Assembly (NCBI RefSeq): GCF_014170335.1
Contig: NZ_LZZS01000035.1
Span: 62,001 to 126,000 of the forward strand
Direction of reading: 5' to 3'
Source of the DNA: Achromobacter sp. UMC46
GTDB lineage: Bacteria > Pseudomonadota > Gammaproteobacteria > Burkholderiales > Burkholderiaceae_B
DNA length: 64,000 nt
Of the stretch, positions 1 to 64,000 are shown one piece after another. A model generated the notes under the pieces. That model saw only the letters and a list, made by a program, of their open reading frames with translations. It did no database searches and was not told the DNA's origin. Each line of letters begins with the position of its first letter. Within the stretch, counting starts at the first letter, position 1. A program made the position numbers and the translations under genes.

Positions 1-14
1 TGAGTTTGCTTCAT
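1..14 (-). CDS. start of the gene after xseB, probably ispA (partial)
   Basis: Only four codons (M-K-Q-T) lie inside the window, starting seven bases after the xseB stop. In many betaproteobacteria xseB is followed by ispA (farnesyl diphosphate synthase) and dxs, so ispA is the expected identity. That is inferred from gene order alone; the visible sequence cannot confirm it. Confidence 0.35.
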
Positions 15-21
15 CGGGTTC

Positions 22-345
22 TTATTCGTCATCCAGCGCCGCCGGGTCCAGCGGGCGCAGCAAGTCGCCCTCCAGGACCTTCACCTGCTGTTCGGCCTGC
101 GCCAAGCGGTCCTGGCAGACCCGGGTGAGCGCGACGCCGCGCCGGTAGGCGGCCAGCGATTGCTCAAGCGGCAGCGAACCGTCTTCCATGGCCGCAACCA
201 ATGATTCCAATTCGGCCAGGGCCGTTTCGAAATCCTGGGGCAAGGGACGGTCGTCGTTCTGCGGATCGGCTTGTGTGGGTTTGGCCAAACGGGTCTCCGA
301 GGGCGCAAGGGGTGGATCAATCTCCGAATTGTACGAGATAGCCAC
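22..345 (-). CDS. xseB: exodeoxyribonuclease VII small subunit
   Basis: Small subunit of exonuclease VII, which with XseA degrades single-stranded DNA in the cytoplasm. The protein has 107 residues. The family's helical-hairpin core is clear: D-F-E-T-A-L-A-E-L-E-S-L-V near residue 39, then M-E-D-G-S-L-P-L-E-Q-S-L-A-A-Y-R-R-G. I chose the GTG at 345 because a GGAGG lies about nine bases upstream; an upstream ATG at 390 lacks such a site and overlaps the IclR gene. The N-terminal 38 residues are a poorly conserved extension; the family is usually about 80 residues. It lies 25 bases after the IclR gene on the same strand. Confidence 0.9.
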   Translation of the reverse strand: MAISYNSEIDPPLAPSETRLAKPTQADPQNDDRPLPQDFETALAELESLVAAMEDGSLPLEQSLAAYRRGVALTRVCQDRLAQAEQQVKVLEGDLLRPLDPAALDDE

Positions 346-370
346 GCCGGACCCGCCTCCGCCCCGACGA

Positions 371-1225
371 TCAGGCGGATGCCCCCGCAAGACCCGCGAT
401 CGCCGCCCGCAGCGCGGGCCCCACGCGCGTGCGCAAGTCGGGTTCCGGCAACAGGCTGGCGGGGCCGCCGCAGCTCATCACGAAGACGCCTTCGCCGGTG
501 ATGGACGTGAACGGCACGGCGACGGCGTTGATGCCCGATTGCCATTCGCCGATGGCGAAACAGCAGCCCGAGTCCTGCAGTTCCAGGCGCGCGCGGGCAA
601 TGGCGTCCTTGGGAGGCGCGGCGGCGCCCAGGCGCGCCATCGCCTCGTCGCAGGCGCCCGCCGGCAGGCTGGCCAGATAGGCCCGGCCCATCGCACTGTC
701 CAGGCTGGCGCGATAGCCGACGGGCAAGCGCAGGTACAGCGCGGAAGACCCGTGAATGGCTTCGACGTAGGTCATCGCGTCGCCGTCGAAGGCGCCAAGC
801 GCGACCGCGCCGCCGGTATCCCGGGCCAGTTCGGTCATCGAGGCCTTGGCCAGTTCACGGACTTCCAGCCCGGCCAGCAGGCCGAAGCCCAGCGCCAGCA
901 CGCCATAGCCGGGCGAATACTTGCCGGTGTCGGGGTGATAGCGCAAGTAGCCCAGTTCGGTCAGCGTGTAGGTGATGCGGCTGATGGTGGGCTTGGGCAG
1001 GCCGGTCAGGCGCGCCAGATCCAGATTACCCAGCGCGGTCACGCCGTGGCGGAAGCAGCGCAGCACGTCCAACCCCCGCGCCAGCGCGGTGATGAAGTCG
1101 GGCGAATTGGCGCCTTCCCCCACGCCGGTGCTGCGCTTGCGGCGGGCCGGCTGGCTGAGTTCCAGCGTCTCGTCGGGCTTGGTGGCCGCATGGATGACGC
1201 GCTTGGCGTCAGAAAAAGATTGCAT
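371..1225 (-). CDS. IclR-family transcriptional regulator
   Basis: DNA-binding regulator of 284 residues. A winged helix-turn-helix occupies about residues 45-105 (A-R-G-L-D-V-L-R-C-F, then L-P-K-P-T-I-S-R-I-T-Y-T-L). The IclR effector-binding domain follows, about 115-280, with the typical G-Y-R-A-S-L-D-S-A-M-G-R-A stretch. It is divergent from a Bug solute-binding protein gene, and the 170-base AT-rich intergenic region holds a palindrome suited to such a dimeric regulator. The likely role is control of that gene and of itself. The ligand is unknown. The ribosome site before the ATG is weak. Confidence 0.88.
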   Translation of the reverse strand: MQSFSDAKRVIHAATKPDETLELSQPARRKRSTGVGEGANSPDFITALARGLDVLRCFRHGVTALGNLDLARLTGLPKPTISRITYTLTELGYLRYHPDTGKYSPGYGVLALGFGLLAGLEVRELAKASMTELARDTGGAVALGAFDGDAMTYVEAIHGSSALYLRLPVGYRASLDSAMGRAYLASLPAGACDEAMARLGAAAPPKDAIARARLELQDSGCCFAIGEWQSGINAVAVPFTSITGEGVFVMSCGGPASLLPEPDLRTRVGPALRAAIAGLAGASA

Positions 1226-1269
1226 TTCTATTCGCTTCGTTTTTATAGTTTATTTCGAATAACAAAACT

Positions 1270-1290
1270 AAATTCCATATAACGGAATTT
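1270..1290. promoter_or_regulatory. candidate IclR operator palindrome
   Basis: AAATTCC (1270-1276) and GGAATTT (1284-1290) form a perfect 7-base inverted repeat with a 7-base spacer. It lies in the AT-rich gap between the divergent IclR regulator and the Bug protein gene. A second, weaker symmetry (TTATT-TCG-AATAA) lies at 1250-1262. IclR-family operators are often short palindromes in exactly this position. Assignment to this regulator is inferred. Confidence 0.5.
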
Positions 1291-1397
1291 AAATCACCCA
1301 AGGAGACTTGGCAAGCCACCGCAACGCCCTGGCGGCGCGGACCGGCCAAGCCAGGCCCAACGATCCACTCACGCACGCGATTTCAAGGGGAAAAAAC

Positions 1398-2366
1398 ATG
1401 ATTCGCACGAGTATCAAACTGCTGGCCACCGTCTTGCTCAGCGCCGCCGCCCTGGGCGCGCAGGCCGACACGTATCCGGCGCGGCCGATCAAGGTCGTCT
1501 CGCCCTTCCCGGCCGGCGGCGCCACCGACGTGCTGACCCGCATCCTGGCCGAACGCATGGCCAAGACGCTGGGCCAGCCCATGATCGTGGAGAACAAGGC
1601 CGGCGCGGGCACGTCCATCGGCGCGGCCTACGTGTCGCGGGAACAGCCGGACGGCTACACCATCCTGATGGCCACGAACTCCACGCTGGTCACGAACCGC
1701 TACCTGTATAAGGAACTGCCCTACGACCCGGACGGCTTCGCCCGCATCGGCATGGTGGGCGTCGGCCCGCTGGTGCTGCTGTCCAGCCCCAAGCGGCCGT
1801 TCAACAGCACGCAGGACATCGTGGCGTATGCCAAGCAAAATCCGGGCAAGCTCACCTTTGCGACCTTCGGCCCCGGCACGGCCTCGCACCTGGCCGGCGA
1901 ACTGTTCAAGGAACGCGCCGGCATCGACATCCTGCATGTGCCCTTCAAGGGCGCGACCCAGGCCCTGCCCGCGCTGATCAGCGGCGACGTCGACCTGTTC
2001 TTCGACATGGTCGCCACCGGCATGCCGCAAGCGGACGCCGGCAAGGTCAAGGTCTTCGCGATCACCAGCCCGTCGCGGCTGGCGACGCTGCCCAAGCTGC
2101 AGACATTGGCCGAAGAAGGCTACCCCGCCTTCGACATGACCGCCTGGTTCAGCTTCGTCGCGCCCAAGGGCACGCCGGCCCCGGTGCTGGAAAAGCTGCA
2201 GGCCGCGCTGACCGAAACCCTGCAGGACGAAGCGGTGAAGAAGCGGATGCTGGACATGGGCATCGACCCGCGTTCGGGCACGGCGGCCGAACTGGACAAG
2301 CAGATCAAGACCGAACAGCCGATCGTGGCGCAGCTCATCAAGCAGACCAACATCGTCCTGCAATAA
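1398..2366 (+). CDS. Bug/TctC-family periplasmic solute-binding protein
   Basis: Secreted binding protein of the tripartite tricarboxylate transporter family (Bug proteins), 322 residues. It has a Sec signal peptide with cleavage likely after A-Q-A at residue 23. The mature start Y-P-A-R-P-I-K-V-V-S-P-F-P-A-G-G-A-T-D is the family signature. The ATG at 1398 follows AAGGGG. No TctA/TctB membrane partners are adjacent, which is usual for the many orphan Bug genes of Bordetella relatives. The divergent IclR gene is its probable regulator and a strong terminator follows. The ligand, probably a carboxylate, cannot be read from sequence. Confidence 0.9.
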   Translation: MIRTSIKLLATVLLSAAALGAQADTYPARPIKVVSPFPAGGATDVLTRILAERMAKTLGQPMIVENKAGAGTSIGAAYVSREQPDGYTILMATNSTLVTNRYLYKELPYDPDGFARIGMVGVGPLVLLSSPKRPFNSTQDIVAYAKQNPGKLTFATFGPGTASHLAGELFKERAGIDILHVPFKGATQALPALISGDVDLFFDMVATGMPQADAGKVKVFAITSPSRLATLPKLQTLAEEGYPAFDMTAWFSFVAPKGTPAPVLEKLQAALTETLQDEAVKKRMLDMGIDPRSGTAAELDKQIKTEQPIVAQLIKQTNIVLQ

Positions 2367-2463
2367 GCGCGCCCGGCCCGGCGCCAACGGTTTAGTGACA
2401 AATCGTTTGCGGTCTTGCCGGCCCGCGAAAGGGCGGCGGCCCCCTCGGTCCGCCTCCCTTTCC

Positions 2464-2498
2464 ACCGACAGCGCCCACCGGGGTCCTGTCGGTTTTTT
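2464..2498 (+). terminator. intrinsic terminator after the Bug gene
   Basis: ACCGACAG (2464-2471) pairs with CTGTCGGT (2486-2493), with a 14-base loop and a six-T run. It lies about 100 bases after the Bug stop codon and before the acyltransferase start. Confidence 0.75.
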
Positions 2499-2579
2499 AC
2501 GCCTTGCCTAACCGCTGGATACAGAAGCCGGGCGCATGCCGCTGCTAAGGTGAAAAAGGATTCACCAGCGGGAGCCCGG

Positions 2580-3590
2580 ATGCCTGAAACCGAAGACCGA
2601 TACGCCCGCCTGGACGCCGCCCGCTGGCTGGCGGCTGTGGCGGTCGTGCTGCTGCATAGCGCGGCGCTGATCGTCAGCGACCCGGCCGCCTATGGCCGCG
2701 GCGCCTGGCTGGCCGCCAATCTGTACGATTCGGCGGCGCGCTGGTGCGTGCCCGTCTTCGTCATGGTCAGCGGCGCACTGCTGCTGGACCCCGGCAAGCC
2801 CCACGACGCCCTCAAGTTCTACAGCCGCCGCATGGCGCGCATCTGCGCGCCGCTGGTGTTCTGGACCTTGTTCTATCTGGCCTGGCGCACCGGCCTGGAC
2901 TGGTGGGACGACGGGCGCGTCGACTTTTCTTTCTGGCCGCGCAAGGTCGTCCAAGGCGAACCGTACTACCACCTCTGGTACCTGTACATGATCGTGGGGC
3001 TGTACCTGTTCGCCCCGCTGGCCCGCCTGCTGTATGCGCGCAGCACGCCGCGCGGACGCACGCTTTGGGTGGTGGGCATCCTGGGCGTGGCGATCCTGGA
3101 CGCCCTGTACCGCCGCGCGCTGGGCGCGCCGCACGGCTTCTTCCTGACGTGGTTCCTGCCCTATCTGGGCTACTTCGTGGCCGGCCGCCTGATTTTCGAC
3201 GGCGAAATGCGCGTCCCCCGGCCCGGCCTGATGCTGGCGGCCAGCGTCGCCGCCACCGCGCTGGGCGTCAGCGTCATGTCCAACGGCCACGCGCTGGACA
3301 CCTACTTCTACGACTACTTCAGCCTGACGGTGCCGTTCATGTCGCTGGCCGCGTTCCAGTGGATCGTGTCGTCGCCGCGCCTGCCCCGGCTGGCTGCGCT
3401 GGCCCCGCTGACCTTCGGGGTCTATCTGATCCACCCCGTGTTCCTGGACGTGGCGCGGCGCGCGGGCGCCTTTACGGGCGGGAACCGCGATGCCTGGACC
3501 GTGCCGCTGCTGACCCTGGCCGTATTCGGCTTGTCGGCTGCCAGCAGCTGGCTTCTGAGGCGCCATCCGGCGACCCGCCGGCTCGTCTGA
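2580..3590 (+). CDS. acyltransferase_3 family membrane O-acyltransferase
   Basis: Integral membrane acyltransferase of the OafA/WecH (Acyltransferase_3) family, 336 residues with about ten hydrophobic segments. The N-terminal R-L-D-A-A-R-W-L-A-A-V-A-V-V-L-L-H-S segment carries the family's arginine and the H-S that matches the catalytic histidine. The C-terminal T-F-G-V-Y-L-I-H-P-V-F also fits. Such proteins typically transfer acetyl or succinyl groups to surface or periplasmic glycans. The ATG at 2580 follows GGGAG; in-frame upstream codons run through the preceding terminator and were discarded. It stands alone, so the acceptor is unknown. Confidence 0.8.
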   Translation: MPETEDRYARLDAARWLAAVAVVLLHSAALIVSDPAAYGRGAWLAANLYDSAARWCVPVFVMVSGALLLDPGKPHDALKFYSRRMARICAPLVFWTLFYLAWRTGLDWWDDGRVDFSFWPRKVVQGEPYYHLWYLYMIVGLYLFAPLARLLYARSTPRGRTLWVVGILGVAILDALYRRALGAPHGFFLTWFLPYLGYFVAGRLIFDGEMRVPRPGLMLAASVAATALGVSVMSNGHALDTYFYDYFSLTVPFMSLAAFQWIVSSPRLPRLAALAPLTFGVYLIHPVFLDVARRAGAFTGGNRDAWTVPLLTLAVFGLSAASSWLLRRHPATRRLV

Positions 3591-3884
3591 AAGACCTACG
3601 CCGGGAAGGGTTAATCGGCTTTTGCGGCCGGCCGGACACCCCCCTCGACAACTTCACCAAGCTTCACGGATCTTCACGGGCGTGGGGGAATCCCTTGGGG
3701 TACAATTCACGGCTTATTTGATCGGCCAGACACCGATTTTTCTTCGCGCCAGCACGGATTTAGCCAAGCTCGACTGTTGAGCTCAAGCGTTTGCAAAAGC
3801 AGTTCGCAAAATCGCTGGGCTTGAAACAAAAGCGCTTGGCAGAGCTCAAACCGTCCTGGCTTTTTTATCCGAGCGGAGGGAATC

Positions 3885-5030
3885 ATGACCGACATCGGTC
3901 GGATGGCACATGTCGTGCCAGCTCGCACCCAGCTACCCGTCAGTGCTTATTTTGACGAAGCCCTCTTTGCCCGCGAGCAAGAACTCATTTTCAAGCAATC
4001 CTCGCAGTACGTCGGCCACCAGAAATTGGTGCCCGAGATCGGGGACTGGCGTACGTTGGTTCAGGAAAACGCAGGACGCGTGCTGGTTCGCAACCAGCAA
4101 GGCGTTGAACTCATCTCGAATGTCTGCCGTCACCGCCAGGCGTTGATGCTGGGCGGCGAGGCCGGCAATGTGGCCGGCAACTGCAATGCCCAGGGCAACC
4201 TGAAGGCCACCGGCGGCAACATCGTTTGCCCGCTGCACCGCTGGACGTACAACAACGAGGGCGAACTGTTGGGCGCGCCCCAGTTCGAGACCACGCCCTG
4301 CATGAACCTGCAGAAGTTCCGCCTGCGCGATTGCCATGGCTTGCTGTTCGAAGGCCCGCGCGATCCGGCCTCGGACATGGCCCCGCTGTTCTCGCGCCCG
4401 GAGTTCAACTTCGGCGACTACGTGCTCGACCATGTCGAAGTGCACCAGTGCAACTACAACTGGAAGACCTTCATCGAGGTCTACCTCGAGGACTACCACG
4501 TCGGTCCGTTCCACCCCGGCCTGGGCCGCTTCGTCACCTGCGACGACCTGACCTGGGAGTTCAACGACTGGTACAGCCTGCAGAAGGTCGGTGTACACAA
4601 CGCGTTGGCGCAGCCGGGTTCGGACGTGTACAAGCAGTGGCACGACCGCCTGCTGTCGTTCCGCGACGGCGATGCGCCGGACTTCGGCGCGGTGTGGGTC
4701 ACGTATTTCCCGACCCACATGATCGAGCTCTACCCGCACGTGCTGGTGCTGTCCACGCTGTACCCGAAGAGCCCGCAGGAAACGATCAACGTCGTCGAGT
4801 TCTACTACCCCGAGGAAATCTCGGCGTTCGAACGCGAATTCGTCGAGGCGCAGCGCGCCGCCTACATGGAAACGGCCATCGAAGACGATGAGATCGCCGA
4901 ACGCATGGACGCGGGCCGCAGGGCCCTGATGCTGCGCGGCGTGAACGAGGCCGGCCCGTACCAGTCGCCGATGGAAGACGGCATGCAGCACTTCCACGAG
5001 TGGTACCGGCGCATCATGCAGGACCTGTAG
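3885..5030 (+). CDS. Rieske non-heme iron oxygenase, alpha subunit
   Basis: Oxygenase component of 381 residues. An N-terminal Rieske domain binds [2Fe-2S] through Cys81-x-His83 and Cys115-x-x-His118. The catalytic domain has N-W-K-T-F-I-E-V-Y-L-E-D-Y-H with mononuclear-iron ligands His205 and His210. The gap between the two Rieske pairs is 31 residues instead of the usual 15-17, because of a glycine/asparagine-rich insert at about 92-111. The ATG at 3885 follows GGAGGG. No reductase, ferredoxin or beta subunit is adjacent, so an electron donor must come from elsewhere. A TACAAT hexamer at 3701-3706 may belong to its promoter, but no good -35 accompanies it. Substrate unknown; aromatic acids or quaternary amines are typical for related oxygenases. 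Confidence 0.85.
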   Translation: MTDIGRMAHVVPARTQLPVSAYFDEALFAREQELIFKQSSQYVGHQKLVPEIGDWRTLVQENAGRVLVRNQQGVELISNVCRHRQALMLGGEAGNVAGNCNAQGNLKATGGNIVCPLHRWTYNNEGELLGAPQFETTPCMNLQKFRLRDCHGLLFEGPRDPASDMAPLFSRPEFNFGDYVLDHVEVHQCNYNWKTFIEVYLEDYHVGPFHPGLGRFVTCDDLTWEFNDWYSLQKVGVHNALAQPGSDVYKQWHDRLLSFRDGDAPDFGAVWVTYFPTHMIELYPHVLVLSTLYPKSPQETINVVEFYYPEEISAFEREFVEAQRAAYMETAIEDDEIAERMDAGRRALMLRGVNEAGPYQSPMEDGMQHFHEWYRRIMQDL

Positions 5031-5056
5031 GCACAGGGCTTGCCTGCCGTGGATAA

Positions 5057-5089
5057 AAAAGGGCCTCGCATACGTTGCGAGGCCCTTTT
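5057..5089. terminator. bidirectional intrinsic terminator
   Basis: A-rich arm plus GGGCCTCGCA (5057-5070) pairs perfectly with TGCGAGGCCC plus TTTT (5076-5089). It separates the converging Rieske gene and phosphonate operon and can work in both directions. Confidence 0.85.
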
Positions 5090-5115
5090 CATTGCACGTG
5101 GCGCGAAACGCGTCA

Positions 5116-6243
5116 TTACCCGATCGCGCCCGCCACCGTGCGTTCGCCGATTGCCAGCCCCACCGTCATGCCGACGCCCGAGTGCATGACGGCTACGGTC
5201 GTCGCCGCGTCCACCGGCATCACCGAGAACGGCGCCGGGCCGTGGGCGCCATACACGCCCTGCCAACGTTCCAGCACGCGCAAGCGCGCGCCCAGCGCCT
5301 GCGAGGCCAGATCCAGCATGGCGTTGTCGACAGCCTCGTCGTTGAACGGGAACGCGTCCTGCCCGTAGCGGTGCGAATCCCCGATGATCAGCTCGCCGTT
5401 GGGCGTGGGGCTGATCAGCAGGTGAATGCCGTTCTCAAGCAGCATCGGCGTGCGCGCCTGGATCACGTCGCGCAGGACTTGCGCCGACGGCAGGTCCGAG
5501 AACGCGCCGTAATGCACGCAGGACAAGCCCGTCAGCACGGGACGGTCCAGCGCGATGGGGTTCGTCTCGAACGCCGCGCGCAACATCTGCAAGCGCGTGA
5601 TCTCCAGATTCAGCGGCGCGAAGCGTTCGGGCAGCAGGGTCAGGTAGTCGTGGCCCGGGCAGACGAACACGTGCTTGCCCTGGAAGTCGCCGGCGGTAGT
5701 GCCGACCAGGCCGTTTTCCACGGCACGCGCCAAGGTGCCGGTGATGAAGGCCACGCCCAGCGATTCGGCCAGATAGCGCGTGATCGCGGGCAAGGCTTCG
5801 CGGGAATAGATCTGCAGGTCGTCATGGCCCTGCAGGCCAAGACAGTGGTGCGCCAGCTGCCCATCGTACAGGCCGGCCACGTCGCGGGCGGACAGCAGGC
5901 TGGCGCGGTAGCCTTCCTGCGCCAGCCGCGTCTCTGCGAACTCTTGCAGCACGGCGGCCTCGTCGGCATTGCGCGCCAGCACCAGGGCGCCGTTGGCGCG
6001 CACATGGAACCCGGCCTTGCCGGCCAGGTCCAGCCACAGTTCACGGGCCTGCTGCGCATGCGACAACATCATGCCGGGCGCCTGGCCGGTCACGATGACC
6101 TGGCCGAAGTTGCGGATCGTGGCGCCGTGCGCCTGACGGCTACGCTCGATCACGGCCACCGACAGGCCGCGCTTGGCGGCCGCCCAGGCGTGCGCGATGC
6201 CGAGCATGCCCGCGCCCACCACGATTACGTCGTAAGTTTTCAT
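5116..6243 (-). CDS. FAD-dependent amine oxidoreductase of the phosphonate-associated family
   Basis: DAO-type flavoprotein of 375 residues. The N-terminal Rossmann motif is V-I-V-V-G-A-G-M-L-G-I-A-H-A-W, and the C-terminal FAD segment contains V-M-H-S-G-V-G-M-T-V-G-L-A-I-G. It resembles the FAD enzymes (TIGR03364; PbfC/PbfD-like) recurrently found in 2-aminoethylphosphonate loci. Some of these oxidise N-methyl-AEP, and in some cases AEP itself, to phosphonoacetaldehyde. It is the last gene of a minus-strand set with the binding protein, phnX and transporter genes. With no phnW here, it is the best candidate for making the PhnX substrate. The ATG at 6243 puts the Rossmann fold at the N-terminus; upstream ATGs at 6321 and 6267 lack ribosome sites. 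Confidence 0.8.
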   Translation of the reverse strand: MKTYDVIVVGAGMLGIAHAWAAAKRGLSVAVIERSRQAHGATIRNFGQVIVTGQAPGMMLSHAQQARELWLDLAGKAGFHVRANGALVLARNADEAAVLQEFAETRLAQEGYRASLLSARDVAGLYDGQLAHHCLGLQGHDDLQIYSREALPAITRYLAESLGVAFITGTLARAVENGLVGTTAGDFQGKHVFVCPGHDYLTLLPERFAPLNLEITRLQMLRAAFETNPIALDRPVLTGLSCVHYGAFSDLPSAQVLRDVIQARTPMLLENGIHLLISPTPNGELIIGDSHRYGQDAFPFNDEAVDNAMLDLASQALGARLRVLERWQGVYGAHGPAPFSVMPVDAATTVAVMHSGVGMTVGLAIGERTVAGAIG

Positions 6244-6346
6244 CTCTGGAACATTGCTGGAAGACATTCGGGGGAAGCCGCCGCGCGGCGGCGCTTCCCG
6301 GTATGCGGCGGCACGGCGCACGCCGCGCCGCCGCGCTGGCGGACGC

Positions 6347-7369
6347 TTACTTCTTCTTCGGCTCGGACTTGCCGTCGTAGCGCTTCGTCCATTCGGCGAT
6401 GATGCGTTCGCGGTTCGTGGCGGCCCACACGAAGTCGTTCTTGATCATGCGCTTGGTCAGATCGGCCGGCAGGTTGGGGTTGGCCGTGGCGATGGACGGA
6501 ATCGCCAGCACCGCGAAGTTGGCCTTGTACAGCTCGTTGGCTTCACGGCTGGCCGAGAAGTCGGCCAGCTTGCGGGCGGCTTCCAGGTTCTTCGTGCCCT
6601 TCATGATGGCGGTGGCTTCCACTTCCCAGCCCAGGCCTTCCGACGGGAACACGGCTTCAACCGGTGCGCCGTCGGCCTTCAGCTTGGCGGCGCGGTAGTC
6701 GAACGACACGCCGATCGGGAACTCGCCCGCGGCAGCCATGTTGCAAGGCTTCGAACCCGAGTGCGTGTACGAACCGATGTTCTTATGCAGGGCGTCCATG
6801 TAGGCCCAGCCCTTCTCTTCGCCGAAGATCTGCAGCCAGGCGCTGACGTCCAGGAAGCCCGTGCCCGAAGAGGCAGGGTTCGGCATGACGATCTTGCCGG
6901 CGTAGACCGGCTTGGTCAGGTCTTCCCACGACGTGGGCTTGGGCAGCTTCTGCTTTTCGGCTTCGATGGTGTTGAAGCAGATCGCGGCGGCGTAGCCATC
7001 CATGCCGACCCACGACGGCTCGGCCTTGGCGTCGCGCATGTTGGCGGCGATCTGGTCCAGGCCCTTGGGGGCGTAGGGCTGCAGCATGCCTTCCTTGTCC
7101 ATCAGGCCCAACGCCGTACCGGCCAGGCCCCAGATCACGTCGGCCTTCGGGTTGCTTTTTTCAGCCAGGAGCTTGGCGGCGATGATGCCGGTGGAGTCGC
7201 GGACCCACTGGATCTTGATGTCGGGGTTAGCCTTCTCGAATGCGGCCTGGTAGACCTTGATCTGGTCGGCTTCGAGTGCGGTGTAGACCGTCAGCGTGGT
7301 CTCGGCGGAGGCGGCGCCCATCACGCCCGTCAGGGCGGCGGCCAGTGCAAGCAGCTTGTAGCGATTCAT
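6347..7369 (-). CDS. 2-aminoethylphosphonate ABC transporter, periplasmic binding protein
   Basis: Extracellular binding protein of the iron/thiamine-type (SBP_bac_6) fold, 340 residues. It has a signal peptide (cleavage near A-A-S-A at residue 22) and the mature start E-T-T-L-T-V-Y-T-A-L-E-A-D. The later K-A-D-V-I-W-G-L-A-G-T-A-L motif is typical of PhnS-type AEP-binding proteins. The ATG at 7369 follows GGAG. It lies between phnX and the FAD oxidoreductase gene, with permease and ATPase genes upstream on the same strand, so it supplies substrate specificity to that importer. Assignment to AEP rests on family resemblance plus context. Confidence 0.85.
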   Translation of the reverse strand: MNRYKLLALAAALTGVMGAASAETTLTVYTALEADQIKVYQAAFEKANPDIKIQWVRDSTGIIAAKLLAEKSNPKADVIWGLAGTALGLMDKEGMLQPYAPKGLDQIAANMRDAKAEPSWVGMDGYAAAICFNTIEAEKQKLPKPTSWEDLTKPVYAGKIVMPNPASSGTGFLDVSAWLQIFGEEKGWAYMDALHKNIGSYTHSGSKPCNMAAAGEFPIGVSFDYRAAKLKADGAPVEAVFPSEGLGWEVEATAIMKGTKNLEAARKLADFSASREANELYKANFAVLAIPSIATANPNLPADLTKRMIKNDFVWAATNRERIIAEWTKRYDGKSEPKKK

Positions 7370-7493
7370 GAGGAACTCCGTGGATGAGCGGAAAAAAAGG
7401 GTGAGAGCCGCCCCCGCGGCCGGCGGGATGCCGGTTGCGGTGCGCGGGGTGAAAGAGGATTGCGGCCGGCGGCGCCGGCGGGACAGCGCTAGG

Positions 7494-8315
7494 TCAGGGG
7501 CGTTCGCCTCGTGCCAGACGGGCTTCGATATCGGTCACGACGGCCGGCAGGTCGGCCACCGTATCGATCAGGTAATGCGGCGAGGCGGACGAGAGCTCGC
7601 GGGTGGCCTCGGCGCGCGCCAGGTCGCGCCCGGCCTCGTCCAGGCTCAGGTATTCGTCCAGGGTCAGGCCGGCGGCGTTGCCCGACAGCAGCAGGCCCAC
7701 CGTCCACATGCCGGCGCGGCGGCCTTCTTCGATGCCGGGCGACGTGTCGTCGACCTTGATGCAACCCGCGACGTCCGACAGGCCCAGTTCCACGACGTTC
7801 TTCAGCGCCATCGCCGGCGCCGGGCGCGCGCGCGGCACGTCGTCGCTGGCCACGATGCAGTCGGGCTCCAGGCCTTCGGAGGCGGCGCGCTCGACGACGC
7901 GGCGCATGACGCTGTCGGGATAGCCCGAGCAGGATCCGATCTTCAGGCCGTGCTGGCGCAGCGCGCGCAGCAGTTCGGCCGCACCGGGAATGGCCGCCGA
8001 ATACTGCGCGACCTTTTCCATCTGCATCGGCAGGAAGCGCTCATAGATGACGGTCACGTCGTCATCGGTGGGCAGGCGGCCGAACTGGGCCTGATACTGG
8101 CTGGCGATAGCGGGCTGGTCGCACAGGGCGCGAATGTGGTCCCACTTGCCCACGCCCATCGGGCCGCGGGCTTCTTTCAACGACACGTCCATGCCGAACT
8201 GCGAGAACGCGTCCACGAACACCTTGGTGGGCGCGAAGGAACCGAAGTCGACCAGCGTGCCGGCCCAGTCGAAGATCACGGCTTCCAGTTGGACGGGCAA
8301 AGGGGAAACAGTCAT
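7494..8315 (-). CDS. phnX: phosphonoacetaldehyde hydrolase
   Basis: HAD-superfamily phosphonatase, 273 residues, splitting phosphonoacetaldehyde into acetaldehyde and phosphate in the cytoplasm. Nucleophile Asp16 lies in F-D-W-A-G-T. The cap-domain Schiff-base lysine is Lys57 in M-G-V-G-K-W-D-H-I, the hallmark separating PhnX from other HAD enzymes. S-G-Y-P-D-S (motif 2) and [10 protein letters not shown] (motif 4) are present. I chose the ATG at 8315 because AGGA lies eight bases upstream; the ATG at 8324 has its only purine stretch too close. It sits between the permease gene (upstream) and the binding-protein gene. No phnW gene, the usual partner, is in the window. Confidence 0.93.
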
Positions 8316-8339
8316 GAGGGTCATCCTAGAAGTAAAGGT

Positions 8340-10148
8340 TCAGGGGGCCACGGGGCGGCGCCAGGCCTGGCTGCGCGCCACCAGTGCGCGACTGGCCAGA
8401 TGCAGCACAAGCGCCGCGACGGCGGAACTGGCCATGATCACGGTGCACATGGCGGCGGCCGGACCGATGAAGCCTGCGTCATCCATGTTCAGCACGGCGA
8501 CGGCGGCCAGCACCGTGGTCGGGCTGTACAGGAACACCACGGCCGACACGGTCGTCATGGCGGAAACGAACAGGTAGCGGGCGACATCCAGCGCCGCGGG
8601 CAGGCACATCGGCAAGGTCACGCGCAGGAAGGTCGTCATGCGCGGCACCTTCAGCGACGCCGAGGCGGCTTCGAACTCCGGATCGAGCGCGTTGAGCGCC
8701 GTGGCCGCCGTCAGATGCGCGCTGGTGTAGAAGTGGACGACCGTGCACAGGATCAGCAGCGGCATCGTCCCGTAGAGCACATTCAGGGGGTTCATCAGGC
8801 TATTGAAGAAGAAGATGTAGCCCAGGCCCAGTACCAGGCCGGGAACCGCCATCGGCATCAGCGCCAGCATGCTCACCGCGCCACGCAGGCCGCTGGCCAC
8901 GGCGCCGCGCGCCGGCACTTTCTCCATCATCCAGGCGCCGACGAACACCACCACCGTGCCGATCAGGGCCGTGCAGAACGCCAGCTGCAAGCTGTTGCGC
9001 CAGGCCAGCCAGCCGCCGCCATCCATGTTGTCGAAATCGTAGGACCGCAGCGACAAGGACAGGTTGTACGGCCACATCTTCACGAACGACGCCCAGACGG
9101 CCACGCCGATGATCAGCAGCAGGAAGGCGGCCATCACGCCGGCCAGCGCCAGGAAGGCCGCATCGCGCCGGACATTCGCGCCCGAGACATAGGGCTGGGC
9201 CCGGCCGCTCATCTGGGCCCCTTGGCGGGCGCGCAACCGGCGGTCCAGCACGAAGGTCAGCAAGGCAGGCAGCAGCAACAGGATGCCGATGGCCGCGCCC
9301 TTGGGGAAATTCTGCTGGCCGACCACCGCCTTGTACGCTTCCATGGCCAGCACGTTGTAGTCGCCACCCACCACCTTGGGCACGCCGAAATCGGTCACCG
9401 TCAGCGTGAACACCACGCAGCAGGCCGAAAACACCGCATAACGGGTGCCGGGCAGGGTCACGGTCATGAAGGTGCGCCACGGACCGGCGCCCATCGCGCG
9501 GGCCGCGTCGTAGAGGCGGCCATCGGCCAGGGTCAGGCCGGTCAGCAGGATCATCAGCGCATGCGGGAAGGTGTAGAAGGCCTCGCCCACGACGATGCCC
9601 CAGAAGCCATAAATCGTGGCGCCGCCCGTCAGGCCCTTGAGCAGGCCCTGGTTGCCCAGCAGATAGACCAGCGCGATGCCGGGCAGCAGCGAAGGCGCCA
9701 GCAGCGGCAGCAAGGCGATGGTGCGCAGCAGGCCCTTGCCCGGCAGGCGCGTGCGGGTCAGGCCGTAGGCGAAACCGTAGGCGCAAGGCACCACCATCAG
9801 CATCGTGACGATGCCGACGGTCAGGCTGCGCCCGACCATGGACAGGAAGCCGTCCGCGCCGATAATGCCGGTCACGACCGACAGGCCCGCCCAGGCGCCG
9901 TCGCTGTCGGTGACGGACTTGGCCAGGATCGCCGCCAGCGGCAATGCCAGGAACAGCACCAGGAACAGCACCAGCGCGCCCTGCCCCGCCGTCAATCCCA
10001 GCGTGCCGATCCAGCCGGGCAGCGGGCGGCGGCCCAGGACGGCCATGACGGCGGGCTGAGCGGCCGCAGCGGATGGCACGGCGGCGGCGGCCGGCTCGGC
10101 GGCGGAGGGTCCGGTCACGGCGGAATCAAGCGTAGGCGCGAATCGCAT
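8340..10148 (-). CDS. 2-aminoethylphosphonate ABC transporter permease, double-domain
   Basis: Inner-membrane permease of 602 residues with two BPD_transp_1 units in one chain, about residues 90-290 and 370-590. Each has the E-A-x-x-x-x-G loop that contacts the ATPase (Y-D-A-A-R-A-M-G-A and F-E-A-A-S-A-S-L-K). This is the FbpB-like fused layout seen in AEP importers. The first 45 residues are Ala/Pro-rich and cytoplasmic. The ATG at 10148 overlaps the ATPase gene by 23 bases and has GGAG about ten bases upstream; a GTG six bases past the ATPase stop is an alternative start. It pairs with the ATPase and binding protein of the same operon. Confidence 0.85.
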   Translation of the reverse strand: MRFAPTLDSAVTGPSAAEPAAAAVPSAAAAQPAVMAVLGRRPLPGWIGTLGLTAGQGALVLFLVLFLALPLAAILAKSVTDSDGAWAGLSVVTGIIGADGFLSMVGRSLTVGIVTMLMVVPCAYGFAYGLTRTRLPGKGLLRTIALLPLLAPSLLPGIALVYLLGNQGLLKGLTGGATIYGFWGIVVGEAFYTFPHALMILLTGLTLADGRLYDAARAMGAGPWRTFMTVTLPGTRYAVFSACCVVFTLTVTDFGVPKVVGGDYNVLAMEAYKAVVGQQNFPKGAAIGILLLLPALLTFVLDRRLRARQGAQMSGRAQPYVSGANVRRDAAFLALAGVMAAFLLLIIGVAVWASFVKMWPYNLSLSLRSYDFDNMDGGGWLAWRNSLQLAFCTALIGTVVVFVGAWMMEKVPARGAVASGLRGAVSMLALMPMAVPGLVLGLGYIFFFNSLMNPLNVLYGTMPLLILCTVVHFYTSAHLTAATALNALDPEFEAASASLKVPRMTTFLRVTLPMCLPAALDVARYLFVSAMTTVSAVVFLYSPTTVLAAVAVLNMDDAGFIGPAAAMCTVIMASSAVAALVLHLASRALVARSQAWRRPVAP

Positions 10149-11199
10149 GGCGCGGCAGCTCCACCCAGCAGCGGCTGGCAGCGTGAGGGCCCAACAGGGC
10201 GTCTCCGATTTCAGGGGACACGATGGAATGCACGGTGGACCCGGGCACGCCTTCCAGGCGCAGGGCCAGACGGTAGCCGCGGCCCAGGAACACGCCGTCC
10301 AACACGTCGGCCAGCATGGAGTTGGGTTCTTCCGGACGCGCCATGCTGACGCGCACCGCTTCGGGGCGCACGAACAGCTTGCCCGACGCGCCGTCCAGCG
10401 CCTCGTCCACGGCCAGTTCCTGGCGGCCCACGCGGGCGCGGTGGGCATCGATGCGCTCGAACGGCAGCCAATTCGCCTCGCCCACGAAATCGGCGATGAA
10501 GGCCGAACCCGGCTGGCGGTAGAGTTCGCGCGGGGTGCCGTACTGTTCGATCACGCCGCCGTTCATGACGGCGATGCGGTCGGCCATCACCATGGCTTCT
10601 TCCTGGTCATGCGTCACCATCAGCGTCGTGATGGACAGGCGCTTCTGCAAGGCGCGCAGTTCGATGCGCAGATGCTCGCGCACCCGGGCATCCAGGGCGG
10701 ACATGGGTTCGTCCAGCAGCAATAGGGACGGCGACGGTGCCAGCGCGCGCGCCAGGGCCACGCGCTGCTGCTGGCCGCCGGAGATCTGCCCCGGATATTT
10801 TTCCGCCGCGCCCGACAGGCCCACCAGGGCCAGCATTTCCTCGACCCGGCTGGCGACGTGCTTGCGGTGGGCGCGCTTGCCGCTCAGGCCGTAAGCCACG
10901 TTCTGGGCCACGGTCAGGTTGGGAAACAGCGCATAGGACTGGAACAGGATGCCGTAGTCGCGCTCTTGCGGCTCGGCGTGCGAAATATCCCGGCCCGACA
11001 GCACGATGGCGCCGCTGTCCTGACGCTCCAGGCCGGCGATGGCCCGCAGCAGTGTCGTCTTGCCGCAACCGGACGGGCCCAGCAGGCACACCAGCTCTCC
11101 CGCGCGGATATCCAGCGAAACATCGGCCAGCGCCGTATGGCTGCCGAACCGTTTCACGAGATTTCGAACTGTCAGGAAGGCGTTATCGGGTTGGGGCAT
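10126..11199 (-). CDS. 2-aminoethylphosphonate ABC transporter ATP-binding protein
   Basis: ATPase of a PotA/FbpC-type importer, 357 residues. Visible motifs are Walker A G-P-S-G-C-G-K-T-T, Q-loop F-Q-S-Y-A-L-F-P, signature I-S-G-G-Q-Q-Q-R-V-A, Walker B L-L-L-L-D-E-P and the switch T-H-D-Q-E-E-A. A C-terminal TOBE-like regulatory domain covers about residues 240-350. The ATG at 11199 has GGAGG six bases upstream. It is the first gene of the minus-strand phosphonate set, divergent from a LysR regulator, and energises the fused permease that overlaps its 3' end. Confidence 0.9.
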   Translation of the reverse strand: MPQPDNAFLTVRNLVKRFGSHTALADVSLDIRAGELVCLLGPSGCGKTTLLRAIAGLERQDSGAIVLSGRDISHAEPQERDYGILFQSYALFPNLTVAQNVAYGLSGKRAHRKHVASRVEEMLALVGLSGAAEKYPGQISGGQQQRVALARALAPSPSLLLLDEPMSALDARVREHLRIELRALQKRLSITTLMVTHDQEEAMVMADRIAVMNGGVIEQYGTPRELYRQPGSAFIADFVGEANWLPFERIDAHRARVGRQELAVDEALDGASGKLFVRPEAVRVSMARPEEPNSMLADVLDGVFLGRGYRLALRLEGVPGSTVHSIVSPEIGDALLGPHAASRCWVELPRHAIRAYA

Positions 11200-11245
11200 G
11201 GTGCCTCCGGTCTGGGAACGAAGGCAGTATGGAAGCCGCGTATTG

Positions 11246-11260
11246 AGTGTTTATGACACT
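11246..11260. promoter_or_regulatory. candidate LysR operator in the phosphonate divergon
   Basis: AGTGT (11246-11250) and ACACT (11256-11260) form a perfect inverted repeat around TTATG. It lies between the divergent ABC ATPase gene and the LysR gene, about 47 bases upstream of the ATPase start. It contains a T-N11-A element as expected of LysR-type sites. Function is inferred from symmetry and position. Confidence 0.45.
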
Positions 11261-11346
11261 TCGCGCAAATGCAGTAATAAAAACATCAAATTATTTTGGT
11301 GTACTGGCGGTCTTGCGCATTGCGTCCCTTTCCCGCCCCCATCATC

Positions 11347-12210
11347 GTGCTCGTCGCCGAACTCAAATCCTTCTATGCCGTGGCCCGCTGCGGCACCGTC
11401 ACCAAAGCCGCCGCCCAGTTGGGCGTCAGCCAGCCCACGGTGACGGGGCAGTTGCGCCAGCTGGAGTCGCGTTACGGCGTCGAACTGTTCCACCGGCAAG
11501 GCCGCGGCATGCGCCTGTCCGACGCCGGCCAGAGCCTGATGCCCATGGTGGAGAAGCTGGTCCAGCAGGAAACCGAGATCGATTTCCGGCTGCGCGACGC
11601 CAGCGACCTGCGCGAAGGCAACCTGCGGATCGGCGCCACCGGCCCCTTCTACATCATGGACACGGTGCGCCGTTACAACCAGCGCTACCCGGGCATCGAC
11701 CTGACCGTGACGATCGGCAACTCGCAGTCGATGCTGCAGGCGCTGCACGACTACCGCATCGAGATTGCCACGTCTTCCTTTCTGATGGATGACAAGCACC
11801 TGTACCGCCGGATGATCGCGGCCGACCCGATTCGCGTGGTGACGCACCGCGACCACCCGCTGGCGCGCCGCAGCCAGGTCCGTCTGGCCGATCTGGCCGA
11901 CCACGCCGTGCTGTTGCGCGAACCCGGCTCCATGACGCGCCAGTTGACCGAGGACGCCCTGGCGGCGGCCGGGGTCACCGTGCGGCGCACGCTGGAGATC
12001 GGCAGCCGGGAATCGATCCGCCAAGCCATCCTGTGCGAACTGGGCATCAGCCTGATCCCGTCGCGTGAAATCCCGTCGCACCCCGATCTGGCCGCCCTGG
12101 ACATCCAGGGCGCCGACATCGTGATGAACGAATACCTGTACTGCCTGCGCGAGCGCCAACCGGTGCAATTGATCGCGCGCTTTCTGGAGATGGCGCCGGC
12201 AGCCGGCTGA
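11347..12210 (+). CDS. LysR-family regulator of phosphonate use
   Basis: LysR-type regulator, about 287 residues. The N-terminal helix-turn-helix reads A-A-A-Q-L-G-V-S-Q-P-T-V-T-G-Q-L-R-Q-L-E. The effector-binding domain starts near residue 85 (L-R-I-G-A-T-G-P-F-Y-I-M-D). It resembles the LysR proteins recurrently linked to aminoethylphosphonate catabolism. It is divergent from the importer/phnX set and 53 bases upstream of the HD oxygenase gene, so it probably controls both arms. The start is uncertain: the GTG at 11347 gives a standard LysR N-terminus, a TTG at 11296 is the alternative, and neither has a clear ribosome site. Confidence 0.82.
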   Translation: MLVAELKSFYAVARCGTVTKAAAQLGVSQPTVTGQLRQLESRYGVELFHRQGRGMRLSDAGQSLMPMVEKLVQQETEIDFRLRDASDLREGNLRIGATGPFYIMDTVRRYNQRYPGIDLTVTIGNSQSMLQALHDYRIEIATSSFLMDDKHLYRRMIAADPIRVVTHRDHPLARRSQVRLADLADHAVLLREPGSMTRQLTEDALAAAGVTVRRTLEIGSRESIRQAILCELGISLIPSREIPSHPDLAALDIQGADIVMNEYLYCLRERQPVQLIARFLEMAPAAG

Positions 12211-12263
12211 CCCGCCAGGGTCACTGCCCGCCTCTTCCCCTTGCGGCCACTCAGGAGACAACC

Positions 12264-12833
12264 ATGGCCTTCACCTTGCAAGAAATCGAGCAGATTTTCC
12301 TGGAACGCGGACACCGTTCCTATCACGGCGAGTCCGTCAGCCATTTGCGGCATGCGCTGCAGACGGCGGCGCTGGCCGAGCGCAACGGCGCCAACGCGCA
12401 ACTGATCACCGCCTGCCTGCTGCACGACTTGGGCCATCTGATCGCCGACCGGCCCGGCACGCCCACGCTGCGCGGCATCGACGACAAGCACCAGTATTTC
12501 GTGCTGCCGTTCCTGCGCGGCCTGTTCAGTTCAGCCGTGCTGGACCCCATCAGGCTCCACGTGGAAGCCAAGCGCTACCTCTGCTATGTGGAGCCGCAAT
12601 ATGAAGCGTCGCTCTCCGAGGATTCGAAGCGCAGCCTGGCATTGCAGGGGGGCAGTTTCGACGCGGGCCAGGCGGTGGATTTCGCGAGCATGCCCGGCGC
12701 GCCGGATGCGATTCGCCTGAGGCGCTGGGACGACATGGCCAAGGTGCCGGGGCTGGCCACGCCGCCCCTGGACCACTTCCTGGAAATCGCGGAAAGCGTC
12801 TCGGGACGGGTGAAGCTGGCCGCGATCTGGTGA
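12264..12833 (+). CDS. PhnZ-like HD-domain phosphonate oxygenase
   Basis: HD-fold protein of 189 residues, of the phosphonate-associated HDIG group that includes PhnZ. PhnZ is a mixed-valent diiron oxygenase cleaving (R)-2-amino-1-hydroxyethylphosphonate to glycine and phosphate. Likely iron ligands are His30, His54-Asp55, His76, His99 and Asp156, in the same order and near-constant offset as I recall for PhnZ. The Y-x-x-E pair (Tyr20, Glu23) that guards the PhnZ active site is present, as is Lys103. The ATG at 12264 follows AGGAG. It is co-directional with the LysR gene. The hydroxylase PhnY that makes the PhnZ substrate is not in the window. Confidence 0.8.
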   Translation: MAFTLQEIEQIFLERGHRSYHGESVSHLRHALQTAALAERNGANAQLITACLLHDLGHLIADRPGTPTLRGIDDKHQYFVLPFLRGLFSSAVLDPIRLHVEAKRYLCYVEPQYEASLSEDSKRSLALQGGSFDAGQAVDFASMPGAPDAIRLRRWDDMAKVPGLATPPLDHFLEIAESVSGRVKLAAIW

Positions 12834-12840
12834 GGGCCGC

Positions 12841-13692
12841 TTAGGCGTCTTTAGCCACCGGGCGCGACGGGTCGCTGCACCATTCGCTCCAGGAGCCCGG
12901 GTACAGGCGCGACCCCGTCAGGCCCGCGATCTCCATCGACAGCAGGTTGTGGCAGGCTGTGATGCCCGAGCCGCACTGGTGGACGATGGAGGCCGGGTCG
13001 CGGCCGTCCAGCAGGCTGGAGAATTCGGCGCGCAGCTGTTCGGCGCTTTTGAAGCGGCCGTCGGCCTGCAGGTTTTCGCCGTTGGGGCGGTTCAACGCGC
13101 CCGGAATGTGCCCGGCCACGGGATCCATGGGCTCGACCTCGCCGCGGTAGCGGTTGGCGGCGCGCGCGTCGATCACGGTGAAGGACGGCTGGGCGATGTT
13201 GTCCAGCACCGCCTTCGCGTCCACGGCGCCCGCCAGCGACGGGCCCGGCTCCACGGGCTTGCCTGCCTGGACGGCGGCAGCGGCTTCGGTGACGGTCGGC
13301 AATCCGGCGGCCACCCAGGCCTGCCAGCCGCCGTCCAGCACGGCCACGCGGTCGTGGCCCAGCCAGCGCAACATCCACCACAGGTGCGCGCCATACATGC
13401 CGCCGCTGGCGTCGTAAGCCACGACCAGCGTCTGCGGCGTCACGCCGTGCGCGGCCATCAGCGCGCCGAACCCGGCCCGCGAGGGCAAGGGGTGGCGGCC
13501 GTTTTTGCCGGTACGCGGCGCGGCCAGTTCGGTCTCGTGGTCCAGGTGGCGGGCGCCGGGGATATGGCCGGCGTCATAGGCCTGACGGCCGGCCGCATGG
13601 TTGGTCAGGTCATGGCGCACATCGAACACGCGCACGTCGGGCGTACCCAGGCGAGCGGCCAGATCGGCGGCGGAAATCAGTGTCATCGTCAT
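12841..13692 (-). CDS. sseA: sulfurtransferase, 3-mercaptopyruvate/thiosulfate type
   Basis: Two-domain rhodanese, 283 residues, transferring sulfane sulfur from mercaptopyruvate or thiosulfate to a thiophilic acceptor. An inactive N-terminal rhodanese domain (about 1-135) precedes a catalytic one (about 155-280). The active-site loop is H-Q-C-G-S-G-I-T-A, closer to the mercaptopyruvate type (C-G-S-G-x-T-A) than to classical rhodanese (C-R-K-G-x-T). The ATG at 13692 has GGAG eight bases upstream. The phosphonate HD gene converges on it only 7 bases away, with no terminator between them. The EamA exporter gene lies 31 bases upstream, probably co-transcribed. Confidence 0.87.
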   Translation of the reverse strand: MTMTLISAADLAARLGTPDVRVFDVRHDLTNHAAGRQAYDAGHIPGARHLDHETELAAPRTGKNGRHPLPSRAGFGALMAAHGVTPQTLVVAYDASGGMYGAHLWWMLRWLGHDRVAVLDGGWQAWVAAGLPTVTEAAAAVQAGKPVEPGPSLAGAVDAKAVLDNIAQPSFTVIDARAANRYRGEVEPMDPVAGHIPGALNRPNGENLQADGRFKSAEQLRAEFSSLLDGRDPASIVHQCGSGITACHNLLSMEIAGLTGSRLYPGSWSEWCSDPSRPVAKDA

Positions 13693-13723
13693 TCGGTGTG
13701 CTCCGGGTCGAGAGGAACGCGGG

Positions 13724-14578
13724 TCAGGCCGGCTTGGGGTCGCGCATCGTGCGCCACACCGACAGCAGCCCCGCGGAAATGATCAAGCCCATGCCGGCCC
13801 AGGCCACGCCGTCCAGGTGGTCGCCCCAGAGGCCCATGCCCAGCAAGGCCGCGAAGATAATGGTGCTGTATTGCAACGCTGCGGTCAGCAGCGCCGACCC
13901 CATGCCGAAGGCCCGGGTCATGGCCAACTGGCCGAACATGCCGGCCACGCCGACGCCGAACAGCGACGCGTAACCCTGCCAGTCGGCGTGGCCCCAGCCT
14001 TCGAACCACAACCCGGCCAGGCTGGACACGCAGACTGCCACGGAAAAGAACAGCACGGTGCGCCATTCTGGTTCGCCGATGCGGCCCAATTGGCGGATCT
14101 GCATCATGGCGATCGCCGACATGGCGCCTGCGCCCATCCCCATCACCGCGGCCACCCACTGGTCGTCGTTGATGCTGGGCCGCAGCACGGCGATCACGCC
14201 CAGGAAGCCCAGCGCCACCGCCACGATGCGCACCGGGTCGCGCTGCGCGCCGCCCCAGCCCAGCATCCAACAGGCGATGAAAAGCGGCGCGGTGTAGTTC
14301 AGGCTGGTGGCGGTGGCCAGCGGCAGGTGAGAAATGGCGAAAAATCCCAGCCACATCGACGTGACGCCGGACAGGTTGCGCCACAGGTGCAGCTTCCAGC
14401 TGGTCGGAATGATGGATTGCCGGCCGGCGCGCGCCCACAGCAGCAGGAGGATCACCGAAGGCAGCCCGCGGAACAGGACGATCTGCGGGAGGGAGGCGCC
14501 GTGCTCGGTGCCGAGCTTCACGAACGACCCCATGATGGCGAACATGGCGGACGCCAACAACATCCAAAGAGCCTGCAT
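13724..14578 (-). CDS. EamA/DMT-family transporter
   Basis: Drug/metabolite-transporter superfamily membrane protein of 284 residues with ten predicted hydrophobic helices in two EamA repeats (about 3-135 and 150-275). The conserved P-L-A-T-A-T-S-L-N-Y-T-A-P-L-F segment of helix 3-4 is present. Such proteins usually export metabolites such as amino acids. The start at 14578 (M-Q-A-L-W-M-L-L) places helix 1 at the N-terminus, but no good ribosome site precedes it. It lies upstream of and co-directional with the sulfurtransferase gene and divergent from htpX. The substrate cannot be read. Confidence 0.83.
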   Translation of the reverse strand: MQALWMLLASAMFAIMGSFVKLGTEHGASLPQIVLFRGLPSVILLLLWARAGRQSIIPTSWKLHLWRNLSGVTSMWLGFFAISHLPLATATSLNYTAPLFIACWMLGWGGAQRDPVRIVAVALGFLGVIAVLRPSINDDQWVAAVMGMGAGAMSAIAMMQIRQLGRIGEPEWRTVLFFSVAVCVSSLAGLWFEGWGHADWQGYASLFGVGVAGMFGQLAMTRAFGMGSALLTAALQYSTIIFAALLGMGLWGDHLDGVAWAGMGLIISAGLLSVWRTMRDPKPA

Positions 14579-14731
14579 TGGGGTCTGCGCTAAGGGAAAA
14601 GTGGGGGTGGAATAGGGGAAAGCGATACTATACTCTTCGTCGCCGGGAGCGGCGCCGGCGAGTCGGGGAACTGGCTGGCCGCCGCGATGTCGAACCCGGG
14701 TATTTCCCGCTCGCAGAGGAACACAAAAAAC

Positions 14732-15613
14732 ATGAAACGCATTGTCTTGTTCGTCATCACCAACCTGGCCGTCATGCTCGTGCTGTCGGCCACGCTGCGC
14801 ATCCTGGGCGTAGACCGCTACATCACCGCCAACGGCCTGAACCTGAACGCCCTCCTGATCTTCTCGGTCGTCGTGGGCTTCACGGGCGCGATCATCTCGC
14901 TGCTGATCAGCAAGCCGATGGCCAAATGGAGCACCGGCGCGCAGGTGCTGGACCCGAACGCCCCGCGCAACCAGCGCGAAGCCTGGCTGCTCGACACCGT
15001 GCACCAGCTGGCCGACCGCGCCGGCATCGGCCGCCCGGAAGTCGCCATCTATGACGGCGCCCCCAACGCATTCGCCACCGGCGCGTTCAAGAACGACTCG
15101 CTGGTCGCCGTGTCGACGGGCCTCCTGGAAAGCATGAGCGAAGAGGAAGTCGCCGCCGTGCTGGCGCACGAAGTGGCCCACATCGCCAACGGCGACATGG
15201 TCACGCTGACGCTCATCCAGGGCGTGGTGAACACGTTCGTCGTGTTCCTGGCCCGGGTGGTCGGCTACTTCATCGACCGCGTCGTGTTCAAGAACGAACG
15301 CGGCATCGGCCCGGGCTACTACATCACCGTGCTGGTCTGTGAGATCATTTTCGGCGTCCTGGCCTCCATCATCGTGGCCTGGTTCTCGCGCCAGCGCGAA
15401 TACCGCGCCGACGCCGGTTCCGCCCACCTGATGGGCGCGCGCGAACCCATGATCCGTGCCCTGGCCCGCCTGGGCGGCCTGGAACCGGGCGACCTGCCCA
15501 AGTCCTTCGAAGCCTCGGGCATCACCGGCCGAGGCGGCTTCGCGGCCATGTTCGCTTCGCACCCGCCGATCCCGTCCCGCATCGCCGCGCTGCAGAACGC
15601 GCGAGTCATCTAA
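14732..15613 (+). CDS. htpX: membrane-bound zinc metalloprotease HtpX
   Basis: Inner-membrane M48 protease of 293 residues, involved in quality control of membrane proteins. Two N-terminal membrane helices (about 4-25 and 35-55) precede the zinc site His146-Glu147-x-x-His150 (H-E-V-A-H). Further helices follow, then the third-ligand region [10 protein letters not shown]. Length matches the family. The ATG at 14732 follows AGAGGA. TATACT at 14629-14634 may be a -10 element; no sigma-32 consensus was found. A bidirectional terminator separates it from sdaA. Confidence 0.93.
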
Positions 15614-15636
15614 GCCAGCCCCGGCTAGACGGCAAC

Positions 15637-15664
15637 AAAAAGCCCCTCCTCGGAGGGGCTTTTT
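15637..15664. terminator. bidirectional intrinsic terminator
   Basis: Five A, GCCCCTCC, a two-base turn, GGAGGGGC and five T form a perfect symmetric hairpin between the converging htpX and sdaA genes. Confidence 0.88.
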
Positions 15665-15687
15665 CATGGGCGGCGCCTGCCGGCGCT

Positions 15688-17079
<1,392 letters not shown>

Positions 17080-17253
17080 GCAACACCCCAGTACATCAAA
17101 GAATAGTCAGGCAATGATACGCGTAGCCACAGCCGCACGCAGCAAAGCCCCGCCGGGCGTATGCTGTATCAGGCCTACGGGTTTCCCCGCCCAGCCAGGC
17201 GTGCGATCATTACAGAATTATTACTTGTCATAAAAAGAAGGGAACACCCCTGG

Positions 17254-18915
17254 ATGTCTGGACTTATTACCCTGCTTGACTTCGCCGGATATGTCGCACT
17301 GCTCCTTTGGGGAGTGCACATGGTCCAAACCGGCGTCCAGCGCGCCTTCGGAGCCGCCCTGGGCGCGGCGCTGGGCAAGGCGCTGGGCACCCGGCTGCGC
17401 GCTTTCGCCGCCGGGCTGGGCATCACCGCCGCCTTGCAGAGCAGCACGGCCACCGGCCTGATGATCACCGGCTTCGCGGCCGGCGGCCTCGTCGGCCTGG
17501 TGCCGGCGCTGGCCGCCATGCTGGGGGCCAACGTCGGCACCACGCTGATCGTCCAACTGCTGTCCTTCGACCTGACCTCGCTGGCCCCGATCCTGATCCT
17601 GGCGGGCGTCTGGATGTTCCGCCGCTATCCGCCCGGCCGCACGCGCGACCTGGGCCGGGTGTTCATCGGCCTGGGGCTGCTGCTGCTGTCGTTGCACCAG
17701 CTGGTCGAACTGTTCGAGCCCTTCCAGACCGCCCCCATGCTGGGCATGGTGCTGGACGCCCTGGCCACCCAGCCTGTCGCCGCCGTGCTGCTGTCGGCCG
17801 CCTTCACCTGGGCCGCGCACTCCAGCGTGGCCGTGGTCGTGCTGGTGATGTCGCTGGCCAGCCACCACATGGTCGCGCCGCACGTGGCCTTTGCGCTGGT
17901 GCTGGGCGCCAACCTGGGCACCGCCATCAATCCGATGATCGAAGGCGTGACGGGCGACGACCCGGCCGCCCGCCGTCTGCCCCTGGGCAATCTGCTGACC
18001 CGGGTGCTGGGCGTGCTGGCCGGCCTGTTGCTGCTGCCGGTGCTGCAACCGCTGATGAGCGAAATGGCCAGCGACCCGGCGCGCGCCGTCGCCAACTTCC
18101 ACACGCTGTTCAACGCGGTGATCGCCCTGGTATTCCTGCCGCTCTTGACCCCTTACGCGGCGCTACTCACCCGCTGGCTGCCCAAGCGCGCCGACCCGAA
18201 CGACCCGTCCCGTCCCCAATACCTGGACGAATGGGCGCACGACGTCCCGGCCGTGGCGCTGGGCAATGCAGCCCGCGAGGCCCTGCGCATGGCCGACATG
18301 GTGCAGACGCTGCTGCTGTACGCCCGCGCCGGCTTCAAGCGCGACAACCGCCACCGCCTGGTGCAGGCGCGCCAGTTGGACGCCGCGCTGGACAAGCTTG
18401 AAAACGCGATCACGACCTACCTGGCCACGCTGGACCAGGAAAACATGACGCGCGACGACATCCAGCGCATGGACGACATCCTGGCGTTCACCAGCAATAT
18501 CGGCCACGCGGGCGACATCGCCCACCACGGCCTGCTCAGCCACGTCGCCAAGCTGCGCAAGCAGGGCTGGACCTTCTCGCCCGAGCAGCGCGCCAGCCTG
18601 GACGACACCCTGGGCCAGCTGATCGCCAACGAACGCCAGGCCGCCGCGCTCTTCGTCAACGACGACCTGCGCCAGGCCCGCGCCCTGGCCGGCGAAAAGA
18701 ACCGCTTCCGCACGATCGAGACCCAGGCGGCGGACACGCACCTGCAGAAGATCAAGGCGGGCCAGGTCGACGCCGCCGAAGTCGGCGCACTGTACCTGGA
18801 CATCCTGCGGGACATGAAGGGGATCAACTCGCACCTGGTGGGTGCCGCGGCCTATCCCTTGCTCGCCCGCCACGGCGAACTCCTCCCCAGCCGGCTACGC
18901 GAAACCGGAAATTAA
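17254..18915 (+). CDS. Na/Pi cotransporter family protein with PhoU-like tail
   Basis: Membrane symporter of the NptA/YjbB type, 553 residues. Two Na_Pi_cotrans repeats carry the paired Q-S-S-T-A-T-G-L (about residue 66) and A-H-S-S-V-A-V-V-V (about 190) motifs and the G-A-N-V-G-T-T / G-A-N-L-G-T-A re-entrant loops. A cytoplasmic PhoU-like helical domain covers about 350-545. The family moves phosphate, often outward, driven by sodium. The ATG at 17254 has AAGGGA upstream; earlier in-frame codons encode no family sequence. Divergent from sdaA and ended by a strong terminator, so monocistronic. Confidence 0.88.
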   Translation: MSGLITLLDFAGYVALLLWGVHMVQTGVQRAFGAALGAALGKALGTRLRAFAAGLGITAALQSSTATGLMITGFAAGGLVGLVPALAAMLGANVGTTLIVQLLSFDLTSLAPILILAGVWMFRRYPPGRTRDLGRVFIGLGLLLLSLHQLVELFEPFQTAPMLGMVLDALATQPVAAVLLSAAFTWAAHSSVAVVVLVMSLASHHMVAPHVAFALVLGANLGTAINPMIEGVTGDDPAARRLPLGNLLTRVLGVLAGLLLLPVLQPLMSEMASDPARAVANFHTLFNAVIALVFLPLLTPYAALLTRWLPKRADPNDPSRPQYLDEWAHDVPAVALGNAAREALRMADMVQTLLLYARAGFKRDNRHRLVQARQLDAALDKLENAITTYLATLDQENMTRDDIQRMDDILAFTSNIGHAGDIAHHGLLSHVAKLRKQGWTFSPEQRASLDDTLGQLIANERQAAALFVNDDLRQARALAGEKNRFRTIETQAADTHLQKIKAGQVDAAEVGALYLDILRDMKGINSHLVGAAAYPLLARHGELLPSRLRETGN

Positions 18916-18948
18916 AAAAAAGCCGACCTCATCAGGTCGGCTTTTTTT
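18915..18948. terminator. bidirectional intrinsic terminator
   Basis: A7-GCCGACCT, loop CATC, AGGTCGGC-T7: a perfect 15-base-pair symmetric hairpin between the converging symporter and dienelactone hydrolase genes. Confidence 0.9.
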
Positions 18949-18961
18949 CAGCTCCGCGCGA

Positions 18962-19750
18962 CTACAGATACCGCTGGAACCACTCCACCATCCGCTTCCA
19001 GCCATCCTTGGCGGCTTCGGGCTTGTAGCTGGCCCGATAGTCCGCCATGAAGGCGTGGTCCGCGTCGGGGTACACCACGAATTCCGACTGCTTGGCGGCG
19101 GCGTTGCCGTTGGCCAGCTTGGCCTTCATCGTCTCGATGTCCGCCACCGGGATGCTGGCGTCCTTGGCGCCGTACAGGCCCAGCACCGGGCCGTGCAACT
19201 CGTTGACCACGTCATAGGCGAAGCGTTTGATCAGCGGGCCATGGCCGACGCTGAGCTTGCCGTACCAGGCCACGGCGGCGCGCACGTTCGGATTGTGCGC
19301 CGCGTACATCCACGTCAGGCGCCCGCCCCAGCAAAAGCCCGTCACGGCCACGCGGCGGGCGTCGCCGCCGTTCTGCGCGGCCCAGGCCACGCTGGCGTCC
19401 AGGTCCGCGAACACCTGCTCGTCCGGCACCTTGCTGACCAATTCGGCGATGAGCTTCGGGATGTCGGTATAGACCGAGGCGTCGCCCTGGCGCTCGTACA
19501 GGTTGGCGGCCACGGCCAGATAGCCGGCTTTGGCGACCCGGCGGCAGATGTCCTTGATGTGCTCGTGCACGCCGAAGATCTCCTGCACGACCAGCACGAT
19601 GGGCAGGTCGCGGCGGCCTTCTGGCGCAGCGTAGTAGGCGGCGATGGAGCCATCGGCCACGGGTAGCTTGAAATCCCCGTGGACGAGGCCCTGCGTGTCC
19701 GTATGGATGACGGTGGGAGCGACGTTGCCGGCGGCGGCGGAAAAACTCAT
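18962..19750 (-). CDS. dienelactone hydrolase family protein
   Basis: Alpha/beta hydrolase of the dienelactone hydrolase family, 262 residues. The nucleophile elbow G-F-C-W-G-G carries the family's catalytic cysteine, and the histidine lies in Y-P-D-A-D-H-A-F. The [10 protein letters not shown] oxyanion segment is also typical. No signal peptide is evident, so it is probably cytoplasmic. The ATG at 19750 follows GGAG. No other aromatic ring-cleavage genes adjoin it, so a role in chloroaromatic breakdown is not supported by context. The true substrate is unknown. Confidence 0.85.
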
Positions 19751-19804
19751 GGAGTACTCCTGTGTAGGGGTCAACGACACCGGGCCTCCCGTTTCCGTGC
19801 GTCC

Positions 19805-20644
19805 CTAGTGCGGGTGGGCATGCTCCGCATGGGGCGCGCCGTGGCCGGCGTCGGCCCCGTGCTCGTGCCCATGGTGCATCAGGGTCGTCACGCTGTAGAT
19901 CAGCGCCACGCCCACGCCTACCAGCAGCAATTGCGGGACGGCATCCGAAAGGGATACCCGTTCGTGCATCTGCGGCATCAGGTCGGCCACCGAGATGTAA
20001 AGGAAGCTGCTGGCGGCGATCACCAGCACATAGGGCACCCAGCCCTGTGCTTGCTGAAGCACGAAGTACCCTATTATGCCGCCCAAGGCTGAACACAAGC
20101 TGGTGAACAGGATCAGGGAAAAGGCCCGGCGGCGCGCCAGCCCGGCATTCAGCAGCACGACGAAATCGCTCAGCTTGTGCGGCACTTCGTGCACGATGAT
20201 CGATGCGGCCGTCAACACGCCCAGCAGCGGATCCGTCAGGAACGCCGCCGCCACCAGCACGCCGTCGCACAGGTTGTGCAGCGAACTGCCGATCAGGATC
20301 AGCACCCCGCCCCGCCCCGCTTCGTGGTGGTCGTGGCCCTTGTGGTGGTGGTGGCCGTCGCCCTCGTGGTGATGGCTATGGCGCAGCAGCGCGATCTTCT
20401 CCAGCACGAAGAAGCCGATCAGCGACGCCAGCATCAGCCCGAACAGCGCGTGGGCGTCGCCCACCGCGCCCTCGAACGCCTCGGGCAGCAGGTGCAGCAG
20501 CGCCACCGACAGCAGCACGCCCACCGACAGGCTCACCATGTGATGCAGGTATTGGGCGAACACCTTGTAGGCCAGCCAGCTGGCGACAAGGACGGCGATA
20601 AGGCCACCGGTGACGGTGGCAAGCAAGACCCAGAGCAGCAACAT
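19805..20644 (-). CDS. ZIP-family metal transporter
   Basis: Divalent-metal transporter of 279 residues with about eight helices and two His-rich cytoplasmic segments: one at about 92-115 with eleven or more histidines, the other at the C-terminus. Metal-site motifs are H-N-L-C-D-G (helix 4) and H-E-V-P-H-K-L-S-D (helix 5). The commoner form of the second is H-E-x-P-H-E, so the last Glu is replaced by Lys. Zinc is the likeliest substrate. The start at 20644 was chosen because a promoter -10 lies at 20679-20684, ruling out upstream ATGs. The ribosome site is weak. The operator-like palindrome over the promoter suggests metal control. Confidence 0.86.
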
Positions 20645-20673
20645 TTGGGGGACGCAATATAGGCGGGGGAAGC

Positions 20674-20707
20674 GCAACATTATATTGTTGCAATCCCAAA
20701 ATCGGAA
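20674..20707 (-). promoter_or_regulatory. ZIP transporter promoter with overlapping palindrome
   Basis: On the minus strand TTCCGA (20702-20707) and TATAAT (20679-20684) are 17 bases apart. The -10 is embedded in a perfect inverted repeat, GCAACA (20674-20679) and TGTTGC (20686-20691) around six AT bases. A repressor bound there would occlude the -10. The symmetry does not match the usual Zur box, so the regulator is unassigned. Confidence 0.5.
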
Positions 20708-20708
20708 A

Positions 20709-20730
20709 TGGGCCGCCCGAAGGCGGCCCA
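20709..20730 (-). terminator. hairpin after polA, probable terminator
   Basis: TGGGCCGCC and GGCGGCCCA form a perfect nine-pair stem. On the minus strand the loop is TTCG (stable UUCG tetraloop). It lies 30 bases past the polA stop. The T-run is poor (ATTTCCGATTTT), so termination may be partial. It immediately precedes the ZIP promoter. Confidence 0.5.
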
Positions 20731-20759
20731 CCGGTCCTGCGGGCGATCAGGCGCCGGGC

Positions 20760-23477
20760 TTAGTGCGCCTGTTCCCAGTTCTTGCCCATGCCCACCTCGG
20801 CGACCAGCGGCACACGCAGCTCGGCTACGCCGCACATCAGGCGCGGCAGCGCTTCCTTGACGAGATCGATCTCGGCGTCGGGCGCTTCCAGCACCAGTTC
20901 ATCGTGCACCTGCATGATCATGCGGGTCTGCAGCTTTTCGGCTTCCAGCCAGTCCTGCACGGCCACCATGGCCATCTTGATCAGGTCGGCCGCGGTGCCC
21001 TGCATCGGCGCATTGATGGCCGCGCGCTCCGCCCCCTGGCGGCGCGGACCGGAGGCGCCGCGGATTTCCGGCAGTTGCAGGCGGCGCCCGAACACGGTTT
21101 CCACGTAGCCCTGCTCACGCGCCAGCCGGCGGGTGTTTTCCATGTACATCGCCACGCCGGGATAGCGGGCGAAATAGCGGTCGATGTACGCCTGGGCGGC
21201 GTCGCGCGTGATGCCCAGGTTGGACGCCAGGCCGAACACGCCCATGCCGTAGATCAGGCCGAAGTTGATGGCCTTGGCCGCGCGGCGCTGCTCGGTCGAC
21301 ACGTCTGCCAGGGCCACGCCGAACACCTCCGACGCCGTGGCGCGGTGGATGTCCTCGCCGGCGGCGAAGGCGCGCTGCAGGTTGGCGTCGTCCGAGACGT
21401 GCGCCATGATGCGCAGTTCGATCTGCGAATAGTCAGCCGACAGCAGCAGGCCCTGCTCGGCGATGAACGCTTCGCGCACGCGGCGGCCGGCCTCGGTGCG
21501 GACCGGGATGTTCTGCAGGTTGGGGTCGGACGAGGCCAGGCGGCCCGTAATCACCGCGGCCTGCGCGTAGCGCGTGTGCACGCGCCCCGTGTCCGGGTTG
21601 ATCATGCGGGGCAGCTTGTCCGTGTAGGTCGACTTCAGCTTGGACAGGCCGCGGTATTCCAGCAGCACCTGCGGCAGCGGGTAGTCTTGCGCCAGCTTGG
21701 TCAGCACGTCTTCATCCGTGGACGGCGCGCCGCCTGCGGTCTTGCGCACCACCGGCAACTGCATGCGGTCGAACAGGATCTCGCCCAATTGCTTGGGGGA
21801 ATTCAGGTTGAAAGGCTGGCCGGCCAGCTCATAGGCCTTTTGCTCCAGGCGCAGCATTTCCTGGCCCAGCTTGTGGCTTTGGCGGCCAAGCTCGGCGGCG
21901 TCCACCTTCACGCCGTTGCGCTCGATCGTGGTCAGCACCGCCGACACCTGGATCTCAAGCTGGTAGACGCGGTTCAGCCCTTCGTCGGCCGCCACCATCG
22001 GACGCAGCACCTGATGCAGCTGCAACGTGAAGTCAGCGTCTTCGGCGGCGTAGTGGCCGGCCTTGTCGACCGCCACCTCGTCAAAGCCGATCTGCTTGGC
22101 GCCTTTGCCGCACAGGTCCTCGTAGGACACGCCGCTGCGGCCCAGGTACCGCTGGGCCAGGTCGTTCAGGCCCACGCCGCGATGGGATTCCAGCACGTAC
22201 GCTTCAAGCATCGTGTCTTCGGCGATGCCTGCCAGCTTGATGCCTTCGTTGGCGAACACGTGGGCGTCGTACTTGGCGTGATGCAGCAGCTTGGCGCGCG
22301 AGGCGTCCTCAAGCCACGGCTTCAGGCGCGCCAGCACCTCGGCCTTGGGCAGCTGGGTCGCGCCGTCGGGGCCGCGATGCGCCACGGGGATGTAGCAGGC
22401 CACGCCCGGCTCCACCGCCAGCGACAGGCCCACAAGCCTGGCCTGCATCTGATCCAGCGAGGTCGTCTCGGTGTCCAGCGCCACCAGGGACGCGCCCTGC
22501 AGCTTGCCGAACCACGCGTCGAATTCAGTCCAGTCGGAAATGATGCGGTAATCCAGCTCGGCGGGCGCCGCGGGCACGTCCGCCGCGATGCGCGCGTCGC
22601 CGGTGGGCACGCGTTCGGCGTCGCCCGTCAGGTCGCGCAGCCAGGTGCGGAAGCCGTAGCGTTCGTATAGCTCGGTCAGCGTGGCGTCGTCGCGTTCACG
22701 CGGCGTCAGATCGTCCACGCTTTCGACGTGGCCGGTCAGGTCGCAGTCGTACTTCACCGTCAGCAATTGGCGGGTCAGCGGGAAATTCGGGATGGCCTCG
22801 CGCAGATTGCTGCCGGCCACGCCCTTGATGCCGTCGGCGCCTTCGACCAGCTTGTCGACGGAACCGAATTCCGTCAGCCATTTGACGGCCGTCTTGGGGC
22901 CGACCTTGGTCACGCCGGGGACGTTGTCCACCGTGTCGCCCACCAGCATCAGGTAGTCGACGATGCGGTCGGGCGGCACGCCGAATTTGTTGACCACACC
23001 CGGCTCGTCCAGCACTTCACCCGTCATCGTGTTGACGAGCGTGACGTGGCTGTTGACCAGTTGCGCCAGGTCCTTGTCGCCGGTCGAGACGATGGTGTGC
23101 ACATCGTGTTCGGCCGCGCGCTTGGCCAAGGTGCCGATCACATCGTCCGCTTCCACGCCCTCGATGGCCAGCACCGGCCATCCCAGCGCGCGCACCGCGC
23201 GGTGGATGGGCTCGATCTGCGCCGCCAGGTCTTCAGGCATGGGGGGACGGTGCGATTTGTATTCGGGATACAAATCGTCCCGGAAGGTCTTGCCGCGGGC
23301 ATCGAAAATACATGCGGCATACTCTGCCTTGTGGTCAGATACAAGCTTGCGCAACATGTTCACCACGCCATAGAGCGCACCCGTAGGTTCGCCTTGCGCA
23401 TTGCGCAAATCAGGCATAGCGTGGAAAGCGCGGTACAAGTAACTTGAACCGTCGACCAGTAATAAGGTTTTTTTCAT
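20760..23477 (-). CDS. polA: DNA polymerase I
   Basis: Replication and repair polymerase of 905 residues with three domains. The 5' nuclease spans about 1-290 (L-L-L-V-D-G-S-S-Y-L-Y-R-A-F). The 3'-5' exonuclease (about 320-500) looks active: A-L-D-T-E-T-T-S-L-D, H-H-A-K-Y-D and Y-A-A-E-D-A-D. The polymerase has motif A S-A-D-Y-S-Q-I-E-L-R, motif B R-R-A-A-K-A-I-N-F-G-L-I-Y-G and motif C Q-V-H-D-E-L. The ATG at 23477 gives the standard M-K-K-T-L-L-L-V-D-G N-terminus; upstream in-frame codons overlap the divergent LOG gene. Its promoter must lie inside or across that gene's start. Confidence 0.95.
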   Translation of the reverse strand: MKKTLLLVDGSSYLYRAFHAMPDLRNAQGEPTGALYGVVNMLRKLVSDHKAEYAACIFDARGKTFRDDLYPEYKSHRPPMPEDLAAQIEPIHRAVRALGWPVLAIEGVEADDVIGTLAKRAAEHDVHTIVSTGDKDLAQLVNSHVTLVNTMTGEVLDEPGVVNKFGVPPDRIVDYLMLVGDTVDNVPGVTKVGPKTAVKWLTEFGSVDKLVEGADGIKGVAGSNLREAIPNFPLTRQLLTVKYDCDLTGHVESVDDLTPRERDDATLTELYERYGFRTWLRDLTGDAERVPTGDARIAADVPAAPAELDYRIISDWTEFDAWFGKLQGASLVALDTETTSLDQMQARLVGLSLAVEPGVACYIPVAHRGPDGATQLPKAEVLARLKPWLEDASRAKLLHHAKYDAHVFANEGIKLAGIAEDTMLEAYVLESHRGVGLNDLAQRYLGRSGVSYEDLCGKGAKQIGFDEVAVDKAGHYAAEDADFTLQLHQVLRPMVAADEGLNRVYQLEIQVSAVLTTIERNGVKVDAAELGRQSHKLGQEMLRLEQKAYELAGQPFNLNSPKQLGEILFDRMQLPVVRKTAGGAPSTDEDVLTKLAQDYPLPQVLLEYRGLSKLKSTYTDKLPRMINPDTGRVHTRYAQAAVITGRLASSDPNLQNIPVRTEAGRRVREAFIAEQGLLLSADYSQIELRIMAHVSDDANLQRAFAAGEDIHRATASEVFGVALADVSTEQRRAAKAINFGLIYGMGVFGLASNLGITRDAAQAYIDRYFARYPGVAMYMENTRRLAREQGYVETVFGRRLQLPEIRGASGPRRQGAERAAINAPMQGTAADLIKMAMVAVQDWLEAEKLQTRMIMQVHDELVLEAPDAEIDLVKEALPRLMCGVAELRVPLVAEVGMGKNWEQAH

Positions 23478-23493
23478 GGTTACAAAGGCAGAT

Positions 23494-24168
23494 ATGGCAA
23501 TAACTGCGGAAACACCCGCCAACAAACAAATTCCGCTGATTATGTCAGAGATACGGACGGCGGCAGACAAGCTCGCAAACATCGGGCCCGCAGTCAGCGT
23601 CTTCGGCAGCGCACGAGTCAGTCGCAATTCCCCCCACTATGAAACCACCGTCGCCATATCGGCCGCCCTCGCCGGCGCCGGTTTCGCGGTCATCGCCGGG
23701 GGCGGCCCCGGCATCATGGAGGCAGCCAACAAAGGCGCGTTCGAAGCGGGCGGTACCAGCATCGGGTTGAACATCAGCCTGCCGCACGAAGCGCACAACA
23801 ACGAATACCAGACCATCAGCCTGTCGTTCGAATATTTCTTTTCGCGCAAGGCGACGTTCTTCATGCACAGCTTCGCCTACGTGGCGATGCCGGGCGGCTT
23901 CGGCACCCTGGACGAGCTATTCGAAGCGTTGACGCTGATCCAGACGGGCAAGGTCCCGCCCGCGCCCATCGTGCTGGTGGGCAGCGAATACTGGTCCGGC
24001 CTGGTGGAATGGCTAGGCGGCCAGGTGCTGGGCAACGGCATGATCGGCGCGCACGACCTGGACCTCTTCATCATCGAAGACGATCCCGTCAAGGTGGTCC
24101 GCCGGGTGGTGGAGTTCCACGAAAAGGTCAACTCGGACGCGCAATACGCGCCCTCCATGCCGGCCTGA
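23494..24168 (+). CDS. LOG-family protein (TIGR00730 type)
   Basis: Rossmann-like protein of the LOG family, 224 residues. The family signatures are V-F-G-S-A-R, G-G-G-P-G-I-M-E-A-A-N-K-G-A and M-P-G-G-F-G-T-L-D-E-L-F-E. Members hydrolyse nucleoside 5'-monophosphates to free base and ribose phosphate (cytokinin-activating enzymes in plants and some bacteria). The ATG at 23494 follows AAAGG at good spacing; an ATG at 23476 overlaps the polA start codon on the other strand. Sixteen bases separate the two divergent starts. Followed by a terminator. Confidence 0.87.
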   Translation: MAITAETPANKQIPLIMSEIRTAADKLANIGPAVSVFGSARVSRNSPHYETTVAISAALAGAGFAVIAGGGPGIMEAANKGAFEAGGTSIGLNISLPHEAHNNEYQTISLSFEYFFSRKATFFMHSFAYVAMPGGFGTLDELFEALTLIQTGKVPPAPIVLVGSEYWSGLVEWLGGQVLGNGMIGAHDLDLFIIEDDPVKVVRRVVEFHEKVNSDAQYAPSMPA

Positions 24169-24189
24169 TCCTGCCTTCCCACCCCATGG

Positions 24190-24214
24190 AAAATGCCCCC
24201 GAGGGGGCATTTTT
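24190..24214 (+). terminator. intrinsic terminator after the LOG gene
   Basis: AAAATGCCCCC (24190-24200) pairs with GGGGGCATTTT (24203-24213), followed by T. It can serve the converging peptidase gene too, whose stop codon lies at its edge. Confidence 0.75.
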
Positions 24215-25638
24215 CACTTCCGCATGAACGACGGCACGACCTCGGCCGGGATGGGGCACTGGTAAGGCTGGCCGCGGCGCGCGTCCAGCAGTTCCTCTTT
24301 GGCCCGGGACAGCGCCTCGGGGCGCGCGTAAAGATCGGCGGCGGTTGCCGCGATGACCTTGGCGGCATGCACCATGCCCTTGTGCGCCATGGACAGCTTG
24401 CCCTGCGCCACCATCTGCCACGAATGGAATGGCGTGCCATAGGCGTAGCATGCGCCCCAGCATTGCGCCGTGGGCGTCACCCAGCTGACGTCGCCCACAT
24501 CGGTGGACCCGTACGAGATCTCGGTCTTGGCGGGGTCGAAAGGCGCCACGCCGGAGAACAGCGGCGTGGGGTTGCGCAACACCGCGCCCAGGTTCTTGCC
24601 CGCGTTGTCGATGTCGTCTTCGGTGATCGAATCCCACATGCGGCGCGCCGCCTGCTGTTCTCCGGGCGTGTAGGCCGGCCCTTGCAGCGCTTGCATGTTG
24701 GCGTACATCACTTCGTTCAACACGCGGTTCGGCATGTAGTTCGAGCAGGCCTTATCGAACACGATCTCAAGCTCGCAGCCCGTCATCAGCGCCGCGCCGC
24801 GCGCCACGTTCTTCACGCGCTCGTACAGCTCGGACGCCTGCGAATTGACCGGCGCTCGCACCAGGTACAGGACCTCGGCGCGGGCCTGCACCACGTTGGG
24901 CGAAATGCCGCCGCTGTTGGTCACCGCGTAGTGCACGCGCGCGTCGGGCACCATGTGTTCGCGCAGGTAGTTCACGCCCACGTTCATCAGTTCGACCGCG
25001 TCCAGCGCGCTGCGGCCAAGATGCGGCGAATTCGCGGCGTGGGCCGCAATGCCCCGGAAACGGAAATAGGCCTGGATGTTGGCCAGCGACGACTGGTGGA
25101 AAATGCCCGTATGCGAGGCCGGATGCCAGGTCAGGGCCGCATCCACGTCGTCGAACAAGCCGGCGCGCGCCATGAACGTCTTGCCCGACCCGCCCTCTTC
25201 CGCCGGACAGCCATAGAAGCGGATCGTGCCCGGCAGCTGGTTGGCCTCCAGGAATTCCTTGACGGCGACCGCGGCGAAATGCGCCGCCGTGCCCAGCAGG
25301 TGGTGCCCGCAACCGTGGCCGTTGCCATTGGGCGTTTCCGGCGACGGCTGGCAGGCGAACGCGCCGCTCTCCTGGCTCAGGCCGGACAGCGCGTCGTATT
25401 CCCCCAGAATGGCGATGACCGGGCCGCCCTGGCCCGCTTCGGCCACGAAGGCAGTGGGAATGCCGGCGGCGTCCCGCGTGATGCGAAAGCCCGCATCTTC
25501 CAGCATCGCGATGTGCAATTCGGCCGACTTGTGCTCGTCGTAGCGCAGTTCGGCCAGGCTCCAGATGCGGTCGCTCAGGTCCGAGTAACGCTCGCTGTGC
25601 GCGTCGATGAACGGCGCGAGTTTGTCGATGGCACCCAT
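24214..25638 (-). CDS. M20-family amidohydrolase, AbgB-like
   Basis: Metal-dependent aminoacylase/peptidase of 474 residues, close in length and layout to AbgB, the p-aminobenzoyl-glutamate hydrolase subunit. Metal-site motifs are G-H-G-C-G-H-H-L-L-G-T (about 112-122) and the catalytic Glu pair in Y-G-C-P-A-E-E-G-G-S-G-K. A dimerisation domain with A-A-H-A-A-N-S-P-H follows. The ATG at 25638 has GGAG five bases upstream. AbgB normally pairs with AbgA; no AbgA or AbgT gene is adjacent, so this may act alone on another N-acyl amino acid or peptide. A LysR gene and a decayed Bug gene lie upstream. Confidence 0.82.
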   Translation of the reverse strand: MGAIDKLAPFIDAHSERYSDLSDRIWSLAELRYDEHKSAELHIAMLEDAGFRITRDAAGIPTAFVAEAGQGGPVIAILGEYDALSGLSQESGAFACQPSPETPNGNGHGCGHHLLGTAAHFAAVAVKEFLEANQLPGTIRFYGCPAEEGGSGKTFMARAGLFDDVDAALTWHPASHTGIFHQSSLANIQAYFRFRGIAAHAANSPHLGRSALDAVELMNVGVNYLREHMVPDARVHYAVTNSGGISPNVVQARAEVLYLVRAPVNSQASELYERVKNVARGAALMTGCELEIVFDKACSNYMPNRVLNEVMYANMQALQGPAYTPGEQQAARRMWDSITEDDIDNAGKNLGAVLRNPTPLFSGVAPFDPAKTEISYGSTDVGDVSWVTPTAQCWGACYAYGTPFHSWQMVAQGKLSMAHKGMVHAAKVIAATAADLYARPEALSRAKEELLDARRGQPYQCPIPAEVVPSFMRK

Positions 25639-25685
25639 TGCTTCTCCAATGTAAGGGTTGGTCCTGTCCTGTTGAAAAAAACCGG

Positions 25686-25800
25686 TCATTCGTCGAGCTT
25701 GATCCCGGCAGTTTCAATGATTTTCCGATTGGCGGCCAGGTTCAAATGGCCCAGCGACCCGACCCCGGGCGAACCGAAGGAATACTTGCGGCGCTGAAAC
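25686..25800 (-). pseudogene. internally deleted remnant of a Bug/TctC gene
   Basis: The minus strand reads R-K-Y-S-F-G-S-P-G-V-G-S-L-G-H-L-N-L, which matches the middle of Bug solute-binding proteins (the loop after the first lobe). It is followed directly by N-R-K-I-I-E-T-A-G-I-K-L-D-E and a stop, which matches their extreme C-terminus. The intervening 150 or so residues and the whole N-terminus are missing. The fragment begins directly behind the LysR stop codon. It looks like a Bug gene that once followed the regulator and was reduced by two deletions. Confidence 0.6.
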
Positions 25801-25805
25801 GACGA

Positions 25806-26669
25806 TCAACGCATCGTCTTGATGATGGCCTCGCGCGCCAGTCCGATGAACTCGCTTTCACCCGCCCTGGCCGGCAACAGGCGGAATTCCACCTGGGGCA
25901 GCGCCGGCAGGCCGGGCGCGTGCAGGCGCGCGATGCCCGGCGCCAGCGCGGACTCGTTCAGGCAGGCCACGCCCAGGCCTGCCGACAGCGCCAGCTGCAA
26001 ACCCGCCACGCCCGACGCCACATGCGCCACCGCGTAGGGCACGCCGCGGCGCGACAGCAGGCGCTCGACGTACTGCCGCAGGGCGCACGTCTCGGGCAGC
26101 ACCAGCAACGGCAAAGGTTCGCCCAGCCGGGCGTCTTCCCCTTCCGCCGCCATCCATAGCAAGGGCTCGCGGCGCAGCAGATCGCCCTGCACCCGCGCGC
26201 GGGGCGCGCCGCGCTCCTGGATCGACATCGAGATGCCCACGTCGATCTCGCCGCGCTCGTAAGCCGCCTCGATCGCCCCGCTTTTCATGATCGTCACGTG
26301 CAGCCGCACCTGCGGATACTGCTCGTTCAGGCGCCGCAGCATCCGCGCCACATCGCCGGGCCGGAAATAGTCCGTGATGCACAGCCGCAGTTCGCCCCGC
26401 AACGCCACGCCCCGCAGATCGCGGTAGGCCTCGTCGCTCAGCGCCAGGATGGCGCGCGCATGCGCCAGCAGTCGTTCGCCCGCAGGCGTCGCCGTCACGC
26501 CCGACTTGCCGCGCACCAGCAACGGTTGCCCCGCACGGTCTTCCAGTTTGCGCATCTGTTCGCTGACGGACGATTGCGACAGGAACACCTTCGGCGCGGC
26601 TGCGGTCAAGCTACCGGCGTCCAGCACGGCAGCCAGCGTGCGCAACTGGTCCAAGTCAAATCCAGACAT
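25806..26669 (-). CDS. LysR-family transcriptional regulator
   Basis: LysR-type regulator of 287 residues. The helix-turn-helix contains T-A-A-A-P-K-V-F-L-S-Q-S-S-V-S-E-Q-M-R-K-L-E (about 22-43). The effector domain starts near residue 90 (L-R-L-C-I-T-D-Y-F-R-P-G-D). It is divergent from a tautomerase gene with a 106-base gap, the classic LysR/target arrangement. Downstream on its own strand come a Bug remnant and an AbgB-like peptidase gene. The start at 26669 has only a GGAT-type ribosome site. Inducer unknown. Confidence 0.87.
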   Translation of the reverse strand: MSGFDLDQLRTLAAVLDAGSLTAAAPKVFLSQSSVSEQMRKLEDRAGQPLLVRGKSGVTATPAGERLLAHARAILALSDEAYRDLRGVALRGELRLCITDYFRPGDVARMLRRLNEQYPQVRLHVTIMKSGAIEAAYERGEIDVGISMSIQERGAPRARVQGDLLRREPLLWMAAEGEDARLGEPLPLLVLPETCALRQYVERLLSRRGVPYAVAHVASGVAGLQLALSAGLGVACLNESALAPGIARLHAPGLPALPQVEFRLLPARAGESEFIGLAREAIIKTMR

Positions 26670-26673
26670 GGCT

Positions 26674-26698
26674 TATCCAACGGATTAAACGATGGATA
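26674..26698. promoter_or_regulatory. candidate LysR site in the tautomerase divergon
   Basis: ATCC-AAC-GGAT (26675-26685) is a compact inverted repeat, and TATCC/GGATA (26674-26678, 26694-26698) an overlapping wider one. Both lie directly upstream of the LysR start and about 80 bases before the tautomerase start. Role inferred only from position and symmetry. Confidence 0.3.
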
Positions 26699-26775
26699 GA
26701 ATCGTAATTTCCCGCTTTTCCGATGTCAACCAGGCCCTTAGACTGGCTTCACACCTACCCGATCAGGAGCCTCTC

Positions 26776-27174
26776 ATGCCTCACATCGTCGTTCATCTTT
26801 CCGGCACGCCCGATGCCGCCATCAACCGCCGCGTCGTCGATGCCGTGGCTGGCCTGACGCAGTCCGTACTGGGCAAGCAGTTGCCCGTGATCGCGATCAC
26901 GCTGCAACACATCCCGCATGACCTGTGGTTCATCGGCGGCCGTCCGCTGTCGGAACTGGGCAAGAACGCCTTCCACCTGGACATCAGCGTCACGGACGAG
27001 ACCAACACCAAGGCCGAGAAGGCGCGATTCATCAAGGAGATCTACGCGTCGTTCCAGGAAATCCTCGGCGAGCTGCACGCATGCTCGTACGTGCACGTGA
27101 TCGACGCGCGCGCGGCCGCCTATGGCTACGGCGGGGCCACGCAGGAATACCGGCACCAGCAAAGCGGCGTCTAG
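26776..27174 (+). CDS. 4-oxalocrotonate tautomerase family protein
   Basis: Tautomerase-superfamily enzyme of 132 residues. Processing of Met exposes Pro1 in P-H-I-V-V-H-L-S, the catalytic base of the family, so the start at 26776 (GGAG five bases upstream) is well supported. An ATG at 26692 would bury the proline. The length of about 130 suits the fused-repeat members such as malonate-semialdehyde decarboxylase or cis-CaaD relatives, not the 62-residue 4-OT. W-F-I-G-G-R near residue 54 is typical. Divergent LysR control is likely. Substrate unknown. Confidence 0.83.
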   Translation: MPHIVVHLSGTPDAAINRRVVDAVAGLTQSVLGKQLPVIAITLQHIPHDLWFIGGRPLSELGKNAFHLDISVTDETNTKAEKARFIKEIYASFQEILGELHACSYVHVIDARAAAYGYGGATQEYRHQQSGV

Positions 27175-27225
27175 GCCTCCTGAAGAAAAATGTCCTATGA
27201 GCGCCTGCCGTTGCGCAACGGGCGT

Positions 27226-28035
27226 TCAGTCCGAACGCCGGCCGAACAGGCCGGCGACGCCATACTTGATCCGCGACCACAGCGCCTTCAGGCCGATGCT
27301 GAGCATGTTCAGCTCAGCCGCTTTCGGCGCAGGCCGTGCTGGGCGCCCTCTAGCCTCAATGATTTTGGTTTGCGCCAGCGCCAGGATGGCCTGTGCCTGG
27401 CACAGCACGGCTTGCGCCTGCTGCAGCACCGCCTGCGCGTCGGCTGAGCCCGCCACGCCTGCGCCCAGGCTGGCAGGCCCCAAGGCGGGTGCTCCGGCGC
27501 TTGGCGCGGGCGCACCCGCTGCGCTGGCAAGGGAAGTCTCCGCAGCGGGATAAGCCGGCCTCCCCTCCTCCGGATGCGCTTCATCATCCAGCAACCGGCC
27601 GAGGTTTTGTTCAAACTGTCCCAGAATCTGAGACGCCACTTCCGCGATCATTCCGCTGCCTCGGCCATACTGGGCCACCGAACCGGACAACACGAGCTGG
27701 GTGACCACGGTGACATCGGTGCCACCCGCCGCGGCCGGGGTCAGCGCAAAGCTGAATTCGGATTGTGCCGCGCCGCGGCCTTTAGGATCCAATCCCGAAC
27801 CTTGCAGCCAGGCGATGTGCGCATCCTCGTCCGTCCGCACCAATTCGGCCTGTCCATCAAAGGCCAGCTTGATCGGCCCGAGCCGGACTGACACGGAACC
27901 TCTGTACTTGTTATTGCCAAGCACTTCGGTCAGACGGGCGCCTGGCAGGCAGGGCAAGATGCGAGGCACATCCAGCATCAGCTTCCACGCCTCGTCCATT
28001 GGCAGGGGCACATGAAATTTGTTCGTGAATTCCAT
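27226..28035 (-). CDS. coxG: CoxG-like protein (SRPBCC fold)
   Basis: Carbon-monoxide-dehydrogenase subunit G family protein, 269 residues. The SRPBCC domain (about 1-150) starts M-E-F-T-N-K-F-H-V-P-L-P and contains L-P-C-L-P-G-A. A roughly 70-residue Ala/Gln-rich linker with heptad-like A-Q-A-V-L-Q-Q-A-Q-A-V-L repeats follows, then a short basic amphipathic tail. CoxG proteins are thought to assist membrane attachment or maturation of the hydroxylase. Its ATG overlaps the stop of the large-subunit gene (TAATG), so it is translationally coupled and last in the operon. Confidence 0.83.
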   Translation of the reverse strand: MEFTNKFHVPLPMDEAWKLMLDVPRILPCLPGARLTEVLGNNKYRGSVSVRLGPIKLAFDGQAELVRTDEDAHIAWLQGSGLDPKGRGAAQSEFSFALTPAAAGGTDVTVVTQLVLSGSVAQYGRGSGMIAEVASQILGQFEQNLGRLLDDEAHPEEGRPAYPAAETSLASAAGAPAPSAGAPALGPASLGAGVAGSADAQAVLQQAQAVLCQAQAILALAQTKIIEARGRPARPAPKAAELNMLSIGLKALWSRIKYGVAGLFGRRSD

Positions 28036-30434
28036 TACTTTTCCTCGGGGGATGGGCAAACGCCTAGGGGCGCGCCCGAAGCGCGGTCTATCAATTCCAG
28101 CAGGCGGACCGGGCTTAGCGGAAACTCCGCCAATCGCACGCCGATGTCCGATAAGGCATGTTCGACGGCGCCGATGACGGCGGCTGCCACCGGCACGGTG
28201 GCGCATTCGCCAATGCCCTTGACCCCAAGGGGGTTGAGCGTCGTCGGCGAAGGTTGGAAGAACACGTCGATATGCGGCACCTCCGGCGCGGTCGGAAGCA
28301 AGTACTCCGCAAAGGTCGTCGTGATGGGTTGGCCGCCGGCGTCGTACCCCATCCATTCGAACAAGGCATTGCCGATGCCGTGAACGACGCCGCCATGCAC
28401 CTGCCCGTGCGCGAGCATCGGATTGATGATGCGGCCGCTGTCTTGCACGGCGACGTATCGGACAATGCGGATTTCACCGGTCAGCGGGTCGACCTCGACC
28501 TCGCAGGCATGGGAGGCGCCGGCGTAGGCCTGAGCGTCGCAATGGAAATGCACGGTCTCATCCAGGCCGGGGTCTCCTGCCTGAGGCAGCGCGTAGCCCG
28601 GCACGCCCTTCCAAAGCATCGCCAGGCGCGCCAAGGAAAGGGAGGCGTTGTCCGGGCCGCGCAACTCGCCGTTGGCAAGCGTGAGCGAGTCAGGCTCCAC
28701 GTTCAACAGCGCGGCGGCACTATTGATGATCTTGATGCGCAACTTGGCCGCCGCCTGTTCAACGGCCGAGCCGGCCATGATGGCCTGGCGGCTGGCGAAG
28801 CCGCCCATGCCATAGTTGATGAACGATGTGTCGCCCGCCTGCACGTGCACCGCCTCGGCTTGCACACCGAAATGGGCCGCACAGATCTGCGCCAAGGTCG
28901 TTTTGATGCCTTGGCCCATGGCCAGCGCGCCGGTGTAGATGGTGATTTGGCCCGAGGGAAGCACGCGCACGCGGGCAGACTCGAACGGGCCGCGCCCTGT
29001 GGGCTTGACGCTGTTGGCCACGGCGATGCCTCGGGACAATCCGCGCGTGGCCGCTTCTGCACGCCGGGCGTCAAAACCCTCGTAATCGATTTCGAGCAAC
29101 GCTCGCGCCTGCAAGGCGGGAAAGTCGCCGCTGTCGATGGTGAGCGGCACGCCGGCGCGGGACTTCAACGGCTTGGTGTAGGGGATTTCCTCTGGCGGGA
29201 TGAAGTTGCGGCGGCGGCATTCGGCGCGGTCGATGCCAAGCTCGACCGCGATGCGGTCGATCATTCGTTCCATCACGAACGCCGCCTGCGGATAACCCGC
29301 GCCGCGCACGGTCGCCACCGGCACCTTGTTGGTGTAGACCACGCGGACGTCCAACTGATAGGCCGGAATGCGATACGGGCCCGACAAGGACGAAGCAGAG
29401 TTGTAGGGCACGTTAGTGCCCTGTGGCGTGTAGGCCCCATGATCATGCACCATGTCGCCGCGCACCGCCAGGATATGGCCATCGGCATCAACGGCACATT
29501 GGACAGACCAGTATTGGTCGCGCTCCTGGATGGATGTCAGGAAGTTCTCGCGTCGGTCTTCCAGCCACTTCACCGGCCGCCCCAGCATGCGGGCGGCAGC
29601 AGGGATTGCGATTTCTTCCGGATAGATCATGAACTTCGCGCCGAAGCCGCCACCGACGTCGGGCGTGATGACGCGCAACTGGTCTTCGGGCTGCCCGAGC
29701 ATCAACGCAATGGTGTAGTGCAGCTCATGCGCCATCTGGGTCGAAGACCAGACAGTAAGGGTGCCCGATGCCGGGTCAGGCATGGCCAGGACGCCTCTGC
29801 CCTCCATCGGATGGGCCGCGCCCCGATGGGTCCAGAAGCGCTCGCTGAACACGCGATGCGCGCCGGCGAACACCGTATCGCAATCGCCATAGCTCAAGGT
29901 GTAGCGTTGCAGGACGTTGGATTCGAGCTCGCTGCGAACCCGTGGAGACGCCTCGTCGAACGCTTCGCGGCAGTCGGACACCGCCTCCAGCAGTTCGTAT
30001 TCGATGGCGACCATGGCCGCGGCGTCTTCCGCCAAATGGCGGCTTTGCGCCACGACCAGCACGATGGCTTCGCCAACGAACGCGACTTCATCGGCCGCCA
30101 GGACAAACGGCGTGGTGTTGGCCGGCAAGGCAGCCAGCGCGAAGCCCAGCGGCATGCGCCATTCCGTCAATTGGCCATAGAAATCAGCGTAGGCGTATAC
30201 CGCGACCACGCCGGGCATCGCGCGCGCCGGCTCCAGGTCGATGGAGAGGATTCGCGCATGGGCGTGCGGGCTGCGCACGAAGCAGGAGTGCAACGGGGCG
30301 GTGACGGGAATGTCGTCCAGGAATCCGGCATTGCCCGTAAGCAGCGCCGCATCCTCGACGCGCAGCACCGATGCGCCCACTCCTGTGGAGGGTGTCGCGT
30401 CCCCGATGACATTGGCGTGCATCGGCGCTTTCAT
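28035..30434 (-). CDS. molybdenum hydroxylase large subunit (CoxL-like, form II-like)
   Basis: Molybdopterin-binding subunit of a xanthine-dehydrogenase-family enzyme, 799 residues. It has the small Ald_Xan_dh domain (about 20-130) and the Mo-cofactor domain with V-G-G-G-F-G-A-K, P-T-G-R-G-P-F-E-S and the C-terminal G-V-K-G-I-G-E. At about residues 375-385 the active-site loop reads T-V-R-G-A-G-Y-P-Q-A-A. True CO dehydrogenases have A-Y-x-C-S-F-R there, and form II proteins A-Y-R-G-A-G-R. This enzyme therefore lacks the catalytic Cys and is probably an organic-substrate hydroxylase. The start overlaps the small-subunit stop by ATGA. Confidence 0.87.
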   Translation of the reverse strand: MKAPMHANVIGDATPSTGVGASVLRVEDAALLTGNAGFLDDIPVTAPLHSCFVRSPHAHARILSIDLEPARAMPGVVAVYAYADFYGQLTEWRMPLGFALAALPANTTPFVLAADEVAFVGEAIVLVVAQSRHLAEDAAAMVAIEYELLEAVSDCREAFDEASPRVRSELESNVLQRYTLSYGDCDTVFAGAHRVFSERFWTHRGAAHPMEGRGVLAMPDPASGTLTVWSSTQMAHELHYTIALMLGQPEDQLRVITPDVGGGFGAKFMIYPEEIAIPAAARMLGRPVKWLEDRRENFLTSIQERDQYWSVQCAVDADGHILAVRGDMVHDHGAYTPQGTNVPYNSASSLSGPYRIPAYQLDVRVVYTNKVPVATVRGAGYPQAAFVMERMIDRIAVELGIDRAECRRRNFIPPEEIPYTKPLKSRAGVPLTIDSGDFPALQARALLEIDYEGFDARRAEAATRGLSRGIAVANSVKPTGRGPFESARVRVLPSGQITIYTGALAMGQGIKTTLAQICAAHFGVQAEAVHVQAGDTSFINYGMGGFASRQAIMAGSAVEQAAAKLRIKIINSAAALLNVEPDSLTLANGELRGPDNASLSLARLAMLWKGVPGYALPQAGDPGLDETVHFHCDAQAYAGASHACEVEVDPLTGEIRIVRYVAVQDSGRIINPMLAHGQVHGGVVHGIGNALFEWMGYDAGGQPITTTFAEYLLPTAPEVPHIDVFFQPSPTTLNPLGVKGIGECATVPVAAAVIGAVEHALSDIGVRLAEFPLSPVRLLELIDRASGAPLGVCPSPEEK

Positions 30435-30937
30435 GCAGCTTGTCTCGCACGTAGCAGGACGGCCGCGCGTCGCACGGCGCTGACAATATTCTGGTAGCCG
30501 GTGCAGCGGCATAGGTGGCCAGACAAGACGTCGCGGATTTCGGCCTCGGAGGGATCGGGATGATGGGTCAACATTTCAGCTACGGACATCAGAATCCCGG
30601 GCGTGCAATAGCCGCACTGCAATCCGTGAAGCTCGTGAAAAGCTTGCTGGATGGGATGCAGCGTGCCGTCCGCCTCGGCCAGGCCCTCAACCGTTTGAAC
30701 CTCGCTGCCTTCGGCCTGCACAGCCAGCATCAGGCAACCGCGCGTGCTGCAGCCGTCGACCAGCACGGTACAGGCGCCGCAAACGCCGTGCTCGCAGCCT
30801 ACGTGCGTACCCGTCAACCTCAGCTCGCCACGCAGAAAGTCCGCCAGGTTGACGCGCGGTTCGGCCGTGCCTTCGTAAGACTTTCCGTTGACATGCAGCC
30901 TGATCGGCCGTGCCTGGGATGCTTGCCCGTTGTTCAT
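30431..30937 (-). CDS. molybdenum hydroxylase [2Fe-2S] small subunit (CoxS-like)
   Basis: Iron-sulfur subunit of 168 residues. A plant-type ferredoxin domain has C-E-H-G-V-C-G-A-C at about 48-56 plus a fourth cysteine. A helical domain has C-G-Y-C and C-R-C-T-G-Y. Together these hold the two [2Fe-2S] clusters that pass electrons from the Mo site to FAD. It overlaps both neighbours by four bases (ATGA), indicating a tightly coupled M-S-L order as in cox operons. Confidence 0.92.
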   Translation of the reverse strand: MNNGQASQARPIRLHVNGKSYEGTAEPRVNLADFLRGELRLTGTHVGCEHGVCGACTVLVDGCSTRGCLMLAVQAEGSEVQTVEGLAEADGTLHPIQQAFHELHGLQCGYCTPGILMSVAEMLTHHPDPSEAEIRDVLSGHLCRCTGYQNIVSAVRRAAVLLRARQAA

Positions 30938-31815
30938 TCCTGCCTCGCAGTATGGTTGTGAGCCCGTTCGATTGCCAGCGCCAGCGCACGCTGCGCCAGC
31001 ACGCCAGCCAGGCGCTGGCGGTACCAGGACGGAACATAGCTGTCGCCGACGGCGTCAATCGCGGCGCATAGGCGCGCCGCGTGGGCAAGATCAGCAGCCT
31101 CGCCACGGCTACCCAGCAAGACCGCCTCCGCCTCGTGCATGCGCAAGGGCGCAGACGCCACGCCGCCCAATGTCAGCGACACCCGCTGCAAGCGACCATC
31201 GTCAGCAAATAAAACGAGCGCCGCCGCGGAAACAATGGCGAAGTCCCCGTGCCTGCGTGCGAATTCAATGAAGGCGTGTCCATGCGCGGCGGGCCAGGGC
31301 TCGACACGGATGGCGATCAGCATTTCATCGGGATCCATGGCGGGGGTCATGTATCCAGCGGGAAAATCGGCCATCTTTACGCTGCGGGTGCCGCGCACCC
31401 CGGCTACCGTGAGGACCGCATCCATCGCCAGAGCCACGGTCGGAATTTCGGCCGACGGATCCAACTGACACAGGCTGCCGCCCACGGTGCCGCGATTGCG
31501 GGTCTGCCGATGACCGACATTCAGTATCGCTTCATGCCACAGCGGCAGGCGCGTCTGCACCAGTTCCGAGAACTCAACGCCGCGCTGGCGAGTCATGGCG
31601 CCGATCTCGATGCCCTGCTCGCCGTCGCGCAAGTATGACAACGCCCCGATGCGATTGACATCGATGAGGCAGTCCGGAAAGGCGAAGCGCATATTGAGCA
31701 TCGCCATCAGGGACTGGCCGCCCGCAAGAATGCGGGCGTTGTCCACTTGGCTGAGCATTTGCAGCGCCTCGTTGAGCGTGGCGGGCGCGTGATACTGCAG
31801 CACGGGTGCTTTCAT
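30934..31815 (-). CDS. molybdenum hydroxylase FAD subunit (CoxM-like)
   Basis: FAD-binding subunit of 293 residues. Flavin motifs are A-G-G-Q-S-L at about 31-36 and T-x-G-G-S-type T-V-G-G-S-L-C-Q-L-D-P-S-A-E near 114. The C-terminal CO_deh_flav_C domain follows. It completes the three-subunit hydroxylase with the small and large subunits downstream and overlaps the small-subunit start. The binding-protein-like gene upstream ends 3 bases after this start, on the same strand, so all are one transcript. Confidence 0.9.
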   Translation of the reverse strand: MKAPVLQYHAPATLNEALQMLSQVDNARILAGGQSLMAMLNMRFAFPDCLIDVNRIGALSYLRDGEQGIEIGAMTRQRGVEFSELVQTRLPLWHEAILNVGHRQTRNRGTVGGSLCQLDPSAEIPTVALAMDAVLTVAGVRGTRSVKMADFPAGYMTPAMDPDEMLIAIRVEPWPAAHGHAFIEFARRHGDFAIVSAAALVLFADDGRLQRVSLTLGGVASAPLRMHEAEAVLLGSRGEAADLAHAARLCAAIDAVGDSYVPSWYRQRLAGVLAQRALALAIERAHNHTARQE

Positions 31816-31821
31816 ATGCCG

Positions 31822-32817
31822 TCAGATCTTGGACAAATCCAGCGCCGACGCCGCGAACAGCTCTTCGGGCTTGACCTGGCGCTTGGACAGGCCTTGCTCG
31901 AAGTGATAGCGCGCAAAGGTCTCGATCGTGTGCCGGTTGGCTTCCAGCCCGAACGGCCAGAAGTCATCGCCCATCAGGGCGCGCGTGTCGTTCAAGTGGT
32001 GAACCATCCAGGGCAAGGTGACTGCCAAATGGCAAATCTCGTTCAACTCATGGGTGGCCAGCGCCTTGGCTTTAATGAAGGCCTTGTAGACACTGACGGG
32101 CAGCCATGGGTTTTCCTTCACCAGAGACTTGCGGATGCCCACCATGTGCATGATCGGGAAAATGCCGGTGCGACGGTAATAGTCCTTCTCGGCCTCGATG
32201 TAGTTGTCACCGAACAGGCGCCCGACGTTGGGGGCGCCGCGCAGGAAGCACGACGGCGCGCGGGCGCCGATATAGCCGTCGATTTCGCCCGATGCGAGCA
32301 TGTCGGACAGCGTCCGGTCATCGGGAATCTGCTTGAGGTCAATTTCCGGATCCAGTTCGATCGGCGCGCGCTCGCCGCGGCCCGGCTCTTCGATGCCGCC
32401 TCGCACCCATTTGATATCGCGGGGCTTGACGCCATATTCGTCCTCTAGAATGCCCCGAATCCAGACATTGGCCGTGATCTGGTATTCAGGCACGCCAATG
32501 GTCTTGCCCCGCAGATCTTGCGGCGTCTTGATGCCCCTGTCCGTCCGGACATAAATGCCCGATTGACGGAACACGCGTGAAATGAATGCGGGAATGGCAA
32601 CGTATTCGTTGTCGCCGCGAGCGGTCGTCATCATGTGACTGCTCATCGAAATCTCGGTGACGTCGAACTCGTGATAGCGGAATGCGCGGTGAAATGCCTC
32701 TTCCGGCTCCAGGGGCACCGCGGTCACTTCGCAACCCTCGATCGGCGCACGGCCGTCGAACAGGGCTTGGGTACGGTCATAGTTTCCGCAGGACAGGCTG
32801 ATACGCAATTTGCTCAT
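31822..32817 (-). CDS. 4,5-dihydroxyphthalate decarboxylase-like / NMT1-type protein
   Basis: Protein of 331 residues in the periplasmic-binding-protein-like fold, of the group often named 4,5-dihydroxyphthalate decarboxylase (Pht5-like). Its N-terminus is L-R-I-S-L-S-C-G-N-Y-D-R-T, with F-D-V-T-E-I-S-M-S-S, and R-G-K-T-I-G-V-P-E-Y-Q near 105. It has no signal peptide, unlike true transporter binding proteins, which fits a cytoplasmic enzyme or sensor. It sits between a Bug gene and the hydroxylase FAD-subunit gene in one operon. A decarboxylase acting before or after hydroxylation of an aromatic acid would fit, but the reaction is inferred. Confidence 0.72.
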   Translation of the reverse strand: MSKLRISLSCGNYDRTQALFDGRAPIEGCEVTAVPLEPEEAFHRAFRYHEFDVTEISMSSHMMTTARGDNEYVAIPAFISRVFRQSGIYVRTDRGIKTPQDLRGKTIGVPEYQITANVWIRGILEDEYGVKPRDIKWVRGGIEEPGRGERAPIELDPEIDLKQIPDDRTLSDMLASGEIDGYIGARAPSCFLRGAPNVGRLFGDNYIEAEKDYYRRTGIFPIMHMVGIRKSLVKENPWLPVSVYKAFIKAKALATHELNEICHLAVTLPWMVHHLNDTRALMGDDFWPFGLEANRHTIETFARYHFEQGLSKRQVKPEELFAASALDLSKI

Positions 32818-32833
32818 GAGGTGATGCTCCTGG

Positions 32834-33820
32834 TTAATCTACCGAAAGACTGATCTTGTGGGCCAGCGCCGAGAATCGGTCGATGTCGTCGTTGACCATG
32901 GTCTGGAAGGCGGCCGGGCCATCGCTGGCCGTGATGTAGCCCAAGTCGGCCAGTTTTTTCTGAATGTCGTCGCGCTTCATGATCTGCGCCACACCTTCGT
33001 AGATTTTGTTTTTGATGGCTATAGGTGTTCCCGCTGATGTCAGGAAGCCATGCCACTGATTCAATTCATAGCCCGGATAGCCTTGTTCGGCGATGGTCGG
33101 AATGTCCGGCATCAGGGCCGAGCGTTCCTTGGCCGTCAAGCCCAGCGCACGCAGCTTGCCGGCCTTGATGAAAGGCATGGCGCTGGAAGCGGTAATGATT
33201 GCCAGCCCCACCTGCCCTCCCGCCACGTCATTCAAGGCCGGGCCGCAACCTTTGTATGGCACGTGCGTCATGTGGACATTGGCCTGCAAGTTCAGCATTT
33301 CACCGGCGAGATGCTGCGGTGTGCCGTTGCCACAGGAACCGAACGACACCAAATTCTTCCCCGGCTTTGCCGCGCTGATCACGTCGGACAGGTTCCGGTA
33401 AGGCGAGTCGGGCGGAACCACAAAGACTGACGGCACGTAGGCAATATTGATGATCGCCTCGAAGTCTTTCTTGGGGTCAAACGGCAGAGTTTTGAACACG
33501 CCCGGGTTAATCGCAAACGAGCTGTTCACCATCAGCAGCGAATAGCCGTCCGGCGCCCTTTCCGCGATGATGCGCGCGCCGACGTTGCCGCTGGCCCCCG
33601 GCCGGTTCTCCACCACCGCACCCTTGCCCAGGGTTTCCGTCATGTAATTGCCGATCAGCCGGGCCAGCAGGTCGGTTCCGCCGCCAGGCGGGAATGTGAC
33701 GATGACGTTGATGGGTTTGCTTGGAAAGGCGGACGCGTCCTCCGCCCAGGTGGCGCTTGACGCGCTGATGCTGCAGGCGGCCACTAGGGCCGCCTGGACG
33801 ATGCGACTACGACGTTTCAT
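32834..33820 (-). CDS. Bug/TctC-family periplasmic solute-binding protein
   Basis: Second intact Bug protein, 328 residues, with a signal peptide (cleavage likely after A-T-W-A, residue 26) and mature start F-P-S-K-P-I-N-V-I-V-T-F-P-P-G-G-G-T-D. The ATG at 33820 has AGGGGA four bases upstream; an earlier in-frame ATG would add an unfamiliar 37-residue N-terminus. It is the first gene of the hydroxylase operon, so it probably captures that pathway's substrate, most likely an aromatic or other carboxylate. TctA/TctB partners are not adjacent. Confidence 0.88.
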   Translation of the reverse strand: MKRRSRIVQAALVAACSISASSATWAEDASAFPSKPINVIVTFPPGGGTDLLARLIGNYMTETLGKGAVVENRPGASGNVGARIIAERAPDGYSLLMVNSSFAINPGVFKTLPFDPKKDFEAIINIAYVPSVFVVPPDSPYRNLSDVISAAKPGKNLVSFGSCGNGTPQHLAGEMLNLQANVHMTHVPYKGCGPALNDVAGGQVGLAIITASSAMPFIKAGKLRALGLTAKERSALMPDIPTIAEQGYPGYELNQWHGFLTSAGTPIAIKNKIYEGVAQIMKRDDIQKKLADLGYITASDGPAAFQTMVNDDIDRFSALAHKISLSVD

Positions 33821-34061
33821 GTATTCCCCTTGTGCCGTGGCGTGAGCGCCTTTTGCCGGCTGTTGAATGAAGCGCGATCGGATCCAGACTCTGCTCAGTA
33901 CGCTGAGCAAATTAATCATAGTGCTGATCAATTTAGCGATGCCATCGGGGTAAATACTGAGCGCAAGGGGATGGGGGAACGAGCGTCATCGCGCGACCAT
34001 GCGCTGCACGGGCGGACCTGCTGGAGAAGCCGGCCCGCGAACAATCGACAATCTGCGGCCC
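33821..34061. other. intergenic region with operator-like palindromes
   Basis: No gene is visible here. It should hold the promoter of the minus-strand Bug/hydroxylase operon. TGCTCAG (33892-33898) and CTGAGCA (33903-33909) form a perfect 7-base inverted repeat around TACG. The half-site CTGAGC recurs near 33957, and a related TGCTGATCA lies near 33922. Such spaced half-sites suggest an operator, but no regulator gene adjoins it. Confidence 0.45.
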
Positions 34062-34097
34062 AAAAAAAATAACCCCATGTCGGAACATGGGGTTATT
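34062..34097 (-). terminator. intrinsic terminator after typA
   Basis: AATAACCCCATGT (34068-34080) pairs perfectly with ACATGGGGTTATT (34085-34097). On the minus strand the 3' arm runs into eight T. It lies about 85 bases past the typA stop; a G6/C6 hairpin lies between them near 34158. Confidence 0.88.
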
Positions 34098-34183
34098 CGG
34101 CAATCTGAAGCCGCACACCCGAAGGTGCGCGGCATCTTGCGTGTACGACTGAAACGCGAGGGGGGCGTACCCCCCCGGTCCAC

Positions 34184-36007
34184 TTAGACGGCAGCGTCGC
34201 GCGCAGCGCGCTTGCGTTCGTTTTCCAGCAGGTAGCGCTTGCGCAGACGGATCGACTTCGGGGTGATTTCCACGAGTTCGTCGTCGTCGATGAATTCCAC
34301 GGCGTATTCCAGCGACATCTGGATCGGCGGAACCAGGCGCACGGCTTCGTCGGTGCCCGAGGCGCGCACGTTGGTCAGCTGCTTGCCCTTGATCGGGTTC
34401 ACGACCAGGTCGTTGTCGCGGCTGTGGATGCCGATGATCATGCCTTCGTACAGCGCATCGCCCGGACTCACGAACATGCGGCCGCGGTCCTGCAGCTTCC
34501 ACAGGGCGTAGGCCACGGCGTCGCCTTGGTCCTGGCTGATCAGCACGCCGTTACGGCGTTCGCCGATCGAACCTTCCTTGACCGGGGCGTATTCATGGAA
34601 GATGTGGCTCATCAAGCCCGTGCCGCGCGTCAGCGTCAGGAACTCGTTCTGGAAGCCGATCAGCCCACGGGCCGGAATCAGGTATTCCAGGCGGGTACGG
34701 CCACGGCCGTCCGGCTGCATGTCCTGCAGGTCGCCCTTGCGGCGGCCCAGCTCTTCCATCACGCCGCCCTGGTGGGCGTCTTCGACGTCGACCGTCAGCG
34801 ACTCGAACGGTTCGCACTTCACGCCGTCGATGTCCTTGAACACCACGCGCGGACGCGACACGGCCAGCTCGTAGCCTTCGCGGCGCATCGTTTCCAGCAG
34901 AATCGTCAGGTGCAGTTCGCCACGGCCCGACACTTCGAACACCGTGTCGTCGCCCGTGTCGCGCACACGCAGCGCCACGTTGGACTTCAGCTCGCGGTCC
35001 AGGCGGTCGCGCACTTGGCGGCTGGTCACGAACTTGCCTTCACGGCCGGCCAGCGGCGACGTGTTCACCATGAAGTTCATGGTCAGCGTCGGCTCGTCGA
35101 TGCGCAGCATCGGCAGGGCTTCCTGCGTGGCCACGTCGGTGACGGTGCAACCGATGCCCAGTTCTTCGATGCCATTGATCAGCACGATGTCGCCGGCTTC
35201 GGCTTCGTCCACCACGACGCGTTCCAGACCATGGAACTTCTGCACCTGGTTGATGCGGCCGCGGCCGCCCTGGCCTTCAGGACCGAACTTGTAAGCCACT
35301 TCCATGCCGGGGCGCATACGGCCACGGTTGATGCGGCCCACGCCGATCTTGCCGACGTAGCTGTTGTAGTCCAGCGAGATGATCTGCATCTGCAACGGAC
35401 CGTTGGGATCGTCGTCGCGCTGCGGCACGTGCTGCAGGATGGCTTCGAACAGCGGGCGCATGTTGCCTTCGCGCACGTCCGGGGTCAGGCCGGCGTAGCC
35501 CGACAGGCCCGAGGCGTACACCACCGGGAAGTCCAGCTGCTCTTCGGTCGCGCCCAGCTTGTCGAACAGGTCGAACGTGGCGTTGATGACGAAGTCGGTG
35601 CGGGCGCCCGGACGGTCGACCTTGTTGACCACGACGATCGGCTTCAGGCCCAGGGCCAGCGCCTTGCGGGTCACGAAAATCGTCTGCGGCATCGGGCCTT
35701 CAACGGCGTCCACCAGCAGCAGCACGCCGTCGACCATGGACAGCACGCGTTCGACTTCGCCGCCGAAGTCCGCGTGTCCCGGGGTGTCGACGATGTTGAT
35801 GTGCGTGCCTTCGTATTCAACGGCACAGTTCTTGGCCAGAATCGTGATGCCGCGTTCTTTTTCCAGATCGTTCGAGTCCATGACCCGTTCGGTCAGCGCC
35901 TGGTTTTCGCGGAAGGTGCCGGATTGGCGCAGCAGCTGGTCGACCAGGGTTGTCTTACCGTGGTCCACGTGGGCGATGATGGCGACGTTGCGCAGGGCGC
36001 GAGTCAT
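34184..36007 (-). CDS. typA: ribosome-associated GTPase TypA/BipA
   Basis: Translational GTPase of 607 residues acting on the ribosome, important at low temperature and under stress. The G domain has A-H-V-D-H-G-K-T-T (G1), R-G-I-T-I (G2), D-T-P-G-H-A-D-F (G3) and N-K-V-D (G4). EF-G-like domains II, III and V and the BipA-specific C-terminal domain follow. Length equals the family norm. Its ATG overlaps the truB stop (ATGA), so it is last in the rimP-nusA-infB-rbfA-truB-typA series and translationally coupled to truB. Confidence 0.96.
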
Positions 36008-36756
36008 AGCGAGTCCTTTAAGGTCAGGGTGGAGGGCAGCAAGCCCTCCGGCAATTCGTTCAGTGCAAGCAATGCCTGCTTGGGGTCTGGCATGGCCTGC
36101 AAGGCTTCCAGCTCAACGGCGCGTTCCAGAGAAAATGGCCCGACATGCGTGCGCCGCAGCGCCGTCAGGTGGGCGTAACAGCCCAGCACGCGCCCGATGT
36201 CCTGGGCCAGTGTCCGGATGTATGTGCCTTTACTGCAAGCCACATCGATCTCTGCCTGCGTGCCCGACAGGGACAGCAGCTCGATGCGGTGAATCGTGAT
36301 CTGGCGCGGTGCGCGTTCCAGCTCGATGCCGGCGCGCGCGTACTCGTACAGCGGCTTGCCATCGCGCTTGAGCGCGGAGTACATCGGCGGAATCTGCTCG
36401 ATCGTGCCCGAGAAACGTGACAGCGCGTCGCGCAATGCCTGTTCCTCTACGACAAAGCCCGGTTCGGCGGTCGACACGACATTGCCTGTCAGGTCGCCAG
36501 AATCGGTTTCCACCCCAAATTGCAGCGTAGCGCGATATGCCTTGTCGGCATTAAGCATCGCGCCGGAAATCTTGGTCGCGCGTCCCATGCAGCACACCAG
36601 CAAGCCGGTGGCAAAGGGGTCCAGCGTGCCCGTGTGACCGGCTTTCGCCGCATCCATGGCACGCTTGGCGCGTTGTAATGCGTGGTTGCTCGACAAACCT
36701 ACGGGTTTGTCGAGCAACAGCACACCGTCGAGCGCAAGCCCGCGTCGTTTAGCCAT
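36004..36756 (-). CDS. truB: tRNA pseudouridine(55) synthase
   Basis: Makes pseudouridine-55 in the T-loop of tRNAs. The 250 residues include the family start [14 protein letters not shown] and the catalytic Asp in [13 protein letters not shown] (near 48). Y-R-A-T-L-Q-F-G and [10 protein letters not shown] follow. It is slightly shorter than E. coli TruB. It lies between rbfA and typA in the translation operon and overlaps typA by four bases. Confidence 0.95.
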
Positions 36757-36794
36757 CGTCGGAATCCGTGTTTAGAGCAGTGACGACAGCCCGA

Positions 36795-37196
36795 TCAGGA
36801 CTGGTCTTCAGGTTCGTCGGGCACGCCCGAGTGGGGGCCCGGCCGGTTTGCGCGGTCGATAAGGATCGACATTTCGATACCACGGGCAATCTGCTCGTCG
36901 TGGAAGAAACGCAAAGTGGGGACAGTGTGAATGTGCAGCAGCTTGTAGAGCTGCGAGTGCAGCCAACCGGCTTTCTCGTTCAGCAAGGCGGTCGCGGCTT
37001 CGGGCTCAGCGCCCAATACCGTGAACCACACCTTGGCATGCGCGTAGTCGGTCGACAGTTCCACACCGGAGAGCGTGATCAGTCCCGCGCGAGTCATGTC
37101 GATCTCGCGCTGAATGATCTCGGCCAGATCCTTCTGGATCTGGTCGGCCAACCGCAAATTGCGGCCGGGGATGGCTTTGGACTTGTGACGGCTCAT
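36795..37196 (-). CDS. rbfA: ribosome-binding factor A
   Basis: KH-like maturation factor for the 30S subunit, 133 residues. Family features are [14 protein letters not shown]-type [14 protein letters not shown] near 20, the A-H-A-K-V-W-F-T strand, and V-P-T-L-R-F-F-H-D near the C-terminus. It lies 24 bases after infB and 38 before truB, the normal order of this operon. Confidence 0.93.
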
Positions 37197-37220
37197 TAGA
37201 AATATTGCCTCGCGGACGCT

Positions 37221-40200
37221 TTACAGCGTACGCGCGATTTCCTTGATTTCAAAGACTTCCAGTTGGTCGCCCACCTGGATGTCGTTGTTGCCGCGCAGCG
37301 TAAGACCGCAATCGAAGCCCGACTTGACTTCCTTGACGTCGTCCTTGAAGCGGCGCAGCGATTCCAGATGCCCCGTCCAATTAACCACGTTGTTGCGCAG
37401 CAGGCGCACCTGGGAATCGCGACGCACGATGCCGTCAAGCACCATACAACCCGCGATGTTGCCGAGGCGCGAGATGCTGTAGACCTCGCGGATCTCGACC
37501 AGGCCGATGATTTCTTCTCTCTTCTCGGGCGCCAGCATGCCCGACATGGCTGCCTTCACTTCATCCACGGCGTCATAGATGATGTTGTAGTAGCGCACGT
37601 CGATGCCGTTGTTCTCGGCCAGCTTCTTGGCGCTTGCTTCCGCACGCACGTTGAAGCCGATCACGACCGCGTTCGAGGCGATGGCCAGGTTGATGTCGGT
37701 TTCCGAGATGCCGCCGACAGCCGCGTGCACCACTTGTACACGGACTTCGTCGGTCGACAGCTTGACCAGCGACTGGACCAGCGCTTCTTGCGACCCCTGC
37801 ACGTCGGTCTTGACGATAAGCGTGAGCGTCTGCGTGCCCTCGCCCAGGTTGTCGAACATCGACTCCAGCTTGGCAGCCTGTTGACGGGCCAGCTTGACGT
37901 CGCGGAACTTGCCTTGGCGGAACAGCGCGATTTCGCGCGCCTTGCGCTCGTCGGACAGCGCCATCAGCTCGTCGCCGGCGGCGGGCACTTCGGTCAGGCC
38001 CTGGATTTCCACCGGGATGGACGGGCCGGCCGATTGGATCGGCTTGCCGTTTTCGTCCAGCATGGCGCGGACACGGCCGAAGCTTGCGCCGGCCAGCACC
38101 ACGTCGCCGCGCTTGAGCGTGCCGCTCTGCACCAGGATCGTCGCGACCGGGCCGCGGCCCTTGTCCAGACGGGCTTCAATGACCAGGCCCTTGGCCGCTG
38201 ACTCGACGGGTGCCTTCAATTCCAGCACTTCGGCCTGCAGCAGCACGTTTTCGAGCAGATCGTCGATACCTTCGCCGGTCTTGGCGGACACGCCCACGAA
38301 GGGCACGTCGCCGCCGTATTCTTCCGGCACGACCTGTTCGGCAACCAGTTCCTGCTTGACGCGTTCCGGGTTGGCCGACGGCTTGTCGATCTTGGTGACG
38401 GCCACGACCATGGGCACGCCCGCAGCCTTGGCATGGTGGATAGCTTCACGCGTTTGCGGCATCACGCCGTCGTCGGAAGCCACCACCAGAATGACGATGT
38501 CGGTCGCCTTGGCGCCGCGGGCACGCATGGCGGTGAACGCCTCGTGGCCCGGGGTGTCAAGGAAGGTCACCATGCCGCGTTCGGTCTGAACGTGGTAGGC
38601 GCCGATGTGCTGCGTAATGCCGCCGGCTTCGCCCGCGGCAACTTTGGCGCGGCGGATGTAATCCAGCAGCGAGGTCTTGCCGTGGTCGACGTGGCCCATG
38701 ACGGTGACGACCGGGGCGCGCGGCAGTTGTTCGGCTTCGGAAACCGTTGCGGAGATGTCCAGGAACGCTTCCGGGTCATCCAGCTTGGCGGCGATTGCCA
38801 CGTGGCCCAGTTCCTCGACCACGATCATGGCCGTTTCCTGGTCCAGCACCTGGTTGATGGTGACCATCTGACCCAGCTTCATCAACTGCTTGATGACTTC
38901 TGCGGCCTTGACGGACATCTTGTGCGCCAGGTCGGCCACGCTGATGGTTTCCGGCACGTGAACTTCACGTGCGATGAATTCTGCGGGTGCCGGCTCGTTG
39001 CGGCGGTCATTCTGCTGGTTGCGGCCACCACGGCCGCCGCCCTTGCCACCACCCTTGCCGCCTGCACGCCAGCCATCACGGCTGGCCGGGGCTGCCGGCT
39101 TGTCAGCGGGCTTCTTGCGCGAAGCGTCATCGGACCAGGTCGAAGCGACTTCGGCGGTCTTGATGGTCTTCTTCGTGCCAGGAGCGGCGGGCTTGGCGTC
39201 CTTCTTGGCTCCAGGCGTGGCGCCCGGCTTGCCGGCAGGCTTGTGCAGCGTGCCGGAAATGGGCGCGGCGGCGGGGGCGGCAGGCGCCTCCGGCTCGGGC
39301 GCGCGCAGCACCTTGCGGGGACGGTTCAGCATCTCGCGCAGCGCAGCGGCTTCAGCCTCGGCGGCACGGCGGGCCTCATCGCGGCCTGCCGACGTGGCGG
39401 AGGCGGCGAGCGGCGGGCCGGCGCGGCGGTTGTCGGCACGGTTGCCTACCCTGACCGCAGGCGCGGCAGGCGTAGACGCGGCGGGCGCGGCGGATTTGAC
39501 GGGTTCGGACTTCGCAGCAGGCTGAGCCTGGGCGACAGGCGCGTTGGCCTGGGAGGAAGATGTTTCTGACTTATTAGCTAGCACAACGGGTTCCGGCTTG
39601 GCTTCTTCAGCCAGGGGCTCGGTGGATTCAGTCTTAACTTCGGGCTTGGCCTCTTCGGCCACGGGCTCGGCAGGAGCAGGCGCCGGCGTCGGTTCGGGTT
39701 CAGGCTGGGCCTGGACTTCGGGGGCTTGCGCCTCGACGGGGGCGGGCGCTTCGGCCGCGACGGATTCAACAGGCGCGGGCGCTTCAACCGGCGCGGGCGC
39801 TTCTACAGCAACGGGCTCTTCCGCCTGGACGGGGGCCGGAGCCTCCGCCTGAACGGGAGTGGCCTCGCGGGGCTCGACCACGGCAGGAGCCTCGGATGCA
39901 GCCGGCGCGGACACCTGCTGCTCGTCTTCGACGGAGGCTTCATCTTCGGCACGCGCGGACGCGGCCTGTTCCAGGGCGATTTCGGAGGGATCACGCTTGA
40001 CGAACACGCGCTTCTTGCGCACTTCGACCTGAATCGTGCGCGAACGGCCGGTGGCGTCAGCCTGCCGGATTTCGGACGTCTGGCGGCGCGTCAGGGTGAT
40101 CTTCTTGCCTTCGGTCGCGCCATGGGCGCGACGCAGCGATTCGAGCAATTTCGCCTTGTCGCTGTCGGTGACGGAATCGTCAACCGATTTGAGGTCAACG

Positions 40201-40283
40201 CCAGCCGAGCGCAGCTGATCCAGCAGCACATTGGCAGGCATTTTCAGCTCGGTAGCGAACTGGGCGACGGTGTTACTCGACAT
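37221..40283 (-). CDS. infB: translation initiation factor IF-2
   Basis: GTPase that delivers initiator tRNA to the 30S subunit, 1020 residues. An N-terminal IF2_N domain (about 1-60) precedes a long low-complexity region (about 105-430) of Ala/Pro/Glu/Val repeats, largely P-A-P-V-E-A-type units, then a Gly/Arg stretch. A second IF2_N copy follows, then the G domain with [17 protein letters not shown] and T-K-I-D. Domains II-IV complete it. The linker is longer than in E. coli but such length is common in betaproteobacteria. It lies between nusA and rbfA. Confidence 0.96.
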
Positions 40284-40378
40284 TAGGCTCTCTCTTCCCT
40301 ATATGCAGCTATTACAAACAACGTGAACTTGCGGTGGATATATCCTGCACTACCCACCGCAGACCCGTGTCCTTTTGG

Positions 40379-41857
40379 TTATTCTTCGTCGAACCAATGG
40401 GCGCGGGCACGCATGATGAGGTCGCTGGCTTCCTGCTCGGTCAAGCCGGCGATTTCCGCCAGTTCGTCCGTTGCCAATTCGGCCAGATCATCACGCGTAT
40501 GCACTTGACGCTCGGCCAGCTTGCCAGCCAGTTCTTGCGTCATGCCTTCGAGTTCAAGCAAATCCTGTGCGGTCTCAAGGCGCTCTTCCTGGGCAATCGC
40601 CTCAGTCAACAGCGCATTGCGGGCACGGGCGCGCAATTCATTGATGGTGTCTTCGTCAAACGCTTCGATTTCCAGCAGTTCCTGCATGGGCACGTAAGCG
40701 ATTTCCTCGATACCGGTGAAACCTTCGTCAATCAGGATGTCTGCGACTTCCTCATCGACGTCCAGCTTGCTCATGAACGTGGCGCGCAGACCCGACCGCT
40801 CGACTTCCTGGCGGTTCAGGCTTTCTTCCGGCGTCATGATGTTGATCTGCCAGCCGGTCAGTTCGGACGCCAGGCGCACGTTCTGACCCTTGGCGCCGAT
40901 GGCCTTGGGCAGGTTCTCTTCGTCGACGACAACGTCCATCGCATGCTTGTCTTCATCAACGACGATCGATTCGACGTTGGCCGGCGCCAGGGCGCCAATG
41001 ACAAACTGCGCGGGGTCTTCCGACCACAGCACGATATCGACCTGCTCGCCGCCCAGCTCGTTGCGGACTGCGGTAACGCGTGAACCGCGCATGCCCACAC
41101 ACGTGCCGATGGGGTCGATACGCTTATCGTATGCCACCACGGCGATCTTCGCACGCACGCCGGCATCGCGGGCGGCGGCCTTGATCTCCAGCAGGCCTTG
41201 TTCGATTTCCGGAACTTCGTTCTCGAACAGCTGGCGGATGAACTCGGGCGAGGTACGCGACAGGATCACTTGCTGGCCACGCGCGGCGTGGTCAACACGC
41301 AACACGAAGGCGCGGACGCGGTCGGCCACCCGGAGGTTTTCCTTCGGGATCATCTCGGAACGCGGCAGGCGCGCTTCGATCTTGCCGGTTTCGACAATGG
41401 CGTCGCCCTTGTCCATGCGCTTGATCGTGCCGGACACGATGGTTTCACCACGGTCCAGGAAGTCGTTCAGCACCTGTTCGCGTTCAGCGTCACGGATCTT
41501 TTGCAGAATGGCCTGCTTGGCCGCCTGCGCGCCGATACGGCCAAATTCGATAGGCTCGAGCGGCTCTTCGATGTATTCGCCTTCCTGGATGCCAGGGACG
41601 ATTTCCACGGCGTCCGACAGCATTTCCTGCTTATCGGGTTCTTGCAGCCCGGCTTCGTCCGGCACCACCAGCCAGCGGCGGAAGCCCTCGTGATCGCCGG
41701 TTTCCCTATCGATGGCGACACGAATGTCCGCATCATCCTTGAAGCGCTTTTTCATGGCCGAGGCCAGCGCACTTTCCAGTGCACCGAACACGACGTCGCG
41801 CGTGACGTTCTTTTCACGCGCCAAGGCATCGACCAACAGAAGAATTTCGCGACTCAT
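40379..41857 (-). CDS. nusA: transcription termination/antitermination factor NusA
   Basis: RNA-polymerase-binding elongation factor of 492 residues. It has the N-terminal polymerase-binding domain (about 1-125), an S1 domain (about 135-200), two KH domains ([10 protein letters not shown] and [12 protein letters not shown]) and two acidic C-terminal repeats as in E. coli. Its ATG overlaps the rimP stop (ATGA), and infB starts 95 bases later. Confidence 0.96.
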
Positions 41858-42357
41858 CGCTTTTTGCCCTTGAAATCCAGAACGGGATCCAGTTTTGCAC
41901 GTTCGATGTCATCGACCGTGAAATTCAAAACCTGGACTTCGTTCTTTTTTGCCTCAAATTCGAGACCGAACACGGTCTTGTGCATGCCAGCAGCAGCGTC
42001 CGAGGCGGCGGCGTCGTCTTCAGGCACGGTCAACGTGCCGGAGAAGACCTTACGTCCGTCTAATGCCTCGCGCAGCTTGATTTCGATGCGCTCGCCTGCG
42101 AAACGGCGGAACTCGTTCTCGTTGCGCAGCGGGCGGTCAATGCCCGGCGAACCGACTTCCAGCCGCTTGTAGTCGATGTTTTCGACTTCAAACACCCGCG
42201 ACAATTGGCGAGACACCTGCTCACAGTCTTCGATGCGCACACCGCCGACCCGATCGATCGTCACGCGCAAAAGGCCCAGGGCGGCACGCTCGACGTCTAC
42301 GAGTTCGAGGTCCATGCCGGCCAAAGCCTCTTCGGTCAATGCGAATAAATCAGCCAT
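41854..42357 (-). CDS. rimP: ribosome maturation factor RimP
   Basis: 30S maturation factor of 167 residues. The N-terminal RimP domain has G-x-D-L-E-L-V-D-V-E, then [20 protein letters not shown] and [10 protein letters not shown]; a C-terminal SH3-like domain follows. The ATG at 42357 gives the usual M-A-D-L-F-A-L-T-E start. An in-frame start at 42381 would add eight residues; both have weak ribosome sites. It is the first gene of the operon and is coupled to nusA by a four-base overlap. Confidence 0.93.
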
Positions 42358-42864
42358 ATACTCAAAAAAAATGGGCTGCACGCCCAGCCCACCGATATTG
42401 CGCAGAGCCCAGCCGCTTCCCTACTACACGTAAGGAGCAATGCTGGGCAGCGCCCTATATTGCGACCTAATTTGTTTGCGCCACGGGTTTCCCCCACACA
42501 GCCCCGCCCCAACCCGTCAATCCGGGCCCGGCGGCACTTGGCGCAACTCCGATGCCAACTGCTTTACCTACCGCAGTGCTACTGCTTGCTCAGTGCTCGC
42601 TTGCTCAGTGCTTGCTTATTCAGTGCCTGCTTCAGCGACTTTGCTGGCTTGCAGCCACGAAACGCCCTTGCCTACGCCTCTACCAACAATGGCTATCAGA
42701 CCATGCTGCCAGACCGCGCCGCCAATCAAAAGGCAATGACGCGAAGCCATGAAAACCATTGATTTTACCAGATAAACCGGAAAAACGCCTGATTCGTCAC
42801 GGGCTTACGTTTATATGGGACACATCGGACCCGGCGGCGCGCCCAGCGCGCCGCCTGATAGCGC
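42358..42864. other. non-coding gap between rluB and rimP
   Basis: No protein gene with family features is visible. It should carry the promoter and leader of the rimP-nusA-infB operon, but no convincing -35/-10 pair was found. The metY tRNA gene found here in enterobacteria is absent. A short 15-base tandem repeat lies at 42584-42636. Plus-strand open frames across it are low-complexity (Leu/Ala/Cys) and were not accepted. Confidence 0.5.
42584..42636. repeat. 15-bp minisatellite, about 3.5 copies
   Basis: Units GCTTGCTCAGTGCTC (42584), GCTTGCTCAGTGCTT (42599) and GCTTATTCAGTGCCT (42614) are followed by a partial copy from 42629. They lie in the upstream region of the rimP operon. Confidence 0.75.
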
Positions 42865-44718
42865 TTAACGGCCCTGACGGCCACGCCCGCCCATCACGCC
42901 AAGGCGCGATTCGTGGGCCGACGCGCCACGCGGCTGCCAATCATCGCCACGGGGCGAGGACGACGACGAAGACGAGGCGCTGCGCGGGGCGCGCGGCTTA
43001 CCGCCTGCACCCGACCCCTTGTTGTTGCCGGCGCCGCCTCCCGCCGCGCGCGGCGAGCCTTCGGCCTTGTTGCCGCCACGACCGGAACCTGCCGGCTTGC
43101 CGCCGCGGCTGTTGCCGCCGCCCGCGCCGGCCGGCTTGCCGCCACCCGGTTTACGACCGGAAGGCTTGCGGCCGCCACCACCCACGGGCACCTCGGCCAC
43201 ATTGCCGACGGCATCCGCCGAAGCCACGGGGCTCGACGGGCCGTTGGCCGCCGCCGAACGCGGACCGCGGGGCTTGCCGCCCGGCTTACCACCCGGCTTG
43301 CCGCCCTGCTTTCCCCCTGGCCGGCCGCCGCCAGCCGGCGCCGCCGAACGGCCGCCGCCGGGCTTGCCGCCCTTGCGGTTGCCGCCTGCGCCTTCGGCCG
43401 CCAGCGGATGGCCGTTGGCATAGCCGCCGGCAATCATCAGGCCAGTGCCAAACGGATCCGACGGACATGCGGCCGTTTGGCCGGCACTGCCCAGACGGCC
43501 GCCCTGCAGCTTGCCGCGACGGCCGATACGGGCGCCGTTCATGCCATTGCGGTCCATCGTGCCGAAGCCCGGGGGCAGCGCGCTGTCATGCGATTGCGGC
43601 TGTTTCGAGCGGCGGCGATTGCCACCAGATTCGTCGTCTTCGCGCAACAGTCCCAATTGGACCATCAGCGCGGTAACCAGCGAACCATCCAGTTCTTCCC
43701 AGCGGCCGCGCCGCAGCGTGCGCGGCAGCACCACGTCGCCGAAACGGGTGCGGATCAGGCGGCTGACCGTGACGCCGACGGCTTCGAACATGCGGCGGAC
43801 TTCGCGGTTGCGGCCTTCCTGCAAGGTCACGCGATACCAGCGGTTGCTGCCGTCGCCACCCAGGTAATCCAACGCGCCGAAAGCAGCCAGGCCATCCTCC
43901 AGCTCAATGCCGTCGACCAGCGACTGGCGTTGCGCCTCGTCCATTTCACCCAGCACGCGGACCGCGTACTCGCGCTCGGTACCGTAGCGGGGGTGCATGA
44001 TGCGGTTGGCCATGTCGCCCGAGGTCGTGAAAATCAGCAGACCTTCGGTATTCAAATCCAGGCGGCCCACCGACAGCCACTTGCCGGTGCGCAGCTTGGG
44101 CAAGCGCGCGAAGACGCTGGCACGACCACCCGGATCGTCATGGCTGACGATTTCACCCGCCGGCTTGTGATACAGGATCACGCGCGGCGGCCTCTTCGTG
44201 TTCGTGCGCATGATGGGCTTGCCGTTGACGCGGACCTGATCGTTCGGCGCCACGCGCTGGCCGATATGGGCCGGCTCGCCATTGACCGACACTCGGCCGG
44301 CGACGATCAGCTCTTCCATTTCGCGGCGCGAACCGATACCGGCGTCAGCCAGCACCTTATGCAGCTTCGGCATGACCGAATCGCTGTTCAGGTACTTGCC
44401 CAGGCGCTGCTCCATGCGGTCAGCGGAGTCCAGGTACGACAGGGCCTGTTCGGCCTCCTGCTCGCCGCCACGGGAGTCAGGCGACTCGACCGGAGCAGCG
44501 GCCGCTGCGGGCTGCTGGCCTTCAGCGGCCGGCGCCTGTTCGGCCGTCGCGTCGCCGCGGCGGCGGCGGAACGGCGTCCTCAGCTTGCGCCCGCGCCCAC
44601 GGGCGCCGGCCTCGCCTTCGGCTGCCGGCTCGCGCGCGGCGGAAGCTTCCGATTGACCGTTGGAAACGGTGTCATCCGAACGGGGATTGTCGTCCTGCAT
44701 TGCTGTATTCGTTGTCAC
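42865..44718 (-). CDS. rluB: 23S rRNA pseudouridine(2605) synthase with long basic tail
   Basis: RsuA/RluB-type enzyme modifying U2605 of 23S rRNA. Of 617 residues, the S4 domain lies at about 115-165 ([14 protein letters not shown]). The catalytic domain at about 180-350 has [11 protein letters not shown] with the active Asp, and [11 protein letters not shown]. About 250 C-terminal residues are low-complexity Gly/Lys/Pro/Ala/Ser/Arg, including G-G-K-P-G-G repeats, and an acidic/Ala-rich N-terminus precedes S4. GTG at 44718 was chosen for GGAG eight bases upstream; an ATG at 44700 is possible. It overlaps the end of scpB? No: scpB ends 17 bases upstream. Confidence 0.9.
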
Positions 44719-44735
44719 TGGGACAGCTCCGAATT

Positions 44736-45932
44736 TCAAACTTGGGTAGGCCTGCCAGGGGCAGGCTCGTCATCATCAGGGGACGCCGATTCGCGGCCGG
44801 CGCGAGGCCGCTCCGGATCTGCCTCGCCCGGCGCCACGGAGGCGGCATCGGGGTCGGGCCGAACACGTTCATCAAGGCCGATTGCGGGCTCGTGCCCGGC
44901 GGCGCCAGGCGCTGCGTGATCGGTCTCGTCAATCGGTTCGGTCGGTTCCGCGTGTTTTGCGTTCTCGACACCTTCCTTTGCAGCACCGGCTTCTGTGACG
45001 TCGGCGGCCATATCGGAAGTGTCGTTGCCAGCCCCTTCGTCGGGAAAACCGGACGGGGTCGGCGTATTGGACAAGCCTTCGGCTTGCTCCCGGACGGTGG
45101 GTTCGTCTGCGGGATCCGCGCTTTCTTCTGTGCGCGAAACGACGGATTCTACGCTATCGCCCGGGGCTATGGGTGCATCGTGTTCCGAAACAGACAATTC
45201 CGCAACCGGGATATTGGCATTTTCGTCCACGCCAGCCGGCTCGTCGACGGGAATCTCCCCCTGCACGCCGCCAATTTCACCTTCGCTTTCACCTTGGCTT
45301 TCGCCTGCAACAGCGTCGTCCGGCGAGGCAGCCTCGACAGGCGCGGCGCCCTCGCCTGTCAATTGTTGCACTTCGCCCAGGTCCAGTCCTGCCAGCGCGG
45401 CGGCGGCTTGCGCCGACTCCAGCGGCGGAAGCTCATCGAGCGCCCGCAGGCCTAGATCGTCCAGAAATTGGCGCGTGGTGCCGAACAGGGCGGGACGGCC
45501 GGGCGCATCGCGATGCCCGATGACCTCGATCCACCCCCGGTCCTCCAGCGCCTTCACGATTTGCGAAGACACGGTGACACCACGAATATCCTCGATGTCG
45601 CCGCGCGTGACCGGCTGGCGCCAGGCCACGATGGCCAGCGTCTCCATGACGGCGCGCGAATACTTGGGCGGCTTTTCAGGACTCAGCCGCTCCAGGTAGC
45701 GCTGCATGTGCGGGCGGCTTTGGAAACGCCATCCGCTTGCCAGCTGCACCAGCTCCAGGCCGCCATCGGCCCAATTGCTTTGCAGCGTCTCCAACAGCCC
45801 GCGCAGCTTGCTGTTGTCGAATTGTTCATCGTCCCCGAATAGCTTGCGCATATCGGACAGTTGCATCGGCTGCACCGCGCATAGCAGCGCGGTTTCCAGC
45901 ACGAGTATTGCCTCGCTATCGTTCATCGACAT
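44736..45932 (-). CDS. scpB: segregation and condensation protein B, with acidic tail
   Basis: Kleisin-associated winged-helix protein of the SMC-ScpAB chromosome-condensation complex. The conserved ScpB core covers about residues 5-180 ([12 protein letters not shown] and [22 protein letters not shown]). A roughly 200-residue Glu/Asp/Ala/Pro-rich C-terminal extension follows, probably disordered. It is the first gene of a pair with rluB, a common neighbour of scpB. The start could also be the second Met (45926). The ribosome site is poor. Confidence 0.9.
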
Positions 45933-45953
45933 TCAAATTCAAAAAGGGCTAAC

Positions 45954-45982
45954 TTGCGCTAGGTTGAAAATAAGGTTAATAT
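45954..45982 (+). promoter_or_regulatory. promoter of the initiator tRNA gene
   Basis: TTGCGC (45954-45959) and TAATAT (45977-45982) are spaced by 17 bases, and the tRNA begins 13 bases later. Confidence 0.5.
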
Positions 45983-45994
45983 TCTTTTCTCAGA

Positions 45995-46071
<77 letters not shown>

Positions 46072-46079
46072 AATTGACG

Positions 46080-46109
46080 AAGGCCTGGCGAATGCGCCGG
46101 GCCTTTTTC
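46080..46109 (+). terminator. intrinsic terminator after tRNA-fMet
   Basis: AAGGCCTGGCG (46080-46090), loop AATG, CGCCGGGCCTT (46095-46105) with one T-G pair, then more T. It lies nine bases after the tRNA. Confidence 0.8.
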
Positions 46110-46170
46110 ATTTGTGCTGGCAATTTGTGCCGACAAAATCAAAGCTTGTTTTGCTGCGGCAAACTTGCAG

Positions 46171-46230
46171 GATACCGAAGCGCAGGATACCGAAGCGCGG
46201 GATACCGAAGCGCCACGCACCGAGCCGCCA
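46171..46230. repeat. 15-bp minisatellite, three good copies and one degenerate
   Basis: GATACCGAAGCGCAG (46171), GATACCGAAGCGCGG (46186) and GATACCGAAGCGCCA (46201), then CGCACCGAGCCGCCA (46216). A plus-strand open frame through it would read repeated D-T-E-A units, but no ribosome site or family supports translation. Confidence 0.75.
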
Positions 46231-46696
46231 CGCACCACAACGAAAGCGGCCGTGGAAACAACCGACGCGGAACCCGCCGAGAACACCGCGCCCGCACCCG
46301 CCGACAAAACCCCGGTACACGCGGGCTTGCTACAGACGGCATTGGTTTGCGTAGTGTTCACAACATTCCTGTGTTGACTGCCATGCATGACGGACTGCGC
46401 GGCGGATCGCGCGGTGGCTATGCGCCGAAACGGCCGCACCGATCAAGATAGGGCGATATGCCTGCCTGATTTACATCACGGCAGACGCCTTAAGCAAATT
46501 CTGGAAAAGCTGGCTATCACTTGCCAACAAGCCTGCGGGACACGCCACGCCGGTAACCCGGCGCCTTGTTCCTGCGGCGATCAGTATCAAGACCTGGATC
46601 GTCGATCTCAGGCATGAGACCCGGCATTGTGGCTGGCCACCACCGCCTGAACCCCATGCTCCCCCTCGCGCAGACGAAGACCGGTTCGTCATGCAA

Positions 46697-46849
46697 TGAC
46701 CCGACCCAAGCCGGACTTACGATTCTTAGATGTTTTCGACGACTACATGCTAGCGGACATCGGCCCGCCGCAAAATGGTTTGCCGGCAAAAAAACGGGAT
46801 CAACCGCAGCCCGCCCGCCAAAGCAATACCCAAATTATACCGCCATAAC
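46697..46849 (+). CDS. possible small DUF1127-like protein
   Basis: A 50-codon frame: M-T-R-P-K-P-D-L-R-F-L-D-V-F-D-D-Y-M-L-A-D-I-G-P. The L-x-x-x-x-D-x-x-L-A-D-I-G pattern resembles the core of DUF1127 (YjiS-like) small proteins, which bind RNA or regulate phosphate and stress responses in some bacteria. After it the sequence is Gln/Pro-rich and unlike the family, which usually continues with a Ser-Arg motif. There is no clear ribosome site. Treat as tentative: it may be a chance frame or a decayed member. Confidence 0.25.
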
Positions 46850-46886
46850 CCTGACCCTCAAGCCCGGGCGCCCGCAAGGCGGCGCA

Positions 46887-47822
46887 TCAAGACGACGCCA
46901 CAGAAGGCACAACTGACGCCTGCGCGGGCTTGTCCCACGGCGCCGAACCCAGCCGCTCCACCAGAAAATCCAGCATCGACCGCAAGATCAATGGCATCTG
47001 GCGCCGCGAAGCATACACGCCGTAAATCCCCAGCTCCTGCGGTTTGCACTGCGGCAAGATGGCTTTCAAGCGCCCCGCCGCCACATACTCGGCCGCATAG
47101 TAAGTCGGCAGCATGGCGATGCCCGCCCCTTCCAGTGCGGCGCTCAACAGCACGGAGACCTCGTTGGCGCTGATATTCCCGCTGACCGGCACGTCCACCG
47201 GCTGGCCGTCACGCTCGAAGCGCCACAGGCTTTTGCCAAAATAGGAATGCGTCAGGCAGTTGCGCAAAGACAAGTCTTCAATACGTGCCGGCACGCCCTC
47301 GCGGGCCAGGTAGTCGGGCGATGCGCATACCACCGAACGGCAGACGGCCAACTTACGGGCGATCAGATTGGGATCCAGGTCATTCGTAATCCGCACCGCA
47401 AGATCGACCCGCTCTTCCACCAGATTGACGGCACGCTCGACCAGCATCAAGTCCACGGAAGTGCCCGGATGCTGCTTGACGTAGTCGGTGACGACGGCAG
47501 CCAGATGCCTGGAACCGAAGGACATGCTGGTGGTGATGCGCAGCAGGCCGCGCGGCGTGTCTTCAGGGGTCGAGACCGCACTGCGCAGATCACCCACCAT
47601 GTCCAGCATCTGCCGGCAACGCGGCAAGGTCTCAGCCCCGGCGGGCGTCAGGCTGAGCCGGCGCGTCGTGCGGTGCAGCAACCGCACCCCGACCCACTGC
47701 TCCATTTCGGCCAGGTATCGCGACACCATCGCCCGCGACATGTCCAAATGGACCGCTGCCGCCGACAGGCTACCCCGGTCAGCGACTTCCACGAACACCT
47801 GCATGGCTTTCAGACGATCCAT
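46887..47822 (-). CDS. LysR-family transcriptional regulator
   Basis: LysR-type regulator of 311 residues of the AaeR/DhbR-like type. The helix-turn-helix reads A-A-V-H-L-D-M-S-R-A-M-V-S-R-Y-L-A-E-M-E (about 22-41). The effector domain begins near 90 (L-L-R-I-T-T-S-M-S-F-G) and contains V-D-L-A-V-R-I. It stands alone, with a low-coding gap downstream and the GTPase pair upstream on the same strand (116-base gap), so its target is not obvious. A weak GAGAC element precedes the ATG at 47822. Confidence 0.88.
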   Translation of the reverse strand: MDRLKAMQVFVEVADRGSLSAAAVHLDMSRAMVSRYLAEMEQWVGVRLLHRTTRRLSLTPAGAETLPRCRQMLDMVGDLRSAVSTPEDTPRGLLRITTSMSFGSRHLAAVVTDYVKQHPGTSVDLMLVERAVNLVEERVDLAVRITNDLDPNLIARKLAVCRSVVCASPDYLAREGVPARIEDLSLRNCLTHSYFGKSLWRFERDGQPVDVPVSGNISANEVSVLLSAALEGAGIAMLPTYYAAEYVAAGRLKAILPQCKPQELGIYGVYASRRQMPLILRSMLDFLVERLGSAPWDKPAQASVVPSVASS

Positions 47823-47938
47823 GATTGTCTCGGTTCTTGCATCAGACCGTACCGTTTATACCGTATTTTCGTGCAACATCCGTGCCCAAATAACGACATG
47901 AAGCGAGCACACCCTGCCAGGACCCCCAACGGCAGCCC

Positions 47939-48940
47939 TCAGGCGGGCAACTGGCCCAGCGCCTCGGCAACCTCGGCGCGGACACGGCCGGCGTCAAGGC
48001 CGCGCACGATATAGACCAGATGCGACGCGCGATCATCACCGGGCCATTGCGGCAACGCGCGCAGCGGATAGAGTTCGCCATGGACGCCATGCACCTCGCA
48101 TGGCAGGGCCTCGCCCTCGAAGCACACCAGTCCCTTCATCCGCAACAGGCCCTGACCGAAGCGCTCCTGGATGCGCGACACGCCCGCCAGGAAGGCCGCC
48201 CGGCCCAACGGCGACGACAAGGTCAGGGAAAAACTGCCGACCTGCGCATGGCGGTCGGCCGCCGGCCGCGCAAACGCCTGAAGCCAGTTCGCCAGCGCGA
48301 CGCCGTCACGGCGCGCCAGCGCATCGGGGCCGTCCCGCAACACGCCGGCCAACGGCGCATCCGGGCGCTGCACGCAACGCTGCGCGCCAGGGTTGATGGC
48401 CATGACGGCCTGCTCGACGCGGCACAATTGCGCCGCGTCCGCCAAGTCCGACTTGCTGAGCACGGCCGCATCGGCGAGCGCCAATTGCCGCGCCGCTTCG
48501 GGCTGCGCCGCCAACTGGGCCTCGCCATGCCGCACGTCCACGACCACGATCGCGCCCCGGTACGCGTAGCGCTCGGACAGGAAGCGGTCGTGCTTGAGCA
48601 TGAACAGGATCGAGGCGGGGTCCGCCAACCCGCTGGTTTCGATCAGCACGCGGCGAAACGGCTTGATCCGTCGGCTGAGCGCCAACATGAACAGGTCGCG
48701 CAAGGTGTCCACCACGGCGCCGCTGACCACACAGCACAGGCAACCGCCCTCGATCAGCACGACATTCGCGGGCGCCAGGCGCACCAGATGGTGGTCGACG
48801 CCAACGTCGCCGTATTCATTGACGATGACCAACGCGTCGGCATACGCCGGCTCGTGCAGCAAACGGTTGAGCAGCGTGGTCTTGCCGCTGCCCAGGAAAC
48901 CCGAAACCACCGTCACGCCAATGCGCTTGTCCTCGTCCAT
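47939..48940 (-). CDS. COG0523 (CobW/P47K) metal-chaperone GTPase, second copy
   Basis: G3E-family GTPase of 333 residues. P-loop S-G-F-L-G-S-G-K-T-T at about 14-23, the metal-binding C-x-C-C motif in E-G-G-C-L-C-C-V-V, Walker B-like L-I-E-T-S-G-L-A-D-P and S-K-S-D base motif. The CobW C-terminal domain (about 240-325) is present. Such proteins deliver zinc or other metals to client proteins. The ATG at 48940 lies 20 bases after the stop of a second COG0523 gene, so both probably share the Zur-box promoter. It differs clearly from its neighbour in length and sequence, so it is not a recent duplication. Confidence 0.85.
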   Translation of the reverse strand: MDEDKRIGVTVVSGFLGSGKTTLLNRLLHEPAYADALVIVNEYGDVGVDHHLVRLAPANVVLIEGGCLCCVVSGAVVDTLRDLFMLALSRRIKPFRRVLIETSGLADPASILFMLKHDRFLSERYAYRGAIVVVDVRHGEAQLAAQPEAARQLALADAAVLSKSDLADAAQLCRVEQAVMAINPGAQRCVQRPDAPLAGVLRDGPDALARRDGVALANWLQAFARPAADRHAQVGSFSLTLSSPLGRAAFLAGVSRIQERFGQGLLRMKGLVCFEGEALPCEVHGVHGELYPLRALPQWPGDDRASHLVYIVRGLDAGRVRAEVAEALGQLPA

Positions 48941-48960
48941 ACCCACCCGTCCAACGGGCG

Positions 48961-50199
48961 CTACCCCGTATTGCGCGGCCGGTCCCACACCGGGAACGGA
49001 TCCGCCAGCGCGGCCAGTTCGTCGACGGGCCGCGTCATTTCTTCCTGCGTCATCAAGCAAGCCTGCAAGCGCGCCCGCAACGCCGCCTCGTCCATGCCGA
49101 TGCCGATCAATACCAATTCCTGGCACCGGTCACCATAGACCGGATCCCACTCCGCCACGATCGCCGCCCGCGACTCCGCATCGTCGGGCCATTGCTCGCG
49201 CGGCAACGCCGCCCACCAGTATCCCGCCGCACCATAACGCATGATCGGCCCCGCCTGCGACCATGATGCCGCGAGGGCCGGACGCGTCGCCAGCCAGAAA
49301 TAACCCTTCGACCGCACTACACCCGGCCACTCCTGGTGGACGCAATCCCAGAAGCGCTGCGGATGAAAGGGGCGCTTGGCGCGAAACACGAAACTGCCTA
49401 TGCCGTACTCCTCGCTCTCGGGAACCCGCTCGCCCCGCAACGCCTTCAGCCAGCCCGGCGCCTGCGCCGCGGCTTCGAAATCAAATCGCCCCGTATCCAG
49501 CACGCTCCGCATCGGCACCTGGCCGAACTCGCTGCGGACAAGATGCGCGCGCGGATTCAGGCGGCGCAATATCGCTTCCAGACGCGCCAATTCGTCGGGT
49601 AGCACCAGATCGGCCTTGTTCAAGACAATGACGTCGCAGAACTCCACCTGCTCGATCAGCAAGTCCACGACCGTGCGCGCATCCTCGTCGCCAAGGGTCT
49701 CGCCGCGCGCCGACAAGCGGTCCACGCTGGCGTAGTCCCGCAAGAAGTTGAAAGCATCCACCACCGTGACCATCGTGTCCAGCCGGGCGACATCATTCAG
49801 GCTGACGCCGCCCTCGTCGCGGAAAGTGAACGTCTCGGCAACCGGCAAGGGCTCCGAGATCCCCGTCGATTCGATCAGCAGGTAATCGAAACGCCCTTCG
49901 GCGGCCAAGCGGCGAATCTCGATCAGCAGATCTTCGCGGAGCGTACAGCAGATGCAGCCATTGCTCATCTCGACCAGTTTTTCGTCGGCGCGGGACAACG
50001 CCGCCCCGCCCTCGCGCACCAGGCGCGCGTCGATATTGACCTCGGACATATCGTTGACGATCACCGCCACCCGACGCCCCTCGCGATTATTCAGCACATG
50101 GTTCAACAGCGTCGTCTTCCCCGCCCCCAGAAACCCCGACAACACCGTCACCGGCAAGCGCCCATCGCGCATTGGGCCCGCATCATCTTTCCGCATCAT
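48961..50199 (-). CDS. COG0523 zinc-chaperone GTPase (ZigA-like), first copy
   Basis: G3E-family GTPase of 412 residues. P-loop [10 protein letters not shown] at about 21-30, metal motif [10 protein letters not shown] near 80, [10 protein letters not shown] and N-K-A-D. A full CobW C-terminal domain carries the [11 protein letters not shown] segment typical of ZigA/YciC-type proteins made under zinc starvation. The ATG at 50199 has GGAG seven bases upstream. A near-perfect Zur box lies 22 bases before it, directly supporting zinc control. It heads a two-gene unit with the second COG0523 gene. Confidence 0.88.
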
Positions 50200-50220
50200 G
50201 GCTTTGCTCCAAAAATAGAA

Positions 50221-50235
50221 TGTTATTACATAACA
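50221..50235. promoter_or_regulatory. Zur box upstream of the COG0523 genes
   Basis: TGTTAT (50221-50226), TAC, ATAACA (50230-50235): a perfect inverted repeat matching the proteobacterial Zur consensus TGTTATAATATAACA at all arm positions. It lies 22 bases upstream of the first COG0523 start, where it would block transcription when zinc is plentiful. Confidence 0.72.
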
Positions 50236-50252
50236 CTTATGGCGCAAACAGC

Positions 50253-50336
50253 TGCTGCGGATCAATTGCTGCGGACCAATTGCTGCGGACCAATTGCTGC
50301 GGACCAATCATTGCGGGCCGACTATTTCGGGCCGGA
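50253..50336. repeat. 14-bp minisatellite, four good copies and two degenerate
   Basis: TGCTGCGGATCAAT (50253) is followed by three copies of TGCTGCGGACCAAT (50267, 50281, 50295) and two diverged units ending near 50336. It lies directly upstream of the Zur box, in the gap to tRNA-Asn. Confidence 0.8.
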
Positions 50337-50356
50337 CGAAGATTCTGTGCGGAAAA

Positions 50357-50389
50357 CAAAAAGGGCCACCCACTTTCGTGAATGACCCT
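50357..50389 (-). terminator. intrinsic terminator after tRNA-Asn
   Basis: On the minus strand AGGGTCATTCAC, GAAA tetraloop, GTGGGTGGCCCT, then five T. The 12-pair stem includes three G-T pairs. It lies about 50 bases past the tRNA 3' end. Confidence 0.75.
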
Positions 50390-50438
50390 GATGTGCCCAG
50401 CGCTCGCGCAACTGAACTGTCGGTACTGAATTCTTTTT

Positions 50439-50514
50439 GGCTCCCCGAGCTGGGCTCGAACCAGCGACCTGCGGATTAACAGTCCGTCGCTCTACCGACT
50501 GAGCTATCGGGGAT
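50439..50514 (-). tRNA. tRNA-Asn (GTT)
   Basis: 76 bases with encoded CCA. Acceptor TCCCCGA/TCGGGGA, D-arm TAGCTCAGTCGGTAGAGC, anticodon loop CTGTTAA (GTT), and T-arm GGTTCGAGCC are all intact. Confidence 0.97.
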
Positions 50515-50528
50515 CTGCCAAGAACGCA

Positions 50529-50557
50529 ATTATGACCTAAATTTTTCGCGCATGCAA
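50529..50557 (-). promoter_or_regulatory. promoter of tRNA-Asn
   Basis: On the minus strand TTGCAT (50552-50557) and CATAAT (50529-50534) are spaced by 17 bases, and the tRNA begins 15 bases downstream. Confidence 0.6.
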
Positions 50558-50592
50558 ACCACGATTTTTTTAGTTCTTTTTGGCCCGTTTGT

Positions 50593-50621
50593 TTCCCATC
50601 GCCAAAAAACTCTGATATGAT
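50593..50621 (+). promoter_or_regulatory. probable promoter of tRNA-Thr
   Basis: TTCCCA (50593-50598) and TATGAT (50616-50621), 17-base spacing. The leader to the tRNA is about 120 bases. Confidence 0.4.
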
Positions 50622-50745
50622 TTCGGTCTTTCCAGATCAGGCCCCATAAACAGGGCAGCGAACTGGGAAGAACAAAGATGTTTTGCTTGCAGTTCAGCAT
50701 TGCCGAATTCAACACCGGCACGCAAGAATCGAAGCAAATGGTCTT

Positions 50746-50821
50746 GCCGGCATAGCTCAGTTGGTAGAGCAGCGCATTCGTAATGCGAAGGTCGTAGGTT
50801 CGACTCCTATTGCCGGCACCA
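50746..50821 (+). tRNA. tRNA-Thr (CGT)
   Basis: 76 bases with encoded CCA. Acceptor GCCGGCA/TGCCGGC, D-arm TAGCTCAGTTGGTAGAGC, anticodon loop TTCGTAA (CGT), and T-arm GGTTCGACTCC are intact. A terminator follows within ten bases. Confidence 0.97.
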
Positions 50822-50826
50822 AATTC

Positions 50827-50855
50827 AAAAAGCAGCCCTCTCGGGCTGCTTTTTT
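50827..50855 (+). terminator. intrinsic terminator after tRNA-Thr
   Basis: AAAAAGCAGCCC (50827-50838... loop TCTC) pairs with GGGCTGCTTTTT and continues in T. Confidence 0.88.
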
Positions 50856-50972
50856 CATTTCCGCTTCTCCTTCCCCCCCTCTTCTTGCAGGCCTTTCCCG
50901 ATCACGGGAACTCCACCCGCCTGCCGTGCATCCAACTTGCTGGATTTCCGTCAACACCAAGCCAAGACCACC

Positions 50973-51632
50973 ATGCGCATCCTACTCGTCGAAGACGACA
51001 TCATGATCGGTGAAAGCGTATTGGACTGCCTGCGCGCGGAGCACTACGCCGTCGACTGGGTGAAGGACGGCAATGCCGCGGAACTGGCGTTGCGCACCGA
51101 CACCTACGACCTGATCCTGCTGGACCTGGGCCTGCCCAAACGCGATGGCGTGACCTTGCTGCGCGACCTGCGCACGCGCAAGGACCGCACGCCGGTACTG
51201 ATCGCCACCGCGCGCGATGCCGTCAGCGACCGCATCGCCGGATTGGACGCGGGCGCAGACGACTACATCGTCAAACCCTATGACGTAGACGAATTGCTCG
51301 CTCGCATGCGGGCGCTGATCCGTCGCAGCGCCGGCCGCGCCGAGCCGGTGTTCGAGCATGACGGGATCACCATCGACCCGCAATCGCACGCGGCCATGGT
51401 GGACGGCACGCCTGTCGCCCTGACCGCCCGGGAATGGGCGGTGCTGGAGCCCCTGATCGCGCGCCCCGGCATGATCTTTTCGCGCGCGCAGCTGGAAGAA
51501 AAGCTCTACAGCTGGAAAGACAGCGTCAGCAGCAACGCCGTTGAGGTTTATATTCATGGCCTGCGCAAGAAACTGGGTCCGAACCTGATCCAGAACGTCA
51601 GAGGCGTCGGCTATGTCATTCCCAAAACATGA
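50973..51632 (+). CDS. OmpR-family response regulator
   Basis: Two-component response regulator of 219 residues. The receiver domain has acidic pair E-D-D (about 8-10), phospho-acceptor Asp in L-I-L-L-D-L-G-L-P (near 51) and Lys in V-K-P-Y-D (near 101). The OmpR winged helix (about 125-218) contains L-T-A-R-E-W-A-V-L-E and V-Y-I-H-G-L-R-K-K-L. The layout resembles QseB/TctD/PmrA. The ATG at 50973 gives the standard M-R-I-L-L-V-E-D-D. Its stop overlaps the kinase start (ATGA), and an HtrA protease gene follows the kinase. Confidence 0.92.
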   Translation: MRILLVEDDIMIGESVLDCLRAEHYAVDWVKDGNAAELALRTDTYDLILLDLGLPKRDGVTLLRDLRTRKDRTPVLIATARDAVSDRIAGLDAGADDYIVKPYDVDELLARMRALIRRSAGRAEPVFEHDGITIDPQSHAAMVDGTPVALTAREWAVLEPLIARPGMIFSRAQLEEKLYSWKDSVSSNAVEVYIHGLRKKLGPNLIQNVRGVGYVIPKT

Positions 51633-52963
51633 GCATCCGGCTTAGCTACTCGCTGCGAGCCCGTCTGCTTTTCTTCCTGCTGGCCGCCATCGCGGTCGGC
51701 GCGCTGGTGCAAGGCGTGATCGCCTATCGCAGCACGCTGGCGCAAGCCGACGACATCTTCGATTCGTTGCTGCAACGCACCGCCCTGTCGCTGGGCACCG
51801 GCGACGGACTGCTCAGGACGGGCCCCACCCATGCGCGCGGAGCCGGTTCGCCCGTCGCCGACGACCTGATCATCCAGATCTGGACCCCGGACGGCCTGCG
51901 CGTGTTCAATTCGCGGTCGCGCCGCCCGCTGCCCGACCAGATCGTGCTGGGCTTTTCCGACACCACCATGGAAGGCACCACCTATCGCGTGTATGCGCTG
52001 GCCACGCCGTTCCAGGTGATCCAGGTGGCCCAAGACATGGACGTTCGCAAGGACATGGCGCGCGCGCTGGCCCTGCGCACCATCGCCCCTATCGCCGCCG
52101 CCGCCCCCTTGCTGATGCTGATCATCTGGTGCGTGGTCAGCTGGTCGCTGCGCCCGGTCAAGCGGGCCCGCGCCCAGGTCGCGGCGCGCCAGCCCGAGGA
52201 CCTGTCTCCCGTCAACGTGCAGGGCCTGCCCGACGAGATCCAGCCCCTGATCCAGGAACTGAACCTGCTGCTGGAACGGATGCGCGGCGCATTCGCCCAG
52301 CAGAAGCAATTCGTAGGCGACGCCGCGCATGAACTGCGTTCGCCGCTGGCCGCACTGCGCCTGCAACTGCAGGCCTTGCAACGCGCCGGCGACGCCGACA
52401 GCCGCGAATTGGCCGAACAGCGCCTGGCGTCAGGCATCGACCGCGCCACTCGGCTGGTCGAGCAATTGCTGTCCATGGCCCGCCATGAAAGCGCGGCAGA
52501 GCCCTCGCCCGCCGTCCCCGTGGACCTGGCCGACGTCTTGCGACAGGCGCTATCGGAAACGCTGCCGCAAGCCAACGCCAAACTGATCGGCATCGACATG
52601 GAAGGGCCGGCCGAAGCCTGGATTCAAGGGCATCGCGACGCGCTGGTGCTGCTGGCGCGCAACCTGCTGGACAACGCCGTCAAGCATACGCCCGAGGGCA
52701 AGCACATCCGTCTGCGCCTGGAGCAGGCGGCGGACCAGGCCTCGTTCATGATCGACGACGAAGGCCCCGGCATCCCGCCCGCCGAACGCGAGCGCGTATT
52801 CGACCGCTTCTACCGCGCCGAAGGCAACACGCAGCATGGCAGCGGCCTGGGGCTGTCGATCGCCCGCGCCATCGCCGACCGCCATGGCGCCGCCATATTC
52901 CTGGAAGACGCGCCCGGCGGCCGGGGGCTGCGCGCCCGGGTCGTGTTCCCTCGCCCGGATTGA
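51629..52963 (+). CDS. sensor histidine kinase
   Basis: Membrane kinase of 444 residues, QseC/TctE type. One helix at about 10-32, a periplasmic sensor of about 120 residues, a second helix at about 153-173, a linker, then HisKA with the phospho-acceptor in F-V-G-D-A-A-H-E-L-R-S-P-L (near 235). The ATPase domain has the N box L-L-D-N-A-V-K-H-T-P, D-E-G-P-G-I and G-S-G-L-G-L-S-I. Translationally coupled to the response regulator. The downstream HtrA gene suggests an envelope-stress or periplasmic cue, which is inferred. Confidence 0.92.
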   Translation: MSIRLSYSLRARLLFFLLAAIAVGALVQGVIAYRSTLAQADDIFDSLLQRTALSLGTGDGLLRTGPTHARGAGSPVADDLIIQIWTPDGLRVFNSRSRRPLPDQIVLGFSDTTMEGTTYRVYALATPFQVIQVAQDMDVRKDMARALALRTIAPIAAAAPLLMLIIWCVVSWSLRPVKRARAQVAARQPEDLSPVNVQGLPDEIQPLIQELNLLLERMRGAFAQQKQFVGDAAHELRSPLAALRLQLQALQRAGDADSRELAEQRLASGIDRATRLVEQLLSMARHESAAEPSPAVPVDLADVLRQALSETLPQANAKLIGIDMEGPAEAWIQGHRDALVLLARNLLDNAVKHTPEGKHIRLRLEQAADQASFMIDDEGPGIPPAERERVFDRFYRAEGNTQHGSGLGLSIARAIADRHGAAIFLEDAPGGRGLRARVVFPRPD

Positions 52964-53041
52964 GTCCCGCGATTTAAGATTCACCTAAGTGTCAGGCCCG
53001 AAGATAGCGCCATGCCCTCAAACATGAACGCAGGAGCCGAC

Positions 53042-54484
53042 ATGAAAACTTCGCAACTGACCCCCTCGCGCCTGGTGCTGGCGCTGCTGGCCGCTGGCGC
53101 CATTGGCGGCGCTGGCGCAACCGCCATGACCGGCAGTGTGTCGATGGCGGCCAACGCGCCTGCCGCCGCCACCGCGCCGCAGACGATCAACACGTCCAGT
53201 CCGCCCAATTTCGCGCAGATCACCCGCGACTTCGGGCCTGCCGTCGTCAACATCAGCGTCAGCGGCACCCGCAAGGTGTCGGCCGACGACGATGACCCCT
53301 TCGCCCAGTTCTTCGGCCAGATCCCTGGCTCGCGCGGCCGCATGCCGGCCCGCGAAGTACCGATGCGCGGAGAAGGCTCGGGCTTCATCATCAGCAATGA
53401 CGGCATCATCCTGACCAACGCGCACGTCGTGCAGGACGCCCGTGAAGTCACCGTCAAACTGACCGACCGCCGCGAGTACAAGGCCAAGGTACTGGGCGCG
53501 GACCCGCAGACGGACGTGGCCGTGCTCAAGATCGAGGCCAAGAACCTGCCCGTCGTGAAGGTGGGCGATGTGAACCAGCTGCAAGTGGGCGAATGGGTGC
53601 TGGCCATCGGTTCGCCATACGGCTTGGAAAATACCGCCACCGCGGGCATCGTCAGCGCCAAGGGCCGCTCACTGCCCGACGACACGTCGGTCCCCTTCAT
53701 CCAGACGGACGTGGCGGTCAACCCCGGCAATTCGGGTGGCCCGCTGTTCAACGACCGCGGCGAAGTCGTGGGCATCAATTCGCAGATCTACAGCCGCACC
53801 GGCGGCTTCCAGGGCCTGTCGTTCTCGATCCCCATCGACGTGGCCTACAAGATCAAGGACCAGATCCTGGAACACGGCAAGGTGCAGCATGCCCGGCTGG
53901 GCGTGACGGTGCAGGAAGTGAACCAGGACCTGGCCAATTCCTTCAAGCTGGACTCGCCGTCGGGCGCGCTGGTGTCCAGCGTCGAAAAGGGCAGCGCCGC
54001 CGAGAAGGCCGGCCTGCAGCCCGGCGACGTCGTCCGGAAGATCGACGGCAAGACCATCGTTTCGTCGGGCGATCTGGCGTCCCTGATCACGCTTGCCTCG
54101 CCGGGCGAGAAGATCAAGATGGATGTCTGGCGCGCCGGCGCCCCCAAGGAATTGGTGGCCACGCTGGGCGGTATCCCCAAGGACAAGACGCAAGCGTCGT
54201 CGGGTGAGCAGGACGTGCAGCGCGGCCAATTGGGCCTGGCCCTGCGCCCGCTGAGCCCGCAGGAGCAGCAGGCCTCGGGCACCGAAGGCTTGCTGATCGA
54301 GCGCGCCGCCGGTCCGGCCGCCAAGGCGGGCATCGAACCGGGCGACGTGCTGCTGTCCTTGAACGGCGTGCCCGTGCACAACGTCGGGCAAGTGAAGGAA
54401 GCGCTGTCCAAGGCGGGCAAGACCGTTGCCCTGCTGGTCCAGCGCGGCGAAGACAAGATCTTCGTGCCGGTGCAGATCGGCTAA
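53042..54484 (+). CDS. periplasmic serine protease, DegP/HtrA (Do) family
   Basis: Do-type protease of 480 residues that degrades or refolds misfolded periplasmic proteins. The N-terminus is a signal or anchor helix (about 10-30). The trypsin-like domain has catalytic His128 (T-N-A-H-V-V), Asp158 (D-V-A-V-L) and Ser231 (G-N-S-G-G-P). Two PDZ domains follow (about 280-370 and 385-475). The ATG at 53042 has GGAG five bases upstream; ATGs at 53012 and 53024 are possible but less well placed. It follows the kinase gene by 78 bases with no terminator, so it may be a target or co-transcribed gene. Confidence 0.92.
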   Translation: MKTSQLTPSRLVLALLAAGAIGGAGATAMTGSVSMAANAPAAATAPQTINTSSPPNFAQITRDFGPAVVNISVSGTRKVSADDDDPFAQFFGQIPGSRGRMPAREVPMRGEGSGFIISNDGIILTNAHVVQDAREVTVKLTDRREYKAKVLGADPQTDVAVLKIEAKNLPVVKVGDVNQLQVGEWVLAIGSPYGLENTATAGIVSAKGRSLPDDTSVPFIQTDVAVNPGNSGGPLFNDRGEVVGINSQIYSRTGGFQGLSFSIPIDVAYKIKDQILEHGKVQHARLGVTVQEVNQDLANSFKLDSPSGALVSSVEKGSAAEKAGLQPGDVVRKIDGKTIVSSGDLASLITLASPGEKIKMDVWRAGAPKELVATLGGIPKDKTQASSGEQDVQRGQLGLALRPLSPQEQQASGTEGLLIERAAGPAAKAGIEPGDVLLSLNGVPVHNVGQVKEALSKAGKTVALLVQRGEDKIFVPVQIG

Positions 54485-54499
54485 GCCGATCCGCCAGCG

Positions 54500-55144
54500 T
54501 TACTCCGCGTCGGGCTGCTTGCCCGGCGCGGCGTCCGCGAAGGCCGGCAGTTCGCGGCAAGCCGCGTCGATACGCACCACGTTGGGCATCGCGGACAGGT
54601 CGCACTCGAAACGCTGCGCGTTGGCCACTTGCGGCACCAGGCACAGGTCGGCGATGGTCGGCGTGTCGCCGTGGCAAAAGCGGCCGGTGGCGCTGGAGCG
54701 CGCGAGCTGCGCCTCCAGGGCTTCCAGTCCCTGATGCACCCAATGCTTGTACCAGGCGTTCTTGGCGGCCTCGTCCACGCCCAGCGTGTGCTTCAGATAC
54801 TTCAACACGCGCAGGTTGTTCAGCGGATGGGTGTCGCAGGCAATGCCCAGGGCCAGATCGCGCACCCGCGCACGTCCGATGGCATCGGCCGGCAGCAGCG
54901 GTGCCTGGGGATGCGTTTCTTCCAGGTATTCAATGATGGCGAGCGACTGCCCGATGACGGCGTCGCCATCGATCAGCGTGGGCACCAGCGCCGTCGGGTT
55001 CATCTTGCGATACCCCTCCGACAGCTGCTGCCCGCCATCCTTCAGCAGATGCACCGGCACGGTTTCGTACGACAAGCCTTTCAGGTTCAGGGCAATGCGC
55101 ACGCGGTACGCGGCCGAGCTGCGGAAATAGCTGTACAACTGCAT
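54500..55144 (-). CDS. maiA: maleylacetoacetate isomerase (zeta-class glutathione transferase)
   Basis: Glutathione-dependent isomerase of tyrosine/homogentisate breakdown, converting maleylacetoacetate to fumarylacetoacetate. The 214 residues include the zeta-class motif Y-F-R-S-S-A-A-Y-R-V-R-I-A-L near 6-19 with catalytic S-S, N-P-x-x-x-V-P-T-L and Q-S-L-A-I-I-E-Y-L-E-E. The C-terminal helical domain has D-T-H-P-L-N-N. It converges on the HtrA gene 15 bases away without a terminator. Other homogentisate genes are not in the window. Confidence 0.93.
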   Translation of the reverse strand: MQLYSYFRSSAAYRVRIALNLKGLSYETVPVHLLKDGGQQLSEGYRKMNPTALVPTLIDGDAVIGQSLAIIEYLEETHPQAPLLPADAIGRARVRDLALGIACDTHPLNNLRVLKYLKHTLGVDEAAKNAWYKHWVHQGLEALEAQLARSSATGRFCHGDTPTIADLCLVPQVANAQRFECDLSAMPNVVRIDAACRELPAFADAAPGKQPDAE

Positions 55145-55211
55145 GAAGTCTCCTTGGTGTTCTTCCGGCGCCGCGCGGGCGCCTGTTTTTCAACGATGCA
55201 CCAGCGCGGCG

Positions 55212-56189
55212 CTATTCCAGCGATTCCGTCTGGGCAGCCTTGCGCGACAAGCCCTTGGGAAGCGGAAACGCCACGTTTTCTTCCAAGCCCGGCATCGTGC
55301 GCACCGACACCGCGCCCAATTCCTTGACGCGGTCGATCACCTGCTGCACCAGGATTTCGGGGGCGGAAGCGCCCGCCGTCACGCCGATGCGCTTTCGGTC
55401 GACCAGCCACGCCGGGTCGATGGAGTCGGCGCCGTCGATCAGGTAGGACGCCACACCCTTGCGCTCGGCCACTTCGCGCAGCCGATTGGAATTCGAACTG
55501 TTGGGGCTGCCCACGACCAGCACCAGATCGCAATCGGGCGCCATCACCTTGACCGCGTCCTGGCGGTTCTGGGTGGCGTAGCAGATATCGCTTTTCTTGG
55601 GCTCGACGATGCTGGGGAAGCGCGCTTTCAGCGCCTTCGACACCGCCGCCGCGTCATCCACAGACAGGGTCGTCTGCGTGACGTAGGCCAGGTTTTCCGG
55701 GTTGACCACTTCCAACCCGGCCACGTCTTCCACGGTCTCGACCAAGTACATGCCGCCTTGCGCCTGGCCAAGCGTGCCCTCGACCTCGGGGTGGCCCTTG
55801 TGGCCGATCATGATGATCTCGCGGCCAGCGGCGCGCATGCGGGCCACTTCGATATGGACCTTGGTGACCAGCGGGCAAGTGGCGTCGAATACCTGCAGAC
55901 CGCGGGATTCCGCTTCGGCACGCACCGCCTTGGACACGCCATGCGCCGAGAACACGACGATCGAGCCCGAGGGCGCGTCGTCCAGTTCGTCGATGAAGAT
56001 CGCGCCCTTGGCGCGCAGATCTTCCACCACGTAGCGGTTGTGGACGATCTCGTGGCGCACGTAGATCGGCGCGCCATGCAGTTCGATCGCGCGCTCGACG
56101 ATGTCGATGGCGCGGTCCACGCCGGCACAGAAGCCGCGCGGCTGCGCCAGCAGGACTTCGGCGCCAGAGGCGGTAACGGCCTTGCTCAT
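55212..56189 (-). CDS. ispH: 4-hydroxy-3-methylbut-2-enyl diphosphate reductase
   Basis: Last enzyme of the MEP isoprenoid pathway, a [4Fe-4S] reductase making IPP and DMAPP. The 325 residues carry the three cluster cysteines in [15 protein letters not shown] and [10 protein letters not shown], and [10 protein letters not shown]. The ATG at 56189 lies one base after the fkpB stop with GGAG nine bases upstream, so it is coupled to fkpB. This fkpB-ispH pairing is widespread in proteobacteria. Confidence 0.95.
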
Positions 56190-56190
56190 A

Positions 56191-56667
56191 TCAAAGGACT
56201 CCCAGCAGCGCCACGTCCACGCGCAAGCTGATGCCCGCAAGCGGGTGGTTGAAGTCGAACAGCGCCGACTCGTCGTTGATTTCTTTCAGGACGCCCGAAT
56301 AGCGGCCGCCGTTGGGCGCGGTGAATTCCACCAGGTCTCCCGGTTCGAAACCGGCATCCGCGCCCGCGTGTTCTGCCAGCATCGCCCGCGTGACGCGCTG
56401 GATCAGCTCGGGGTTGCGGTCGCCATAGGCGTCGGCGGGTTCCAGGGTAACGCTGAACCGCTCGCCTTCCGCATGGCCGATCAACGCGGCCTCCAGGCCG
56501 GGCGCCCACTGGCCCCCGCCCATCTGCAGCGTGCCGGGCCGGCCGTCGAAGGTATCGGCGAACACGGAATCCTTGCCGGGACCCGAAGCCAGGGTGATCC
56601 GGTAGTGCAGCGTTAGGTAGGAATCCTGACGGACAAAAACGTTCACTTCGTTAGAGGCGATGCTCAA
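56191..56667 (-). CDS. fkpB: FKBP-type peptidyl-prolyl isomerase, SlpA/FkpB type
   Basis: Proline isomerase and chaperone of 158 residues. The split FKBP domain starts [12 protein letters not shown]. An inserted IF domain is flanked by [11 protein letters not shown] and [15 protein letters not shown], both SlpA hallmarks. Cytoplasmic, no signal peptide. Directly upstream of ispH and divergent from radC with a 49-base gap that must hold both promoters. Confidence 0.92.
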
Positions 56668-56716
56668 GATCTGCCACCGTATAGATATTGGATAAACCCT
56701 GATTTTAGAGCCTCTT

Positions 56717-57394
56717 ATGAAATTGTCTGTGCGGCTGTCAAAACACGAGCGTCCCCGGGAGCGGATGCTGCGTCACGGGGCGGGGGCGCTTCAGGACGCG
56801 GAACTGCTTGCCATCGCCCTGCGCACCGGCATTCCCGGGCTGAACGTGATGGATTTGTCCAACCGCCTGCTGGAACGTTTTTCGGGCCTGCGGGGCCTGC
56901 TGGGCGCCACCCCCGAAGAATTGATGACCGTATCCGGCCTGGGGACGGCCAAATCCTGCACGCTTGCCGCCCTGCTGGAGCTGGCGCGCCGGACCATCGA
57001 GGAAGACCTGACCCGCACCGACACCCTTCGCCACCCCGGCCAAGTGAAACAATATTGCATGACGGCGCTGGGGCATCGCCGGGTCGAGCACTGCATCGCG
57101 CTGTATCTGGACAACCAGCTGCGCGTGATCGCCACCGGCGAACTGGCGCGCGGGACGCTGTCGCAGGCCTCGGTCTATCCGCGTGAAGTCGTCCGGGAGG
57201 CCCTGCGCCACCATGCCGCCGCCCTGATCGTGGCCCACAACCACCCGTCGGGCCTGGCCGAGGCCAGCGCCGCCGACCGTGGTTTCACCTTGCAGCTGAA
57301 ACAGGCCTTGGCGCTGGTGGACATCAAGCTGCTGGACCATCTGATCGTGGCCGGCTCGACGGTCGTCTCGATGGCCGAGCTGGGCGGCCTGTAG
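56717..57394 (+). CDS. radC: RadC-family JAMM-domain protein
   Basis: RadC/YicR homologue of 225 residues. A helix-hairpin-helix region (about 25-85) precedes the MPN/JAMM domain with zinc motif His174-x-His176-P-S-G and the later Asp in A-A-D-R. The family's role in DNA repair is disputed and its biochemical activity is uncertain. The ATG at 56717 starts the usual M-K-L-S-V-R-L. It is divergent from fkpB and followed by kynB. Confidence 0.93.
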   Translation: MKLSVRLSKHERPRERMLRHGAGALQDAELLAIALRTGIPGLNVMDLSNRLLERFSGLRGLLGATPEELMTVSGLGTAKSCTLAALLELARRTIEEDLTRTDTLRHPGQVKQYCMTALGHRRVEHCIALYLDNQLRVIATGELARGTLSQASVYPREVVREALRHHAAALIVAHNHPSGLAEASAADRGFTLQLKQALALVDIKLLDHLIVAGSTVVSMAELGGL

Positions 57395-57487
57395 GCGCGG
57401 CGCGGCGTGCCGGAATTCGTTAGACTACCGTCCTGAATTGCTTTAGGCTTTAACCTGTTCCGGCATCATCCGACCGCTCCCGCCACC

Positions 57488-58114
57488 ATGAAACGCCTGT
57501 GGGATATCTCTCCTCCCGTCTCCACGGCTTCGCCTGTCTTTCCTGGCGACACGCCGTACCGCCAGCAATGGAAGTGGTCGCTTACGCCCGGCTGTCCGGT
57601 CAATGTCAGTGAAATCACGCTGTCGCCGCACATCGGCGCGCACGCGGATGCCCCGCTGCACTACCAGAACGGCGCAGCCGCCATCGGCGCGGTGTCGCTG
57701 GAACCTTTCCTGGGCCCCTGTCGCGTCATCCACGCCATCGACTGCGGCCCGCTGATCACGACCGACCACCTGGCCCATGCGGCCCTGAATCTGCCGCCCC
57801 GCGTGCTGGTGCGCACCGCCAAGCATGCGGCGCAAGACTGGTGGACTGACGATTTCTCCGCCTACGCGCCCCAGACCATCGAATGGCTGGCCGAACGCGG
57901 CGTCATGCTGATCGGACTGGATACCGCCAGCATCGACCCCGCGTCCAGCAAGACCCTGGACAGCCACCACACGATATTGCGGCACGACATGCGGGTACTG
58001 GAAAACCTGGTGCTTGATGATGTGCCCGAAGGCGATTACGAATTGATCGCCCTGCCGTTGGCGCTGGTCCAGGCCGATGCCAGCCCGGTCCGCGCCGTCT
58101 TGCGCGAGCTGTAG
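57488..58114 (+). CDS. kynB: kynurenine formamidase
   Basis: Cyclase-family metal-dependent arylformamidase, hydrolysing N-formylkynurenine to kynurenine and formate. The 208 residues start W-D-I-S-P-P-V and carry the metal-binding H-I-G-A-H-A-D-A-P-L-H-Y segment (near 50-62) and G-L-D-T-A-S-I-D-P. Length matches KynB. It is followed 152 bases later by kynA, with no kynU between them, although kynU commonly sits in this operon. Confidence 0.93.
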   Translation: MKRLWDISPPVSTASPVFPGDTPYRQQWKWSLTPGCPVNVSEITLSPHIGAHADAPLHYQNGAAAIGAVSLEPFLGPCRVIHAIDCGPLITTDHLAHAALNLPPRVLVRTAKHAAQDWWTDDFSAYAPQTIEWLAERGVMLIGLDTASIDPASSKTLDSHHTILRHDMRVLENLVLDDVPEGDYELIALPLALVQADASPVRAVLREL

Positions 58115-58177
58115 GCTGATCCGCTGGCCATTGGGCGGCCGGTCGCGCCGGCTGCCCGTTTTCGACTAGGCACGACC

Positions 58178-58270
58178 ATGAAGCCTGTTTTCCCCTGCGC
58201 GCCCCATTGGCGCGCGTTGCCCGCATCCGCCCGCCGTGCCGCCCCGCCCTGCCGTGGAGGCCAAGCATGA
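58178..58270 (+). CDS. possible 30-residue upstream peptide coupled to kynA
   Basis: An ATG frame reads [14 protein letters not shown] and ends in a TGA that overlaps the kynA ATG (ATGA). An AGG element lies about eight bases upstream of its ATG. It could be a translational-coupling leader, or a scar left where kynU was lost. One Trp codon is present, which is too few to argue attenuation. Expression is unproven. Confidence 0.3.
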
Positions 58271-59115
58271 GCTGCCCGCACCGCCCCGAAGACATCGTCC
58301 ACGAGGAAAAGGCGCAGCTGGATTTCGCGCGCGACATGACCTACGGCGACTACCTGCATCTGGACGAATTGCTGGGCGCGCAGCATCCGCTGTCGCCCGA
58401 GCACAACGAAATGCTGTTCATCATCCAGCACCAGACCAGCGAACTCTGGATGAAGCTGATGCTGCACGAATTGCGCGCCGCCATCGCCAACGTGGCTGCC
58501 GACCGGCTGCAGCCCGCCTTCAAGATGCTGGCCCGCGTCGGCAAGATCATGGAGCAGCTGGTCCACGCCTGGGACGTGCTGGCCACCATGACCCCGCCCG
58601 AATATTCCGCGCTGCGCCCGTACCTGGCCCGTTCCAGCGGCTTCCAAAGCTATCAATACCGCCAGGTGGAATTCCTGCTGGGCAACAAGAACGCGGCAAT
58701 GCTCAAGCCGCATGCGCACCGCGAAGACCTGCTGGCCCAGGTACGCACCGCCTACGAGGCCCCTTCGCTGTATGACGAAGCGCTGCGCCTGCTGGCCCGC
58801 CACGGCGTAGCCGTGCCGGCCGACCGCCTGGAGCGCGACTGGACTCAACCCTATGAATCCTCGGATGGCGTCGAAGCGGCGTGGCTGACCGTCTACCGCG
58901 ACACCGACCGCTATTGGGACCTGTACCAGCTGGGAGAAAAGCTGACCGACCTGGAAGACGCGTTCCGGCTGTGGCGATTTCGCCACGTCACCACGGTCGA
59001 GCGGGTCATCGGCTTCAAGCGCGGCACGGGCGGCACCTCCGGCGTCGATTACCTGCGGCGCATGCTGGACGTCGTGCTTTTCCCCGAGATCTGGAAGCTG
59101 CGCACCGAGCTCTAA
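58267..59115 (+). CDS. kynA: tryptophan 2,3-dioxygenase
   Basis: Heme enzyme opening the indole ring of L-tryptophan to N-formylkynurenine. The 282 residues include [23 protein letters not shown] with the distal His, [11 protein letters not shown], the heme-ligand region [10 protein letters not shown] and G-T-G-G-T-S-G-V. The ATG at 58267 has GGAGG six bases upstream. With kynB it forms the first two steps of the kynurenine pathway. Confidence 0.95.
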
Positions 59116-59192
59116 AACCCGCCCCCATTAAAATGGCAGAGGCGGCGCGGATCCCGTCCGTCCGCCGTCGCTGGCGCATCGGGATTTCCCCG

Positions 59193-59201
59193 TGCTAGAA
59201 T
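59193..59201 (+). promoter_or_regulatory. extended -10 promoter of rpmE2
   Basis: TGC-TAGAAT (59193-59201) is an extended -10 element without a good -35. It is followed by a roughly 120-base leader to the rpmE2 start. Confidence 0.45.
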
Positions 59202-59328
59202 TTGGGGTTACTTTTCGGATACGTGGCGAGCGTTCTTGCGAAGTCGTTCCTTGCGGACGGTTTTTCGCGGCCTGGCTGGCGACCCTAACACTTTGAGAAA
59301 GACTCCTCGCGAGTCCTAGGAAAGCACC

Positions 59329-59595
59329 ATGAAAGAAGGCATTCACCCCGAATACCGCGACGTCGTCTTCGCCGACCTGCAAACGGGCAACAAGTTCATC
59401 ACCCGTTCGACCCTGCACACGCGCGAAACCGTCGAAATCGACGGCAAGACGTACCCGCTCTTCAAGTGCGACGTGACCTCCGAATCGCACCCGTTCTACA
59501 CGGGCGCCCAAACGCGTATCGTCGAAACCGGCCGTGTGGAAAAGTTCCGCGCCCGCTTCGCCCGTACCGCCGGCACGGTCAAGTCCGCTTCCTGA
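59329..59595 (+). CDS. rpmE2: 50S ribosomal protein bL31, type B
   Basis: Ribosomal protein of 88 residues. It starts [14 protein letters not shown] and has the type-B signature [10 protein letters not shown]. It lacks the zinc-binding Cys quartet of the zinc-dependent form. Such zinc-free paralogues are often Zur-repressed, but no Zur box was seen upstream, so here it may be the main or only bL31. It is monocistronic and ended by a terminator. Confidence 0.94.
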
Positions 59596-59628
59596 TCCTG
59601 CCGCTCCTGCGGGAGTCGCAGCAAAAAG

Positions 59629-59652
59629 GCAGCCTCCGGGCTGCTTTTTTTT
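59629..59652 (+). terminator. intrinsic terminator after rpmE2
   Basis: GCAGCC, loop TCCG, GGCTGC, then eight T, preceded by five A. It lies 34 bases after the rpmE2 stop. Confidence 0.82.
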
Positions 59653-59718
59653 CCCCCTAGCCAGCTTGTTACGCGCTGGGGGCTGGCGCAACCAGACCAC
59701 TCGGTTACATTAACGCCC

Positions 59719-61449
59719 GTGTCCCCACTTTCTCTTTCCACTCCGGCCCGGCTTACGTCACTGGCCACCGCAAAGCTCCCCAGACTGATTCTGCTGGGCT
59801 TGTCGCTGGCCTATATCGTGGCCGGCCTGTTCATGCGCGACCCGTGGAAAACGGACGATGCGGTCGGATTGGCGACCATGATCACCGCCATCCGAGAAGG
59901 CGGCATCACGTGGTTGCTGCCCCAAGTGGGACATCTGGCGCATGCCGAGGAAGGTCCGCTGATCACCTGGGTGGGCGCCGCCAGCATTTGGCTGTTCGGG
60001 CCCTTCGTCGGCGACATCACGGCCGGGCGCCTGCCCAACCTGCTGTGGTTCGGCATCACCGCGACGAGCGTCTGGTACGGCACCTACCTGCTGGGCCGCC
60101 GCCCTGAAGCCCAACCGCTGGCCCTGCCCTTCGGCGGCGAGCCCGCCCCGCGCGACTACGGGCGCATGCTCGCGGACGCGGCCTTGCTGTTGCTGCTGGC
60201 CACGGTCGGCATCCTGCAACGTACCCACGAGACCACCGTCGTGCCCGCCATCATGGCGTGCCAGGCGCTGGCCTTCTATTCGCTGGCCCGCAGCGTCGAC
60301 CGCCCGGTGACCGGCACCACTACGCTGGGGATCGCGCTGGCGGCCAGCTTCCTGACCCGCGGCTGGGTCGGCGCTGTGCCCATCATGATCGGCGCCCTGC
60401 TGGCCTTCTACCCGCGCAGCCAACTGTGGAAATGCAAGCGCTGGCTGCCTTGGGCCGCGCTGGTGACCGTCGCGCTGATCCTGGCCTGGTGGATTCCGGC
60501 CAACGAAAGCAGCCAGTACTGGATCCGCAACTGGAAGACCTGGAACCTGGCGTCTTTCGCGTGGCCGTCCTGGCACGATATCGGCCGCACGCTGCGCGAC
60601 CTGCCCTGGTACCTCTGGCCCACCTGGCCGCTGGCGCTGCTTGCCGCCTGGCGTTGGCGCGCCTGGATCTATGCGCCCCACATCTGGCTGCCGCTGATGC
60701 TGCTGGCGTGCTCCGCGCTGGTGCTGTTCGGCCTGGAAGAAGCCACCGATTCCGAATATGTGCTGCTGGCGGTCCCGTGCGCCGTGTTGGGCGCGTTCTC
60801 GCTGCCGACCCTGCGCCGCGGCGTCGTCAACACGCTGGATTGGTTCGCCGTCATGTGCTTTTCGCTGACGGCGGCCACCGCCTGGCTGGGCTGGGTGGCG
60901 CTGCACTTCAACTGGCCGGCCCAGATATCACGCAACATCGCCCGCCAGACAACCGGTTATGAACCGGTGATTTCCTGGACCGCTTTCACACTGGCCGTCA
61001 TTTTCACGGTGGCCTGGATCGCGCTCGTCGTCTGGCGCCTGCGCGTGCGTCCGCAAGCGTTGTGGCGCGGCACCGTGCTGTCGGCCGGCGGCTTGACCGT
61101 GACGTGGATCCTGCTGGTGCTGCTGTGGCAGCCCGCCGTGGACTACGCCCGCAGCTACCGCACCGTCTCGGGCCAACTGGCCCAGGCATTGGAGCAGAAC
61201 GCGCGGCCGGGCGAATGCGTCCGCGGCCTGAGCCTGGGCAGCGGCCAGCGTGCATCGTTCCTGATCTTCAACAACCTGACCTTCACGTTCGACGCGAAGT
61301 GCACGCTGATCCTGCAACAGACCAGCAACCAGAGCCTGCGCGACAACACCGCCGCGTATAGCGACGGCGCCGACGTGCTGTGGCAGGGCGGCCGCCGCGC
61401 CGACCGCCAGGAAGTGTTCCGCCTGCTTCGGGTCGGCGCCAACCGATGA
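59719..61449 (+). CDS. ArnT-like GT-C family membrane glycosyltransferase
   Basis: Integral membrane protein of 576 residues with about 12 helices and a C-terminal periplasmic tail, the layout of GT-C enzymes such as ArnT. The first periplasmic loop has R-D-P-W-K-T-D-D near residue 40, with acidic residues where GT-C enzymes bind the lipid-phosphate sugar donor. The start is GTG at 59719 without a clear ribosome site, so a later start is possible. Its stop overlaps the start of a MATE transporter (ATGA). The other arn genes are absent, so the donor and acceptor are unknown. Confidence 0.75.
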   Translation: MSPLSLSTPARLTSLATAKLPRLILLGLSLAYIVAGLFMRDPWKTDDAVGLATMITAIREGGITWLLPQVGHLAHAEEGPLITWVGAASIWLFGPFVGDITAGRLPNLLWFGITATSVWYGTYLLGRRPEAQPLALPFGGEPAPRDYGRMLADAALLLLLATVGILQRTHETTVVPAIMACQALAFYSLARSVDRPVTGTTTLGIALAASFLTRGWVGAVPIMIGALLAFYPRSQLWKCKRWLPWAALVTVALILAWWIPANESSQYWIRNWKTWNLASFAWPSWHDIGRTLRDLPWYLWPTWPLALLAAWRWRAWIYAPHIWLPLMLLACSALVLFGLEEATDSEYVLLAVPCAVLGAFSLPTLRRGVVNTLDWFAVMCFSLTAATAWLGWVALHFNWPAQISRNIARQTTGYEPVISWTAFTLAVIFTVAWIALVVWRLRVRPQALWRGTVLSAGGLTVTWILLVLLWQPAVDYARSYRTVSGQLAQALEQNARPGECVRGLSLGSGQRASFLIFNNLTFTFDAKCTLILQQTSNQSLRDNTAAYSDGADVLWQGGRRADRQEVFRLLRVGANR

Positions 61450-62849
61450 GTTCCGTGAACGCGGCGCCGATGTCCTTCGGCGCCACTCTGCGCGGCATCG
61501 CCAAGCAGGCCTGGCCCGTGCTGATCAGCCAATGGGCCGGCATCTCGTTCGGCGTGCTGGACACCGCCATGACGGGCCACTCCAGCGCCAGCGACCTGGC
61601 CGCGATGGCCCTGTCCGCCTCGATCTACATTACGGTTTTCGTCGGTCTGATGGGCGTGGTCCATGCCCTGATCCCCATCCTGGCCCAGCACTACGGCGCC
61701 GGCAACAATCTGGAAGTCGGCCGCAGCTGGGGCCAGGGCGTCTGGCTGGCGCTGGGCCTGTCGGCCGTCGGCGCGGTCCTGATGCTGTTCCCGGATGTCT
61801 GGCTGTCGATGTCCGGAGAAGTCGCCCCCGCAGTGCGCGAGCGCATCGCATCCTACCTGCAGGCGCTGGCGCTGGCCCTGCCCGCCGCGCTGGTATTCCG
61901 CACGATCTACGCGCTGGGCACCTCGGTGTCGCGCCCCAAGCTGGTCATGGCCATCAACCTGTCGGCCATCGGCTTCAAGGCCTTCTTCAATTGGCTCTTC
62001 ATCTACGGCAAGCTGGGCCTGCCGGCCATGGGCGCCACCGGCGCCGGCCTGGCGACCGCCCTGGTGTCATGGATGAGCCTGGGGCTTGGCCTGTGGGTGA
62101 TCACGCATGACCGCTTCTACCGCCGCTTCCAACTGAGGGTCGGCAGGCCCGACTGGAAGACGCTGAAGGAACTGCTGCGCCTGGGCATCCCGATGGGCGG
62201 CTCGTACCTGGTGGAAGTGTCGGCCTTCACGTTCATGGCCTTGCTGGTGGCGCGCGAAGGCACGTTCGTGACGGGCGGGCACCAGATCATGTCGAACCTG
62301 GCCGCGCTCTGCTACATGATGCCGATGGCACTGGGCGTGGCGACCGCCGCCTTGACCGCCCAGGCGATCGGCGCCGGCAACCTGGCCCACGCGCACCGCA
62401 CCGGCATGGCCGGGCTGGCGCTGGGCCTGATCGGCGCGCTGCTGACGGCGGCCGTGCTGCTGGCGGGCCGACCGCTGATCCTGGCGGCCTACACCGACGA
62501 CGCCGGCGTGGCGGCCGTCGCCACGACCTTGCTGGCAGTGCTGCCGCTGTTCCACCTGTTCGATTCCATGCAGTGCATCAACTCCTACCTGTTGCGCGCC
62601 TACAAGGTCGCGGTGGTGCCGCTGCTGCTGCAAGTGGTGGCGCTGGCAGGCGTGGGCCTGGTCGGTGGCTGGTGGTTCGGCTTCGGGCCGGGCAAAGGCG
62701 GCCTGGACGGCGTGCGCAACATCCTGGTGCCGGGCTCTCCCGTCGGCGCGGGCAGCATGTGGCTGATGGCAATGGTCGGCCTGGCCCTGTCGGCTGCCCT
62801 GCTGCACTTCTGGTATCGGCGGATCGTGCGGACGATGGCGCTGCCGTAG
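61446..62849 (+). CDS. MATE-family efflux transporter
   Basis: Multidrug/toxin exporter of 467 residues with 12 hydrophobic helices in two MatE bundles. Each begins with a related segment: P-V-L-I-S-Q-W-A-G-I-S-F-G-V-L-D-T-A-M-T-G-H near 20-40 and L-G-I-P-M-G-G-S-Y-L-V-E near 240. It resembles NorM-type Na+- or H+-driven exporters. The ATG at 61446 overlaps the glycosyltransferase stop, so the two are translationally coupled. Substrate unknown; coupling hints at a function linked to the glycosyltransferase product, but this is inference. Confidence 0.87.
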   Translation: MSSVNAAPMSFGATLRGIAKQAWPVLISQWAGISFGVLDTAMTGHSSASDLAAMALSASIYITVFVGLMGVVHALIPILAQHYGAGNNLEVGRSWGQGVWLALGLSAVGAVLMLFPDVWLSMSGEVAPAVRERIASYLQALALALPAALVFRTIYALGTSVSRPKLVMAINLSAIGFKAFFNWLFIYGKLGLPAMGATGAGLATALVSWMSLGLGLWVITHDRFYRRFQLRVGRPDWKTLKELLRLGIPMGGSYLVEVSAFTFMALLVAREGTFVTGGHQIMSNLAALCYMMPMALGVATAALTAQAIGAGNLAHAHRTGMAGLALGLIGALLTAAVLLAGRPLILAAYTDDAGVAAVATTLLAVLPLFHLFDSMQCINSYLLRAYKVAVVPLLLQVVALAGVGLVGGWWFGFGPGKGGLDGVRNILVPGSPVGAGSMWLMAMVGLALSAALLHFWYRRIVRTMALP

Positions 62850-62861
62850 ACGCTGCGGTCG

Positions 62862-62883
62862 AAAAAAAAGCCCCCTCGGGGGC
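62862..62883 (-). terminator. intrinsic terminator after paaK
   Basis: On the minus strand GCCCCC, a short loop and GGGGGC are followed by eight T. It lies about 35 bases past the ligase stop. A second perfect hairpin, GCTCAC-ACA-GTGAGC (62889-62903), lies between. Confidence 0.75.
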
Positions 62884-62918
62884 AGAGAGCTCACACAGTG
62901 AGCGAAGCGTGGGGGCGC

Positions 62919-64000
62919 CTACCCTTTCGGTCTTTTGTCGATCACGCGGCGCGCCTTGCCGGTCAGGGTGCGTTCCACATGCCCGGAATCCGACACCTGG
63001 ATGCGCGCGCTGACGCCGATATGCGTCTTCACCGCGTGTTGCAGCTGGCGACCCAGGTCATTGCGCTCGGCGTCCGACAGGCCCGAGAATTCGGCGCGCA
63101 CTTCGGTCAGGATCTCAAGCTCGTCCATGTTCCCCGAGCGCGACAGCACCAGTTGATAGTGCGGCGCCAGCTGGGCGATCTTCAGCACCAGTTCCTCGAC
63201 TTGCGTCGGGAACATGTTCACGCCGCGCACGATCAGCATGTCGTCGCTGCGGCCGGTGATCTTGCCGATGCGGCGCATGCTGCGCGCGGTCGGCGGCAAC
63301 AGGCGGGTCAGGTCGCGCGTGCGGTAGCGGATGATGGGCATCGCTTCCTTGGTCAGCGACGTGAACACCAGCTCGCCCGGCTCGCCGTCGGCCACGGGTT
63401 CGCCCGTGTCCGGATTGATGATTTCGGCATAGAAATGGTCTTCCCAGACCACCGGACCGTCCTTGGTCTCGACGCATTCGCTGGCCACGCCCGGCCCCAT
63501 CACTTCGGACAGGCCATAGATGTCCACGGCGTCGATGCCGGCTTCGGTCTCGATGTCGGCACGCATCTGGCCGGTCCAGGGCTCGGCGCCGAAGATGCCG
63601 ATGCGCAGCGAACTTTGACGCGGATCAATGCCTTGGCGCCGCTGTTCTTCCAGAATATTGCAGAAATAGGAGGGCGTGACCATGATGATGTCCGGACGGA
63701 AATCGCTGATCAGCTGCACCTGCTTTTCGGTTTGCCCGCCCGACATCGGGATGACCGTGCACCCCAGGCGCTCGGCACCGTAATGCGCGCCCAGGCCGCC
63801 CGTGAACAAGCCGTAGCCGTAGGCCACGTGCACCGTGTCGCCGGGCTTGCCGCCGGCCGCGCGGATCGAACGCGCCACCAGGTTGGCCCAGTTGTCCAGG
63901 TCGCTTTTGGTGTAGCCCACCACCGTCGGCTTGCCCGTCGTGCCGCTGGAGGCATGAATGCGCGATATGCGCTCGCGCGGAACGGCGAACATGCCGAAGG
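62919..64000 (-). CDS. paaK: phenylacetate-CoA ligase (partial, N-terminus beyond right edge)
   Basis: AMP-forming ligase making phenylacetyl-CoA, the entry step of phenylacetate catabolism. About 360 C-terminal residues are visible. The adenylate motif S-S-G-T-T-G-K-P lies near the edge, with Y-G-L-S-E-V-M-G-P-G, R-T-R-D-L-T and the C-terminal AMP-binding domain (G-R-S-D-D-M-L-I-V-R-G-V-N-M-F-P, P-T-Q-V-E) typical of PaaK. The final lysine region T-G-K-A-R-R is present. The reading frame is open to the right edge; no start codon was assigned. Other paa genes are not visible. Confidence 0.92.
   Translation of the reverse strand, partial: FGMFAVPRERISRIHASSGTTGKPTVVGYTKSDLDNWANLVARSIRAAGGKPGDTVHVAYGYGLFTGGLGAHYGAERLGCTVIPMSGGQTEKQVQLISDFRPDIIMVTPSYFCNILEEQRRQGIDPRQSSLRIGIFGAEPWTGQMRADIETEAGIDAVDIYGLSEVMGPGVASECVETKDGPVVWEDHFYAEIINPDTGEPVADGEPGELVFTSLTKEAMPIIRYRTRDLTRLLPPTARSMRRIGKITGRSDDMLIVRGVNMFPTQVEELVLKIAQLAPHYQLVLSRSGNMDELEILTEVRAEFSGLSDAERNDLGRQLQHAVKTHIGVSARIQVSDSGHVERTLTGKARRVIDKRPKG

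What the first reader, a model, noticed from the sequence alone, without database searches (positions are those of the whole stretch)
27226..33820. Six-gene operon: Bug protein, dihydroxyphthalate-decarboxylase-like protein and a CoxMSL/G-type hydroxylase
Tight overlaps (ATGA, TAATG) join the hydroxylase genes. The large subunit has T-V-R-G-A-G-Y where CO dehydrogenase has A-Y-x-C-S-F-R, so it cannot be a classical CO oxidiser, and the loop also deviates from form II at two places. With a carboxylate binding protein and a decarboxylase-like protein, it could be an uptake and hydroxylation route for an aromatic or heterocyclic acid. I know of no described pathway with this exact set.
Basis: partly seen in the sequence, partly recalled or inferred. 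Interest (0 to 1): 0.65.

Follow-up and report, generated by a model that had tools for sequence, protein, structure and literature searches.

The report
Quinolinate-degradation operon feeding picolinate pathway
This six-gene operon most likely lets the bacterium take up and eat quinolinic acid (an NAD precursor and neurotoxin) by adding a hydroxyl group and then removing one carboxyl group, which would give genes to enzymes purified in 2003.

Summary
In detail: Bug–decarboxylase–coxM–coxS–coxL–coxG, minus strand, 27226–33820, with ATGA, ATGA and TAATG junctions. The hydroxylase is no CO dehydrogenase; its loop is T[VI]RGAGY in 22 of 22 operon-clade rows.

The substrate can be named. (1) The Bug protein is 71% identical to Bordetella Bug27, which binds quinolinate at 136 nM; pocket residues are identical. 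(2) The decarboxylase forms its own clade beside 4,5-dihydroxyphthalate decarboxylases, the group that a purified Alcaligenes 6-hydroxyquinolinate decarboxylase is said to resemble. (3) Picolinate (pic) genes flank the operon in 15 of 19 orthologous loci against 0 of 23 other decarboxylase loci; PicC is in 6 of 6 operon genomes against 23 of 150 overall. (4) The leader carries TCAG-N4-CTGA, the operator I recall for the repressor PicR, also present at pic promoters.

Inferred route: quinolinate → 6-hydroxyquinolinate → 6-hydroxypicolinate → PicB, PicC onward. The reactions were described in 2003. My searches of an open-access library, whose listings were partly capped and which lacks most subscription journals, showed no gene assignment. 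Nothing was tested at the bench. Main gaps: 13 of 23 operon receptors differ in the pocket, and one draft genome has the decarboxylase but no PicC hit.

The parts
34067..34098 (-). intrinsic-terminator-like hairpin after upstream typA; boundary of the operon
   Evidence: 14-pair stem, 4-nt loop, T-run (sequence)
33895..33906 (.). TCAGCGTACTGA palindrome (TCAG-N4-CTGA), candidate PicR operator, about 75 bp before the Bug start codon
   Evidence: one of 2 such sites in the 64-kb window, 0.62 expected. Same motif in 17 of 24 operon leaders. PicR motif recalled, paper not held
32834..33820 (-). Bug/TctC periplasmic receptor of the Bug27 group, predicted quinolinate receptor
   Evidence: PF03401; best PDB hit Bug27 2QPQ, 509.6 bits against 205.6 for the next; 71% identity and 10 of 10 checked pocket positions identical, three of the ten placed by my reading of the paper's numbering
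31822..32817 (-). PBP-fold decarboxylase of the 4,5-dihydroxyphthalate-decarboxylase family, predicted 6-hydroxyquinolinate decarboxylase
   Evidence: 9JP7: E 1.3e-103; model TM 0.94, 49% identity; own clade, support 100/99; translation starts MSKLRISLSCGNYDR, no signal-peptide-like start by eye
30934..31815 (-). CoxM-type FAD subunit of the molybdenum hydroxylase
   Evidence: PF00941, PF03450; ATGA overlap with CoxS
30431..30937 (-). CoxS-type 2x[2Fe-2S] subunit
   Evidence: PF01799, PF00111; ATGA overlap with CoxL
28035..30434 (-). CoxL-type molybdenum subunit, predicted quinolinate 6-hydroxylase (dehydrogenase)
   Evidence: PF02738, PF20256, PF01315; operon clade of 22 rows, support 100/100
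29292..29312 (-). active-site loop TVRGAGY, residues 375-381
28206..28208 (-). conserved Glu743 in KG[IV]GE, the catalytic glutamate of the family by recall
27226..28035 (-). CoxG-like protein, predicted membrane/quinone anchor of the hydroxylase
   Evidence: PF06240 37.9 bits, cut-off 22.2; best PDB hit CoxG 8UDS, E 7.7e-23

Best explanation
A quinolinate upper-pathway operon that plugs into the picolinate (pic) pathway. The Bug receptor captures quinolinate in the periplasm; no membrane partner is in the operon. The CoxMSL enzyme hydroxylates it at C6 with water as oxygen donor and passes the electrons on, probably with CoxG holding it at the membrane. The PBP-fold decarboxylase then removes the 3-carboxylate, which is para to the new 6-hydroxyl as in 4,5-dihydroxyphthalate, giving 6-hydroxypicolinate. 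The genome's own PicB, PicC, PicD, PicE, PicF and PicG then take this to fumarate. PicR, a MarR repressor (recalled as relieved by 6-hydroxypicolinate), probably controls the operon. Shown here: gene order, families, clades, linkage, pocket residues, the palindrome. Inferred: every catalytic step, the binding, the regulation and the electron route.
For: (a) Receptor: 71% identity to Bug27, which binds quinolinate at 136 nM; of the compounds screened at 1 mM, picolinate among them, only quinolinate gave a significant thermal shift (PMC11452294). 10 of 10 checked pocket positions are identical in the window protein; four control Bugs keep 0 to 2 of 10. That paper's network lists Achromobacter pestifer in the Bug27 cluster; A. 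pestifer carries this operon (L109). (b) Decarboxylase: PMC6644310 (passages) reports a UK21 enzyme converting 6-hydroxyquinolinate to 6-hydroxypicolinate, no cofactor reported, with some similarity to phthalate decarboxylases. (c) Linkage: pic genes at 60% identity or more in the fetched flank in 15 of 19 orthologous loci (13 of 19 counting enzyme genes only) against 0 of 23 other family loci; L130 set aside. In L111-L114 and L117 the genes run CoxG-PicB reductase-PicB alpha-PicB beta-PicC-PicG or PicE; L116 runs to PicC. In G077 picR-C-G-E-D-F lies directly upstream. (d) Co-occurrence: PicC in 6 of 6 genomes that hold both close CoxL and decarboxylase, against 23 of 150; hypergeometric P 7e-6, relatedness ignored. 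PicB alpha at 79% or more in these 6 of 6. The nic-type second dioxygenase is in only 3 of 6, which favours 6-hydroxypicolinate over 6-hydroxynicotinate as product. (e) TCAG-N4-CTGA in 17 of 24 leaders; 0.045 per kb outside leaders; in the 1450 bp before the decarboxylase 14 of 19 operon loci against 0 of 22 controls; also at the window genome's own picT/picB and picC upstream regions. (f) The window genome holds the pic genes on C18 and nic genes on C15.
Against: No activity or binding measured. The UK21 sequence could not be compared (paper not held). In the window genome the operon is not beside the pic genes. Of 23 operon receptors aligned (the A. pestifer one twice), 8 keep all ten pocket positions, 2 keep nine, and 13 (Pigmentiphaga type, Polaromonas, Comamonadaceae, Ramlibacter; 50-55% identity to Bug27) change three to five, Thr22, Gln142 and Asn227 among them. 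By fluorescence, Bug27's affinity for quinolinate was only about three times that for nicotinate, nicotinamide or citrate (PMC11452294). G141, an 84%-complete MAG, has the decarboxylase at 78% and a Bug on a cut contig, but no PicC at E 1e-120, no PicB alpha above 47% and no close CoxL; counting it, PicC is in 6 of 7. G007 has no adjacent Bug, no operator, and dioxygenase genes of another type upstream. L125 keeps the decarboxylase and picB but no coxMSLG. L109, L110, L122 and L124 show no pic gene at 60% in view. Seven of 24 leaders lack the perfect palindrome by the strict rule; in L114 a site lies just beyond the misjudged start. Several control loci lie on short contigs. The PicR motif and its ligand are recalled, not read.
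Confidence: 0.88

Rival explanations
1. A second route for another pyridine acid of the pic network (picolinate itself, 3-hydroxypicolinate, or another dicarboxylate), with the decarboxylase acting on a different hydroxylated pyridine.
For: pic linkage alone fixes the pathway, not the first substrate. The receptor pocket differs in 13 of 23 operon receptors aligned.
Against: The window genome has another CoxMSL set inside its pic cluster, the place of PicA, only 31-33% identical to this CoxL in the four PicA-type rows. L119, L120 and L126 carry both. A decarboxylase fixed in the operon implies an extra carboxyl group. Bug27 showed no significant shift with picolinate (PMC11452294).
Confidence: 0.1
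2. Phthalate or benzenoid dicarboxylate route: a true 4,5-dihydroxyphthalate decarboxylase with an unusual hydroxylase.
For: 49% identity and TM 0.94 to the Comamonas 4,5-dihydroxyphthalate decarboxylase 9JP7.
Against: Two plasmid clusters (L153, L154) hold a Rieske or phthalate dioxygenase, a reductase and a Gfo/Idh-type or dihydroxyphthalate dehydrogenase beside the decarboxylase; none was seen among the window ORFs at 22-40 kb. The phthalate-type sequences, 9JP7 included, form a separate clade, support 100/100, and 29 positions differ between the groups.
Confidence: 0.02
3. Aerobic CO dehydrogenase (form I) or an uncharacterised form II CoxL with a CO-related role.
For: CoxMSL plus CoxG gene set; the best NCBIfam model by E-value is an aerobic CODH group.
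Against: CODH models are far below cut-off (718.7 against 950; 476.1 against 991); loop TVRGAGY lacks Cys; linkage is to pyridine genes.
Confidence: 0.005

Closest known systems
[quoted passage not shown] UK21 (Uchida et al. 2003; title seen, summary, paper not held)
   Same: same two predicted reactions; genus of the same family (Alcaligenaceae); decarboxylase said to resemble phthalate decarboxylases, no cofactor reported
   Different: known as enzymes; I found no gene. Sequence identity could not be tested
pic cluster of Alcaligenes faecalis JQ135 and Bordetella bronchiseptica RB50 (PMC10142695)
   Same: would share all steps after 6-hydroxypicolinate; RB50-like order C-G-E beside the operon in G077; same palindrome at promoters
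   Different: PicA starts from picolinate and no decarboxylase precedes PicB; PicA-type large subunits are only 31-33% identical
Bug27/Bug69 quinolinate binders (PMC11452294)
   Same: 71% identity to Bug27, identical checked pocket residues in the window protein
   Different: the authors link them to NAD metabolism; here the receptor sits in a catabolic operon
4,5-dihydroxyphthalate decarboxylase (Pht5; PDB 9JP7)
   Same: fold, about 49% identity, shared conserved polar core
   Different: separate clade, 29 positions differ, no phthalate genes around
Form II CoxL / xanthine-oxidase-family hydroxylases such as 6-hydroxypseudooxynicotine dehydrogenase (7DQX) and quinoline 2-oxidoreductase (1T3Q)
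   Same: same domains; matched over nearly the whole length
   Different: own clade with the T[VI]RGAGY loop

Membership tests
Xanthine-oxidase-family molybdenum hydroxylase | FAD, 2x[2Fe-2S] and MoCo-binding subunits | tested here: met
   PF00941/PF03450, PF00111/PF01799, PF01315/PF02738/PF20256
Xanthine-oxidase-family molybdenum hydroxylase | conserved catalytic Glu near the C-terminus (role recalled) | tested here: met
   KG[IV]GE in 22 of 22 operon-clade rows
Aerobic CO dehydrogenase, form I | (A/S)YRCS(F/L)R loop | tested here: not met
   TVRGAGY; motif definition in PMC13240472
Aerobic CO dehydrogenase, form I | score over the curated CODH cut-off | tested here: not met
   TIGR02416 476.1 against 991.15; NF040766 718.7 against 950
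4,5-dihydroxyphthalate decarboxylase | same fold and sequence family | tested here: met
   9JP7 TM 0.94, 49% identity
4,5-dihydroxyphthalate decarboxylase | belongs to the clade of phthalate-cluster enzymes | tested here: not met
   own clade 100/99; phthalate-type clade 100/100
6-hydroxyquinolinate decarboxylase (UK21) | turnover of 6-hydroxyquinolinate without cofactor | not testable with these tools
   needs an assay; UK21 paper and sequence not available here
Bug27/Bug69 quinolinate receptor | pocket residues named in PMC11452294 | tested here: met
   10 of 10 checked positions identical in the window protein. The paper's Phe12, 'Asn74' and Asn228 do not fit the printed chain and were read as F16, N72 and N227; the other seven match by number
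Bug27/Bug69 quinolinate receptor | submicromolar quinolinate binding | not testable with these tools
   needs a binding assay
PicR regulon | TCAG-N4-CTNN operator (recalled) | tested here: met
   window 33895-33906; perfect palindrome in 17 of 24 leaders
PicR regulon | PicR binding and relief by 6-hydroxypicolinate | not testable with these tools
   needs EMSA or reporter; PicR paper not held

The most novel reading that the evidence does not exclude
The pairing of a CoxMSL hydroxylase with a PBP-fold decarboxylase is a recurring module for N-heteroaromatic dicarboxylates. This operon would be its quinolinate member, giving genes to an orphan 2003 pathway and a catabolic role to the Bug27 receptor group. 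The relative in G087 (decarboxylase 65%, CoxM/S/L 50-63% identical, no pic genes seen by eye in the stretch read) would serve another ring acid.
Probability: 0.35. Interest if true: 0.6.

Novelty: new member of a known kind. Interest (0 to 1): 0.52.

Why it matters
It would supply genes for two enzymes characterised in 2003, and so make quinolinate use predictable from genomes. It would give a catabolic role to a receptor group so far linked to NAD metabolism, and show how a small operon plugs a new substrate into an existing pathway under a shared repressor. It also bears on the fold of 4,5-dihydroxyphthalate-type decarboxylases: 9JP7 and the model here have a binding-protein fold, whereas a 2019 review left open whether they are UbiD enzymes (PMC6644310). 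The enzymes are candidates for making 6-hydroxypicolinate and for removing quinolinate.

Tried and rejected
CO oxidation: rejected on loop and model scores. Phthalate: rejected on clade and context; the window genome has only one decarboxylase of this family at E 1e-60, this one. Nicotinate branch: the nic-type dioxygenase is in only 3 of 6 operon genomes, so 6-hydroxynicotinate as product is less likely. The NMT1 and phosphonate-binding hits of the decarboxylase (the second is below its cut-off) suggest a transport protein; rejected because the translation opens straight into the fold with no signal-like start by eye and the nearest structure is an enzyme. A scan of viral contigs confirmed no relative of CoxL. 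In plasmids every best place was under 60% identity (186 records for CoxL, 67 for the decarboxylase); the best listed were 45.2% (40 of 186 rows seen) and 52.9% (30 of 67 rows seen).

Literature. Ten paper searches ran: seven on quinolinate or picolinate breakdown, two on the decarboxylase, one on CoxG (46). None of the listings showed a gene assignment for quinolinate breakdown, but several were capped (one search listed 20 of 904, 15 of 29, 12 of 25, 15 of 21); some searches listed all their hits. The library lacks most subscription journals. Zhao et al. 2022 on quinolinate breakdown by A. faecalis JQ191 was seen only as a reference and may already name genes.

The TCAG-N4-CTGA core is not specific alone: 0.62 expected in the window, 2 found, and 11 of 100 shuffles gave at least 2. 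Its weight comes from recurrence in leaders; the loci are related, so the binomial P of 6e-21 for 15 of 22 leaders overstates it. The control set of 22 left out L130 and L132.

Full report
Observation. Six minus-strand genes lie between 33820 and 27226. CoxM/CoxS and CoxS/CoxL overlap by ATGA, CoxL/CoxG by TAATG. A terminator-like hairpin at 34098–34067 follows the upstream typA gene. CoxL carries TVRGAGY at residues 375–381 and a conserved KGIGE.

What the enzyme is not. Form I CO dehydrogenases carry (A/S)YRCS(F/L)R; [quoted passage not shown] The window protein has neither, and scores far below the curated CODH cut-offs. In a 42-row tree the operon CoxL sequences form one clade of 22 rows, support 100/100 (L019 and L109 are the same assembly). 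All 22 share T[VI]RGAGY, preceded by A in 21 and S in one. The four PicA-type rows are 31–33% identical.

Conservation of the set. Among 150 relatives (the window genome included), six genomes hold both the close CoxL, at 68% or more, and the decarboxylase, at 81% or more: G000, G023, G087, G007, G043 and G077. The six-gene order is complete in five of these; G007 lacks the adjacent Bug and has an MFS/sugar-type transporter there instead. A seventh genome, the 84%-complete MAG G141, has the decarboxylase at 78% and a Bug on a 4.6-kb contig, without a close CoxL found. A scan of one genome per species with the decarboxylase alignment returned 43 loci, 19 of them at 76% or more. Of these 19, 16 carry the full six-gene order, two are cut by contig ends (L121, L122), and one (L125, Burkholderia sp.) has the decarboxylase without Bug and coxMSLG. 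Hosts include Achromobacter, Pigmentiphaga, Alcaligenes, Polaromonas and Ramlibacter.

Linkage to picolinate genes. In G077 the operon directly follows a MarR gene and picC-G-E-D-F, with picG between picC and picE as reported for B. bronchiseptica RB50 (PMC10142695, parts 1 and 2 of 4 read, and passages). Identity of PicC was checked by eye against the primers printed there: MTKVRKI at the start, AARLFKL at the end and the stretch around His163 (DVPLYL-PFDAYV) agree with the G077 protein. The other Pic names rest on order, family and similarity; PicA and PicB were named from their place beside these genes in the window genome and their families. Of the 19 orthologous loci, 15 hold a pic gene at 60% identity or more in the fetched flank; two of these (L118, L127) hold only picR. 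L109, L110, L122 and L124 do not (L124 has a 50% PicR match). None of 23 more distant decarboxylase loci does; some of these lie on contigs of only 4.6–11 kb, and L130 was set aside because it shares a contig with L123 (Fisher P 4e-8, and 1e-6 on enzyme genes only, relatedness ignored). In L111–L114 and L117 the order runs on as CoxG–PicB reductase–PicB alpha–PicB beta–PicC–PicG or PicE, the order of the proposed reactions. L119, L120 and L126 carry both a PicA set and this operon.

Co-occurrence. PicC at E 1e-120 or better is in 23 of 150 relatives and in 6 of 6 genomes with close CoxL and decarboxylase (P 7e-6 if genomes were independent). Counting G141, which has no such PicC and no PicB alpha above 47%, it is 6 of 7. 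The PicB Rieske alpha subunit is in the 6 of 6 at 79–100%. A second, nic-type dioxygenase is in only 3 of 6. The window genome holds picA, B, C, D, E, F, G and R matches on contig C18 and nic genes on C15 (the PicA and PicB queries were themselves taken from C18). Its three MoCoBD_1 hits are this CoxL, the PicA subunit in the pic cluster, and one beside the nic genes.

Receptor. The Bug protein's best solved relative is B. pertussis Bug27 (2QPQ), 509.6 bits against 205.6 for the next, 71% identity. Sorci et al. 2024 (PMC11452294, parts 1–3 of 5 read, and passages) measured quinolinate binding of 136 nM for Bug27 and 70 nM for Bug69. Of the compounds screened at 1 mM, picolinate among them, only quinolinate gave a significant thermal shift; by fluorescence, however, the affinity was only about three times that for nicotinate, nicotinamide and citrate. 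They list Achromobacter pestifer and Alcaligenes faecalis in the Bug27 cluster. Ten pocket positions were checked and all are identical in the window protein; the paper's Phe12, 'Asn74' and Asn228 did not fit the printed chain and were read as F16, N72 and N227. Of 23 operon receptors aligned (the A. pestifer one twice), 8 keep all ten, 2 keep nine and 13 change three to five; four control Bugs keep 0 to 2. So the receptor argument is strong for the window and the Achromobacter and Alcaligenes operons, and weaker for the others.

Decarboxylase. An AlphaFold2 model (mean pLDDT 93.6) matches C. testosteroni 4,5-dihydroxyphthalate decarboxylase 9JP7 at TM 0.94 and 49% identity; the next matches are binding proteins and related enzymes at TM about 0.5. 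In a 76-row tree the operon sequences form a clade of 25 rows (100/99), apart from a clade of 15 rows (100/100) that holds 9JP7 and the enzymes of two plasmid phthalate-type clusters. Twenty-nine positions differ between the groups (one residue in at least 95% of 24 against another in at least 85% of 15), while a core of conserved polar residues is shared. A review (PMC6644310, passages) states that a UK21 enzyme converts 6-hydroxyquinolinate to 6-hydroxypicolinate, with no cofactor reported and some similarity to phthalate decarboxylases. The chemistry fits: the 3-carboxylate of 6-hydroxyquinolinate is para to the hydroxyl, as in 4,5-dihydroxyphthalate (general knowledge).

CoxG. The best solved relative is a CoxG (8UDS). 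CoxG proteins anchor enzymes to membranes, and this was proposed for 3-hydroxypyridine dehydrogenase (PMC11962113, passages); there the authors argue against a part in electron transfer, whereas PMC13240472 cites a quinone-binding role that delivers electrons. The electron route here is inferred.

Regulation. I recall, without having been able to read it, that PicR binds TCAG-N4-CTNN and is relieved by 6-hydroxypicolinate; the title and reference were seen. The window leader holds TCAGCGTACTGA at 33895–33906. A perfect TCAG-N4-CTGA is in 17 of 24 operon leaders. In the 22 fetched loci counted together, 15 leaders have a site, while the rate outside leaders is 0.045 per kb. In the 1450 bp before the decarboxylase gene, 14 of 19 operon loci have one against 0 of 22 control loci (L130 and L132 not included). 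In the window genome the motif lies twice between the picT-like and picB genes and three times in the region upstream of picC. Misses are L120, L121, L122, L123, L126, L021 and, by the strict rule, L114, whose site lies just beyond the misjudged start.

Conclusion. Four largely independent lines (receptor, decarboxylase family, pic linkage, shared palindrome) point to quinolinate → 6-hydroxyquinolinate → 6-hydroxypicolinate. Every catalytic and regulatory step remains an inference until assayed. The reactions are known; the gene set appears unassigned in the literature I could search, which is a limited basis for a novelty claim.

Noticed in passing
window 24214-27174: Downstream of the operon: a tautomerase-like gene (26692-27174 +, weak TIGR00013 match below cut-off), a LysR regulator (25806-26669 -) and an M20 amidohydrolase (24214-25689 -). 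In G023 (L019) an extra Bug gene lies between LysR and M20. Role in the operon unknown.
   Followed up: partly
L100 3460-3960: A small protein resembling tautomerases by eye also lies upstream of the Bug-decarboxylase pair in the MAG G141, so a tautomerase may recur near this operon.
   Followed up: no
L026 6350-11172 (G087): A relative of the operon: decarboxylase 65% and CoxM/S/L 50-63% identical, next to aldehyde-dehydrogenase-like, esterase-like and ABC-transporter-like genes (by eye), no pic genes seen; substrate likely another ring acid.
   Followed up: partly
L130 10001-10978 with L123: A second, diverged decarboxylase (55%) lies on the same contig as the operon, close to picB and pic genes.
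   Followed up: no
L125 3954-10993: Burkholderia sp. 4M9327F10 keeps the decarboxylase and picB with the palindrome but no coxMSLG; transposase-like genes (by eye) lie around it, so it may be a decayed or rearranged copy.
   Followed up: partly
L021 757-6279 (G007): In G007 the Bug gene is absent and an MFS/sugar-type transporter stands before the decarboxylase, behind Rieske dioxygenase, reductase-like and hydrolase-like genes of another aromatic pathway.
   Followed up: partly
window 43755-43766: The only other TCAG-N4-CTGA in the window lies in GC-rich sequence (74% in the flanks); probably chance.
   Followed up: partly
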